Assembly (NCBI GenBank): GCA_029558735.1
Contig: JAKQDP010000068.1
Coordinates: 1-44,869 of the forward strand
Length of the DNA stretch: 44,869 nt
DNA from: a bacterium
GTDB lineage: Bacteria > Patescibacteriota > Patescibacteriia > 2-01-FULL-39-33
Direction: 5' to 3'
Part shown: piece after piece, positions 1-44,869 of the stretch
Layout: each line of letters begins with the position of its first letter
Position numbering within the stretch: position 1 is the first letter of the stretch
Notes under the pieces: generated by a model
Told to the model about the DNA's origin: nothing
The model's database searches: none
What the model saw: the letters and a program-made list of their open reading frames with translations, nothing else
Position numbers and translations under genes: made by a program

Positions 1-207
1 TTCCTTGCCGTCTATGCCCACAATGCCAAGTTCGGGAGTGGGGTGTTCTTTGGTGGCGGGAAAGTTTTCCAAGATGCCTGATTGGTAGAGGACTTTGACT
101 TGGGCTAGGTATTGCTCTTTGAGCCGGAGGGTTTCGGCGAGAGATTCCAAGGATTCTTGATTGTCGTCCCTGTCTTCTATTTGATGGTGAGGGAAGCGTT
201 CAGGCAT
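1..207 (-). CDS. hypothetical protein, N-terminal part only (runs off left edge)
   Basis: Open frame from ATG at 207 to the window edge: MPERFPHHQIEDRDDNQESLESLAETLRLKEQYLAQVKVLYQSGILENFPATKEHPTPELGIVGIDGKE...; not in the ORF track. Confidence 0.6.
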   Translation of the reverse strand, partial: MPERFPHHQIEDRDDNQESLESLAETLRLKEQYLAQVKVLYQSGILENFPATKEHPTPELGIVGIDGKE

Positions 208-229
208 ATTATTGATATTAATTATGAGA

Positions 230-739
230 TTATACCAACCAGGAAGAAAATTCCAAAACGCCGGTGGTAATCAAAGTGACGATAACGCCGGCCAGCATAA
301 TGCCCAACAGAATAAAAAAAATAGACTTTTTCCAATCTAAGCCGAACAACCAAGCGGCTAAAGCGCCAGTCCAGGCGCCGGTAACCGGTAAAGGTATGGC
401 GACAAAGAGGGCCAAAGCCCACAAACCGTACAACTGGTAATTTTTTGTCAGTTTTCTTCTGGTCCGCTCAAACAGCCAAGCAAAAAATTTTCTGAATAAT
501 TTAAAGTGATTGGACAGCCAATTAGACACCGGGCCAATAAACCGCAAAATAAAATAAACCGGAATAAAATTTCCCAGCACCGAAAAAAAATAAGCCTGCC
601 ACCAAGATAGGCCCAGGGAAGAAATCGCCAAAGGCAAACTAACTCTTAATTCGGCAATCGGCAACATGGAAATAATGATGGTGATTATTTCCGGTGGCAA
701 ATACCTCAAATGGATAAAATATTGCCAAATAAAAGTCAT
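230..739 (-). CDS. putative small multidrug export family membrane protein (COG2426-like)
   Basis: ORF with several TM segments and ISMLPIAELRVSLPLAI motif; ORF-track start at 745 is a TTG, ATG (MTFIW) at 739. Confidence 0.65.
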   Translation of the reverse strand: MTFIWQYFIHLRYLPPEIITIIISMLPIAELRVSLPLAISSLGLSWWQAYFFSVLGNFIPVYFILRFIGPVSNWLSNHFKLFRKFFAWLFERTRRKLTKNYQLYGLWALALFVAIPLPVTGAWTGALAAWLFGLDWKKSIFFILLGIMLAGVIVTLITTGVLEFSSWLV

Positions 740-1665
740 TGCCAAAAATAATTATTAAACACCCAATAAGCCAAGCTTTTGGTGTCTGTGAACCGGTCTT
801 GTAAACTCTTACTGCCCAAGACGACCACTAAGACCTTATTGTCGCCGTTTCTTACTTGGCTGGCCAAACAATAGCCGGCCGCTTCCAAATAACCGGTCTT
901 ACCCGCTTCTACTTTATATTGGACATTATCCAAACCAAATTGCTGGCCCAGAATTTTATTGGTATTAACAATCTGTCGGCTAACGCCCTTATTAATAATA
1001 TCAATATTATAACTTTCCGAACTGATGGCGCCGGCAATTTCCGGCCGGCTTAAAGCCGCCCGTAAAATCAGCGCCACTTCCAAGGCGGTGGATTGATTGG
1101 CGTCACGCAGTCCGGTGGCGTCGGCAAAAACCGTATTAGTCAACCCGATTGCCTGCGCCTTGGCATTCATTTGAGCGACAAATTCTTCGGGGTTCATTCC
1201 AGTCACTCGGACTAAAGCGGCCGCCCCTTCGTTGGCTGAGGCGACCAAGGTGCCATAAAACAAATCCTTGACCGTTACCTGCTCGCCGGCAATAAAATAG
1301 CTAATGCCGCCCTCACGATAATCATCACCGCTAATCGTGACTACCTCATCCCAGCCCGGATTATGATCCAAAAACACTAACGCCGTCATTAATTTGGTCA
1401 AACTGGCAATCGACCGCGCTTGGCCGGAATTTTTTTCGTATAAAATTTTATTGGTTTTTTTGTCTACTACCAAAACACTCTCGGCTGTCACTTCCACCCC
1501 CAAAGAGGCGTCCGGCTTTTTTTGGGGAGCGGTTTCTATCAACTGCCGCAATTGAGCTTCGGGCAAACGACTGGCCAAACCTTCAACTGGAGCGACCAAT
1601 TGCTGTCCGGCCTGAAACTGCAAAAACAAACTGGTCAAAATCAAATTAATAATTATTTCGAACAT
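736..1665 (-). CDS. D-alanyl-D-alanine carboxypeptidase, peptidase S11 family
   Basis: Motifs SLTK (SxxK), SAN (SxN) and KTG in the expected order. Confidence 0.9.
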   Translation of the reverse strand: MFEIIINLILTSLFLQFQAGQQLVAPVEGLASRLPEAQLRQLIETAPQKKPDASLGVEVTAESVLVVDKKTNKILYEKNSGQARSIASLTKLMTALVFLDHNPGWDEVVTISGDDYREGGISYFIAGEQVTVKDLFYGTLVASANEGAAALVRVTGMNPEEFVAQMNAKAQAIGLTNTVFADATGLRDANQSTALEVALILRAALSRPEIAGAISSESYNIDIINKGVSRQIVNTNKILGQQFGLDNVQYKVEAGKTGYLEAAGYCLASQVRNGDNKVLVVVLGSKSLQDRFTDTKSLAYWVFNNYFWQ

Positions 1666-1677
1666 AAATTACCACGA

Positions 1678-2241
1678 CTAATCATTATGATTTAAATTAT
1701 CGCCCATTTCCGCATTAAGTAATTTATCCAAATTATTATTGCGGTTAAGTTTCTCAAAATCGGGCAACTCCTCAATTTTGGATAAACCGAGAAATTTCAA
1801 AAAATCAAAAGTAATATTATACAAGGTAATCCCCCGCTGTTTGTCCTCGGCTGATTCAACTAATCCGCGCATCAACAAATTGCGCAAAATAATGCTGCAA
1901 TTGACACCGCGAATCAATTCCAATTCCGCCTTGGAAATCGGGCCGCGATAAGCAATAATGGTCAACGCCTCCAAAGACGGCCGAGTCAATTCGCCGGTCA
2001 TCTCACTTTTGATGAATTTTTGCACTACTTGACTGGAAGCGGCCGCAGTAACCAATTGGTACTTATCGCCTGACTCCAACAGTTGAATACCGCCAGACCG
2101 AAGGCGATAATCATCAGCCAAAGCGACTAGCGCCGTTTTAGTCGCCGCTTCGGTCGCGCCAGTCAGCTTGGCCAGTTCCTTGACGCTCAACGGCTTGTGA
2201 GAAACAAAAAGCAGACTTTCAATCTGGTTTTTTTCTGCCAT
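1678..2241 (-). CDS. scpB: segregation and condensation protein ScpB
   Basis: ScpB-like sequence (LEALTIIAYRGPISKAELELIRGV); ATG (MAEKN) at 2241. Confidence 0.9.
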   Translation of the reverse strand: MAEKNQIESLLFVSHKPLSVKELAKLTGATEAATKTALVALADDYRLRSGGIQLLESGDKYQLVTAAASSQVVQKFIKSEMTGELTRPSLEALTIIAYRGPISKAELELIRGVNCSIILRNLLMRGLVESAEDKQRGITLYNITFDFLKFLGLSKIEELPDFEKLNRNNNLDKLLNAEMGDNLNHND

Positions 2242-2245
2242 AAAA

Positions 2246-2941
2246 TTAAACTTTTTCAATTAATATATCATCCAACACTCCCCGCTGATTAACCGCCACT
2301 TCGCCGGATTTAATCAGCTCCAATAAAGCCATAAAACAGACTACCACTTCGGCTCGGGATTGAGCAGTCACTAAAACATTTTGAAAATTCATTTTCTTAA
2401 ATTGACGCAATTTTTCCCGAATGTCCGCCACCACCTCCTTTAGGCTGACTGCCCGGGCCATAATCTTCTGGGGCAAATTGACAATATAATCTATCCGGTT
2501 AAGGACGGTCGTAAAAATAGCGGCCAATTCCAACGCTGTCAACTGCGAAGGCGGACTAAACACCACTTCCGATTTAACGGCCAATCGCTCGCGATTAAAA
2601 CAAAAACGCTGCTGACCAATAATTTCCTCCACCAACTTAGTCGCCGCCAGATAATCCTGATACATTTTTAGTTGCGCTTCCAATTGTTCGGCGCTGTCTT
2701 CCTCTTCATCGGCCAATTGGGGCAAGAGTGTCTTGGACTTGATGACCAATAATTTGGTGGCGACAACCAAAAAATCAGCCAATTCCGTAGCGCTAATGTC
2801 CTGGGTCTGCTCCAAATAGGCCAAATATTGGTCAGTTACTTTCGCTAAAGCCACCTGAGAAATATCCATTTTCTCTTGCTCAATCAGCTGCAACAATAAG
2901 TCCAGCGGCCCCTGAAATTGTTCCAATTTTATCTTATACAT
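2246..2941 (-). CDS. scpA: segregation and condensation protein ScpA
   Basis: FQGPLDLLLQLIEQEKMDISQVALAKVTDQYL; adjacent to scpB. Confidence 0.92.
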   Translation of the reverse strand: MYKIKLEQFQGPLDLLLQLIEQEKMDISQVALAKVTDQYLAYLEQTQDISATELADFLVVATKLLVIKSKTLLPQLADEEEDSAEQLEAQLKMYQDYLAATKLVEEIIGQQRFCFNRERLAVKSEVVFSPPSQLTALELAAIFTTVLNRIDYIVNLPQKIMARAVSLKEVVADIREKLRQFKKMNFQNVLVTAQSRAEVVVCFMALLELIKSGEVAVNQRGVLDDILIEKV

Positions 2942-2944
2942 TAG

Positions 2945-3568
2945 TTACTTTCTTTGGGCGGCGGCAATTTTGGACCGAGACCGCTTAACGCTTTTTTTCT
3001 TAGCGGCCGGCTTAGTCTGTTCGGCCGGGCCTGATTTTTTCCGCGCCACTTTGGCTTTAACTCGCCGCATTTTCTTTTTCGTGCTCTTGGGTATTTTATA
3101 GCCGCCGGCCATGGCTACATCGGCCAACTTGGCTTCTTCCACTTGAATAAAGTCTTTCACTTTCATAAAAACACTGTCAGTAAAACTGCCAGTAGAAAAC
3201 ACTGCTTGCCTGGTTTTGAGCATTGCCTTATCAACCAAGGTTTCCAATTGATGCAATTTGCCAAATGAAGAAAGCGCTCCCGGTTTGATTTTCAACACCT
3301 TAATCATTAATTTTTCATTGGGAATAGAAATTTTTTTCGCCCCAAAAGCCCGTTTAACTTTAACTAAGTTAATTTTTTTATCAGCCGGGACCACCACCAA
3401 TACATAAGTTTTATCGACTTGGACCAAAAGATTTTTAGCGATTTGGTTCAATTCTTTTTTCAAAGTCTGAGCCGCATCAAAGGCAGTGTACACGGTTTTG
3501 TGGACAATTTCCTGATAATCAATGTCTTGCTTATCAAGATACTTCTTGACTTTAATGGGAATGGACAT
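2945..3568 (-). CDS. YbaK/aminoacyl-tRNA deacylase domain protein with Lys/Arg-rich C-terminal tail
   Basis: YbaK/ProX-like fold sequence (IVHKTVYTAFDAAQTLK...KTYVLVVVPADKKINL) plus basic tail. Confidence 0.7.
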   Translation of the reverse strand: MSIPIKVKKYLDKQDIDYQEIVHKTVYTAFDAAQTLKKELNQIAKNLLVQVDKTYVLVVVPADKKINLVKVKRAFGAKKISIPNEKLMIKVLKIKPGALSSFGKLHQLETLVDKAMLKTRQAVFSTGSFTDSVFMKVKDFIQVEEAKLADVAMAGGYKIPKSTKKKMRRVKAKVARKKSGPAEQTKPAAKKKSVKRSRSKIAAAQRK

Positions 3569-3602
3569 ATGATTAATCTTTAGTTTGTTATGATTATCTT
3601 AT

Positions 3603-4541
3603 TTATTGAACCATTGGCACGGTTGGCGCCGTCTTAACATTGACTGTCGGCGCTACCTTCTGCTGAAAACACTGATAGCCGGCCTGATGATAATACCAAA
3701 TACCAATCGCATAAATATCCTTAATCGACTGACCGACCGAAGCAGAAGTATCAGTGGCGAATTCGGCGCACAGCTCATAAGTATCATCACCGACTAAATT
3801 ATAACCATAGGGAGCACCACTAACCGGGTCAGTGTAAGTTTGGCCGCCAATAACCGACAAGTCCGGCGGTAATTGACCATTAACCTGATAATAACTGCTG
3901 ATTAAAAAATTAAGTTGAGTTAAATCGTTTGCTCGCTGTTGATCGCTGTTGACCGCCCTACTTTGAGCCGGCGAATCAACTAAAACAAAGCCCCAAATAA
4001 CCAATATTAATACCAATAAAATCACTCCGACAAAAGCCACTATTGATAATCGACTTTTAGTTAAATAACTTTTTCGCCTTAAGTCATAAAAATAATAACC
4101 AAAAATGCTGGCGGCAATCAATAAAACCACCAACACCCGTAAAATCGACCGAGCGGTATAATCGCCATTTAAAAACCGAAAAATAATATTGATTAAACTG
4201 CCAGCAATAAAAATAGCGGCGATAAATAACATGAGATAAGTCAACCAAGTATGAATGCCACTAGCCGGATTCAATTTGTTCTGTTTATACTGCTTATGCA
4301 AAAAAGCTGAAACAAACAAAAAAATTGGGGCAATAATCAAAGCCGAAGCAATGCCAAATTTAAGTCGGTCTTGGGAAAAATTATTGAGATAATACACTAC
4401 ATTGTCCGGACCGAGGTATTTGTCGATGATTTGAAAGCAAATCATCCCGATAGCAAACGCTAGCCAACCCAGGGTAACCAAGCTAAGCAAATTCAAAAAA
4501 GCATCCAGCGCGCCGCTATGTTTGGCGGTATTAGTAGCCAT
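3603..4541 (-). CDS. multi-TM membrane protein (DUF5671-like) with C-terminal pseudopilin-like segment
   Basis: N-terminal GWLAFAIGMICFQIIDKY TM block; C-terminal LTQLNFLISSYYQVNGQLPPDLSVI...TDPVSGAPYGY resembles CPR pseudopilin-like domains. Confidence 0.55.
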   Translation of the reverse strand: MATNTAKHSGALDAFLNLLSLVTLGWLAFAIGMICFQIIDKYLGPDNVVYYLNNFSQDRLKFGIASALIIAPIFLFVSAFLHKQYKQNKLNPASGIHTWLTYLMLFIAAIFIAGSLINIIFRFLNGDYTARSILRVLVVLLIAASIFGYYFYDLRRKSYLTKSRLSIVAFVGVILLVLILVIWGFVLVDSPAQSRAVNSDQQRANDLTQLNFLISSYYQVNGQLPPDLSVIGGQTYTDPVSGAPYGYNLVGDDTYELCAEFATDTSASVGQSIKDIYAIGIWYYHQAGYQCFQQKVAPTVNVKTAPTVPMVQ

Positions 4542-4551
4542 AAAATTAAAG

Positions 4552-4866
4552 TTATTTATTATTTTTATTTTTAAAAGGCAATGGTTGTTGTTCGCCCAGC
4601 AACCGCCGCGCCAGCTTCCGACCCGCTGGTGTAAGCATCACCCGATCAATATACCACTTTCTGGCAGTTTTAATGCCGCCACCCCGTACCAAGCCGCGAC
4701 TAATTAGCCGCTCGACGCTCTTAGTGATAATTGACAACTGACTAATGGCAGTCGGCGGATCTTTCTGTCGGCGATAAAAATCCAGTAGCGTCTTCTTATT
4801 GACTGAGCCGTTCCTGTCCTCCAAGCCGCGCCGTAAAATATATTTTTGCAGACTGGAGAGACCCAT
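4552..4866 (-). CDS. hypothetical protein, possible winged-helix
   Basis: ORF with helix-turn-helix-like text (AISQLSIITKSVERLISRGLVRGG). Confidence 0.45.
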   Translation of the reverse strand: MGLSSLQKYILRRGLEDRNGSVNKKTLLDFYRRQKDPPTAISQLSIITKSVERLISRGLVRGGGIKTARKWYIDRVMLTPAGRKLARRLLGEQQPLPFKNKNNK

Positions 4867-4878
4867 ATTTACTCGGGG

Positions 4879-5544
4879 TTAAGATAATTTGAAATTATTG
4901 ATCATCAATACAAACTGATAACCCAAATATTCAGCGGCCAATCGACAAAAAGACATTCGATCGATAAAAATTTCAAAATACTCCAACGGATCAGTGATTT
5001 TGGTGTCAACTTTCAGTTTCAAAATTATCTCTTTTTTGGCCAATCGGACAAGCAGGTCGTTGCTAATAACTGAATAATTCACTCGGTCATGAATATCTTC
5101 TTTGAGCCGGCGGCGATTTTTTTCCCTGACCCGGCTGCGGTGGACATCGGATTTGTCCGCCAAAATCAACACAGCCGTCACTTTATTGACAATCTTCAAA
5201 TCATATTTATCATGACTGACAATCGCCTGAGCAACTGTGGATACAGCCAATGGTTCATAGTCCCTAAGATAACACTGGGAGAACAATAATGCCGCCCAAT
5301 AATGATGTTGGTCCCGACCCAAAAAATTGCCCATATCATGACAATAACCGGCAATCGCCGCCAATTCCTGGTCTTGCTGATTGAGGCCTATTTTCTTGGC
5401 CAGGGACCGGGCCCGTTCCGCGACAATGTTGATATGCCGACCACCATGATCAGTATAGCCCAACGCATCCAAATATTTATCGGTTTGCCAGATAAAAGTT
5501 TTGATGCGCTTATCTTGTTTGACTTGGGCAAGTTTTAAATCCAT
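4879..5544 (-). CDS. HD domain phosphohydrolase
   Basis: HGGRHINIVAERARSLAKK...AGYCHDMGN HD motif. Confidence 0.75.
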   Translation of the reverse strand: MDLKLAQVKQDKRIKTFIWQTDKYLDALGYTDHGGRHINIVAERARSLAKKIGLNQQDQELAAIAGYCHDMGNFLGRDQHHYWAALLFSQCYLRDYEPLAVSTVAQAIVSHDKYDLKIVNKVTAVLILADKSDVHRSRVREKNRRRLKEDIHDRVNYSVISNDLLVRLAKKEIILKLKVDTKITDPLEYFEIFIDRMSFCRLAAEYLGYQFVLMINNFKLS

Positions 5545-5557
5545 AAAATAATTTTAT

Positions 5558-6985
5558 TTAATCAGCCAGAGCGGTGTCAAACCCCTCAACCGCCGCCACT
5601 CCTGCCGCCAGTTGAATATTTGCCTCTTGCAGCGCCTTCCGGCTGATTGGACTGGGCGCCCCCATCAATAAATCGCGACTGTCGCCGGTTTTGGGAAAAG
5701 CAATGACCTCACGGATGCTTTCCTCATTTTGCAAAATCGCCACAATTCGATCCAGGCCGGCAGCAATACCGCCATGAGGCGGAGCGCCATAAGCAAATGC
5801 TTCGAGGAGGTGGCCAAACCGAGCCTGAATTTCCGCTTCCGCCAAGCCAAGGACGCTAAAAACTTTCCTTTGCATCTCCTGGGAATGAATCCTAATTGAC
5901 CCGCCCCAAATTTCTGTGCCATTTAAAATCAAATCATAACTGCTGGCCCGCCATTTTTCCGGCTGATCAGGATACTGCTGATAATCATCCGGATTGGGCA
6001 TAGTAAACGGATGATGAGTGGCAACCAATTTCTTTTCGGCTTCTGATCGCTTGAACATCGGCGGATCAATCATCCAGTGAAAAGCTAATTCCTCCGGATC
6101 TTTTTTATTCTTTCGCAAATCAGCTTTATCTGATTGATATTTTTCCATTAATTCGGCATAAGTCAACCGAGGAAACGGAACCTGGGCAATTTTTTTGCCG
6201 GGATAAAGCTCCTGAATCAGTTTAAGCATCAATGCTTCGGTAAGTCGCATCACCTCTTCCTGGCTAACAAAACTCAGTTCCACATCAATTTGAGTAAACT
6301 CCGCTTGCCGGTCGCCGCGAGTGTCCTCATCCCGAAAACAGCGAGCGATTTGAAAATATTTTTCAATTCCCGCCACCATCAATAACTGCTTGAACTGTTG
6401 GGGTGATTGAGGCAAGACATAAAACTGGCCGGGCCATAATCTGGCGGGGACAATAAATTCTCTCGCTCCTTCCGGTGTGCCCTTAGTTAAAGCCGGTGTC
6501 TCTATTTCCAAAAAACCTAAATTATCATAATAATCACGAACCAACTTAACAATCTTGTGCCTCATTATTAGATTATTTTTCAGCCGTTCGCGACGAATAT
6601 CCAAATAACGATATTTCATTCTGATTTCTTCGCCGGACTCTTGGTTGCTGTCAATTTCAAACGGCGGCGTTTTGGCTTCATTTAAAATTTCCAAACCGGT
6701 CGCCAACAACTCCACGGTGCCGGTGGCAATCTTATCATTAACCATTTTCTGCGGTCGCGCATTAATTTGACCAACAATACTAACTACAAACTCACTGCGT
6801 AATTTCTGGGCCTGTTCATATATTTCGGGATTATCCGGAACAAACACCACCTGTAAAATGCCACTGCGGTCGCGTAAATCAATAAAAACGATTTTGCCGT
6901 GATCCCGCCGCGTATGCACCCAGCCGGTCACTTTTACTGTCTGGCCCACTTGGTTGGTCACCTCCCCAATCGGAGTTCTGTCCAT
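5558..6985 (-). CDS. aspS: aspartyl-tRNA synthetase, bacterial type lacking the GAD insertion
   Basis: Class II aaRS motifs (PQSPQQFKQLLMVAGIEKYFQIARCFRDEDTRGDRQAEFTQID; GIAAGLDRIVAIL); N-terminal OB fold; 475 aa. Confidence 0.95.
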   Translation of the reverse strand: MDRTPIGEVTNQVGQTVKVTGWVHTRRDHGKIVFIDLRDRSGILQVVFVPDNPEIYEQAQKLRSEFVVSIVGQINARPQKMVNDKIATGTVELLATGLEILNEAKTPPFEIDSNQESGEEIRMKYRYLDIRRERLKNNLIMRHKIVKLVRDYYDNLGFLEIETPALTKGTPEGAREFIVPARLWPGQFYVLPQSPQQFKQLLMVAGIEKYFQIARCFRDEDTRGDRQAEFTQIDVELSFVSQEEVMRLTEALMLKLIQELYPGKKIAQVPFPRLTYAELMEKYQSDKADLRKNKKDPEELAFHWMIDPPMFKRSEAEKKLVATHHPFTMPNPDDYQQYPDQPEKWRASSYDLILNGTEIWGGSIRIHSQEMQRKVFSVLGLAEAEIQARFGHLLEAFAYGAPPHGGIAAGLDRIVAILQNEESIREVIAFPKTGDSRDLLMGAPSPISRKALQEANIQLAAGVAAVEGFDTALAD

Positions 6986-7052
6986 AAAATTTTTTTAAAC
7001 AATTAAAAAATTACCATGTTTTAATTATAACCAAATATCCAAAATCTAGCAA

Positions 7053-7087
7053 GAAAAAACCGGTTGTTTCCAAACAGAAACAACCGG
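7053..7087 (-). terminator. intrinsic terminator downstream of the recO/147-aa ORF unit
   Basis: Perfect 11-bp stem CCGGTTGTTTC/GAAACAACCGG (7060-7070 / 7077-7087) followed by TTTTTT on the minus strand. Confidence 0.88.
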
Positions 7088-7108
7088 TAATTGTCAAGCT
7101 CGGGAGCG

Positions 7109-7552
7109 TTAAAACTCCAAATAAAAGGGCAGCTCGTAAATCTGACGATCAGTAAACAATACTGCCCGAAATAGCGCCCGACGCTGGTCGTGGCCCAGCA
7201 GGCGAACTCGAATGGAATAGCTTTTCCACTCGGAAAAATCAGCGGCCGCCAAGTCCTCCAATTTACCCGGCGTCAACTCAATAATCTGTTCCGAGAGAAA
7301 ACAAAAGCCCTCCCGCAATATCCCCTGATGGAGACAACTAAACAATTTCTCGGCTGATAAGTAGAATTCCCGACACAGGCCCGAAAAATCAATCCGCTCC
7401 TTGGTGGCGGCCACCCGACGGTGGCGACGAATAATTTCCTGGCCTTTATAGTCAACTATCACCTCAGCCGAAGCTTCTTGACTAGTTAATTGATAAGCTT
7501 GTTCAGTTGATTTGGCTCCGATTCTCGATGCCGATTCGATTGACGACCCCAT
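7109..7552 (-). CDS. hypothetical protein, overlaps recO 3' end by 50 nt
   Basis: 147-aa ORF; one of the few starts here preceded by an SD-like GGGAGGG. Confidence 0.6.
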   Translation of the reverse strand: MGSSIESASRIGAKSTEQAYQLTSQEASAEVIVDYKGQEIIRRHRRVAATKERIDFSGLCREFYLSAEKLFSCLHQGILREGFCFLSEQIIELTPGKLEDLAAADFSEWKSYSIRVRLLGHDQRRALFRAVLFTDRQIYELPFYLEF

Positions 7553-8150
7553 AATGTTGCCCTCCCGTTTTTAAAGAACTACTGTCAAACAATTGACTGA
7601 CCGCTTGTTGATTCTTAAGTTCCGTTTCCACCACTTCCACTGCCAACTGGTTTAATAGTTTAAAAAGTTGGCGTTGATTGTTTACTTCTCGAACAATCGG
7701 ACAATAGCCCAACCGGCTCAATAAGGCAAATAAACTGGCGTTAAAAATTAATAAGCTCTGCTGTTGGTTTTGGGTTTTGGTCAATTTTGCCAAAAAATCC
7801 GCCAACAAAACAAAGATAACGGAATCATTGTAATCAAATCTGACTGCCTTGTCAATTAGTTGCCACAAATAGCCGGCCAACACTGTTTTATCCGGCTCAA
7901 CCACCAAGGAGAAAAAATTAGTCACCACCCGGCTGGCGGCAATCCGATAAACATTAACCCCTTTAGCCAACATTAAATCAGAGACAAAAAAAGCACCCAA
8001 ATGCGGGCTAAGCTTGGAGATTGTTTTTTGGCCGCCCTTGGCAATGGCCAGCACCTTACCCAAATCGCGAGTATAAATGACATACTGACGGTCAAAATCA
8101 TTATATGGACTTTGGCGCAAGACAATGCCGGCAGTGACAACGGTAGACAT
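7503..8150 (-). CDS. recO: DNA repair protein RecO
   Basis: N-terminal OB fold text GIVLRQSPYNDFDRQYVIYTRDLGKVLAIAKGGQK. Confidence 0.82.
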   Translation of the reverse strand: MSTVVTAGIVLRQSPYNDFDRQYVIYTRDLGKVLAIAKGGQKTISKLSPHLGAFFVSDLMLAKGVNVYRIAASRVVTNFFSLVVEPDKTVLAGYLWQLIDKAVRFDYNDSVIFVLLADFLAKLTKTQNQQQSLLIFNASLFALLSRLGYCPIVREVNNQRQLFKLLNQLAVEVVETELKNQQAVSQLFDSSSLKTGGQHYGVVNRIGIENRSQIN

Positions 8151-8156
8151 AAAATA

Positions 8157-8543
8157 TTAAGACTGACAATCAAAATAACTTTGCAAAATCAGCATGGCAG
8201 CGATATCATCGTCGGCGCGTTTTTTATCAATCAGCTCCCTGGCTTGGCGAGTACTGAAACGCTCATCCTGGCCGAATACTTCAAGGGCCAACGCTTCCCT
8301 CAAGCGCTTCATAAATTCAGTCACTTGTTTCATCAAAACAGAATCACCCTGAGCACTGTTAATCGGCAAACCAACCACCACTTTTTCTATTCTTTCGGTC
8401 CGACAAATACTTTTCAACTCCAGCAACAAATTATTCCAACCGGAGTTCCTGATAATTTTGTACGGCAAAGCCGTCCTGGTCTCGCTGTCGCCCAGCGCCA
8501 AGCCGACTTTAGCCTCGCCATAATCAAGCCCGAGAATTTTCAT
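8157..8543 (-). CDS. ruvX: Holliday junction resolvase RuvX/YqgF
   Basis: MKILGLDYGEAKVGLALGD...VVGLPINSAQGD...FGQDERFST. Confidence 0.9.
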   Translation of the reverse strand: MKILGLDYGEAKVGLALGDSETRTALPYKIIRNSGWNNLLLELKSICRTERIEKVVVGLPINSAQGDSVLMKQVTEFMKRLREALALEVFGQDERFSTRQARELIDKKRADDDIAAMLILQSYFDCQS

Positions 8544-9325
8544 AGCGGCATTGTCAATATTTCATAGCCCTTTTCCGTCACGGCGACAGTGTGCTCAAAG
8601 TGAGCGCTGATACTATTGTCTTTGGTGACAATGGTCCAGCCATCAGCCTGTTCCTCAACCGGCCAAGCGCCCAAATTAAACATCGGCTCAATCGCCAAAA
8701 CCAAGCCCGGCCGCAGCTCCAAATCAGGAAAAGTCTTATCCCAATAATTTGGTACCTGGGGATCTTCGTGGGCTTGATAGCCCACCCCGTGACCGACTAA
8801 TTGTCGAACAACAGAAAAATTATTTTTTTCCGCCTGTTTCTGAATCGCTTTGGCAATATCGGAAATTTTTTTACCGGGAGCGATTTGTTCGATTCCCCGC
8901 ATTAACGCCTCCTGGGTAGTTCTTAATAATTTCAGTTCAGCCTGACCGACCTGGCCAACCGGCACCGTCAGCGCCATATCCGTAAAATAGCCCCGATATT
9001 TAAGACCGCAATCCAAGCCCACCAAATCACCGTTCTTAATCAGCCGGTCAGGTGACGGAAGACCGTGAACCACTTCATTATTCAACGAAACACACAACGC
9101 CGCTGGATAGACGCCTTCAGACCAAGCCGCCCGATAACCCTTGAAACTGGGCTCGCCCCCGACCTGAGCAATTAATTTTTCCGCCAACTCATTAAGCTCG
9201 GCCGTACTGACGTCCGTCCTGACGGCCGTCCTGACGCGCTCGGCTACAGCCGCCATAATTTGGGCCAAAAGCGCTCCGCCCGCCCGAAGTAAAGCCACCT
9301 CAGTTTTATTTTTCAATTTAACCAT
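8540..9325 (-). CDS. map: type I methionine aminopeptidase
   Basis: SLNNEVVHGLP, GLDCGLKYRGYFTDMALT, VGHGVGYQAHEDPQVPN, LAIEPMF motifs. Confidence 0.95.
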   Translation of the reverse strand: MVKLKNKTEVALLRAGGALLAQIMAAVAERVRTAVRTDVSTAELNELAEKLIAQVGGEPSFKGYRAAWSEGVYPAALCVSLNNEVVHGLPSPDRLIKNGDLVGLDCGLKYRGYFTDMALTVPVGQVGQAELKLLRTTQEALMRGIEQIAPGKKISDIAKAIQKQAEKNNFSVVRQLVGHGVGYQAHEDPQVPNYWDKTFPDLELRPGLVLAIEPMFNLGAWPVEEQADGWTIVTKDNSISAHFEHTVAVTEKGYEILTMPL

Positions 9326-9329
9326 AAGT

Positions 9330-10043
9330 TCAAATGGTAGCGGTTCCCGACGGCGAACCCCCCGAAGACCGGTTAACTTTATTTCTCAAATCATAAATCA
9401 TATGCCGGACAAACTGTTGAAACACCTCTTCAATATGCTTCTCCCCATCAATTCTAATGAGGATTCCTGCTCTTTCATAAAATTCAATTATCGGCGCCAT
9501 ATTCTGATGGAAGATTTCTAAGCGATTCTTCACCACGGCCGATTTATCATCATCACGCAAAAAAAGCGGTTCGCCGCAATCATCACACACGGTTTCAGTC
9601 TTCGGCGGCGAATATTTGATATGCCAAACATGACCATTTTTGCAAACGCGGCGGCCGGAAATCCGCTCGATAATAGTTTCGTCACTAACATTAACCAAAA
9701 AAACATAATCCAACTTTACGGCCGTGTCAATCGCTTGCGCTTGAGACAATGTTCGCGGATAACCGTCCAAAATAAAACCATTGACGCAATCGTCCTTTTT
9801 GATCCGATCGGCAACCAATTGATTGACTAGTTCATCCGGCACCAGCGAACCGGCGTTAATAAATTCGGCGACTTTCTGCGCCAAGGGATTGGCAATGTCA
9901 TCCTTGATGGAATGAAGAATCTGCCCGGTGGAAACATGGGGAATGTCAAAAGTTTTGGCTAATAATTTCGCTTGAGTGCCCTTGCCGGAAACCGGCGGAC
10001 CCAGCACAATAATTTCAAACGGTCTGTCTTGACTAATAGGCAT
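9330..10043 (-). CDS. adk: adenylate kinase with Zn-type lid
   Basis: GPPVSGKGTQAKLLA P-loop; GFILDGYPRTLSQAQ; CKNGHVWH...CDDC lid. Confidence 0.93.
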   Translation of the reverse strand: MPISQDRPFEIIVLGPPVSGKGTQAKLLAKTFDIPHVSTGQILHSIKDDIANPLAQKVAEFINAGSLVPDELVNQLVADRIKKDDCVNGFILDGYPRTLSQAQAIDTAVKLDYVFLVNVSDETIIERISGRRVCKNGHVWHIKYSPPKTETVCDDCGEPLFLRDDDKSAVVKNRLEIFHQNMAPIIEFYERAGILIRIDGEKHIEEVFQQFVRHMIYDLRNKVNRSSGGSPSGTATI

Positions 10044-10272
10044 AATTTTAAAATGATTTATTATATCTTGATAAATTTTTCAGTTAAATTCAGCTTACCT
10101 GACGACCAATATAAATTCAAAGTCTGTTTGATTTCTGAAAATTATATCAATTTTTTCACCTCTCTCCTGTCTAGTCCCTCTAGTAAAAAAGTGAAAAAAT
10201 TATTTCAGCTGTTCGATTTATCTCTTTTAATTCTAACTTATTTGCCGGAATAAAGCCAGTTTTTCAAATTAA

Positions 10273-10303
10273 CCAAAAACAGCCCCGAAACTGACCGGGA
10301 CTG
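10273..10303 (-). terminator. intrinsic terminator after secY
   Basis: Minus-strand CAGTCCCG-GTCAGTTT-CGGGGCTG-TTTTTGG, 8-bp stem with one G-U pair. Confidence 0.8.
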
Positions 10304-10324
10304 CCCAAAAAAGCCAACAAAAAA

Positions 10325-11599
10325 TTAAATTTCTTCGTAATCGCGCATTGACAATTGGCCGTTAATCTGGTTAACGGTTTCAATCACTACTGATACCACA
10401 ATTAGCAGGCTGGTGCCGCCCACAACCAAATTCTGTGTATCCGTAATTTGAGCGGTAATCAGCGGCAAAACCGCAATGACACCTAAAAATAAAGCGCCGG
10501 TAAAAACAATCCGCGTCACCACCTTTTGAAGATATTCAGCGGTTGGCCGACCCGGTCGAATGCCAGGCACAAAACCGCCCTGTTTCTGGAGATTTTCGGC
10601 AATTTGATCCGGATGAAAAATAATCGCCGTATAAAAATAAGTAAATACCACCACTAAAACAAAATAAATAATGCCGTAAAATAGCTGATTCTCAAATAAC
10701 TGAATAATCCATTGCGCTGCTGCTGCTAACCAGGCAGTTTTAACGCCTACAAGCATCTGGGCCACCATTGACGGCAACAAAATAATGGAAATAGCAAAAA
10801 TAATCGGAATCACGCCGGCCTGATTGACTCTAAGCGGCAAATGGGTATCAACACCACCATACATTTTATTGCCCCGAATCCGCCGGGCATAAGAAACGGG
10901 AATATTGCGCTGACCTTCGGTAATCACCACTACTCCGACAATAGTAACGATCGCAATAACGGCAAAAATCAACATATTGATAATTTGGCTTTGATCATAA
11001 GTGTATAAAATACTGCCCACCGCTGTTGGCAGGCCGGAAATAATACCAGCAAAAATCAGCAAAGAAATGCCATTGCCGACATGCTTTTCAGAAATCAATT
11101 CTCCCAACCACATCAAAAATATGGTGCCAGCGGTGATAGTCACCATGGCAGTAATCATTTCCCAAGCGCCAAAATCGGAAAATAAATCCGGAACGCTTCG
11201 TTTCAGTAGAGAAATCATGGCAAAAGATTGAAAAAAGGCCAAAGGAATGGTTAATAACCTGGTCCACTGATTGATTTTCTGTCGACCATATTCCCCTTCT
11301 TTGGACAACTCTTCCAGATAAGGCACCACCATAGCCAAGAGCTGAAAAATAATCGAAGCGGTGATATAAGGAGCAATGCCTAACATCGCAACGGAAAAAT
11401 TTTCCATCGTACCGCCAGAAAAAATATTTAATAAGCCGAGAATCTGATTGCTGGAAAAAACCTGCTTCAAACCAGCCGCTGCCACTCCGGGAATGGGAAT
11501 ATGAGCAATAACCCGAAAAATAACCAACATCCCCATCACAAACAGAATACTGTTGCGCAAATCTTTGATTTTCCAAATTTGGCTTAGCTTCTTAAACAT
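10325..11599 (-). CDS. secY: preprotein translocase subunit SecY
   Basis: ten-TM SecY sequence; GGTMENFSVAMLGIAPYITASIIFQLL, GQRNIPVSYARR. Confidence 0.97.
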   Translation of the reverse strand: MFKKLSQIWKIKDLRNSILFVMGMLVIFRVIAHIPIPGVAAAGLKQVFSSNQILGLLNIFSGGTMENFSVAMLGIAPYITASIIFQLLAMVVPYLEELSKEGEYGRQKINQWTRLLTIPLAFFQSFAMISLLKRSVPDLFSDFGAWEMITAMVTITAGTIFLMWLGELISEKHVGNGISLLIFAGIISGLPTAVGSILYTYDQSQIINMLIFAVIAIVTIVGVVVITEGQRNIPVSYARRIRGNKMYGGVDTHLPLRVNQAGVIPIIFAISIILLPSMVAQMLVGVKTAWLAAAAQWIIQLFENQLFYGIIYFVLVVVFTYFYTAIIFHPDQIAENLQKQGGFVPGIRPGRPTAEYLQKVVTRIVFTGALFLGVIAVLPLITAQITDTQNLVVGGTSLLIVVSVVIETVNQINGQLSMRDYEEI

Positions 11600-11603
11600 A
11601 AAT

Positions 11604-12047
11604 TTATTTTCTAATTTCTGCTCGACCGCCGGCGGCAGTTATGGCCTGTTCGGCCGCCTGAGAGAAATTGTCGGCAATAACATGCAGTTTTTTTGACAAT
11701 TGGCCCTTGGCCAAAACCTTAACGCCGTTTTGAACAGTTTTAATCAAGCCGGCTTTGAGGAGCTTTTGGGCGTCAACTGTTTCATCGGCTTGAAAATGAT
11801 TGTCCAAATCAGACAAATTAATCGTCGCCAGTTTGGCTTTCGGACTGTTAAAACCACGTTTTTTGGGAATCCGCTGAAGCGTCTGCTTAAAACCCAACGC
11901 CTTTAGGCCGCCCCGACCGCCGCTTCTGGATTTTTGGCCTTTGAGGCCGCGCCCCGAATAAGTGCCGCGTTTGCCGCCTCGACCGACTCGTTTTTTTCGC
12001 TTGGTTGATCCAGTCGCTGGTTTTAAATTGGATAAATTAATTGCCAT
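11604..12047 (-). CDS. rplO: 50S ribosomal protein L15
   Basis: RKKRVGRGGKRGTYSGRGLKGQKSRSG. Confidence 0.95.
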   Translation of the reverse strand: MAINLSNLKPATGSTKRKKRVGRGGKRGTYSGRGLKGQKSRSGGRGGLKALGFKQTLQRIPKKRGFNSPKAKLATINLSDLDNHFQADETVDAQKLLKAGLIKTVQNGVKVLAKGQLSKKLHVIADNFSQAAEQAITAAGGRAEIRK

Positions 12048-12058
12048 GGCTTAAAAAT

Positions 12059-12607
12059 TTACTTAATTGAAGAATCTTGTTTGACGGAACCTTTTTTGTC
12101 CTTTGTCGGCTCGGCTAATTTCTTATCCGCCGTTTTGACCGCCTTAAGTTGACTTAAAGCTTTAATTGTCGCCTTAACATTATTGACCTTGTTGTTGGTA
12201 CCCAAAATTTTGGAAACCACATTTTTAATTCCGGCCAATTCTAATACCAACCGGACCGCGCCACCGGAAATAATTCCCGTTCCTTCAGGCGCTGGTTTCA
12301 ATAATATTTTAGCCGACCCCAATTTGACTCTAATTTCATGAGGAATGGTGCCCCGGGACATTTTAACCATAATAGCATCTCGCTCCGCCTTCTTGACTGC
12401 CTTCTGAACCGCTTGAGGAACATCTTTGGCCTTGGCTAAACCAATGCCAACCTTGCCTTTCTTGTTGCCAATTACCACGCAGGCCCGAAACCGCATCCTT
12501 TTACCACCGGCCATTACTCTAGTTACCCGAGCAATGTCCACGATTTGTTGCTCAAATTCCGGTTTTTCTCTTTTGGTTCTAAAATTTTTTTTATTTTTTT
12601 CCGCCAT
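12059..12607 (-). CDS. rpsE: 30S ribosomal protein S5
   Basis: VTRVMAGGKRMRFRACVVIGNKKGKVGIGLAKAKDVPQAVQKA; ATG (MAEKN) at 12607. Confidence 0.95.
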   Translation of the reverse strand: MAEKNKKNFRTKREKPEFEQQIVDIARVTRVMAGGKRMRFRACVVIGNKKGKVGIGLAKAKDVPQAVQKAVKKAERDAIMVKMSRGTIPHEIRVKLGSAKILLKPAPEGTGIISGGAVRLVLELAGIKNVVSKILGTNNKVNNVKATIKALSQLKAVKTADKKLAEPTKDKKGSVKQDSSIK

Positions 12608-12643
12608 ATTTTTCTTAAAAACTTTCAACTATTTGCTCATTAA

Positions 12644-12997
12644 TTATATTTTCAAACCCTGCTCTCGGGCGCTCTCGGCCAAAGCTTTGATTCGACCATG
12701 ATACTTGAAAAAACCCTTATCAAACACTGCTTGATTAATTTTTTTCTGGGCCGCCCGTTCCGCCAATAATTTGCCAACGGCGGTCGCTTGGTCGGTTTTG
12801 GTCTTGGCCTGTTTAATTTCCTGGTCGGTGGCGGCAACCAAAGTCACTCCCCGACTGTCATCAATTAATTGGGCGCTAATATGATTTAAGCTCCGATAAA
12901 CCGAAAGTCTAGGCCGCTCGCCAGTCCCAAAAATTTTCGCTCGTACTCGCCGATGCCGGCGCTGCCTGGTTAATTTTTTTATTTTCTGCTGGTTCAT
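12644..12997 (-). CDS. rplR: 50S ribosomal protein L18
   Basis: [20 protein letters not shown]...[16 protein letters not shown]-type C-terminus. Confidence 0.94.
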
Positions 12998-13015
12998 AAT
13001 ATTAAAGCTATTTTT

Positions 13016-13561
13016 TTATTCCTTGCTGCCGGCTGCCTTACCAGCTTTTCTAATTATCTGCTCATCAGCATATTTGATGCCCTTACCCTTATACGGCTCG
13101 GGTTTTTTGATTTTTCTAATCTGAGCCGCTACCTCACCAACCAATTGTTTATCAGCCCCACTAATAATAATGGCATTGCCTTCGGTTTTAATGTCAATGC
13201 CGTCAACAATATCATAATTAACCGGATGAGAGAAACCAACTTTTAAAACCAATTTTTTGCCTGACACTGTCGCGCTAAAACCAACGCCAATTATTTCCAA
13301 TTTTTTCGAAAAACCGGCAGTCACTCCAATCACCATATTTCTGATTAGACTGCCAAACAAACCCCACAACGCTCGATCTTCCTTGGCTGATTCATCAGCC
13401 ACTTTAATTAAAATTTGACCAGCCTCAATGGTCGCCGTTACCCGCGGGTGCAATTGTTGCCTTAATTCTCCTTTGGGACCCTTGACCACCACAAAACCAC
13501 CATCGATCTTCACCTCGACGCCAGCTGGAATACTGATCGGTTTTTTACCTACTCTACTCAT
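13016..13561 (-). CDS. rplF: 50S ribosomal protein L6
   Basis: MSRVGKKPISIPAGVEV...GPKGEL; PEPYKGKGIKY; ATG at 13561. Confidence 0.96.
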   Translation of the reverse strand: MSRVGKKPISIPAGVEVKIDGGFVVVKGPKGELRQQLHPRVTATIEAGQILIKVADESAKEDRALWGLFGSLIRNMVIGVTAGFSKKLEIIGVGFSATVSGKKLVLKVGFSHPVNYDIVDGIDIKTEGNAIIISGADKQLVGEVAAQIRKIKKPEPYKGKGIKYADEQIIRKAGKAAGSKE

Positions 13562-13565
13562 ATAA

Positions 13566-13967
13566 TTAATATATTTCAAAAATTACTTCTCCGCCCAAGC
13601 CCGCTTTTTGGGCCTGACGATTCGTCATCAGTCCCTGGGAAGTGGAAATAACCGCCAACCCTAAATTGTTTAATACTCGGGGTAAATTATCTTTGGTGGC
13701 ATAAATCCGCCGCCCTGGCCGAGAGATCTTTTTGATGGAGGCAATCACCGGCTGACTGTCGTTATATTTCAATTTAATAACAATGCCACCAAATTTATGC
13801 GGCGCTATGCCCGGCTTGATTTCTGCAAAATCAGCAATGTAGCCTTCTCGTTTTAAAATTTTCGCTATTTCCAGCTTAATTTTGGAAAAAGGCACCGCCA
13901 CCTCATCTCTTTTAGCTTTAGAGGCGTTTCTGATTCTAGTTAGCATGTCAGCAATGGGATCTGTCAT
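13566..13967 (-). CDS. rpsH: 30S ribosomal protein S8
   Basis: MTDPIADMLTRIRNA...ISTSQGLMTNRQAQKAGLGGEVIFEIY. Confidence 0.96.
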   Translation of the reverse strand: MTDPIADMLTRIRNASKAKRDEVAVPFSKIKLEIAKILKREGYIADFAEIKPGIAPHKFGGIVIKLKYNDSQPVIASIKKISRPGRRIYATKDNLPRVLNNLGLAVISTSQGLMTNRQAQKAGLGGEVIFEIY

Positions 13968-14009
13968 AATATTTTAGCTTATTTAAATCTTAACTGATTA
14001 TTTATTGAA

Positions 14010-14195
14010 TTACCAAGATGATTTGGTCACCCCGGGAATCTGGCCGTTATTAGCCAACTCGCGAAAACAAATGCGACATAATTTAAAGTCGCGGATATAA
14101 CCCCGTTTCCGGCCGCAACGCCAACAACGCCTCACTTCCCGGGTGGAAAATTTCGGTTTTTTATTCGATTTTGCTATCTGTGCTTGAGTGGCCAT
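14010..14195 (-). CDS. rpsN: 30S ribosomal protein S14, Zn-binding type Z
   Basis: [25 protein letters not shown] four-Cys motif, 61 aa. Confidence 0.95.
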
Positions 14196-14205
14196 ATTTA
14201 ATTAA

Positions 14206-14757
14206 CTATTTGTTATTTTTTTGAAAGGGGAAACCCAATAATTTGAACAATTCCAAACCGCTGGCGTAATCATCGGCCGTGGTTGAAATGGCAATTTCCA
14301 AACCATGAATTTTTTCAATATCATCAGCCTTAATTTCCGGAAAAACATTATGCTCCTTAAAACCCAAGTTCAAATTGCCCCGCTGATCGACATTTTTTTC
14401 CGGCAAGCCGCGGAAATCCCTAATTCTGGGGATAGTAACATTAATCAACTTATCCAAAAAATCATACATTCTCTGGCCACGCAGGGTGACTTTAACGCCC
14501 ACCACCATTCCTTCCCTGACCTTAAAGGCGGAAATCGCCTTCTTAGCTTTGGCACGGACTGGCTTCTGACCGGTGATTTTGGTCAAATCTTCCTCCACTT
14601 TTTCCAAGTAACCACTATCAGTGTTGCGAGAATTGATACCGACATTAAGACTAACCTTATCAATTCGCGGCACGGCTAAATCATTAGCTAAAGAAAATTT
14701 TTCCTTGAGCGCCGGCCGGACTTCTTGCAAATATTTTTTATATAATCTTGATTCCAT
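14206..14757 (-). CDS. rplE: 50S ribosomal protein L5
   Basis: LEKVEEDLTKITGQKPVRAKAKKAISAFKVREGM; RDFRGLPEKNVDQRGNLNLGFKEH. Confidence 0.95.
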   Translation of the reverse strand: MESRLYKKYLQEVRPALKEKFSLANDLAVPRIDKVSLNVGINSRNTDSGYLEKVEEDLTKITGQKPVRAKAKKAISAFKVREGMVVGVKVTLRGQRMYDFLDKLINVTIPRIRDFRGLPEKNVDQRGNLNLGFKEHNVFPEIKADDIEKIHGLEIAISTTADDYASGLELFKLLGFPFQKNNK

Positions 14758-14775
14758 AAGTATAATAATTAAAGC

Positions 14776-15111
14776 TTAAATTTCCTGCTGACATTTTCGA
14801 CAAATCCGATTTTTGATCTTCTTGCTCGGCTGATTTTCTGTTTTAACACCCTCAATGAACTTGTAACCGATTCGGGCCGGCTGACCGCATTTGGGGCAAA
14901 TAACCGCTATTTTGGAAGCATTGACTAATGCCGGGAATTGAACTCGTTGTCCGGCTTCACCTTGTTTTTTCGGACGTTGGTGTTTTGTTACTAAATTCAA
15001 ACCCTCAACCGCCACTTTGTTTGAGCCAACTAAAAGCTGCAACACCTTGCCGGTTTTGCCCTTATCCTTGCCAGCTAACATTTTTACTTTGTCGCCAATT
15101 TTAACTTTCAT
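14776..15111 (-). CDS. rplX: 50S ribosomal protein L24 with C-terminal Zn ribbon
   Basis: KIGDKVKMLAGKDKGKTGKVLQ; CPKC...CRKC. Confidence 0.94.
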   Translation of the reverse strand: MKVKIGDKVKMLAGKDKGKTGKVLQLLVGSNKVAVEGLNLVTKHQRPKKQGEAGQRVQFPALVNASKIAVICPKCGQPARIGYKFIEGVKTENQPSKKIKNRICRKCQQEI

Positions 15112-15134
15112 AATTAATGAATTTATTTAACCGT

Positions 15135-15506
15135 TTATAACACTTCCGGCGCCAAGCTGATTATTTTCTGATAACCCTGGCCTCTCAGCTCTCTGGCTAC
15201 CGGTCCAAAAATACGGGTACCCTTGGGTTCTTTGTTTTTCATATCAATAATTACACCGGCGTTATCATCAAACCGAATATAAGAACCGTCAGGACGTCGC
15301 GCCTCTTTTCTGGTCCGCACCAATACCACCTGAACCACATCGCCCTTCTTCACTGCGCTGTGAGGAACAGCTTCTTTAACTGAGGCGGTGACTATTTCAC
15401 CTAATCGGGCATAACGCTTTTTGTATCCGCCGAGTACTTTTATCACTTGAAATTTCTTCGCCCCAGTATTATCAGCAGAATTTATCATTGATCTTGCTTG
15501 AACCAT
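15135..15506 (-). CDS. rplN: 50S ribosomal protein L14
   Basis: [27 protein letters not shown]...[13 protein letters not shown]. Confidence 0.96.
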
Positions 15507-15527
15507 ATGTTTAACTTGTTAACTGAT

Positions 15528-15606
15528 TGGCTCGTTAGCTTATTAGGCTGCGGTTGATAACCGATTGAATCAATCAACAACCAAAACCTAATCAGCCAAA
15601 GAGCCA
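15528..15606 (-). promoter_or_regulatory. long imperfect hairpin between rpsQ and rplN (possible leader/processing element)
   Basis: Nested pairing on minus RNA: UGGCUC/GAGCCA, UUGGCU/AGCUAA, AUUAGG/CCUAAU, GGUUG/CAACC, GAUUG/CAAUC with tiny internal loops. Confidence 0.7.
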
Positions 15607-15620
15607 TCACTTAATTCTTA

Positions 15621-15881
15621 TTAATTATAAATTACCCGCCATTTTTTGTCTTTGCTCAGGGGCCGACATTCAACAAACTCAACCCTGTCGCCAACTTTAA
15701 ATTGACCTTTATCATCATGGACTTTGTATTTCCGGCTGGCCTGATAGCGTTTATTGTAACGCGGATTTAATTTCAAATTATCTACTCGGACCACGATAGT
15801 TTTATTCATACCAGCGGAAACCACTTCACCAATAAATTTTTTCTTAATAATGCTCTGTTTTTGTTGTGCTTGATTTGCCAT
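15621..15881 (-). CDS. rpsQ: 30S ribosomal protein S17
   Basis: GEVVSAGMNKTIVVRVDNLKLNPRYNKR...DRVEFVECRPLSKDKKWRV. Confidence 0.94.
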   Translation of the reverse strand: MANQAQQKQSIIKKKFIGEVVSAGMNKTIVVRVDNLKLNPRYNKRYQASRKYKVHDDKGQFKVGDRVEFVECRPLSKDKKWRVIYN

Positions 15882-15885
15882 ATAT

Positions 15886-16086
15886 TTATTTTTTCACTTG
15901 TTTGGTTTTTACCGCTAAAACCGTCAAAATCCTGGCAATAGCCTTTTTAATCACTCTAATTTCCCGAATATTTTTCAGCTGTTTCTGAGCGGCTTTAAAT
16001 TTCAAGTCATCCAGTTTCTTGCGATAATCGCCCAACAACTGGTTTAATTCATTAATGTCTTTATTGTTAATTTCGTTAATATTCAT
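15886..16086 (-). CDS. rpmC: 50S ribosomal protein L29
   Basis: DINELNQLLGDYRKKLDDLKFKAAQKQLKNIREIRVIKKAIARILTVL. Confidence 0.92.
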   Translation of the reverse strand: MNINEINNKDINELNQLLGDYRKKLDDLKFKAAQKQLKNIREIRVIKKAIARILTVLAVKTKQVKK

Positions 16087-16092
16087 AACTGA

Positions 16093-16500
16093 TTATTTTT
16101 TAGCAATAAATTTAGCTTTAACCGGCAGTTTATAAGCCGCCAATCCCATCGCCTCTTTGGCCTGCTGTTCCGTGATACCGTCCATTTCAAACATAATCAT
16201 CCCCGGTCTGACCACAGCAATATAGTGCTCTGGCACGCCCTTGCCACCACCCATCGTAACTTGAGTGCCCTTACTGGTAATCGGCCGATGCGGAAAAATT
16301 CTAATCCAAATTTTGCCGCCCCGTTTGGTGTATCGGGTCATTACTCGCCTAGCCGCCTCAATTTGCCTGGCCTCAATCCAGCCACCGGTAATCGCTTTCA
16401 AACCAAAGCTGCCAAAAGCAATCGTATTGCTGGTGGTCGCTTGGCCTTTAGTTTGAGGCCGATGATGTTTGCGATGTTTTAATTTCTTTGGTGCTAACAT
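16093..16500 (-). CDS. rplP: 50S ribosomal protein L16
   Basis: [14 protein letters not shown]...[29 protein letters not shown]...MGGGKG. Confidence 0.96.
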
Positions 16501-16502
16501 AA

Positions 16503-17183
16503 TTATTTCTTGTTGCTGTTAGTTTCTTGATTAAAGACTTCACCTTTATAAATCCAAACTTTCACGCCGATTTTACCATAAATAGTCTGGGCGGCGGCGC
16601 GACTGTAATCAATATCAGCTCTTAAGGTATGCAAAGGAATTTTGCCGCTGGCAAACATTTCCGTCCGGGCAATTTCCGCTCCGTTCAAGCGGCCGGCCAC
16701 AGAAATTTTCACGCCCTGAGCGCCAGCTTTTTCAACTCGACCCATGGCTTGCTTCACCGCTCGCCGAAAAGGAATTCTTTTTTCCAAATCAGCAATCACC
16801 TGCTGCATGACCACGGTAGCGTCCAAATTGGGCTTTTCAATTTCCAGAATATTCAAATTGATATTTTTAATTCCTTTTTTTCGACTAAACCCGTCTTTCA
16901 AAAACTTATTCTGAATTTCCTTTTTTAAATCTTCAGCGCCTTGACCGCCCCGACCAATAATCAAACCGGGCTTGGCGCAATGCATATTCACTGTCAATTG
17001 ATTGGCTGATCGCTCAATATCAACATTGGACACGCCGACGTTTCTGAATTTATTTAAAATAAATTTCCTAATTCTGACATCTTGCCTCAATAGTTCCGGA
17101 AAATCTTTATCATTAAACCACCGGGAATCCCAGGTTTTGTTAACTTTTAGACGAAATGATTTTGGATGGACTTTTTGACCCAT
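16503..17183 (-). CDS. rpsC: 30S ribosomal protein S3
   Basis: [14 protein letters not shown] domain [52 protein letters not shown]. Confidence 0.97.
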
Positions 17184-17195
17184 AATTATTCTTAA

Positions 17196-17735
17196 TTACT
17201 TTTGACCGGATCGACGGTTGAAAATTTTATTGGTAAATCCTTTTTGTTGTTGCCGTTTAACTTTTTGACGGCCATCGCCAGCTAAATGATCTTCTGACTT
17301 CTCCTCCCGATCCAAATCTTTCAATTCTTCCAGATCATTTACCTTGATTATGTCGGCTTGTTTCTTGGCTGGCTGATTGGCTTTGGTGATCAGCACAGTC
17401 GGTACTCTTTCTCCCAAAACAATGGCAATATGAGACGACCGTTTCCGCAACATCGTCGCTCGGCCGAAGGCTCGAGGCCGCCAACGTTTCAGAGTCGGAC
17501 CATCATCAATCGTCAATTCTTTGACAAACAGATTGTCCCGCTTCAGTTGATGGTTTTGCTCCGCATTGCTAATAGCCGATTTTAACAATTTAACCAAAGG
17601 CAAGCTGGCCGCTCTTTTATTAAATTCCAGCTGGACTAAAGCCTCCTCGACGTCCAATCCTCTAATGACATCTGCCACTAATCTAACCTTGCGAGGAGAC
17701 ATCCTGATAAATTTTGCCTTGGCACTAACTTCCAT
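17196..17735 (-). CDS. rplV: 50S ribosomal protein L22 with ~65-aa charged C-terminal extension
   Basis: AKFIRMSPRKVRLVADVIRG...DDGPTLKRWRPRAFGRATMLRKRSSHIAIVL. Confidence 0.95.
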   Translation of the reverse strand: MEVSAKAKFIRMSPRKVRLVADVIRGLDVEEALVQLEFNKRAASLPLVKLLKSAISNAEQNHQLKRDNLFVKELTIDDGPTLKRWRPRAFGRATMLRKRSSHIAIVLGERVPTVLITKANQPAKKQADIIKVNDLEELKDLDREEKSEDHLAGDGRQKVKRQQQKGFTNKIFNRRSGQK

Positions 17736-17765
17736 ATTGATTAATTAATTGCTTTTTTATTAAAA

Positions 17766-18053
17766 TTATTTTTTGCTTTGTTCAATTGTCTTTTGAATTT
17801 TACCGCCATGCTTGACAAACTTCCGAGTCGGAGAAAATTCACCCAATTTATGGCCGACCATATTTTCCACCACAAATACCGGCAAATGATCTTTACCATT
17901 ATGAACCCCAAAAGTAAATCCAACCATTTCCGGAGTAATGACACAATCGCGCGACCAAGTTTTGATGATTGTCTTGTCGCCCTTTTTTAGATTGGTCACT
18001 TTTTTCATCAACTTCTCATCAATATAGGGACCTTTTTTAATACTTCTAGCCAT
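17766..18053 (-). CDS. rpsS: 30S ribosomal protein S19
   Basis: [19 protein letters not shown]...[23 protein letters not shown]. Confidence 0.96.
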
Positions 18054-18087
18054 ATTTTAATATTTTAATTCTACCAAATTTTATTAC

Positions 18088-18933
18088 TTATTTTCTTTTT
18101 TTACTGCTCCGACGTTTAATAATAAATTTATCCGACTGTTTGCCCTGCTTTCTGGTTTTTACACCCAACGCCTTCTTGCCCCAGGGCGTCTTTGGACTTT
18201 TCATACCAATCGGATTACTGCCTTCGCCACCACCGTGAGGATGATCAACCGGATTCATTGCTTTGCCCCGAACTGTCGGCCTAATTCCCTTGTGGCGCAT
18301 TCGGCCGGCTTTGCCCCAACGAATATTCTTATAATCAGCATTACTGGCCGAACCAATGGTGGCTAAACAATCCTCCGCCACCAACCGAACTTCGCCCGAG
18401 GGCATCTTTAACTGGGCATGGCCATTGTCAATCGCCATTAAATAGATAGTATTGCCGGCACTCCTGGCTAATTGGCCGCCCTTGCCGGGAACTAACTCAA
18501 CATTATAAACAAACATTCCGGCCGGAATAAATTTTAAAGGCATCGCATTGCCCGGTTGAAAATCAACTGCCCGTTTGGCGCTAATAACCTCCCGGCCAAG
18601 CTGCAAATCAGCTGGAGCGACAATATATCTCTTTTCGCCATCAATATAATTAAGTAAAGCAATTCTGGTGTTCCGATTAGGATCATACTCCAGACTGGCC
18701 ACCTTGGCAGGAATATCAAATTTGTCACGACGATAATCAATTAGCCTAACCTTCCTCCGACTGCCGCCACCCTGATGACGAACGGTGATCTTACCTTGAT
18801 TGTTTCGGCCAGCCCGATTTTTCTTGGAAACCACTAATCGTTTTAAGGGCTTGACAGCGGTAATATCATCACTCGTCAAAACCGAAGTTTGACGTCTAGC
18901 GGGAGTGGTTGGTTTGTAAATTCTTATTGCCAT
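18088..18933 (-). CDS. rplB: 50S ribosomal protein L2
   Basis: GRNNQGKITVRHQGGGSRRKVRLIDYRRDK...GKAMNPVDHPHGGGEGSNPIG. Confidence 0.97.
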   Translation of the reverse strand: MAIRIYKPTTPARRQTSVLTSDDITAVKPLKRLVVSKKNRAGRNNQGKITVRHQGGGSRRKVRLIDYRRDKFDIPAKVASLEYDPNRNTRIALLNYIDGEKRYIVAPADLQLGREVISAKRAVDFQPGNAMPLKFIPAGMFVYNVELVPGKGGQLARSAGNTIYLMAIDNGHAQLKMPSGEVRLVAEDCLATIGSASNADYKNIRWGKAGRMRHKGIRPTVRGKAMNPVDHPHGGGEGSNPIGMKSPKTPWGKKALGVKTRKQGKQSDKFIIKRRSSKKRK

Positions 18934-18971
18934 ATTAACTTTACTAAATTAAAACTGTTTGACTGTTATGA

Positions 18972-19400
18972 TTAAACTCCTTCATGAACCTGAATAGTTT
19001 TCCCTGCTGGTAAAACAATAATCGCCTTTTTCCAATTTTTAGTTCGACCAGTGCTGCGGCCAAACCTGACAAACTTGCCGTCGTGATTAATGATTCGAAC
19101 TTTCAACGGCTTAACGCCATAACGAGACTCAAACGCTCTGGCGATTTCAATTTTATTGACCCGACCGCTCACCTCAAATACATACTGATTAAACTGATTT
19201 AAGACAGCGGCTTTCTCTGTAATAAGCGGCCGAATAAAAACACCCTGACTCTCACCCACCGGCCCAACTTTCTCGACCGGAGCGCTGGCTGGCGCCTCGG
19301 CTAGTGGGGTAGCCTGTTTTTTACTAGCCGATTTTGATTTCAAAACAGGTTGAGCGGGTGACTGGTCGTCTTTCTTTTTAAATTTATCAAAAATACTCAT
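18972..19400 (-). CDS. rplW: 50S ribosomal protein L23 with ~50-aa N-terminal extension
   Basis: FIRPLITEKAAVLNQFNQYVFEVSGRVNKIEIARAFESRYGVKPLKVR; non-core N-terminus MSIFDKFKKKDDQSPAQP... Confidence 0.93.
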   Translation of the reverse strand: MSIFDKFKKKDDQSPAQPVLKSKSASKKQATPLAEAPASAPVEKVGPVGESQGVFIRPLITEKAAVLNQFNQYVFEVSGRVNKIEIARAFESRYGVKPLKVRIINHDGKFVRFGRSTGRTKNWKKAIIVLPAGKTIQVHEGV

Positions 19401-19409
19401 ACTATTTGC

Positions 19410-20090
19410 TTAACTTACTGTTTGTTTTTTAGAATCACTAAGCTTGCGGTAATGCTGATCAATTTTTTCCATTGCCTTTTCCGATGCTAACAATGCTTGG
19501 CTATTCAATAATTCAACACAATTAAGACTATCAGCCAGGACCACTCTAACATTATTTAAATTCATTGCTGCTTTGATCAATTGGCGGTCATTGGTATCCA
19601 AGATTAACAAGAATTTCTTTGTTTCCTTCAACGCTTCAATTTTATCCGCCACGGTCTTGAGCCAAGTAACTAAAGCTTTGGTTTTGCCGGAGCTGTTTTC
19701 CAATTTATCAAATACAATCAAACGACCATCCTCTACTTTGTCTGACAGGCACATAGCCAAAGCCGCTTGTTTCTGTTTCTTGTTAACAGCTTTTTTGAAA
19801 TTGCGTTCCTTAGTTGGACCAAAGGTGACACCGCCGCCAATCCATAATGGTGAACGAATTGAACCATGCCTAGCATTGCCGGTGCCTTTCTGCCGCCAAG
19901 GTTTTCTGCCGCCCCCCCTAACTTCGCTTCGGTCTTTGGCGTGAGCCAAAACCTGCCGACCATTAGCTTGTTGAGCGACAACCACCTGATGAATTACTTC
20001 AGTTTTGGGCGCGCGACCAAAAATCCTGGAACTGACCTTGATTTCCTTTATTGGTTCGGCCTGTTGATTGTAAACTTGAAGCTTAATCAT
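19410..20090 (-). CDS. rplD: 50S ribosomal protein L4
   Basis: RSEVRGGGRKPWRQKGTGNARHGSIRSPLWIGGGVTFGP. Confidence 0.96.
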   Translation of the reverse strand: MIKLQVYNQQAEPIKEIKVSSRIFGRAPKTEVIHQVVVAQQANGRQVLAHAKDRSEVRGGGRKPWRQKGTGNARHGSIRSPLWIGGGVTFGPTKERNFKKAVNKKQKQAALAMCLSDKVEDGRLIVFDKLENSSGKTKALVTWLKTVADKIEALKETKKFLLILDTNDRQLIKAAMNLNNVRVVLADSLNCVELLNSQALLASEKAMEKIDQHYRKLSDSKKQTVS

Positions 20091-20092
20091 AT

Positions 20093-20908
20093 TTAATTAG
20101 TCTCTGTTTTTATTTCCGATTGATTATTATTTTCCCCGGCCGACACTGGATTTTCTGATTCAGACGCTGAATTGCTTTTTTCATCACTATTGGGACCCGG
20201 TTCAACCGCTTGAGCATCTTCAATGACAGTTTCAGCCGGATCAGCTTTTAACGCTGAACCTTCCGGCTGATTAGTCGGCGCTTTAATAATCAACTCGCCC
20301 GGACCACTAATCAATAATAAACCGTTACGACCGCCCGGAACAGCGCCTTTAATATAAAGTATATTTTTTTCCTGATCAATAGCCACCACTTCCAAGCCAC
20401 TGACTGTAACTCGACTATTCCCCATTTGTCCGGGCATTCTTAAACCTTTAAACACTCGGGCCGGATCAGTCGAACCGATCGAACCGGGCATTCTTAATTG
20501 ATCTTTGTGACCATGGGTAGCCGGACTGCCATGAAAGCCGTGCCGCTTGACTACCCCCTGGAAACCTTTGCCCTTGGAAACTCCGGTTACTTTCACTTGA
20601 TCACCCTGATTAAAAATTTCAACCGTCAATATTGCGCCTCGCTTTAACTCACGAATTTCCTCCGCCGGCACTACAAATTCGCGAAGAGTCTTAATCGGAT
20701 TGAGGCCCTTAAGGTGACCACCTTGGGGTTTATTGATATGTTTTGCCCGACCAAAACCAACCTGAACGGCGCTATAGCCATCCTGATCTTGAGTTTTGAT
20801 TTGAGTGACCGTATTAGGTTCAACCAAAATTGCCGTAACCGGGACGACATTGCCGTCATCCTTGAAAATCTGGGTCATTGTTAATTTTTTTCCTAAAATA
20901 AATTTCAT
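20093..20908 (-). CDS. rplC: 50S ribosomal protein L3 with acidic low-complexity C-terminal extension
   Basis: KLTMTQIFKDDGNVVPVTAI...GFQGVVKRHGFHGSPATHGHKDQLRMPGSIGS. Confidence 0.96.
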   Translation of the reverse strand: MKFILGKKLTMTQIFKDDGNVVPVTAILVEPNTVTQIKTQDQDGYSAVQVGFGRAKHINKPQGGHLKGLNPIKTLREFVVPAEEIRELKRGAILTVEIFNQGDQVKVTGVSKGKGFQGVVKRHGFHGSPATHGHKDQLRMPGSIGSTDPARVFKGLRMPGQMGNSRVTVSGLEVVAIDQEKNILYIKGAVPGGRNGLLLISGPGELIIKAPTNQPEGSALKADPAETVIEDAQAVEPGPNSDEKSNSASESENPVSAGENNNQSEIKTETN

Positions 20909-20923
20909 TGCTTTTAAATAAAC

Positions 20924-20955
20924 AAAAAATCTGGCTATATCTTAAAAACCAGATT
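20924..20955 (-). terminator. terminator-like hairpin just upstream of rplC (candidate attenuator)
   Basis: Minus strand AATCTGG-(13 nt)-CCAGATT-TTTT (20949-20955 / 20929-20935 on plus) ending 16 nt before the rplC ATG. Confidence 0.5.
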
Positions 20956-21118
20956 AAGTTAACTGCCGACAAAACCGGCGGTTCAACTGTGCAATTTTTA
21001 AGATAATATTATTAAAATTATTCAATTCCTTATAAATCCAAGCCGCCAGTGGAGGTTTTCCTCATTAAGCTGCTAGTAGTTGCTTAGGATCTCTCTCCAT
21101 TATTGGTTTGAATTTTTT

Positions 21119-21244
21119 AATTAGGAACCCAAGATAGAGGCGACAAATAAACTTAACCTTCCGCCTTACGAGCTTCAAACAAAGTTGTTGCTCACTAATC
21201 GGTTTCTTCCAATTAGAGTTGGCCGCTATCTTTGGTTCCTAATT
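21119..21244 (-). ncRNA. candidate structured RNA element in the 341-nt rpsJ-rplC gap
   Basis: 19-nt arms 21119-21137 and 21226-21244 pair 18/19; internal hairpins CUAAUUGG/CCGAUUAG and GAGC-AACA/UGUU..GCUC. Confidence 0.55.
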
Positions 21245-21249
21245 TTAAA

Positions 21250-21594
21250 TTACATTTTAATTTCCACATTCACTCCGGCCGGCAAATTCAAACTCATTAA
21301 AGCGTCAACGGTTTTGGGATCGGGATCAATAATATCCAAAAGCCGTTTATGGGTGCGCATTTCAAATTGCTCCCGACTGTCTTTATGAACAAAAGTAGAG
21401 CGGTTGACCGTGTACTTCTTCTTTTCTGTCGGCAAAGGAATCGGACCAGACACTTTGGCGCCGAAGCGCTGACAAGTCTCAATGATCTTTTTGGCGGAAG
21501 AATCAATAATCTTATGGTCATAAGCTTTGATCTTAATGCGAATCCGCTGATGAGTCTTGTCATTTTCTTGAATTGCAGTATTTTTGCTAGCCAT
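21250..21594 (-). CDS. rpsJ: 30S ribosomal protein S10
   Basis: [63 protein letters not shown] at 21594. Confidence 0.97.
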
Positions 21595-21629
21595 TGATGT
21601 TTTAATTAACAAAGATTATTCCAGACACG

Positions 21630-21662
21630 CAAGGATGAGCAGTGATTAATTGCTCATCCTTG
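21630..21662. repeat. perfect 12-bp inverted repeat between tuf and rpsJ
   Basis: CAAGGATGAGCA (21630-21641) / TGCTCATCCTTG (21651-21662), 9-nt loop, no T-tract. Confidence 0.9.
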
Positions 21663-21672
21663 TGGTCATATG

Positions 21673-22860
21673 TTATTTAATGATTTTAGTAACCAAACCA
21701 GCACCAACAGTATGACCGCCTTCACGAATGGCAAATTTCATCTTGTCTTCCATGGCAATCGGTTTACCCAATTTGATAGTCAAATTAACCGTATCGCCCG
21801 GCATAACCATTTCTGTTCCTTCCGGTAAATTAATTTCACCAGTCACATCAGTGGTCCGAATATAAAACTGCGGTTTGTAACCCTTAAAGAAGGGTTTGTG
21901 GCGTCCACCTTCTTCTTTGCTTAAAACATACACCTCAGCCTCAAATTCAGTGTGAGGAGTAATGCTACCCGGTTTGGCCAAAACTTGACCGCGTTCCACT
22001 TCATCCTTCTTGGTGCCGCGAAGCAAAACACCGGCATTATCACCCGCTCGGCCTTCATCCAAATTTTTATTAAACATTTCAATACCGGTAACAGTGGTTT
22101 TTTGTGTGTCCTTCAAGCCGACAATTTCCATTTCTTCATTCAGCTTGACTATTCCTCTTTCGATACGGCCGGTCACCACAGTGCCTCGACCCTCAATAGA
22201 AAAAATATCCTCAATCGGCATTAAGAATGGCTGATCAACTGACCGTTGCGGTTCGGGAATATATGTATCTAAGGCTTCGGCTAATTTCATAATCGCTTCA
22301 CCATACTCGCCGTTTGGATCTTCCAACGCTTTTAAGGCTGAACCGCGGATAACTGGAGTATTGTCGCCATCAAATTCATATTTCTTCAATAAATCTCGAA
22401 CCTCTTCTTCAACCAAATCAATCAAAGACGGATCATCAACTTGGTCCACTTTATTGATAAAAACAACAATCGAAGGCACACCCACCTGACCAGCCAATAA
22501 AATATGCTCTCTGGTTTGAGGCATTGGGCCGTCAGTTGCCGCCACCACCAAAATGGCACCATCCATCTGCGCTGCGCCAGTAATCATGTTTTTAATATAA
22601 TCAGCGTGACCGGGGCAGTCCACATGGGCATAGTGACGATTATCAGTTTCATACTCCACATGAGTGGTGGCAATAGTGATACCGCGCTCTTTTTCTTCTG
22701 GAGCGGCATCAATTTGATCCACTGATCGATCTTGGGCTTTTTTGCCCTTTGTCGCCAACACCTTTAAAATAGCCGCCGTTAAAGTGGTTTTGCCGTGGTC
22801 AACGTGGCCGATAGTGCCGACGTTGACATGGGGTTTACTTCTGTCAAATTGTTCAGCCAT
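21673..22860 (-). CDS. tuf: elongation factor Tu
   Basis: [31 protein letters not shown]; complete EF-Tu domains. Confidence 0.99.
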
Positions 22861-22875
22861 TGTTATTAATCCTTT

Positions 22876-22931
22876 TTAAGAGATCCCCTCATCGGTCTTA
22901 TTAAAGATAGGGTTTTAGCCAGATCTCTTAA
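22876..22931 (-). promoter_or_regulatory. hairpin in tuf 5' UTR
   Basis: TTAAGAGATC (22876-22885) / GATCTCTTAA (22922-22931) perfect 10-bp arms, extended by CCCT/AGGG, ending directly before the tuf start region. Confidence 0.6.
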
Positions 22932-22963
22932 CGCTTATTTATTTTTTATAAAATTGTTTAATT

Positions 22964-22991
22964 ATTATAACAGAAAATAATTAAAATTCAA
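22964..22991 (-). promoter_or_regulatory. sigma70-type promoter for tuf
   Basis: Minus strand TTGAAT-16 nt-TATAAT. Confidence 0.55.
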
Positions 22992-23012
22992 GTCCGATTA
23001 ATCAAATTTAAA

Positions 23013-23348
23013 TTATTCTACTGGTTCAAAGTAATAACGGTCTTCGTCTTCGCCATTTTTTTGTAATAATTCCGGTCCATTAAACTCGCCTAAATCTTGA
23101 GAAAAATCATACTGATCAATGGAAATTCCCTGAATTTTCTGACTATCCTTCCAAATAGCGATTTCACGGTTTATTTTAGCCAATAATTCATCCTCTGTCA
23201 AGCCTTCTACTCCAGCTTTTCCCAAAATAAGCTGTTCATAATCAGAAATACCCATAATCACATAGGCTGAATCGCCAGTCTCGGTTAAAATAATCGCCCG
23301 GTCTCCGGTTTTTTTGATTAATTTAAGCACTCTTTCAATACTGGTCAT
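23013..23348 (-). CDS. hypothetical protein between fusA and tuf; N-terminus resembles Phd/YefM-like fold
   Basis: MTSIERVLKLIKKTGDRAIILTETGDSAYVIMGISDYEQLI; weak similarity by eye only. Confidence 0.55.
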   Translation of the reverse strand: MTSIERVLKLIKKTGDRAIILTETGDSAYVIMGISDYEQLILGKAGVEGLTEDELLAKINREIAIWKDSQKIQGISIDQYDFSQDLGEFNGPELLQKNGEDEDRYYFEPVE

Positions 23349-23405
23349 AAATTTTGTTTAAACTTTAATTATTTTGTTTAAATTTAAACAAAAAACCAAA
23401 CAACC

Positions 23406-25538
23406 CTACTTACTACTTTTGCCTGCTTTAATTTTTTCTTCCACATTCTTAGGCACTTCATTGTATTTGAAAAATTCCATCACATAAGAAGCTCGGCCTT
23501 GAGTCAGGGACCGCAAAACAGTGGCATAGCCAAACATCTCCGCTAGCGGCACTTCGGCTGATATCGCCTTGACAGCGGCCGTGCCCTGACCGCGATCTTC
23601 CATTTTGCCGATAATTGCCCGGCGCGAATTCAAATCGCCGATCACATCACCCATAAATTGCTCCGGTGTTACCACCTCCACTCGCATAATAGGCTCCAAC
23701 AAAACCGGGTCGGCGTGTTTAACCGCTTCTTGCAGCGCCATAGAACCAGCAATTTTAAAAGCTGCTTCTGACGAGTCAACTTCATGATAAGAACCGTCAA
23801 ATAAACGGGCCTTGATATTAATCAGTCGATAGCCGGCGACAACACCCCGATCCATGGCCTCATAAATGCCTTTCTCAATCGGCCTGATGTATTCCTTAGG
23901 CACAATACCACCCTTGATTTCATCAACAAATTCAAATTCTTTTTGACCACCATCAGCGTCTTTTTCAGTTGGTTCAATTTTAATTTTACAATGGCCATAC
24001 TGACCACGACCGCCGGATTGACGAATATATTTGCCTTCTGCTTCAGCCAGTTTTCTAATAGTTTCGCGATAAGCCACTTGAGGGGCGCCAATATTGGCCT
24101 CCACTTTAAATTCTCGTTTCATCCGATCAATAATAATATCCAAGTGCAACTCACCCATACCAGAAATAATGGTTTGCATTGTTTCTTCATCAGTATGAAC
24201 ACGAAAAGTCGGGTCTTCCTCAGCTAATTTAGACAAGGCCAGGCTCATTTTCTCTTGATCGGCTTTAGTTTTCGGTTCAACAGCAATATCGATTACCGGC
24301 TCAGGAAAAGTAATCTTCTCCAATAAGACCCGCTTACTAATATCCGACAGGGTGTCGCCGGTAGTTGTGCCCTTCAAGCCGACTAAGGCGGCAATTTCTC
24401 CGGCATAAACCTCTTCAATTTCTTCCCGGGAATTGGCGTGCATTCTCAAAATCCGGCCGATTCTTTCCTTGTCACCAGTAGAATTATTCAAAACATAAGA
24501 ACCGGATTTTAAGGTGCCACCATACACTCGAAAAAACACCAATTTACCAACGAACGGATCTGTCGCCACCTTAAAAGCCAATCCGACCATTTCTGCTTCA
24601 TCGCGAGCTTCAATTTTTATTTCTTTACTCTCATCTTCCGGATCATGACCAATCGGCTGAGTAACGTCAATCGGCGAGGGCAAAAATTCCGCCACCGCGT
24701 TCAATAAAAACTGGACCCCCTTGTTTTTAAGAGCGCTACCGCACAAAATCGGCACAATTTTATTATTAATCACTGCCTGACGCAAAACTCGTTTAAGCTC
24801 GTCAATGGCAATTTCTTCTCCGGCCAAATATTTTTCCATTAGGGTTTCATCGTTTTCCACAATCGCCTCCACCAATTTAGCCCGATATTCTTCCGCTTTG
24901 GCTTTTTCCGCTTCCGGGATATCAATATCCTCCCATTTAATACCCAAATCATCCTGATAAATCCGGGCCTTCATTTCAAATAAATCAATAATTCCCTGAA
25001 AGGTTTCCGCCGCTCCGACTGGCAGCTGAATAGGATGAGCGTTCGGAGTCAATCGCTCATGAATAGTCTTTAAATCGTAATAAAAATTCGCCCCCATTCG
25101 ATCCATTTTATTAACAAAACCGATTTTGGGCACATGATATTTTTCCGATTGGCGCCAAACAGTTTCTGATTGTGGCTCCACCCCGGCCACCCCATCAAAA
25201 ACAATCACTCCGCCATCCAAAACTCTCAGCGAACGTTCCACTTCAGCGGTAAAATCAACGTGTCCGGGAGTATCAATAATATTTATTTGAAGATCACCAC
25301 CGCCCAGCCAACTAGCATTAGGCCAAAAACAAGTAGTGGCGGCGGAAGTAATAGTAATGCCACGCTCCTGTTCCTGTTCCATCCAATCCATTGTCGCTTC
25401 ACCCTCATGAACTTCGCCAATTTTGTGTTTTTTGCCGGTATAAAATAAAATTCGTTCAGAGACCGTGGTTTTGCCGGCATCAATATGAGCGATAATTCCG
25501 ATATTTCTGAGTTTTTCAATGGGTTGTTTTCTGGGCAT
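23406..25538 (-). CDS. fusA: elongation factor G
   Basis: [24 protein letters not shown]; full length 710 aa. Confidence 0.99.
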
Positions 25539-25565
25539 AATAAAATTTAAAAAAATTATTGTTAA

Positions 25566-26030
25566 TTAACCAAAATGAGCAAAGGCTCGATTGGCTTCAG
25601 CCATCCGATAAACATCCTGTTTCTTCTTGAATGAGGCGCCCTCGCTATTGTAAGCGGCCATTAACTCTTCGGCTAATTTCTCCGCCATTTTTTTGCCTTT
25701 TCTGGTTTTAGCCGCCTCTAAAATCCAGCGACAAGCCAAAGTAAAGCTACGCTCCGACCGAACCGCTACTGGCACCTGATAATTGGCGCCACCGACGCGA
25801 CGGCCCCGAATCTCCACTGTCGGTGAAACATTCTTAATGGCGTTATCAAAAACCTCCAAAGCGTCCTGCTTGGTCTGTTGGGAAATAATATCCATTGCTT
25901 CATAAAAAATATCGCTGGCGACATTCTTTTTGCCGCGGTCCATTAAGTAATTGATAAATTTGGCCACATCTTCCCGATTGAATTTGCTATCGGGAGAAAT
26001 TTTTCTTTTTGGTGCTGGTTTACCACGCAT
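25566..26030 (-). CDS. rpsG: 30S ribosomal protein S7
   Basis: MRGKPAPKRKISPDSKFNREDVAKFINYLMDRGKKNVA...ANRAFAHFG. Confidence 0.96.
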   Translation of the reverse strand: MRGKPAPKRKISPDSKFNREDVAKFINYLMDRGKKNVASDIFYEAMDIISQQTKQDALEVFDNAIKNVSPTVEIRGRRVGGANYQVPVAVRSERSFTLACRWILEAAKTRKGKKMAEKLAEELMAAYNSEGASFKKKQDVYRMAEANRAFAHFG

Positions 26031-26050
26031 AATATTATTCTAAAAAATTA

Positions 26051-26479
26051 TTAGGATTTAGAGGCTTTTTCTCTTTTGGCGCCATATTTACTGCGCCCGC
26101 GCTTACGACCGGACACGCCCGCCGAATCAAATACGCCCCGAACAATATGATAACGAACACCGGGTAAATCTTTAACTCGGCCGCCCCGCACCAAAACAAT
26201 GGAGTGCTCCTGCAAATTGTGACCCTCGCCGGGAATATAAGCAGTCACTTCTTGGCCGTTTGATAACCGCACCCGAGCAATTTTTCTTAAAGCAGAGTTC
26301 GGTTTTTTAGGCGTAGTGGTTCTCACTTGCAAACACACTCCCCGCTTGAAAGAATTGCCCTTGGGCATCACTTTTCTTTTCCGATGAAAACTATCCAACG
26401 TCACCTGTAAATCAGGAGTTTTGGATTTAACTTTTTGACTTTTTCGGCCCTTTTTTAAAAGTTGGTTAATGGTAGGCAT
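26051..26479 (-). CDS. rpsL: 30S ribosomal protein S12
   Basis: [13 protein letters not shown]...[18 protein letters not shown]; true ATG at 26479, the ORF-track start is an upstream extension. Confidence 0.97.
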
Positions 26480-26594
26480 AAGTAAGGTTATAAAAAATTC
26501 CCATATAGGGAACCCCGGGAACAAATCATTTAGGTTGTTTTTCCTAATAATTTACGGGGGATGCTTTTTAGCTTATGAATAATTAACAATTGAT

Positions 26595-26623
26595 ATTTTA
26601 AACAATTATCAAAAATAAGTCAA
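26595..26623 (-). promoter_or_regulatory. sigma70-type promoter for the rpsL-rpsG-fusA unit
   Basis: Minus strand TTGACT-17 nt-TAAAAT about 100 nt upstream of rpsL. Confidence 0.65.
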
Positions 26624-26654
26624 GATAATAAAATTAACCGCCAATTAACTAAAT

Positions 26655-27284
26655 TTAAATAAATTTACTTAAAATAGAAAATGACCAACCAAACAAACGA
26701 CCAAACAGGTTTAATTTGGACAAACTGTCGAACAAAATAATCATCAATAAAATCCAGGGACCATTGACTGATAATTTATATTTAAATTCATTATACCGAT
26801 TAGGTATCAAGCTAAATAAAATTTTTGAGCCGTCTAGCGGTGGCAAAGGAATTAAATTAAAAACAAAAAGGATAAAATTAATCAAGACCAAATAAAACAA
26901 AAAATAAATTAATAAGTTGTCCGCAGCGAAAAAAGACGCCAGCAACCTAATTAATAAGGAAAAAATAATAATTGCTAATAAATTAGACAGCGGTCCGGCC
27001 GCCGCCACCAAAGCTGACCCCACTCGGGAATTCCGCAGGTTATAAGGATTGATCGGCACTGGCTTGGCCCAACCAAAACCCAAAAACATCAACATTAAAA
27101 AACCCAGCGGGTCAAGATGGTCAAGAGGGTTTAGGCTTAATCGACCCATTAACTTGGGGGTATTGTCACCAAAATAAACAGCCACTGCTGCATGAGAAAA
27201 TTCATGAATAGTTAAAGCCACCAGAACAGATGCCACCCAAACAATAAACAACAAGGGCTCGTCAAACAACCATTGAATCGGCAT
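26655..27284 (-). CDS. site-2 protease family (M50) membrane metalloprotease
   Basis: HEFSHA zinc motif; FNLIPLPPLDGSKI. Confidence 0.88.
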   Translation of the reverse strand: MPIQWLFDEPLLFIVWVASVLVALTIHEFSHAAVAVYFGDNTPKLMGRLSLNPLDHLDPLGFLMLMFLGFGWAKPVPINPYNLRNSRVGSALVAAAGPLSNLLAIIIFSLLIRLLASFFAADNLLIYFLFYLVLINFILFVFNLIPLPPLDGSKILFSLIPNRYNEFKYKLSVNGPWILLMIILFDSLSKLNLFGRLFGWSFSILSKFI

Positions 27285-27334
27285 AAATTACCAACTAATT
27301 ATTATTATTATTCGTCTTTATTAATAATAGCAAA

Positions 27335-27363
27335 TTGACATTTTTTGGCAATTATGATAAAAT
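27335..27363 (+). promoter_or_regulatory. sigma70-type promoter for rpmB
   Basis: TTGACA-17 nt-TAAAAT on the plus strand. Confidence 0.7.
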
Positions 27364-27427
27364 TTCAATGATACTTAAGAATTAAAGACACGCCCAATAG
27401 GGTAGCTTAATTACTAAAATTGAAAAT

Positions 27428-27595
27428 ATGCCTCAAATTTGTGAAATCTGTGGTCGGGGTACTAAAAGTTCGTTTAACGTCAGCCACTCCAAAGTTAAAA
27501 CCAAAACCACCCAGAAAATAAACATCCAAACCAAAAAAATTGGCACCAAAAAAATAAAAATCTGCACCAGCTGTTTAAAAACAGCCAATAAATAA
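27428..27595 (+). CDS. rpmB: 50S ribosomal protein L28 (Zn-finger form), only plus-strand gene
   Basis: MPQICEICGRGTKSSFNVSHSKVKTKTTQKINIQTKKIGTKKIKICTSCLKTANK*, 55 aa, absent from the ORF track because of length. Confidence 0.92.
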   Translation: MPQICEICGRGTKSSFNVSHSKVKTKTTQKINIQTKKIGTKKIKICTSCLKTANK

Positions 27596-27635
27596 AAAAA
27601 TTACCCCCCCGAATAATTCCGGGGGTAATTTTTTT
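27594..27635. terminator. bidirectional intrinsic terminator between convergent rpmB and ndk
   Basis: AAAAAAATTACCCCC...GGGGGTAATTTTTTT, A-tract on one side and T-tract on the other. Confidence 0.92.
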
Positions 27636-27640
27636 CTTAA

Positions 27641-28144
27641 TTAGAAAGTATGTATTTCGTAAACAGTGTGATAATCAAAAATTTCATCCTCGTTAAACCA
27701 TAAGTAAATCTCTTTTTCCGCATCCTCCGGGGAAGACGAAGCGTGAATAATATTTTCCACCGCTTTGCCCGCTAAATCAGCATAGCGGTAGCTGATGTGG
27801 GAATAATCGCCACGAATTGTGCCGGGGGGGGCGGATTTAGGTTCGGTGGTGCCACACATCATTCGGACATTTTCAATAGCGTCCACGCCTTCCACCACAA
27901 TTGCCAACACTGGACCAGAAGTAATGAACTTTATCAGCAGTTCACGCACTTTTTCTCCCCGCCGTTTTATAATATCTTCGCCGTAATGCCGACCGGCTCG
28001 TTCTGAATCAACCCATCTCAATTTCATCCCGACAATTTTCATTCCCGCCTTTTCAAATCGAGTAATAATCTCGCCCATTAGTCCCCTTTGAACCGCATCG
28101 GGCTTAAGTAATACTAAGGTTCTTTCTGCTTTAGGTTTGTCCAT
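27641..28144 (-). CDS. ndk: nucleoside diphosphate kinase
   Basis: ERTLVLLKPDAVQRGLMGEIITRFEKAG; GTIRGDY; NIIHASSSPEDAEKEI. Confidence 0.96.
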   Translation of the reverse strand: MDKPKAERTLVLLKPDAVQRGLMGEIITRFEKAGMKIVGMKLRWVDSERAGRHYGEDIIKRRGEKVRELLIKFITSGPVLAIVVEGVDAIENVRMMCGTTEPKSAPPGTIRGDYSHISYRYADLAGKAVENIIHASSSPEDAEKEIYLWFNEDEIFDYHTVYEIHTF

Positions 28145-28146
28145 TA

Positions 28147-28536
28147 TTACGCTGTTTTATTAATTATAATTGAATTAACCCGCTGAATTATGTCAGCAGG
28201 CGTATGCTGAGATTTAATAAAATAATCCGCCACGCCCAATTGACGCCCTTTTTCCTGGTCCGATTCCTGACCCAAATTAGTCAACAGCATAACTGGTATG
28301 TCTCTGGTATCGGGACTGGATTTAAGATTTTGAAGAATGCTAAAACCGTCAATTTCCGGCAAAATCACATCCAAAAGAACTGCTACAGGTCGCTGTTGAG
28401 AAGCAATTTCTAAGGCTTCGCTGCCTCGATCGGTCACTAATACCTCAAAGCCTTCTTCCTCAAAACGCATTTTATACATTTCCACTATCATTGGATCGTC
28501 TTCCACTAATAAAATCTTCTTGGGAGCTTCAGCCAT
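28147..28536 (-). CDS. response regulator receiver protein (single domain)
   Basis: ILLVEDDPMIVEMYKMRFEEEGFEV...VLLDVILPEIDGFSIL. Confidence 0.9.
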   Translation of the reverse strand: MAEAPKKILLVEDDPMIVEMYKMRFEEEGFEVLVTDRGSEALEIASQQRPVAVLLDVILPEIDGFSILQNLKSSPDTRDIPVMLLTNLGQESDQEKGRQLGVADYFIKSQHTPADIIQRVNSIIINKTA

Positions 28537-28568
28537 ATTGGCAATAAGTTAATATTAAGGTCAAAATC

Positions 28569-28597
28569 ATTTTAACAAAATAAAAACGGATCAGCAA
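28569..28597 (-). promoter_or_regulatory. sigma70-type promoter for the response regulator/ndk unit
   Basis: Minus strand TTGCTG-17 nt-TAAAAT. Confidence 0.5.
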
Positions 28598-28601
28598 GCA
28601 C

Positions 28602-29486
28602 TTAGGGACAATGGACAATCTGCCGGCCATCCGTATAAATAGCCACGTCGCCATCTTGATCGGTGCGCCAAATTTTTGCCCCGATTTTTTGCAGGTTATT
28701 TAAGGTTCGATAATCGGGATGACCATAGCGATTATCCAAGCCGACAGAAATAACAGCATAATCCGGATTAACCGCCCTAATAAACTCCCCACTATTGGCA
28801 TTGGCTGATCCATGATGGCCGACCTTATAAATATCCGACTCCAACTCAAGGCCGAGTTTTAATAATTTTTCCTCTTCCTCAAGATCACCGGTAAACATCA
28901 AGGAGGTGGAAGCAAAAATCAGCCGGCCAACCAAGGAACTATTATTGGCATCGTCAATCAATTGATCAACTAACCTCTGTTGGGGATAAAAAAAATCTAA
29001 TTCCACGCCCCCGGCCAGCAACAAACGCCTCGGTCCTTCTATGAACTGCTGTTGGATATTTTCGCTTTCTATTATTTCTCTTAATCGCAAATAAGCCGGC
29101 GTTTGATCGAAGACACCGGTCATAATGACTGTGCCAATATCATAACGTTCCGCCACCTCCACTAAACCATTAACATGATCGGCGTCTGGATGAGTCAAAA
29201 TTAGGTACTCTATCTGCCAATCATTTATCGGCAAATAGCGATTAAGTTTTTTAATTAAGGTATTGTCCGGTCCGCCATCGATTAAAATATCTTCTCCCGC
29301 CGGTGTTCTGATTAAAGTGGCATCGCCTTGACCGACGGCCAAAAAATAAACTGACATTATCGGTCCGGCACCATCCTCAAACTCGGATAAAATTTTCCGC
29401 CGGGACAATAAATCACCGGCGAAAGAAATTAACAATAACAATAAAAGCCACCCGACAACCAACCAAGTATTTTTTTTAATTCTCAT
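28602..29486 (-). CDS. ComEC C-terminal-type metallo-beta-lactamase-fold protein
   Basis: YFLAVGQGDATLIRTPAGEDILIDGG...LTHPDADHVNGL...KVGHHGSANANSGEFI. Confidence 0.88.
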   Translation of the reverse strand: MRIKKNTWLVVGWLLLLLLISFAGDLLSRRKILSEFEDGAGPIMSVYFLAVGQGDATLIRTPAGEDILIDGGPDNTLIKKLNRYLPINDWQIEYLILTHPDADHVNGLVEVAERYDIGTVIMTGVFDQTPAYLRLREIIESENIQQQFIEGPRRLLLAGGVELDFFYPQQRLVDQLIDDANNSSLVGRLIFASTSLMFTGDLEEEEKLLKLGLELESDIYKVGHHGSANANSGEFIRAVNPDYAVISVGLDNRYGHPDYRTLNNLQKIGAKIWRTDQDGDVAIYTDGRQIVHCP

Positions 29487-30987
29487 AACGCCTGCGACGA
29501 TTAATCATCAATAAAAAACCGGCTAAACCCAAACTCGCCAATATTGCCGCCAAAATATTAGCCCCCTCAATAGTCAGATAAGCAAGAGGCAATTGTGCCG
29601 CTGTTTGAGCGACGACAATAATATAATTAAAGGCTAAATAACTGAAAATGCCAATTATTCGGCCCAGTGCCACCGTCAACAAAGACACCAAAGAATTAAA
29701 TAAACCCAAAATAATTACTAATGGCACCATCGGCAAAACAATAATATTAACGCCCAAGCCAACCAAAGAAACTCCGCCAAAATGCCACAAAATAAAAGGC
29801 AAGGTAAAAATCTGAGCCGCTAGTGTAACCGCCAACATATCAACAATCGAACCGGCTAAAAAACCAGTTAATCGCCGCAGTCGCCAATGCAAGTAAGGAT
29901 AACCATAAATTATTCCGATTGTGGCCATAAATGATAATTGAAAACCAACATCAAAAATAAATTGCGGATTAACCATCAACATCAGACCACCGGCCAATAA
30001 TAAGGCGTTAATCGAATTGGCCAACCGCCCCGTTTGAGCAGCTAATAAAACAATCAGCCCCATCAGCGCGGCCCGTATGGCCGAGGCCGGTGCGCCAATA
30101 AATAAAACATACAAAACAATCATCAAAATTGCTAACCAAAAAGCTTTCGAGCGAGCCAAGCCAAAACCAATCAATAAACGATTTATAATCAACAAAATAA
30201 CAGCAATGTGCATGCCCGAAACAGCCACAATATGACTTAAGCCGACTTGAGAAAAAGCCGTCGTAATCGCCGGTGGAACACCGGTCCGCTGTCCCCAAAC
30301 CATCGCCAATAAAACCGATACCGCCGGCTCCGGCACTGAGGCGTTGAGTCGATTGATAAGCCGTTCTCGAAAATCATTAATCAAACCATCGCCATAGTCA
30401 GCACTAACCGGCGCCCGAATTTTCAGCTGAGGATAAAAACTAACTGAATAAATTTGGAATCGAGCTAAATAACGAGGATAATTAAAACCTTGATATTCTA
30501 AAGGATGATCAATCTTACCCCGTAATTCCACTAGTTGACCGGCATGATATTGCGGATACAAACCGCTTGTCACTAGGATATTACCCGTCACTGGCCGGCT
30601 TTGACCAGCCACCATTAAAGACTGGGTCCGCAAAGTCAAGCGTTGCTGATTAATCCGCTGCTCCGCCGAAACAATTTTGGCGATTAGAGCAACTGTTTGA
30701 CCATTGTAATAATAAATTTTATTCGGATCAGCCAATGATGGCTGGCTAATGGCAAAACGCCAAAAACCAACCAACAAGAAAAATAATACTAATAACAAAA
30801 GCCGGCAATTTACCCAACGCCAACAGACCACTAAAGACACCCCCAGCACCAAAATCAAACAAAAAATAAAAAAATGATTAGTTGGACCAATTAAACCGCC
30901 GGCTATAACTCCTGTTACTAAGGCTCCCAACAGGAATTTAAGAATCCGGCGGCGACTGCCGCCGACCGCTGTAAAAATTCCCGCCAT
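29476..30987 (-). CDS. ComEC/Rec2 competence channel domain protein
   Basis: ComEC competence domain: GQRTGVPPAITTAFSQVGLSHIVAVSGMHIAVI; multi-TM. Confidence 0.9.
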   Translation of the reverse strand: MAGIFTAVGGSRRRILKFLLGALVTGVIAGGLIGPTNHFFIFCLILVLGVSLVVCWRWVNCRLLLLVLFFLLVGFWRFAISQPSLADPNKIYYYNGQTVALIAKIVSAEQRINQQRLTLRTQSLMVAGQSRPVTGNILVTSGLYPQYHAGQLVELRGKIDHPLEYQGFNYPRYLARFQIYSVSFYPQLKIRAPVSADYGDGLINDFRERLINRLNASVPEPAVSVLLAMVWGQRTGVPPAITTAFSQVGLSHIVAVSGMHIAVILLIINRLLIGFGLARSKAFWLAILMIVLYVLFIGAPASAIRAALMGLIVLLAAQTGRLANSINALLLAGGLMLMVNPQFIFDVGFQLSFMATIGIIYGYPYLHWRLRRLTGFLAGSIVDMLAVTLAAQIFTLPFILWHFGGVSLVGLGVNIIVLPMVPLVIILGLFNSLVSLLTVALGRIIGIFSYLAFNYIIVVAQTAAQLPLAYLTIEGANILAAILASLGLAGFLLMINRRRRYEN

Positions 30988-31000
30988 TAACCAATATAAG

Positions 31001-32090
31001 TTATTTTTTTAACAACTGGCGCAAATAAGTCACTACCAAATCATCCAGGTCCCCGTCTAAAACCTGACTAATCTCCTGGGTTTCATAATCGGTTCGATGG
31101 TCTTTAACCAATTGATAGGGCTGCATCACATAAGAGCGGGCCTGATGACCCCACTGGGCTTGCTGATACTCGCCCTTAATTGCTTCTGTTTTTTCAGTCG
31201 CCGCCGTTTCGTAATATTTTAACAATTTTGATTTTAGAATTCTCAAAGCGGTTTTTTTATTTTGTAACTGTGATCTCTCATTCTGACACTTAACGCTAAT
31301 TTTAGTAGGCAAGTGGGTAATCCTAACTGCGCTGTCAGTAGTGTTGACACTCTGTCCGCCGTGACCAGACGCCCGCATTACTTCAATCTTCAAGTCCTCT
31401 GCTTTTAATTCAATGGTCACTGCCTCGGTTTCCGGCAATACTTCCACCAAGCAAAAAGAAGTGTGTCGCATCTTTTCCGCATCAAAAGGAGAAATTCTAA
31501 CTAACCGGTGAACACCGTTTTCCGATTTCAACCAACCGTAAGCAAACCGACCGACAATTTCCAACGTCACGCTCTTTAAGCCGGCTTCACTGCCGACTGA
31601 TTGATCCACGATTTGAACGAAAAAATTATGGTTCTGGCAAAACTTCAGATACATTCTTAATAATATTTCAGCCCAGTCTTGAGCATCAACCCCGCCGGTG
31701 CCGGCATGAATTGATAGAATCGCATTGGCCTGATCATGAGGCCCGGAAAATAAAAGAACGAAATCCAACTTCCGAAACCGCTCTTGAAGCCTGGTTAAAT
31801 CAACCTGGATTTCCATCTCCAACTGATTGTCCAGCGAATCAGCACCGACCAAATCTACTAAATCATCCGTCTCTTGTTTTAATTGTTGCCATTCGTCCAA
31901 TTCTGATTTTAAATCCTCATACTGTCGAGAGATTTCCCTGGCCCGATCTTGGTCAGCCCAAAAATCCGCTCGGGCAAGTTGCTGTTCTAATTGTTCAATT
32001 TTTTTCCCTTGCTTTTCCAAGTCAAAGCAACCTCCAATTTCTAGAGATTGCTTGCTGCAAATCTTTGAGTTGAGTTATTATCTCCTGCAT
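31001..32090 (-). CDS. prfB: peptide chain release factor 2, decoded through a +1 programmed frameshift
   Basis: SGHGGQSVNTTDSAVRITH; zero-frame MQEIITQLKDLQQAISRNWRLL-TGA, site CTTTGAC at 32027-32021, then frame continues DLEKQGKKIEQLE. Confidence 0.95.
32021..32035 (-). promoter_or_regulatory. prfB frameshift cassette: internal SD-like GGAGG, TTG, CTT TGA C
   Basis: Minus-strand GGAGGTTGCTTTGAC; matches the canonical RF2 arrangement. Confidence 0.93.
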
Positions 32091-32100
32091 AAAATTGTCA

Positions 32101-32448
32101 TTATCTTAACTGTTTTAGTTGATTTAACAAATCAAAACTGCTCTCGGCTCCACCCAATAAATTTTGATAACTGTCATACAGCTCCCGCAACACCGGCGGT
32201 AAATAAATAAAAGCTAAAATAATCGGGGCGACAATCAAGGCCAACCAAATCAAATTAAAAATAAAACGCCAAAGCATATAATGTCTGATTTTTTGGGTAT
32301 CAGCATAAATAGCCCGGCTGTATTTTAAATTTTCTTGTAATAATTCCTCTAGTCGGTCTTTTGGGTCTTTAACCAAGTATTCATTCGCTTTGGCATACTG
32401 CAAATCCTCTCCCATTTTGCCCAAAAAATCCGGTTTATGGTTAATCAT
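32101..32448 (-). CDS. hypothetical membrane protein
   Basis: 115-aa ORF with one hydrophobic segment (FIFNLIWLALIVAPIILAFIYL). Confidence 0.6.
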   Translation of the reverse strand: MINHKPDFLGKMGEDLQYAKANEYLVKDPKDRLEELLQENLKYSRAIYADTQKIRHYMLWRFIFNLIWLALIVAPIILAFIYLPPVLRELYDSYQNLLGGAESSFDLLNQLKQLR

Positions 32449-32480
32449 ATAATTTTGAAAGGTTATTAACTACTAAGGCT

Positions 32481-32509
32481 ATTATATAAAAATTTAACGC
32501 CACTGACAA
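32481..32509 (-). promoter_or_regulatory. sigma70-type promoter upstream of the 115-aa protein/prfB unit
   Basis: Minus strand TTGTCA-17 nt-TATAAT. Confidence 0.6.
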
Positions 32510-33189
32510 TTACCAACAATCGGTAACACCAAATCCAAAATTTTTTCTCTTTCCTTGGGCCCAAACGGACGACCGCTAAAGTCGCTGCTGACCAATTTAC
32601 CGGGAGAATCAAAATTCTGCAAAAAATATTTTTTAACCCCTCCAATTGCCTGGGCCATAGCCAAAATATCGTTTTTTCGATGTAATCCTTTAACTAGAGT
32701 ACTGCGAAATTCATAATCCAGCCCGCTTTGTTTGACCAAAGCAATGCTTCGTTCAATATTTTCGGTATTAACGGCTAAACCGCAAAAATCTTGATAATGG
32801 GCCAAAGATCCCTTGATGTCCATGGCTAAATAATCAATTAATCCCTCTTTGATTAGAATCTCCAAAACAGAATAATTTAAGCCATTGGTATCTAACTTTA
32901 TTAAATAACCAATTTTTTTCATTTTCTTTAAAAATTTGAGCAGCCCCGGCTGCAGTGTTGGTTCCCCACCGGTCACCACTAAGGCATCAAGATATTTTTT
33001 GCGCCGAACTAAAAAATTAACCATCTCAGAATAGTCAAATTCCCTGTTCTGGGCAATTAAATCATCCAGCACCAAATCCGGATTATAACAAAAAGGACAG
33101 CGCATATTACAACCTGTTGTAAAAATTATCGCTGCCACTTTTTGCGGATAATCCAATAATGTCACGGGCTGAAGCCCCCCGATACGCAT
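32494..33189 (-). CDS. nrdG: anaerobic ribonucleoside-triphosphate reductase activating protein (radical SAM)
   Basis: TTGCNMRCPFCYNPDL CxxxCxxC motif; VTGGEPTLQPGL; next to nrdD. Confidence 0.9.
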   Translation of the reverse strand: MRIGGLQPVTLLDYPQKVAAIIFTTGCNMRCPFCYNPDLVLDDLIAQNREFDYSEMVNFLVRRKKYLDALVVTGGEPTLQPGLLKFLKKMKKIGYLIKLDTNGLNYSVLEILIKEGLIDYLAMDIKGSLAHYQDFCGLAVNTENIERSIALVKQSGLDYEFRSTLVKGLHRKNDILAMAQAIGGVKKYFLQNFDSPGKLVSSDFSGRPFGPKEREKILDLVLPIVGNCQWR

Positions 33190-33198
33190 AGGCGGTTT

Positions 33199-33351
33199 TT
33201 AAGCCAAACTGTTAGTTACTTTATAAGTTTTGCGGTCATAATACTCGGATTGCTTGCCGGGATTGAATTGATCAACTGGTCGTAAATAACCGACTACCCG
33301 AGAATAAACCTCGCAGCGTTGCCGCTGAGTCTTAACATTGTCTCCTTCCAT
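33199..33351 (-). CDS. stand-alone NrdD glycyl-radical C-terminal domain, 50 aa
   Basis: MEGDNVKTQRQRCEVYSRVVGYLRPVDQFNPGKQSEYYDRKTYKVTNSLA*; RVxGYL glycyl-radical motif; missed by the ORF track. Confidence 0.85.
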   Translation of the reverse strand: MEGDNVKTQRQRCEVYSRVVGYLRPVDQFNPGKQSEYYDRKTYKVTNSLA

Positions 33352-33374
33352 ATTAATATTTTTATTAATAATTA

Positions 33375-35420
33375 TCAAATTGGTAACTTGTCTTTTTGCT
33401 CCTGAATAAAACCGATTTCTTCGTCACAGAGCGGACAAAAAGCATGTTCGCCAGCAATATAACCATGCTTGGGACAAACGGAAAAAGTCGGTGTCAAAGT
33501 ATAGTAAGGCAGATGAAAATTTTCCGCTATCTTTTTAACCAAATTTTTAGTGCTTTCCGCATCGGGCATTCTTTCTCCCAAAAATCCGTGAATAACTGTA
33601 CCGCCGGTGTATTTTATTTGAAGCGGGTCTTGTTTTTCCAGAGCGTCAAAAATATCATCGGAAAAACCAACCGGCAGATGGGTGGAATTAGTATAGTAAG
33701 GCGGCGCCCCTTTTTCCTGGTAAGCCTCCTCATTGGCCACGATAATATCAGGATAAAACTCTTTGTCTTTTTTAGCAAATCGATAAGTCGCCCCTTCAGC
33801 CGGCGTGGCTTCCAAATTATAGAGTTGGTTGTCCTCTTCCTGATATTTGCCTAGCCGCGCTAACATATAATCCATAACTTTCAAAGCAAATTCCTGACCT
33901 TCAGCAGTGCTAATCGGCCGGCCCATAAAATTAAGCAGGGCCTCGTTCATCCCATTGATACCAATGGTATTAAAATGATTTTTCCAATACTCGCCAAATC
34001 GCTGTTTAATGTCCTGCAGATAAAATCGACTGTACGGATAAAGCCCTTGTTCAGTAAAATTTTCCAAAATTTCTCTTTTTAACTTTAAGCTTTGACGACT
34101 CAAATCCATTGCTTGGCCCAAGCGGTTAAAAAAAGCATCCTTAGTTTTGGAAAGATAGCCAATCCGTGGCAAATTAACTGTCACCACACCAATTGATCCG
34201 GTTAATGGATTGGCGGCAAACATACCGCCGCCGCGCTTTCTGAGCTCGCGATTATCCAAACGCAGCCGACAACACATACTCCGAGCGTCTTCAGCCTTCA
34301 TATCGCTATTGACAAAATTGGCAAAATAAGGAATGCCATATTTAGCCGTCATCTCCCAAATAGGATCAAGCAATCTATTACTCCAGTCAAAATCCTTGGA
34401 AATATTATAAGTTGGAATGGGGAAGGTGAAAACTCGCCCTTTGGCGTCGCCCGCCATCATTACCTCGGCAAAAGCCCGATTAATCATATCCATTTCCGGC
34501 TGAAAATCCTTGTAAGTTTCCGATTGCGGCAAACCACCAATCAATACTGTCTCATTAGCCAAGGTGCTGGGACAGGTCAAATCAAAGGTCAGGTTGGTAA
34601 AGGGCGTCTGAAAACCGACTCGAGTCGGCACGTTCATATTAAAAATAAACTCCTGCATAGCTTGTTTGACCGACTGATAATCAAGGCCATCATAACGAAT
34701 AAAAGGCGCTAATAAGGTGTCAAAATTAGCAAACGCCTGAGCGCCGGCCGCCTCGCCCTGGAGAGTATAAAAAAAGTTAACCATATGACCCAAAGCCACC
34801 CGAAAATGTTTCGCCGGTTTACTGCTAACCTTGCCCTCTACCCCGCCAAAACCCAACCGCAACAAAGCTTGCAAATCCCAACCGCAACAATAAACCGCCA
34901 ATAATTGCAAATCATGAATATGCAAAGAACTGTCGATATGAGCGTCTCTAATCTCGGGCGGATAAATTTTATTCAGCCAATAATTAGAACTGACTGCTGA
35001 GGCCACATGATTATTCAAACCCTGAAGGGAATAAGTCATATTGGCATTTTCTTTAACCCGCCAATCAAGTTGTTTTAAATAACCCTCAATAATATCATTG
35101 GAATCCAATAATTTCTTTAAATCCCGCAACCGGGCATGCTGTTCGCGATAAATAATGTAAGACTTGGCCGCCTTAAATAAGTCCTCGCGAATCAAACTTT
35201 CCTCGACCAGATCCTGAATTTCTTCAATGGCCGGAATGGATCGAGGGTGAAATTTATTATTGAGCGCTTTGACGGTTTTATCAGCGATTTGCTCCGCTAA
35301 AATCATATCATCGCGTCCCACTGCCTTTAGGGCTTTATAAACTGCCTGGATAATTTTATTTCTATCAAAATCAACAATACTACCATCTCTTTTCCTAATT
35401 TGTTTAATTTGATTGTCCAT
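33375..35420 (-). CDS. nrdD: anaerobic ribonucleoside-triphosphate reductase large subunit, ends after Zn-finger without glycyl-radical loop
   Basis: ATP-cone N-terminus; NrdD core; C-terminus CPKHGYIAGEHAFCPLCDEEIGFIQEQKDKLPI*; ATG at 35420. Confidence 0.93.
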   Translation of the reverse strand: MDNQIKQIRKRDGSIVDFDRNKIIQAVYKALKAVGRDDMILAEQIADKTVKALNNKFHPRSIPAIEEIQDLVEESLIREDLFKAAKSYIIYREQHARLRDLKKLLDSNDIIEGYLKQLDWRVKENANMTYSLQGLNNHVASAVSSNYWLNKIYPPEIRDAHIDSSLHIHDLQLLAVYCCGWDLQALLRLGFGGVEGKVSSKPAKHFRVALGHMVNFFYTLQGEAAGAQAFANFDTLLAPFIRYDGLDYQSVKQAMQEFIFNMNVPTRVGFQTPFTNLTFDLTCPSTLANETVLIGGLPQSETYKDFQPEMDMINRAFAEVMMAGDAKGRVFTFPIPTYNISKDFDWSNRLLDPIWEMTAKYGIPYFANFVNSDMKAEDARSMCCRLRLDNRELRKRGGGMFAANPLTGSIGVVTVNLPRIGYLSKTKDAFFNRLGQAMDLSRQSLKLKREILENFTEQGLYPYSRFYLQDIKQRFGEYWKNHFNTIGINGMNEALLNFMGRPISTAEGQEFALKVMDYMLARLGKYQEEDNQLYNLEATPAEGATYRFAKKDKEFYPDIIVANEEAYQEKGAPPYYTNSTHLPVGFSDDIFDALEKQDPLQIKYTGGTVIHGFLGERMPDAESTKNLVKKIAENFHLPYYTLTPTFSVCPKHGYIAGEHAFCPLCDEEIGFIQEQKDKLPI

Positions 35421-35461
35421 GGTAAGCAATAATTTAAACTGGCTTAGTTGAGTGATAAAAA

Positions 35462-35518
35462 ATAGACCTAAAGACTGAATTTATTGAATTTTGAAAATTC
35501 AGTTAGATTTAGATCTAT
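35462..35518 (-). promoter_or_regulatory. terminator-like hairpin in the nrdD leader (candidate attenuator)
   Basis: Minus strand ATAGATCTAAA...CTGAATTT/AAATTCAG...TTTAGGTCTAT followed by TTTTTT. Confidence 0.6.
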
Positions 35519-35540
35519 CTTCTAGAAGCGGACTAACCTT

Positions 35541-35570
35541 ATTATACCCCCTTAACTTGTTCGCTGTCAA
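35541..35570 (-). promoter_or_regulatory. perfect-consensus sigma70 promoter for nrdD
   Basis: Minus strand TTGACA-18 nt-TATAAT. Confidence 0.8.
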
Positions 35571-35635
35571 AAAACCCAAAAACCAGATTTTAGGGCTAAA
35601 TTAACTTCTTTCCTGTTTGCGGCTGTGGATAAAAA

Positions 35636-35663
35636 AATCACCCCCATTATCGGAGGGTGATGC
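35636..35663 (-). terminator. intrinsic terminator after ftsZ
   Basis: Minus strand ATCACCCTCC-GATAAT-GGGGGTGAT-TTTTTT. Confidence 0.85.
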
Positions 35664-35673
35664 GACATTGGCC

Positions 35674-36918
35674 TTATTTCATTTTCTTCCTCAAAAAAGT
35701 AGGAATCTCTAAATCCTCTTCTTCTTCACTATTATTAATCCCGCTATTAACTCCGCCGACATTAGTTGTCCCTTCCAGTCGCCTGGCCTTGCTAATTAAT
35801 GGCTTCGCCATAGGAATTTCTTCCTTGGGGGCTTCAGTTTTTTCCTGATGAATTGTCATTTCATTCTTGGCTTCATCTATTTTAGATTCAATGGTTTTTT
35901 TGGAAAACAGCCGATTCATAGAATATTTCGGTTCGGCAAAAGAGGCTCTAATCGGCTTACTCTCATAATCACCAAAACCAGTGGCAATAACGGTAATTTT
36001 GACATTATCCTTCATTCCTTCATCAATGGCGACACCAAAAATAATCCTCGCGTTAGCATCGGCACTTTCCGTAATTACATCAGCGGCTTCCCTAACCTCA
36101 TTCATAGTTAAACTGGGACCGCCAACAACAATAAACAACACACCTTTAGCGCCATCGATTGAAATATCCAATAAGGGTGAGGAAATCGCTATTTTAGCAG
36201 CCGCCACCGCTCGATTTTCACCACTGGCCTCGCCAATACCCATCAGGGCCGAGCCAGTGCCCTGCATAATTGTCTTAACATCGGCAAAATCCAGATTAAC
36301 CAAGGCGGGAATTGTTATTAACTCTGAAATGCCCTGAACGCCTTGCCGCAAGACATCATCTACGGTTTTAAACGCATCTAATAAAGAGGTTTTTTTATCG
36401 ATAATTTGGAGCACCTTATCATTAGGGATTGTAATAATGGTATCCACCCGTTCTTTTAATTCTTCAAAACCGCCTTCGGCGATACTGGAACGCTGGGCCC
36501 CCTCAAAAGAAAACGGCTTGGTAACCACCGCCACCACTAGAGCGCCCAACTCTTTGGCCACCTGGGCGATAACCGGCGAAGCGCCAGTACCGGTGCCACC
36601 GCCTAAGCCACAAGTGATAAATACCATATCTGCACCCTTCAATAGATCCCTAATTTCATTAATGCTTTCTTGAGCGGCTTGCAAACCGACCTCCGGCTTC
36701 ATGCCGGCACCAAGCCCCCTAGTGGTTGCCTGGCCGATGTGCAATTTATGTTTAGCATTATTGTTGTGTAAAGCCTGAACATCGGTATTAATAGCAATAA
36801 ATTCCACCCCCCTAATTTTAGAGGCAATCATCCGATTAATCGCCGACCCCCCTGATCCGCCAACACCAACCACTTTTATTTTGGCAAATGTTTCAATATC
36901 TGGTTTTACTTCAGGCAT
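35674..36918 (-). CDS. ftsZ: cell division protein FtsZ
   Basis: [33 protein letters not shown] tubulin signature. Confidence 0.98.
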
Positions 36919-36954
36919 ATTTTTTTGATAATTCTTTAAAAAATTATTTTACTA

Positions 36955-37839
36955 TTAAAGCGACTGTTCAGAAGTGGTCGTGGCTTCATCATCAACTGGG
37001 GGAGACGCCAAATCCAATTCAAAAGTATCTAAAAATAAATTATAATCATCGGTAATCGCCTGATCAACCTGGGGGGTAGTTAAGGCAACCGACAATACCT
37101 GCCCGGTTTTGATCAATGAATAAAAATTTAATTGCTCCAATCCGATATCAGCCAAGGACTGATGTTTTAATAATCCAGGCAACCCAGCCAAATTCAATTG
37201 TTTCTCGGCGATGTCAGTTAACCGTTCTCGGCCGGCTTCTTTTTCTTCAAGGTAGTCAACTAAATCACCCTCGGTTTGCTCCAGAATAATCAAAATAGTG
37301 GTCGTCGCCCAATCAGTAGCAATAGAAATACCGCCTTGATTTTCAGAAATCTTCCATTCTTGCGGATACTTAAATGCCAGGGATAAATTTTCACTCCGAT
37401 ATTTCTGCCAATCCGCTGTTGGATCGGTTGGAGCGCTATCAATGGTAATACCCAAAGGAACTTGGTAGTTGGCTACAGCGCTATTTGACTCTTCTGTTTG
37501 GTCCCAAAAAATGCACTGATCACAATTTTGAATAATTAAAACTCCAACGAAAATAAAAACCGCTAAAACCAAAACCGCTACTATCCCTCCCCACCTTGAA
37601 GAAGCCTCCGACTGGGCGGCTTGGGAATGGTAATTTTTTGCTGAAGAGCCAACTGATGCTTCTTGGCGGGGAGTGGTTAATTTAGAGTTAATAGCCGTCG
37701 CGGTTGTCGCCTGTTTTGGACGATTGCTTTTGGTTTTCCTGGGGGGCGTCTTGCGGCTTGTTTTCTTTAAAGGAGTGGCCGACTCAAGCAAATCTGAAGC
37801 GACGCGAGCTGACTTTGGAGAATTATTTTTTCTGGGCAT
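36955..37839 (-). CDS. hypothetical protein: basic disordered N-terminus, one TM, extracytoplasmic domain
   Basis: Lys/Arg/Thr-rich first ~80 aa, GGIVAVLVLAVFIFVGVLII TM, then PsbP-like text LSLAFKYPQEWKI. Confidence 0.65.
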   Translation of the reverse strand: MPRKNNSPKSARVASDLLESATPLKKTSRKTPPRKTKSNRPKQATTATAINSKLTTPRQEASVGSSAKNYHSQAAQSEASSRWGGIVAVLVLAVFIFVGVLIIQNCDQCIFWDQTEESNSAVANYQVPLGITIDSAPTDPTADWQKYRSENLSLAFKYPQEWKISENQGGISIATDWATTTILIILEQTEGDLVDYLEEKEAGRERLTDIAEKQLNLAGLPGLLKHQSLADIGLEQLNFYSLIKTGQVLSVALTTPQVDQAITDDYNLFLDTFELDLASPPVDDEATTTSEQSL

Positions 37840-37840
37840 T

Positions 37841-39070
37841 TTATGGTAATAATGATTTAATCAAATCTTTAATTTTGCGAGGAATTGTGTCAACTCCGGG
37901 AAGGCCCCTGCGTTTATTGGACTGCGATTGACTACCCCACAAGACCAAACCGACGGCGGTCGTAAAAGACAGGTCGCTAACTTTATCCAAACTGGAAATT
38001 AATTCCTGAGGGTAACCCAGTGAGGCGGGTAGCCGTAAACTTTTTTTGGCTACCTCAATCACTCCATCCAATTTGGCGCCATTACCGGTAATAACCGCGC
38101 CGGCCGGCAACATACCAGACCTGCCGACCCTCTTTAATTCCTTATCAACCCATTCCATTATCTCCTCTACTCTCGCCTCCACTATTTCCGCCACTTGACG
38201 TTTAGAAAAACTGCCATCTTCAATCCCTCCAATATCGGCAAACCTGACCTCGTCATGTTTTTTAAAATTCTGCGGCAAACAGCTACCTTCACGAATTTTT
38301 ATTTTCTCAGCCGTATCAATGGAAATTCTTAAGCCAATCGCAATATCATTAGTCACATATTCAGAGCCGACTGGCAAGACAGCCGTATGGATTACATCGC
38401 CCTCTTCAAAAACAGCAATACTAGTGGTCGCGCCGCCAAAATTAATTACCACCACCCCCAATTCCTTCTGTCGACTGGTCAACACGCTTTCCGCAGTCGC
38501 TAACGCTGATAAAATCAAATCATCAATATTTAAGCCGGTACGATAAATACACTTGGTCAAATTTTTAATCTGTGAAGTCAGCCCCTGAATAATCTGCGTC
38601 TCCACTTCCAAACGAACACCGGTCATACCAATTGGATCTTTAATACCGGTCTGATAATCAACGGTGAAACTCTTAGGAATAACATGCAGAATTTCATAAT
38701 TGGGCGGCGTTGCCATGGCTCGCGCCGCTTCAATCACCCGCTCAACATCTTCCGGTCTTATCTCGCCGTCAGCTTTGGAAACGGCGACCAATCCCTTGCT
38801 TTCCTGAGCAGTAATATGACTGCCGGAAATACCAACCCAAGCATGATCAATTGGCTGACCGACCATTCGTTCCAATTTTTCTAATGCGGCAGAAATTGAA
38901 GACACGGCATCCTCAACGCTAACCACTACCCCCTTGCTAATTCCTTGAGCGGGAGTTTCGATCGCACCGACTATTTTTAATTTTTCATCCTGCCTTGACT
39001 TCTGGCCGACAACCATCCTAATGGTGGTTGAACCAACATCCAAACCAGTAATTAGACTGTCTTTAAGCAT
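37841..39070 (-). CDS. ftsA: cell division protein FtsA
   Basis: ITGLDVGSTTIRMVVG; DHAWVGISGSHI; GAVITGNGAKLDGV. Confidence 0.95.
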   Translation of the reverse strand: MLKDSLITGLDVGSTTIRMVVGQKSRQDEKLKIVGAIETPAQGISKGVVVSVEDAVSSISAALEKLERMVGQPIDHAWVGISGSHITAQESKGLVAVSKADGEIRPEDVERVIEAARAMATPPNYEILHVIPKSFTVDYQTGIKDPIGMTGVRLEVETQIIQGLTSQIKNLTKCIYRTGLNIDDLILSALATAESVLTSRQKELGVVVINFGGATTSIAVFEEGDVIHTAVLPVGSEYVTNDIAIGLRISIDTAEKIKIREGSCLPQNFKKHDEVRFADIGGIEDGSFSKRQVAEIVEARVEEIMEWVDKELKRVGRSGMLPAGAVITGNGAKLDGVIEVAKKSLRLPASLGYPQELISSLDKVSDLSFTTAVGLVLWGSQSQSNKRRGLPGVDTIPRKIKDLIKSLLP

Positions 39071-39098
39071 GGGTAATTAAAACGGATTATGATTTTTT

Positions 39099-39127
39099 AT
39101 TATAATAAAAAAAAATGAAAACGGCAA
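39099..39127 (-). promoter_or_regulatory. sigma70-type promoter for ftsA
   Basis: Minus strand TTGCCG-17 nt-TATAAT. Confidence 0.55.
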
Positions 39128-39134
39128 GCTCCAT

Positions 39135-39167
39135 AAAAAAACAAATGAATAAACTTTTTGTTCATTT
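39135..39167 (-). terminator. intrinsic terminator at the end of ybeY
   Basis: Minus strand AAATGAAC...TTCATTT-GTTTTTTT (arms 39143-39149 / 39161-39167). Confidence 0.65.
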
Positions 39168-39612
39168 ACTTTAACAACTCCAAAGCTCGTCGCTCCACTG
39201 TCAGCATCTCTTGAGCTGCCTCCTTGGAACAATTCTCGTGGTCAAAACCGGCCAGATGCGCCAAACCATGAATAATCAACCGAGCCACCTCCCATTTTAA
39301 AGGTTGTTTAAACTGTCGGGCTTGATCTTTGGCAATTTCTGAACAAATTACTATTTCACCCAAAGTAATCCTTTCTTCAGCCGGTTGGATAAAATCATCA
39401 CCATCATCAGTAAAGCTCAACACATCAGTCGGCCGATTTTGGCGCCGATACAACCGATTCAATTTTTTAATGCTATTCTTATCCACAAACACCAAAGATA
39501 CTTGTGGTCGCCCCGGAATAACAACTACCCGATTAAAAGCATCCACTACTGTTTTAAGCCAACTATTGGCCACTGGCAATGGCGCCAGCCGATTCACCTC
39601 AAGAATAATCAT
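39166..39612 (-). CDS. ybeY: endoribonuclease/rRNA maturation factor YbeY
   Basis: HGLAHLAGFDHE Zn motif; RPTDVLSF. Confidence 0.92.
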   Translation of the reverse strand: MIILEVNRLAPLPVANSWLKTVVDAFNRVVVIPGRPQVSLVFVDKNSIKKLNRLYRRQNRPTDVLSFTDDGDDFIQPAEERITLGEIVICSEIAKDQARQFKQPLKWEVARLIIHGLAHLAGFDHENCSKEAAQEMLTVERRALELLK

Positions 39613-39620
39613 AAAAAAAG

Positions 39621-40652
39621 TTAAGTCGAGGTAGAATTATTATCGCTGGGGGTCGAACTGGCATTTAAATCAATGATTTCCGATATTGGCCGTGAACCCA
39701 GCTTGAAATTATTAATCAACATTCGAAAAATATTGGGATAGCGAAACATATAATCCTGACTGTCCACCAAATATTCAAAAACATAAATTTTTTCCCGCTG
39801 CTGATCGGTTAGATAAGCTCTGGTACCATCAGGTGACATCAGGCCGGTAAAATCCAGAGGTAACTCAATTATTTCAATTTTACTCAAGGCCACACCAGGA
39901 TTTTTCTGCAAATACCAATTAAGCACAGAAATATTCTCAAAATTATCAACCACCGATATTTTAATTGTTTCACCAGTATCAATAGTAAGCCGCAATTGTT
40001 TAAGGGCGCTAATGGAATTAACCGTCCAATCCTTAATCCCCAAGACCCTAAAATTGTCAGTGGAAAAATCAGTATAGAAAAAATCAACAAAATCATCATC
40101 AATTAATTGCGCTTCGCCCGGCGCCACTGGACTGTAACCATTGAGCAATTCTTTGGCATCCGTAAAACCATCGCTATCACTATCCGGCTTGGCGGCGGAG
40201 GTGCCAATAACCGCTTCTTCAATATCAGTTAAACCGTCATTATCAGTATCGCTGGCTAATAGCAACAAAACTATTTCCGGCGGCTCAGCCGATAAAACCG
40301 GCTCCGTCGTCGTGGTATTTATTTCCAGCTCAGTAGTAGTGGCCTCAGTCGCCGACAAAGTACTGGTTGAAACCGGTTCGACAATTGGAGACTGGTTAAT
40401 GATTTTGGTGGTTGGTTGACTAGCGACGGGCAATTGACTATTATCAGCCGCCCTATTTTTTTGCCACATATCATACAAAAAATAACCGGCGGCGCCAGCC
40501 GAAATGACCAATAATACCCCCAACCCAATTAACAATCCTTTACTAATTCCTAATTTAGCTTTCTGCGGATTAAATTTCTGGGGCATAACGTAAACCTCAT
40601 CTTGATCGCTGGCCACGACAGGAGCACTGGCCAATTCTGGTTTGTTGCTCAT
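39621..40652 (-). CDS. membrane-anchored protein with TSP3/calcium-type Asp repeats
   Basis: TM LLIGLGVLLVISAGAAGYFLY; DTDNDGLTDIEEAVIGTSAAKPDSDSDGFTDAKELLNGYSPVAPGEAQL. Confidence 0.75.
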   Translation of the reverse strand: MSNKPELASAPVVASDQDEVYVMPQKFNPQKAKLGISKGLLIGLGVLLVISAGAAGYFLYDMWQKNRAADNSQLPVASQPTTKIINQSPIVEPVSTSTLSATEATTTELEINTTTTEPVLSAEPPEIVLLLLASDTDNDGLTDIEEAVIGTSAAKPDSDSDGFTDAKELLNGYSPVAPGEAQLIDDDFVDFFYTDFSTDNFRVLGIKDWTVNSISALKQLRLTIDTGETIKISVVDNFENISVLNWYLQKNPGVALSKIEIIELPLDFTGLMSPDGTRAYLTDQQREKIYVFEYLVDSQDYMFRYPNIFRMLINNFKLGSRPISEIIDLNASSTPSDNNSTST

Positions 40653-40684
40653 ATTTATTGAAATTATTTATTTTCCAAATCAAT

Positions 40685-41395
40685 TTATTCGACAGGAACA
40701 CTATAAAGACGCGCTTCGCCCGGTCGAGTGGGGTCATAACCATTGGCCACTTCCCGACCATCATTATAGCCATCACTATCAGTATCGGAATTTAATGGGT
40801 CAGTGTCATAAATATCCACTTCAGTCTTATCGGTCAAACCATCGCCGTCCGTATCAGCCTGATTGGGATCAGTGCCCAGCTGAGCCTCTCTAATATCACT
40901 TAATCCATCACTATCGGAATCTGTCTCGGGAATGAGCACCTCGGCCTGATTGTCATTTGGTTGATTATTGTCAATATTGGCTTCACTCTCTTGCTCTGCC
41001 GGAATCAGATACTCAGAATTGGCTGCACCCGTACCCGGAGTGTCTTGATTATTGTTTATTTGCGACTCGGCTGGTTGAGAAAAAACAAATTTATACACCC
41101 ACCAACCGCCGCCGATTAAACCCAATAAACCCAGTAAAACAATAAGTAAAACTAAAATATTTTTCCAACCGAATTTTTTATTGCCGAAAACATCATTGTA
41201 GTCGGCTTGAGGCGAAGGCATCGGCGGACGATAATCCAATTGACCCGGCTTGGTCGGCTGAATAACATTGGCCGCTGAAGCGGCCGGATCGATTTTAGAA
41301 AAAATATCCTCAATTTGAGGCGGCTGCGGATAATTATCCTTAGACGTTGAAGTAGTGGCAGAAAGTGGTTGGTTAACCGGTTGATTATCAAACAT
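40685..41395 (-). CDS. paralogous membrane-anchored protein with TSP3/calcium-type Asp repeats
   Basis: TM NILVLLIVLLGLLGLIGGGWWVY; DSDSDGLSDIREAQLGTDPNQADTDGDGLTDKTEV...GYDPTRPGEARL. Confidence 0.78.
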   Translation of the reverse strand: MFDNQPVNQPLSATTSTSKDNYPQPPQIEDIFSKIDPAASAANVIQPTKPGQLDYRPPMPSPQADYNDVFGNKKFGWKNILVLLIVLLGLLGLIGGGWWVYKFVFSQPAESQINNNQDTPGTGAANSEYLIPAEQESEANIDNNQPNDNQAEVLIPETDSDSDGLSDIREAQLGTDPNQADTDGDGLTDKTEVDIYDTDPLNSDTDSDGYNDGREVANGYDPTRPGEARLYSVPVE

Positions 41396-41424
41396 AAATA
41401 ATATTATTAATCAATATAATTTAA

Positions 41425-44400
41425 TCAGGGACAATTGGGGATAAAATTGAATAAATTCAAAGTTGCTTCAAACAAACCACCATCATTATCCCAATTATTG
41501 GAATATTCATTAAAAGTCTTTATGCCGGCATAGGAATCAGTCTGATTTTTGTCATAATAATAATAAACATTAGCGCTAGTCGGGCACTGCATTGATTTGG
41601 CATTTTCGTCCCAACAAGTAATAGAATTATAAGGATTACTACAGCCAGCTAAATTGTTAAGCGGGTCAACTGGCAAAACCATGCCCAAAAAATTGCCTAA
41701 AGTCGCCTGCCAAGACGGCCAAACACTCAAACTGCGACCCACAATATAACTGCCGGATTTTAAAACCGGATAATAACCGCCGCAAACGCCATCACCATAA
41801 CACTGACTGCTGTTTGAACATAAAACAGAATGGTCATTGTTGCAACGCTGAATTGACCGGTAGGCCTCCAATAATAAATTAATATCCTTGGCATCGGCCA
41901 AGCGCCGGGTGTCTCTAGTCAGCTTTGCCTTATTAGAGTCGCAATAACCAAAATTTTCCAGTTGACAATCGCGATCAGTCCGACAATTAACAGCCGAATT
42001 GCCACTACATAGGCCCGAGTCCATCAAACCGCCATCAGACTCACCTTTATCGCCATAATTAAAACCTAAATATTTCAACATCAAAGAATAGATATTTTGA
42101 GTGATTTTGTCAGCCCCTTCATTATAAGAAATTAAATAAATATCAGTAAAAATCTTAGATAGATCATTATTTAAATCCGCCGCATTAACATAAGTAGTTC
42201 GCCCTTCTTGCGCTGCTTGGTAACCATCAATTGTGGTCAATTTGGGCTTGCCCTGGCGATCACGATCAAAATTGCTAAAATACCATAAACTTGGCGAAAA
42301 ATGCTCATCATTTCTGGCCACCCTAAGACCAATTGCGTCATTAGACGGCTCATCAAAGGAATAATAAGCGAACAAGTTGCGACCCGAGTTGCCAATAATT
42401 TCTTCTTTTGACAAAGTCGCTTGATAGATTTTTAGTTCATCAATTAGGCCATTGGAATTATAACCAATAAATAAATCGCCTGCCAGGTTGTCACTACTCC
42501 CGATAATCGTCTCCTCCTGATCATCCAAATAAAATTTCACTTCATTACCACTAGAGCCGGAAAAAGAAATGGCGACAAAATGCCAATCGTTAAATTTGTC
42601 TGAAGCAACTGAAAAAGATTTAGTAGTACCAATAAACTTAAACTCAAACGAATTGTCGCCTCGGTTGTATTTAACATAGCCCTCATTACTATCATCACCA
42701 AAGAAGCTGCCTTCATTTTTTGTCCCGGGTTTGACCCAGGCGCTAATGGTAACTGGTATAGTCGAAGCAGTTAGTCCAGCTTTGAATTCGTTCCAAAAAT
42801 CTTCAATCTCTATTGCCACTTGACCTGCGGTTGAGTTAAACCATAATGCTTGACCGACTTTACCCTCTTCAAAAACAATTTCACTGGTTGAGTTAACTTC
42901 CCCATCCCAATATCTAAAATCATCCTTTATTCTGTCCGGCAAAGAACGATTAAAAAAGAAATCTTTAATAATATCTTTATTTAGACCGGAAATAGTAATA
43001 TCCAGCTTTTTAGTCAAATAATCATAATTGCCAATTGCCGGCAAATCGTCAAAAGGCTCTTTATTACCGCTGTCGCGACAATAATAAGTTTTAAAATTAG
43101 TATTTAAGCACGGGCTGCCTAAAGGGCAGTTGGTTTCACTATCCATAAATGGAAAAAATTGCGGATACGGCCAAGGATTATCGCACAAAAATACATTAAT
43201 ATTAATATTTTTATCGTCAAAATTGGTCAGGCTCTCAATCGCCTTAACTAGCAAATTAGCCAAACCACTGGCCTCATAAATATCCAAATCTGATTTGGTC
43301 AAGGTTAGCCACTGGTCACCGTTATAGTTAGTATCATCATATTCGGTATTTTTTATATTTAGCTTATTAGTCGGAATGATATCACTAAGCAACCATTCAA
43401 AACCGCTTTTCGGTTTGACTAAATAATTCCTGCCCGGTTCAATTACATTGTTAATCGCCCAAGCCCGGTAAAGATGGTTATTGCCGTCTTGACTGCTGTC
43501 TTGGTCTTTCAAATACGGGTCATAATCGTTCTGGCCGCAATTATCAGCGTCACAGAAAAAATTATCTTGGTCTTTCGCCTCGCCTATTGGCCAAATGTTA
43601 ACAATTTGGCCGGTCAAAGCGCAATTATTGTTTTCATTTAATTTACCACTAGCAGTATTAAAAACAGTCAATGATTTTTCAATCACCTGCCGCGATAAAC
43701 CATAATTATCATAATCAACCACAATTCGATATTCCCCACCGAGCGTCCAACTATTATCCTTCAAATAATTAACTACTGCCGATTGATAATTATCCCGATA
43801 ACCGATAATTTCAAATTTTTCAGTTCGACCAGACTCAATAGCCAAGTTATTAAAGTCGCTAAAATTATAATTCTCCTCCGAGATGGTGCACCAGTAATTG
43901 GCGGCTGACACGGTCAAGCCGAAAGCTCTTTTAATGGTATTTTTTATTTTCTTAAGCCCCTGCTGCCAAAAACTTAAAGACTCGCTGGCGGCCACACAAT
44001 TCTCCGGATCAGAATTTTCAGCCGACCCTTGCTGAATAACAACTTTCGCATTGCCAATACCTTGGGGGAAGGTTACCCGCCAAATCGCATTAGGGCACGG
44101 ATTAATATCAATTTTCGCCCCCGGATAACAAATTGATTCACTTTGGTCAACGCTAAATTCCCAAGAAAAACTGTCTGGTGCAGTTGATTCCACAAACTCG
44201 TTGCCACAACAACCAGTAGACCGACCATCAGAACAACCCCCCGAGCCTTCATTGTTACACTTATTATCACAACCGTCACCTGAGTTAGTATTGCTATCAT
44301 CGCAATCTTCGCCCATCTCAATAACGCCATTACCGCACATTGGCACACCTGGCTGGCTGCCAACAAACAAACAAGTTGTTAGATCGCAACCGTTTACAAT

Positions 44401-44869
44401 ATTTTTCTCATTTGACCCATAGTCGCATTCTTCGCCGACATTAATATCACCATTACCGCATAATTCCTCATTAGAGCCCTCCCATAAACAGTTACTACTA
44501 CAACCGTCACCTGAAACCATATTGCCGTCATCACAAGCTTCGCCAGCCTCAATAACACCATTACCGCACAATGATCCCCAGCGCTGATTAGAACCTTCCC
44601 TTAAGCAGTTAAGGCTACAACCGTCACCTGAAACCATATTGCCGTCATCACAAGCTTCGCCAGCCTCAATAACGCCATTACCGCACGAGACTTTATTTTC
44701 ATTACCCGCATTATGACACTCACTGGTACAATAATTCTCATTTGGAGTATCGCATTCAGCAAATTGAGTGCCACATAAATTACCAGTCAATAAACATCTG
44801 GCTGAACAAACACCTGATTTCTCACTCCAGGGATAAAGGCTAGATTCACACTCTTCACCGACCTTATTG
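41425..44869 (-). CDS. large surface protein with DUF4215 Cys-rich repeats, LamG-like domain and pseudopilin-like C-terminal segment; 5' end beyond right edge
   Basis: CGNGVIEAGEACDDGNMVSGDGCSxNC repeats; LamG-like jelly-roll region; frame stays open past the track start (44790, a TTG) to 44869, reading ...NKVGEECESSLYPWSEKSGVCSARCLL... Confidence 0.8.
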   Translation of the reverse strand, partial: NKVGEECESSLYPWSEKSGVCSARCLLTGNLCGTQFAECDTPNENYCTSECHNAGNENKVSCGNGVIEAGEACDDGNMVSGDGCSLNCLREGSNQRWGSLCGNGVIEAGEACDDGNMVSGDGCSSNCLWEGSNEELCGNGDINVGEECDYGSNEKNIVNGCDLTTCLFVGSQPGVPMCGNGVIEMGEDCDDSNTNSGDGCDNKCNNEGSGGCSDGRSTGCCGNEFVESTAPDSFSWEFSVDQSESICYPGAKIDINPCPNAIWRVTFPQGIGNAKVVIQQGSAENSDPENCVAASESLSFWQQGLKKIKNTIKRAFGLTVSAANYWCTISEENYNFSDFNNLAIESGRTEKFEIIGYRDNYQSAVVNYLKDNSWTLGGEYRIVVDYDNYGLSRQVIEKSLTVFNTASGKLNENNNCALTGQIVNIWPIGEAKDQDNFFCDADNCGQNDYDPYLKDQDSSQDGNNHLYRAWAINNVIEPGRNYLVKPKSGFEWLLSDIIPTNKLNIKNTEYDDTNYNGDQWLTLTKSDLDIYEASGLANLLVKAIESLTNFDDKNININVFLCDNPWPYPQFFPFMDSETNCPLGSPCLNTNFKTYYCRDSGNKEPFDDLPAIGNYDYLTKKLDITISGLNKDIIKDFFFNRSLPDRIKDDFRYWDGEVNSTSEIVFEEGKVGQALWFNSTAGQVAIEIEDFWNEFKAGLTASTIPVTISAWVKPGTKNEGSFFGDDSNEGYVKYNRGDNSFEFKFIGTTKSFSVASDKFNDWHFVAISFSGSSGNEVKFYLDDQEETIIGSSDNLAGDLFIGYNSNGLIDELKIYQATLSKEEIIGNSGRNLFAYYSFDEPSNDAIGLRVARNDEHFSPSLWYFSNFDRDRQGKPKLTTIDGYQAAQEGRTTYVNAADLNNDLSKIFTDIYLISYNEGADKITQNIYSLMLKYLGFNYGDKGESDGGLMDSGLCSGNSAVNCRTDRDCQLENFGYCDSNKAKLTRDTRRLADAKDINLLLEAYRSIQRCNNDHSVLCSNSSQCYGDGVCGGYYPVLKSGSYIVGRSLSVWPSWQATLGNFLGMVLPVDPLNNLAGCSNPYNSITCWDENAKSMQCPTSANVYYYYDKNQTDSYAGIKTFNEYSNNWDNDGGLFEATLNLFNFIPNCP
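44461..44688 (-). repeat. 117-bp (39-aa) tandem duplication inside the DUF4215 region
   Basis: ~68-bp blocks starting at 44501 and 44618 are identical except one base (caataacAcc vs caataacGcc). Confidence 0.85.

Follow-up and report, generated by a model that had tools for sequence, protein, structure and literature searches.

The 341 nt between rpsJ and rplC in a patescibacterial genome probably contain a new ribosomal protein (r-protein) leader, common to the class of its host, that would attenuate transcription of the rplC-rplD-rplW operon upon binding an r-protein made from that same operon. The element, as we read it from comparative sequence analysis, probably tells these bacteria when to stop r-protein production. 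Patescibacteria (CPR) are reduced bacteria, for the most part uncultured, that form a very large group, and to our knowledge almost nothing has been established about gene control in them. If confirmed, the leader would add to the known RNAs a new family, spread through a whole class, that controls an r-protein operon of the largest kind, and a second, independent answer to S10-operon feedback, outside the gammaproteobacteria. It would also open to direct test the question of which protein controls the S10 operon in the absence of the E. coli leader, and its natural variants, strand-swapped forms among them, could be used to study the reading of RNA by a single protein.

The window, i.e., the whole 44,869-nt stretch of DNA that was analyzed, carries on its minus strand the genes fusA, tuf, rpsJ, rplC, rplD and rplW, in this order, with the gap (20909-21249) between rpsJ and rplC; the RNA sense is that of the minus strand. 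EF-Tu and EF-G are thus encoded upstream of rpsJ, and L4 and L23 downstream of rplC. The predicted fold of the gap has an energy of -95.6 kcal/mol (z = -3.55), which was equaled by 1 of 100 shuffled sequences. The gene calls and this comparison confirm the structured gap of which a first-pass annotation of this DNA had spoken. Within the 0.99-Mb draft genome of the host the gap sequence occurs once. The closest named relatives are Candidatus Buchananbacteria (Patescibacteria), with a top L3 identity of 70%. Elsewhere at this locus, a 111-aa ORF lies between fusA and tuf (23013-23348, minus strand); its match to the Phd/YefM antitoxins is marginal (E 0.00087, below the cut-off), and the site would be an unusual one for an antitoxin-type gene. 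The features of the gap and its flanking genes are collected in Table 1.

Table 1. Features of the rpsJ-rplC gap and its flanking genes, in window coordinates and in the 5' to 3' order of the RNA.
Feature	Position	Strand	Basis
rpsJ (S10), upstream gene	21250-21612	minus	Pfam PF00338, E 1.5e-39
Element A, long hairpin just after the rpsJ stop (arms 21226-21244 / 21119-21137)	21119-21244	minus	MFE fold
Conserved leader core, type M1 (56 nt)	21047-21102	minus	Covariance model R1; covariation in relatives
Helix P1, 5' strand AUGGAG (partner 21049-21054)	21095-21100	minus	Both-sided pair changes in relatives
Internal-loop strand alpha, AGAGAU (consensus AAAGNU)	21089-21094	minus	A, G and U positions invariant in 33 sequences
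Helix P2, 5' strand CCU (partner 21060-21062)	21086-21088	minus	Paired throughout (100%), with both-sided changes at each of the three pairs
Variable apical loop of P2	21063-21085	minus	
Internal-loop strand beta, AAAAC	21055-21059	minus	Near-invariant
Helix P1, 3' strand CUCCAC	21049-21054	minus	Pair counts in relatives; R1 match
Segment 1, UAUCUUAAAAA, candidate antiterminator strand complementary to the terminator loop	20995-21005	minus	Duplex z = -3.96 versus shuffled upstream sequence
Spacer hairpin, AACCGCCG / CGGCAGUU	20957-20989	minus	Fold; read by eye in family members
Intrinsic terminator	20924-20955	minus	AATCTGG 20949-20955, CCAGATT 20928-20934, T run 20924-20929
Segment 2, in the terminator loop (UUUUUAAGAUA)	20938-20948	minus	
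rplC (L3), first gene 3' of the leader	20093-20908	minus	Pfam PF00297

By searching 381 genomes for L3, we placed and collected 120 gap regions, which represent 55 families within the window's class. Among 118 class gaps, that of the window included, the median length is 263 nt (range 125-755) and none is below 100 nt; thus, the long gap is a trait of the class and not a quirk of one genome. The first-pass annotation had stated that rpsJ and rplC are normally nearly adjacent. This holds for most of the other phyla compared, in which gaps of 0-25 nt are common, if not universal, but it fails for the window's own class, where the long gap is the rule. The order tuf-rpsJ-gap-rplC was found at the loci checked. 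Relatives within the class share ancestry, so that counts across genomes, here and below, are not counts of independent events. At two loci (L118 in G174 and L171 in G092) the assigned gap seems to take in the tail of S10-like coding sequence ahead of the leader. The true gap there would be shorter, with the end of S10 either misplaced by our script or its reading frame interrupted.

What is conserved among relatives is a small core. From 5' to 3' its type M1 consists of P1, internal-loop strand alpha (AAAGNU), P2, whose apical loop varies greatly in size, internal-loop strand beta (AAAAC), and P1'. In the window, CUCCA (21050-21054) pairs with UGGAG (21095-21099) to form P1, and AGG (21060-21062) pairs with CCU (21086-21088) to form P2; the part common to the window's family (f1) reads AUGGAGAAAGAUCC...GGGGAAAACCUCCAU. 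Between families the letters of the M1 helices vary while the unpaired letters are kept. That is, 11 near-invariant unpaired bases of the internal loop persist while the helices on both sides of it change by compensation. Judged from this conservation, the functional part of the gap appears to be the 56-nt core, and neither the 19-nt pairing arm nor the 11-codon ORF to which the earlier annotation had drawn attention. The GAGG-AAAA-CCTC hairpin proposed there is not conserved, and covariation contradicts it, since AGG pairs instead with CCU as P2. In one relative (G009; L100 / L016 gap) the alpha and beta strands are 189 nt apart, as against about 30 in its sisters; P2 accommodates large insertions, as this long insert in the apical loop indicates.

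To quantify this conservation, we searched the gaps with a descriptor of the core, which matched 39 of the 120 class gaps (36 of them as type M1), against 0.3 in dinucleotide-shuffled sequences; the M1 descriptor alone gave the same 36 of 120, against 0.15. Reversed and antisense gaps, used as controls for the core descriptor, yielded no match. Across 33 M1 sequences 97.6% of the pairs are formed, 74 cells are altered on both sides, and the covariation score is 0.711, compared with at most 0.185 when the partners are slid. In the subset with a 5-nt alpha strand (n = 19, mostly family f63) the corresponding values are 94.7% paired and a score of 0.734. The rows of the M1 alignment were chosen with a pairing criterion, which biases these figures towards pairing. 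Because descriptor-found rows favor pairing in this way, we chose sites again by loop letters alone (AAAGNT...AAAAC), which removes the bias for part of the set. Of the 35 gaps so obtained, 25 have a perfect 5-bp P1, for which random positions in these gaps give 1.3%, and 30 have a perfect P2, for which 6.5% is expected. Both predicted helices, P1 and P2, covary strongly on these counts. The search for a conserved, covarying structure in related genomes, by alignment and covariation check, was thus successful, with the pairing located in the core and not in the parts that had been stressed at first.

We next consider how specific the core is to this position. R1 is a covariance model built from 20 M1 sequences, and its E-values are rough; on the window, whose sequence is within the training set, it gives 39.8 bits (E 2.2e-8). 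Of 286 genomes of the class, 59 were matched by R1, exactly once each, down to E 7.6e-10, and 57 of these 59 matches lie between rpsJ and rplC. Where we inspected the surroundings of matches in genomes that had not contributed to the training, all 26 (20 of 20 and 6 of 6) were situated between S10 and L3, and the remaining gap matches agree with the places obtained from the L3 search. The two exceptions, in G055 and G234, are the two weakest matches. A second model, R2, which represents the strand-swapped type M2 described below, matched 18 genomes, 17 of them in the rpsJ-rplC gap. When R1 was run over 380 genomes of the phylum, the core was found only inside the class, apart from four weak matches outside it. 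We took these four as false, as none has rpsJ, tuf or rplC nearby; two of them, read in detail, fall in or overlap long ORFs. At the present sensitivity of the models, then, the element appears to be tied to rplC and to its own class. That the core occurs once per genome and solely before rplC, at the threshold used, points to a regulator made by the operon itself.

The most conspicuous hairpin of the gap, element A, lies outside this core. Its arms, TTAGGAACCnAAGATAG / CTATCTTnGGTTCCTAA, are conserved, and the interiors are unrelated or rearranged. It is present in 3 of the 10 genomes of the window's family, namely the window, L016 (2382-2535) and L017, at the same place and with compatible changes in the arms, and is single-copy in its own genome. 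The pairing of 18 of 19 positions noted at the outset is real, but an arm found in just 3 of 10 family genomes is not the key part; by its distribution, element A appears to be a lineage-specific extra outside the conserved core. Its long inverted arms and patchy presence could suggest a mobile element or an assembly artifact between rpsJ and rplC, a reading whose probability we regard as close to nil: the sequence is single-copy in the genome, it stands at the same place in independent genomes, and core and terminator exist without element A. For the core, this reading is already refuted.

The 11-codon ORF (MERDPKQLLAA) would, as a leader peptide, imply ribosome-mediated attenuation. The f1 core does contain an ATG, and several members start MEKDP. 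We nevertheless hold such a mechanism to be very improbable, as the ORF is lost where the letters of P1 differ while the RNA core persists, and as its ends are variable and it has no clear Shine-Dalgarno sequence. A conserved upstream ORF was rejected on like grounds: no clear Shine-Dalgarno sequence was seen, the stops vary between relatives, and one member starts with GTG. The ORF is instead a by-product of the RNA core, because P1 of f1 happens to read AUGGAG and other families keep the core without an ATG. The idea of a general Shine-Dalgarno-like AAGGAG after the core was dropped as well, this motif being present in only 19 of 86 gaps.

Downstream of the core, the terminator-like hairpin and T run that had been noted before rplC proved to be real, and terminators are enriched at the same place across the class. 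At a score of at least 9 a terminator precedes rplC in 94 of 121 gaps, versus 21 in shuffled sequences, and at a score of at least 12 in 63 of 121, versus 1.8. A separate, built-in terminator scan missed the terminator of the window, as its loop limit is 8 nt. The spacer hairpin ahead of it is kept in place within the family, though not in sequence. The pairing between segment 1 and the terminator loop recurs with other letters in f1 (combined p = 4e-6, ten genomes), for example as ACAUUUUUAAAA with UUUUACAAAUGU and as GUUUGUAUUAAAAUC with GUUUCAAUACGAA. Parts of f6 and f9 differ in that the 5' arm of the terminator, and not its loop, pairs with a segment upstream. In the window, the alternative pairing is strong for the terminator loop alone and modest (rank 7 of 100) once the 5' arm is included. 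In a blind evaluation over all families, 18 of 83 ranked fifth or better per 100, where about 4 would be expected, and the median z was -0.64; the pairing is non-significant in many families, and a general antiterminator pairing across the class was not shown. These data argue well for a switch in the window's family, and make one plausible elsewhere.

Some relatives also carry promoters in the gap. In 19 relatives the gap holds a near-perfect sigma-70 promoter (11 or 12 matches out of 12), versus 0.8 expected in shuffled sequences. These promoters belong mainly to f63, f9 and f56 and precede the core or the place where it would lie. In these promoter families the element is a genuine 5' leader for the rplC operon, since the promoter sits upstream of it in the gap. 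Such a promoter was searched for in the window's own gap and not found; hence the leader here may act only on read-through from tuf-rpsJ. The description of the element as lying inside the operon thus fits the window, but not the 19 relatives with a gap promoter.

The promoters in some families, the order tuf-rpsJ-gap-rplC, and a terminator and spacer hairpin kept in place would also be compatible with a ligand-free, constitutive attenuator, or with a processing site bordering a str-like unit (fusA-tuf-rpsJ) and an S10-like unit (rplC...). Such an element would set a fixed ratio or stabilize the processed mRNA, with no sensing of a protein. We consider this unlikely, because a terminator of fixed strength would have no need of the 11 unpaired bases that stay near-invariant between compensating helices.

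Our favored reading is therefore that of an r-protein leader. A structured RNA backed by covariation is found consistently upstream of r-protein genes, as in r-protein leaders, and an intrinsic terminator lies between it and the first gene, as in transcription attenuators. In the mechanism that we propose, the core (P1, the AAAGNU/AAAAC loop, and P2) would be the putative binding site for an r-protein made from its own operon. When the free protein is scarce, segment 1 would pair with the terminator loop and weaken the terminator, and the polymerase would read into rplC; in other families, segment 1 would pair with the 5' arm of the terminator instead. When the free protein is in excess, it would bind the core, the terminator would form, and the operon would be cut off. 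That the ligand is a protein, which protein it is, the direction of control, and the coupling between core and terminator are what we infer. Our first guess for the ligand is L4, because L4 acts in this manner in E. coli and its gene is the second one downstream of the leader. To this guess we give not quite an even chance; the ligand would otherwise be L3, L23, L2 or another protein.

Model searches of rRNA turned up no site similar to the core, so that the guess rests on gene context and on the E. coli precedent. A search of the host's own 23S (including H18-H20) and 16S rRNA with R1 and R2 gave no significant match, and in particular the model search revealed no mimic of the L4 site in domain I of 23S rRNA. 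Three-dimensional mimicry of that site by the core is possible. Exact words and an internal-loop descriptor, applied to 23S and 16S rRNA, disclosed just a letter-level likeness near H39/H40. There, the 23S letters GCUAAGCUCC...GGGAAACAGC resemble those of the f63 leaders with a 5-nt alpha strand, GAUAAGAUCC...GGAAAACAUC, and the 23S region around H40-H41 binds L20. This likeness could hint at the same leader build with a ligand from outside the operon, be it an r-protein such as L20 or a small molecule, as in a riboswitch. That seems to us quite improbable: in the rRNA model the 23S letters sit in two separate hairpin loops and not in an internal loop, the model searches gave no signal at that stretch, and the core occurs only before rplC, being absent before other r-protein operons. 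The host's 23S rRNA gene (G000:C55) is itself about 470 nt longer than the model, and part of the excess (L096 3200-3492) matches the group I intron model at 30.3 bits (E 5e-6; gathering cut-off 50).

The r-protein leader proposed here does not coincide with any RNA known to us. Neither the window nor any of 20 relatives matched an Rfam 15 family at the gathering cut-off, and matches below it in the window were at chance level; among these, a group I intron scored 17 bits (cut-off 50, E 0.066, intergenic). No credible match thus emerged from Rfam, where the first-pass annotation had suggested looking, and its central notion, an attenuator-like cis-regulatory RNA before rplC, is upheld: the element is single-copy and covarying, matches no Rfam family, and shares its place and core pairing with related genomes. 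Neither the literature searched nor Rfam 15 was found to describe an r-protein leader in Patescibacteria (CPR).

In E. coli, L4 attenuates transcription from the S10 leader, upstream of rpsJ (PMC7186457, PMC10931766). Like that leader, the element combines a structured leader with an intrinsic terminator before the L3, L4 and L23 genes; unlike it, the element follows rpsJ and precedes rplC, has different hairpins and gives no significant model match. The likeness to the E. coli leader drawn earlier can therefore be retained for proposed function and position, but not for sequence or structure, as the core models found no convincing match to the S10 leader. A match of R2 in E. coli K-12 (L220 2886-2926; 16.5 bits, E 0.013) lies near the 3' end of the rplC coding sequence and is probably due to chance. 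In position before the rplC operon, the element resembles the candidate L4 r-leader of Archaeoglobi, predicted directly upstream of rplC, rplD, rplW and rplB (Eckert & Weinberg 2020, PMC7247131). That candidate is archaeal, and the resemblance that we draw is one of position; the text of PMC7247131 makes no mention of Parcubacteria, Patescibacteria or CPR. In its proposed working, the element is similar to the L20 leader of B. subtilis (infC-rpmI-rplT), in which alternative pairings choose between terminator and read-through (PMC10931766), although operon and motif differ and no Rfam match exists.

The core also occurs in further forms, of types M2, M3 and M4, to which we assigned several cases by visual reading. 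Type M2, carried by f6, f67, f10, f47, f74, Falkowbacteria-like families and others, has the layout P1-UAAC-P2...P2'-AAGUG-P1', i.e., its loop strands follow in the reverse order to M1. In 19 M2 sequences 90.6% of the pairs are formed, with 64 double-change cells and a score of 0.947, versus at most 0.218 with slid partners. Since M1 and M2 share the letters GAAG(N)U and AAC-C, both might present one protein-recognition module (a closing G-C pair with GAAG(N)U opposite AAC) in two strand orders, an interpretation that we advance tentatively. If it is true, families of one class have swapped the strands of an r-protein site while keeping ligand and genomic position, which would be a natural RNA permutation, one with a precedent among ribozymes (PMC10085705). 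The leader of rpsL, described as a 'multiform' r-protein attenuator (Naville & Gautheret 2010, PMC2965389), likewise differs in structure from lineage to lineage, and a premature terminator is present in every form. In having several forms for one gene the element is like that leader; unlike it, the forms described here stand before rplC, not rpsL, and have in common an internal-loop signature whose strands come in either order. The loop AGGUU/AUAAC, arranged as in M1 but flanked by longer helices (95.6% paired), is found in families f53, f66, f42, f25 and f28, and f13, read by eye, apparently has a further form.
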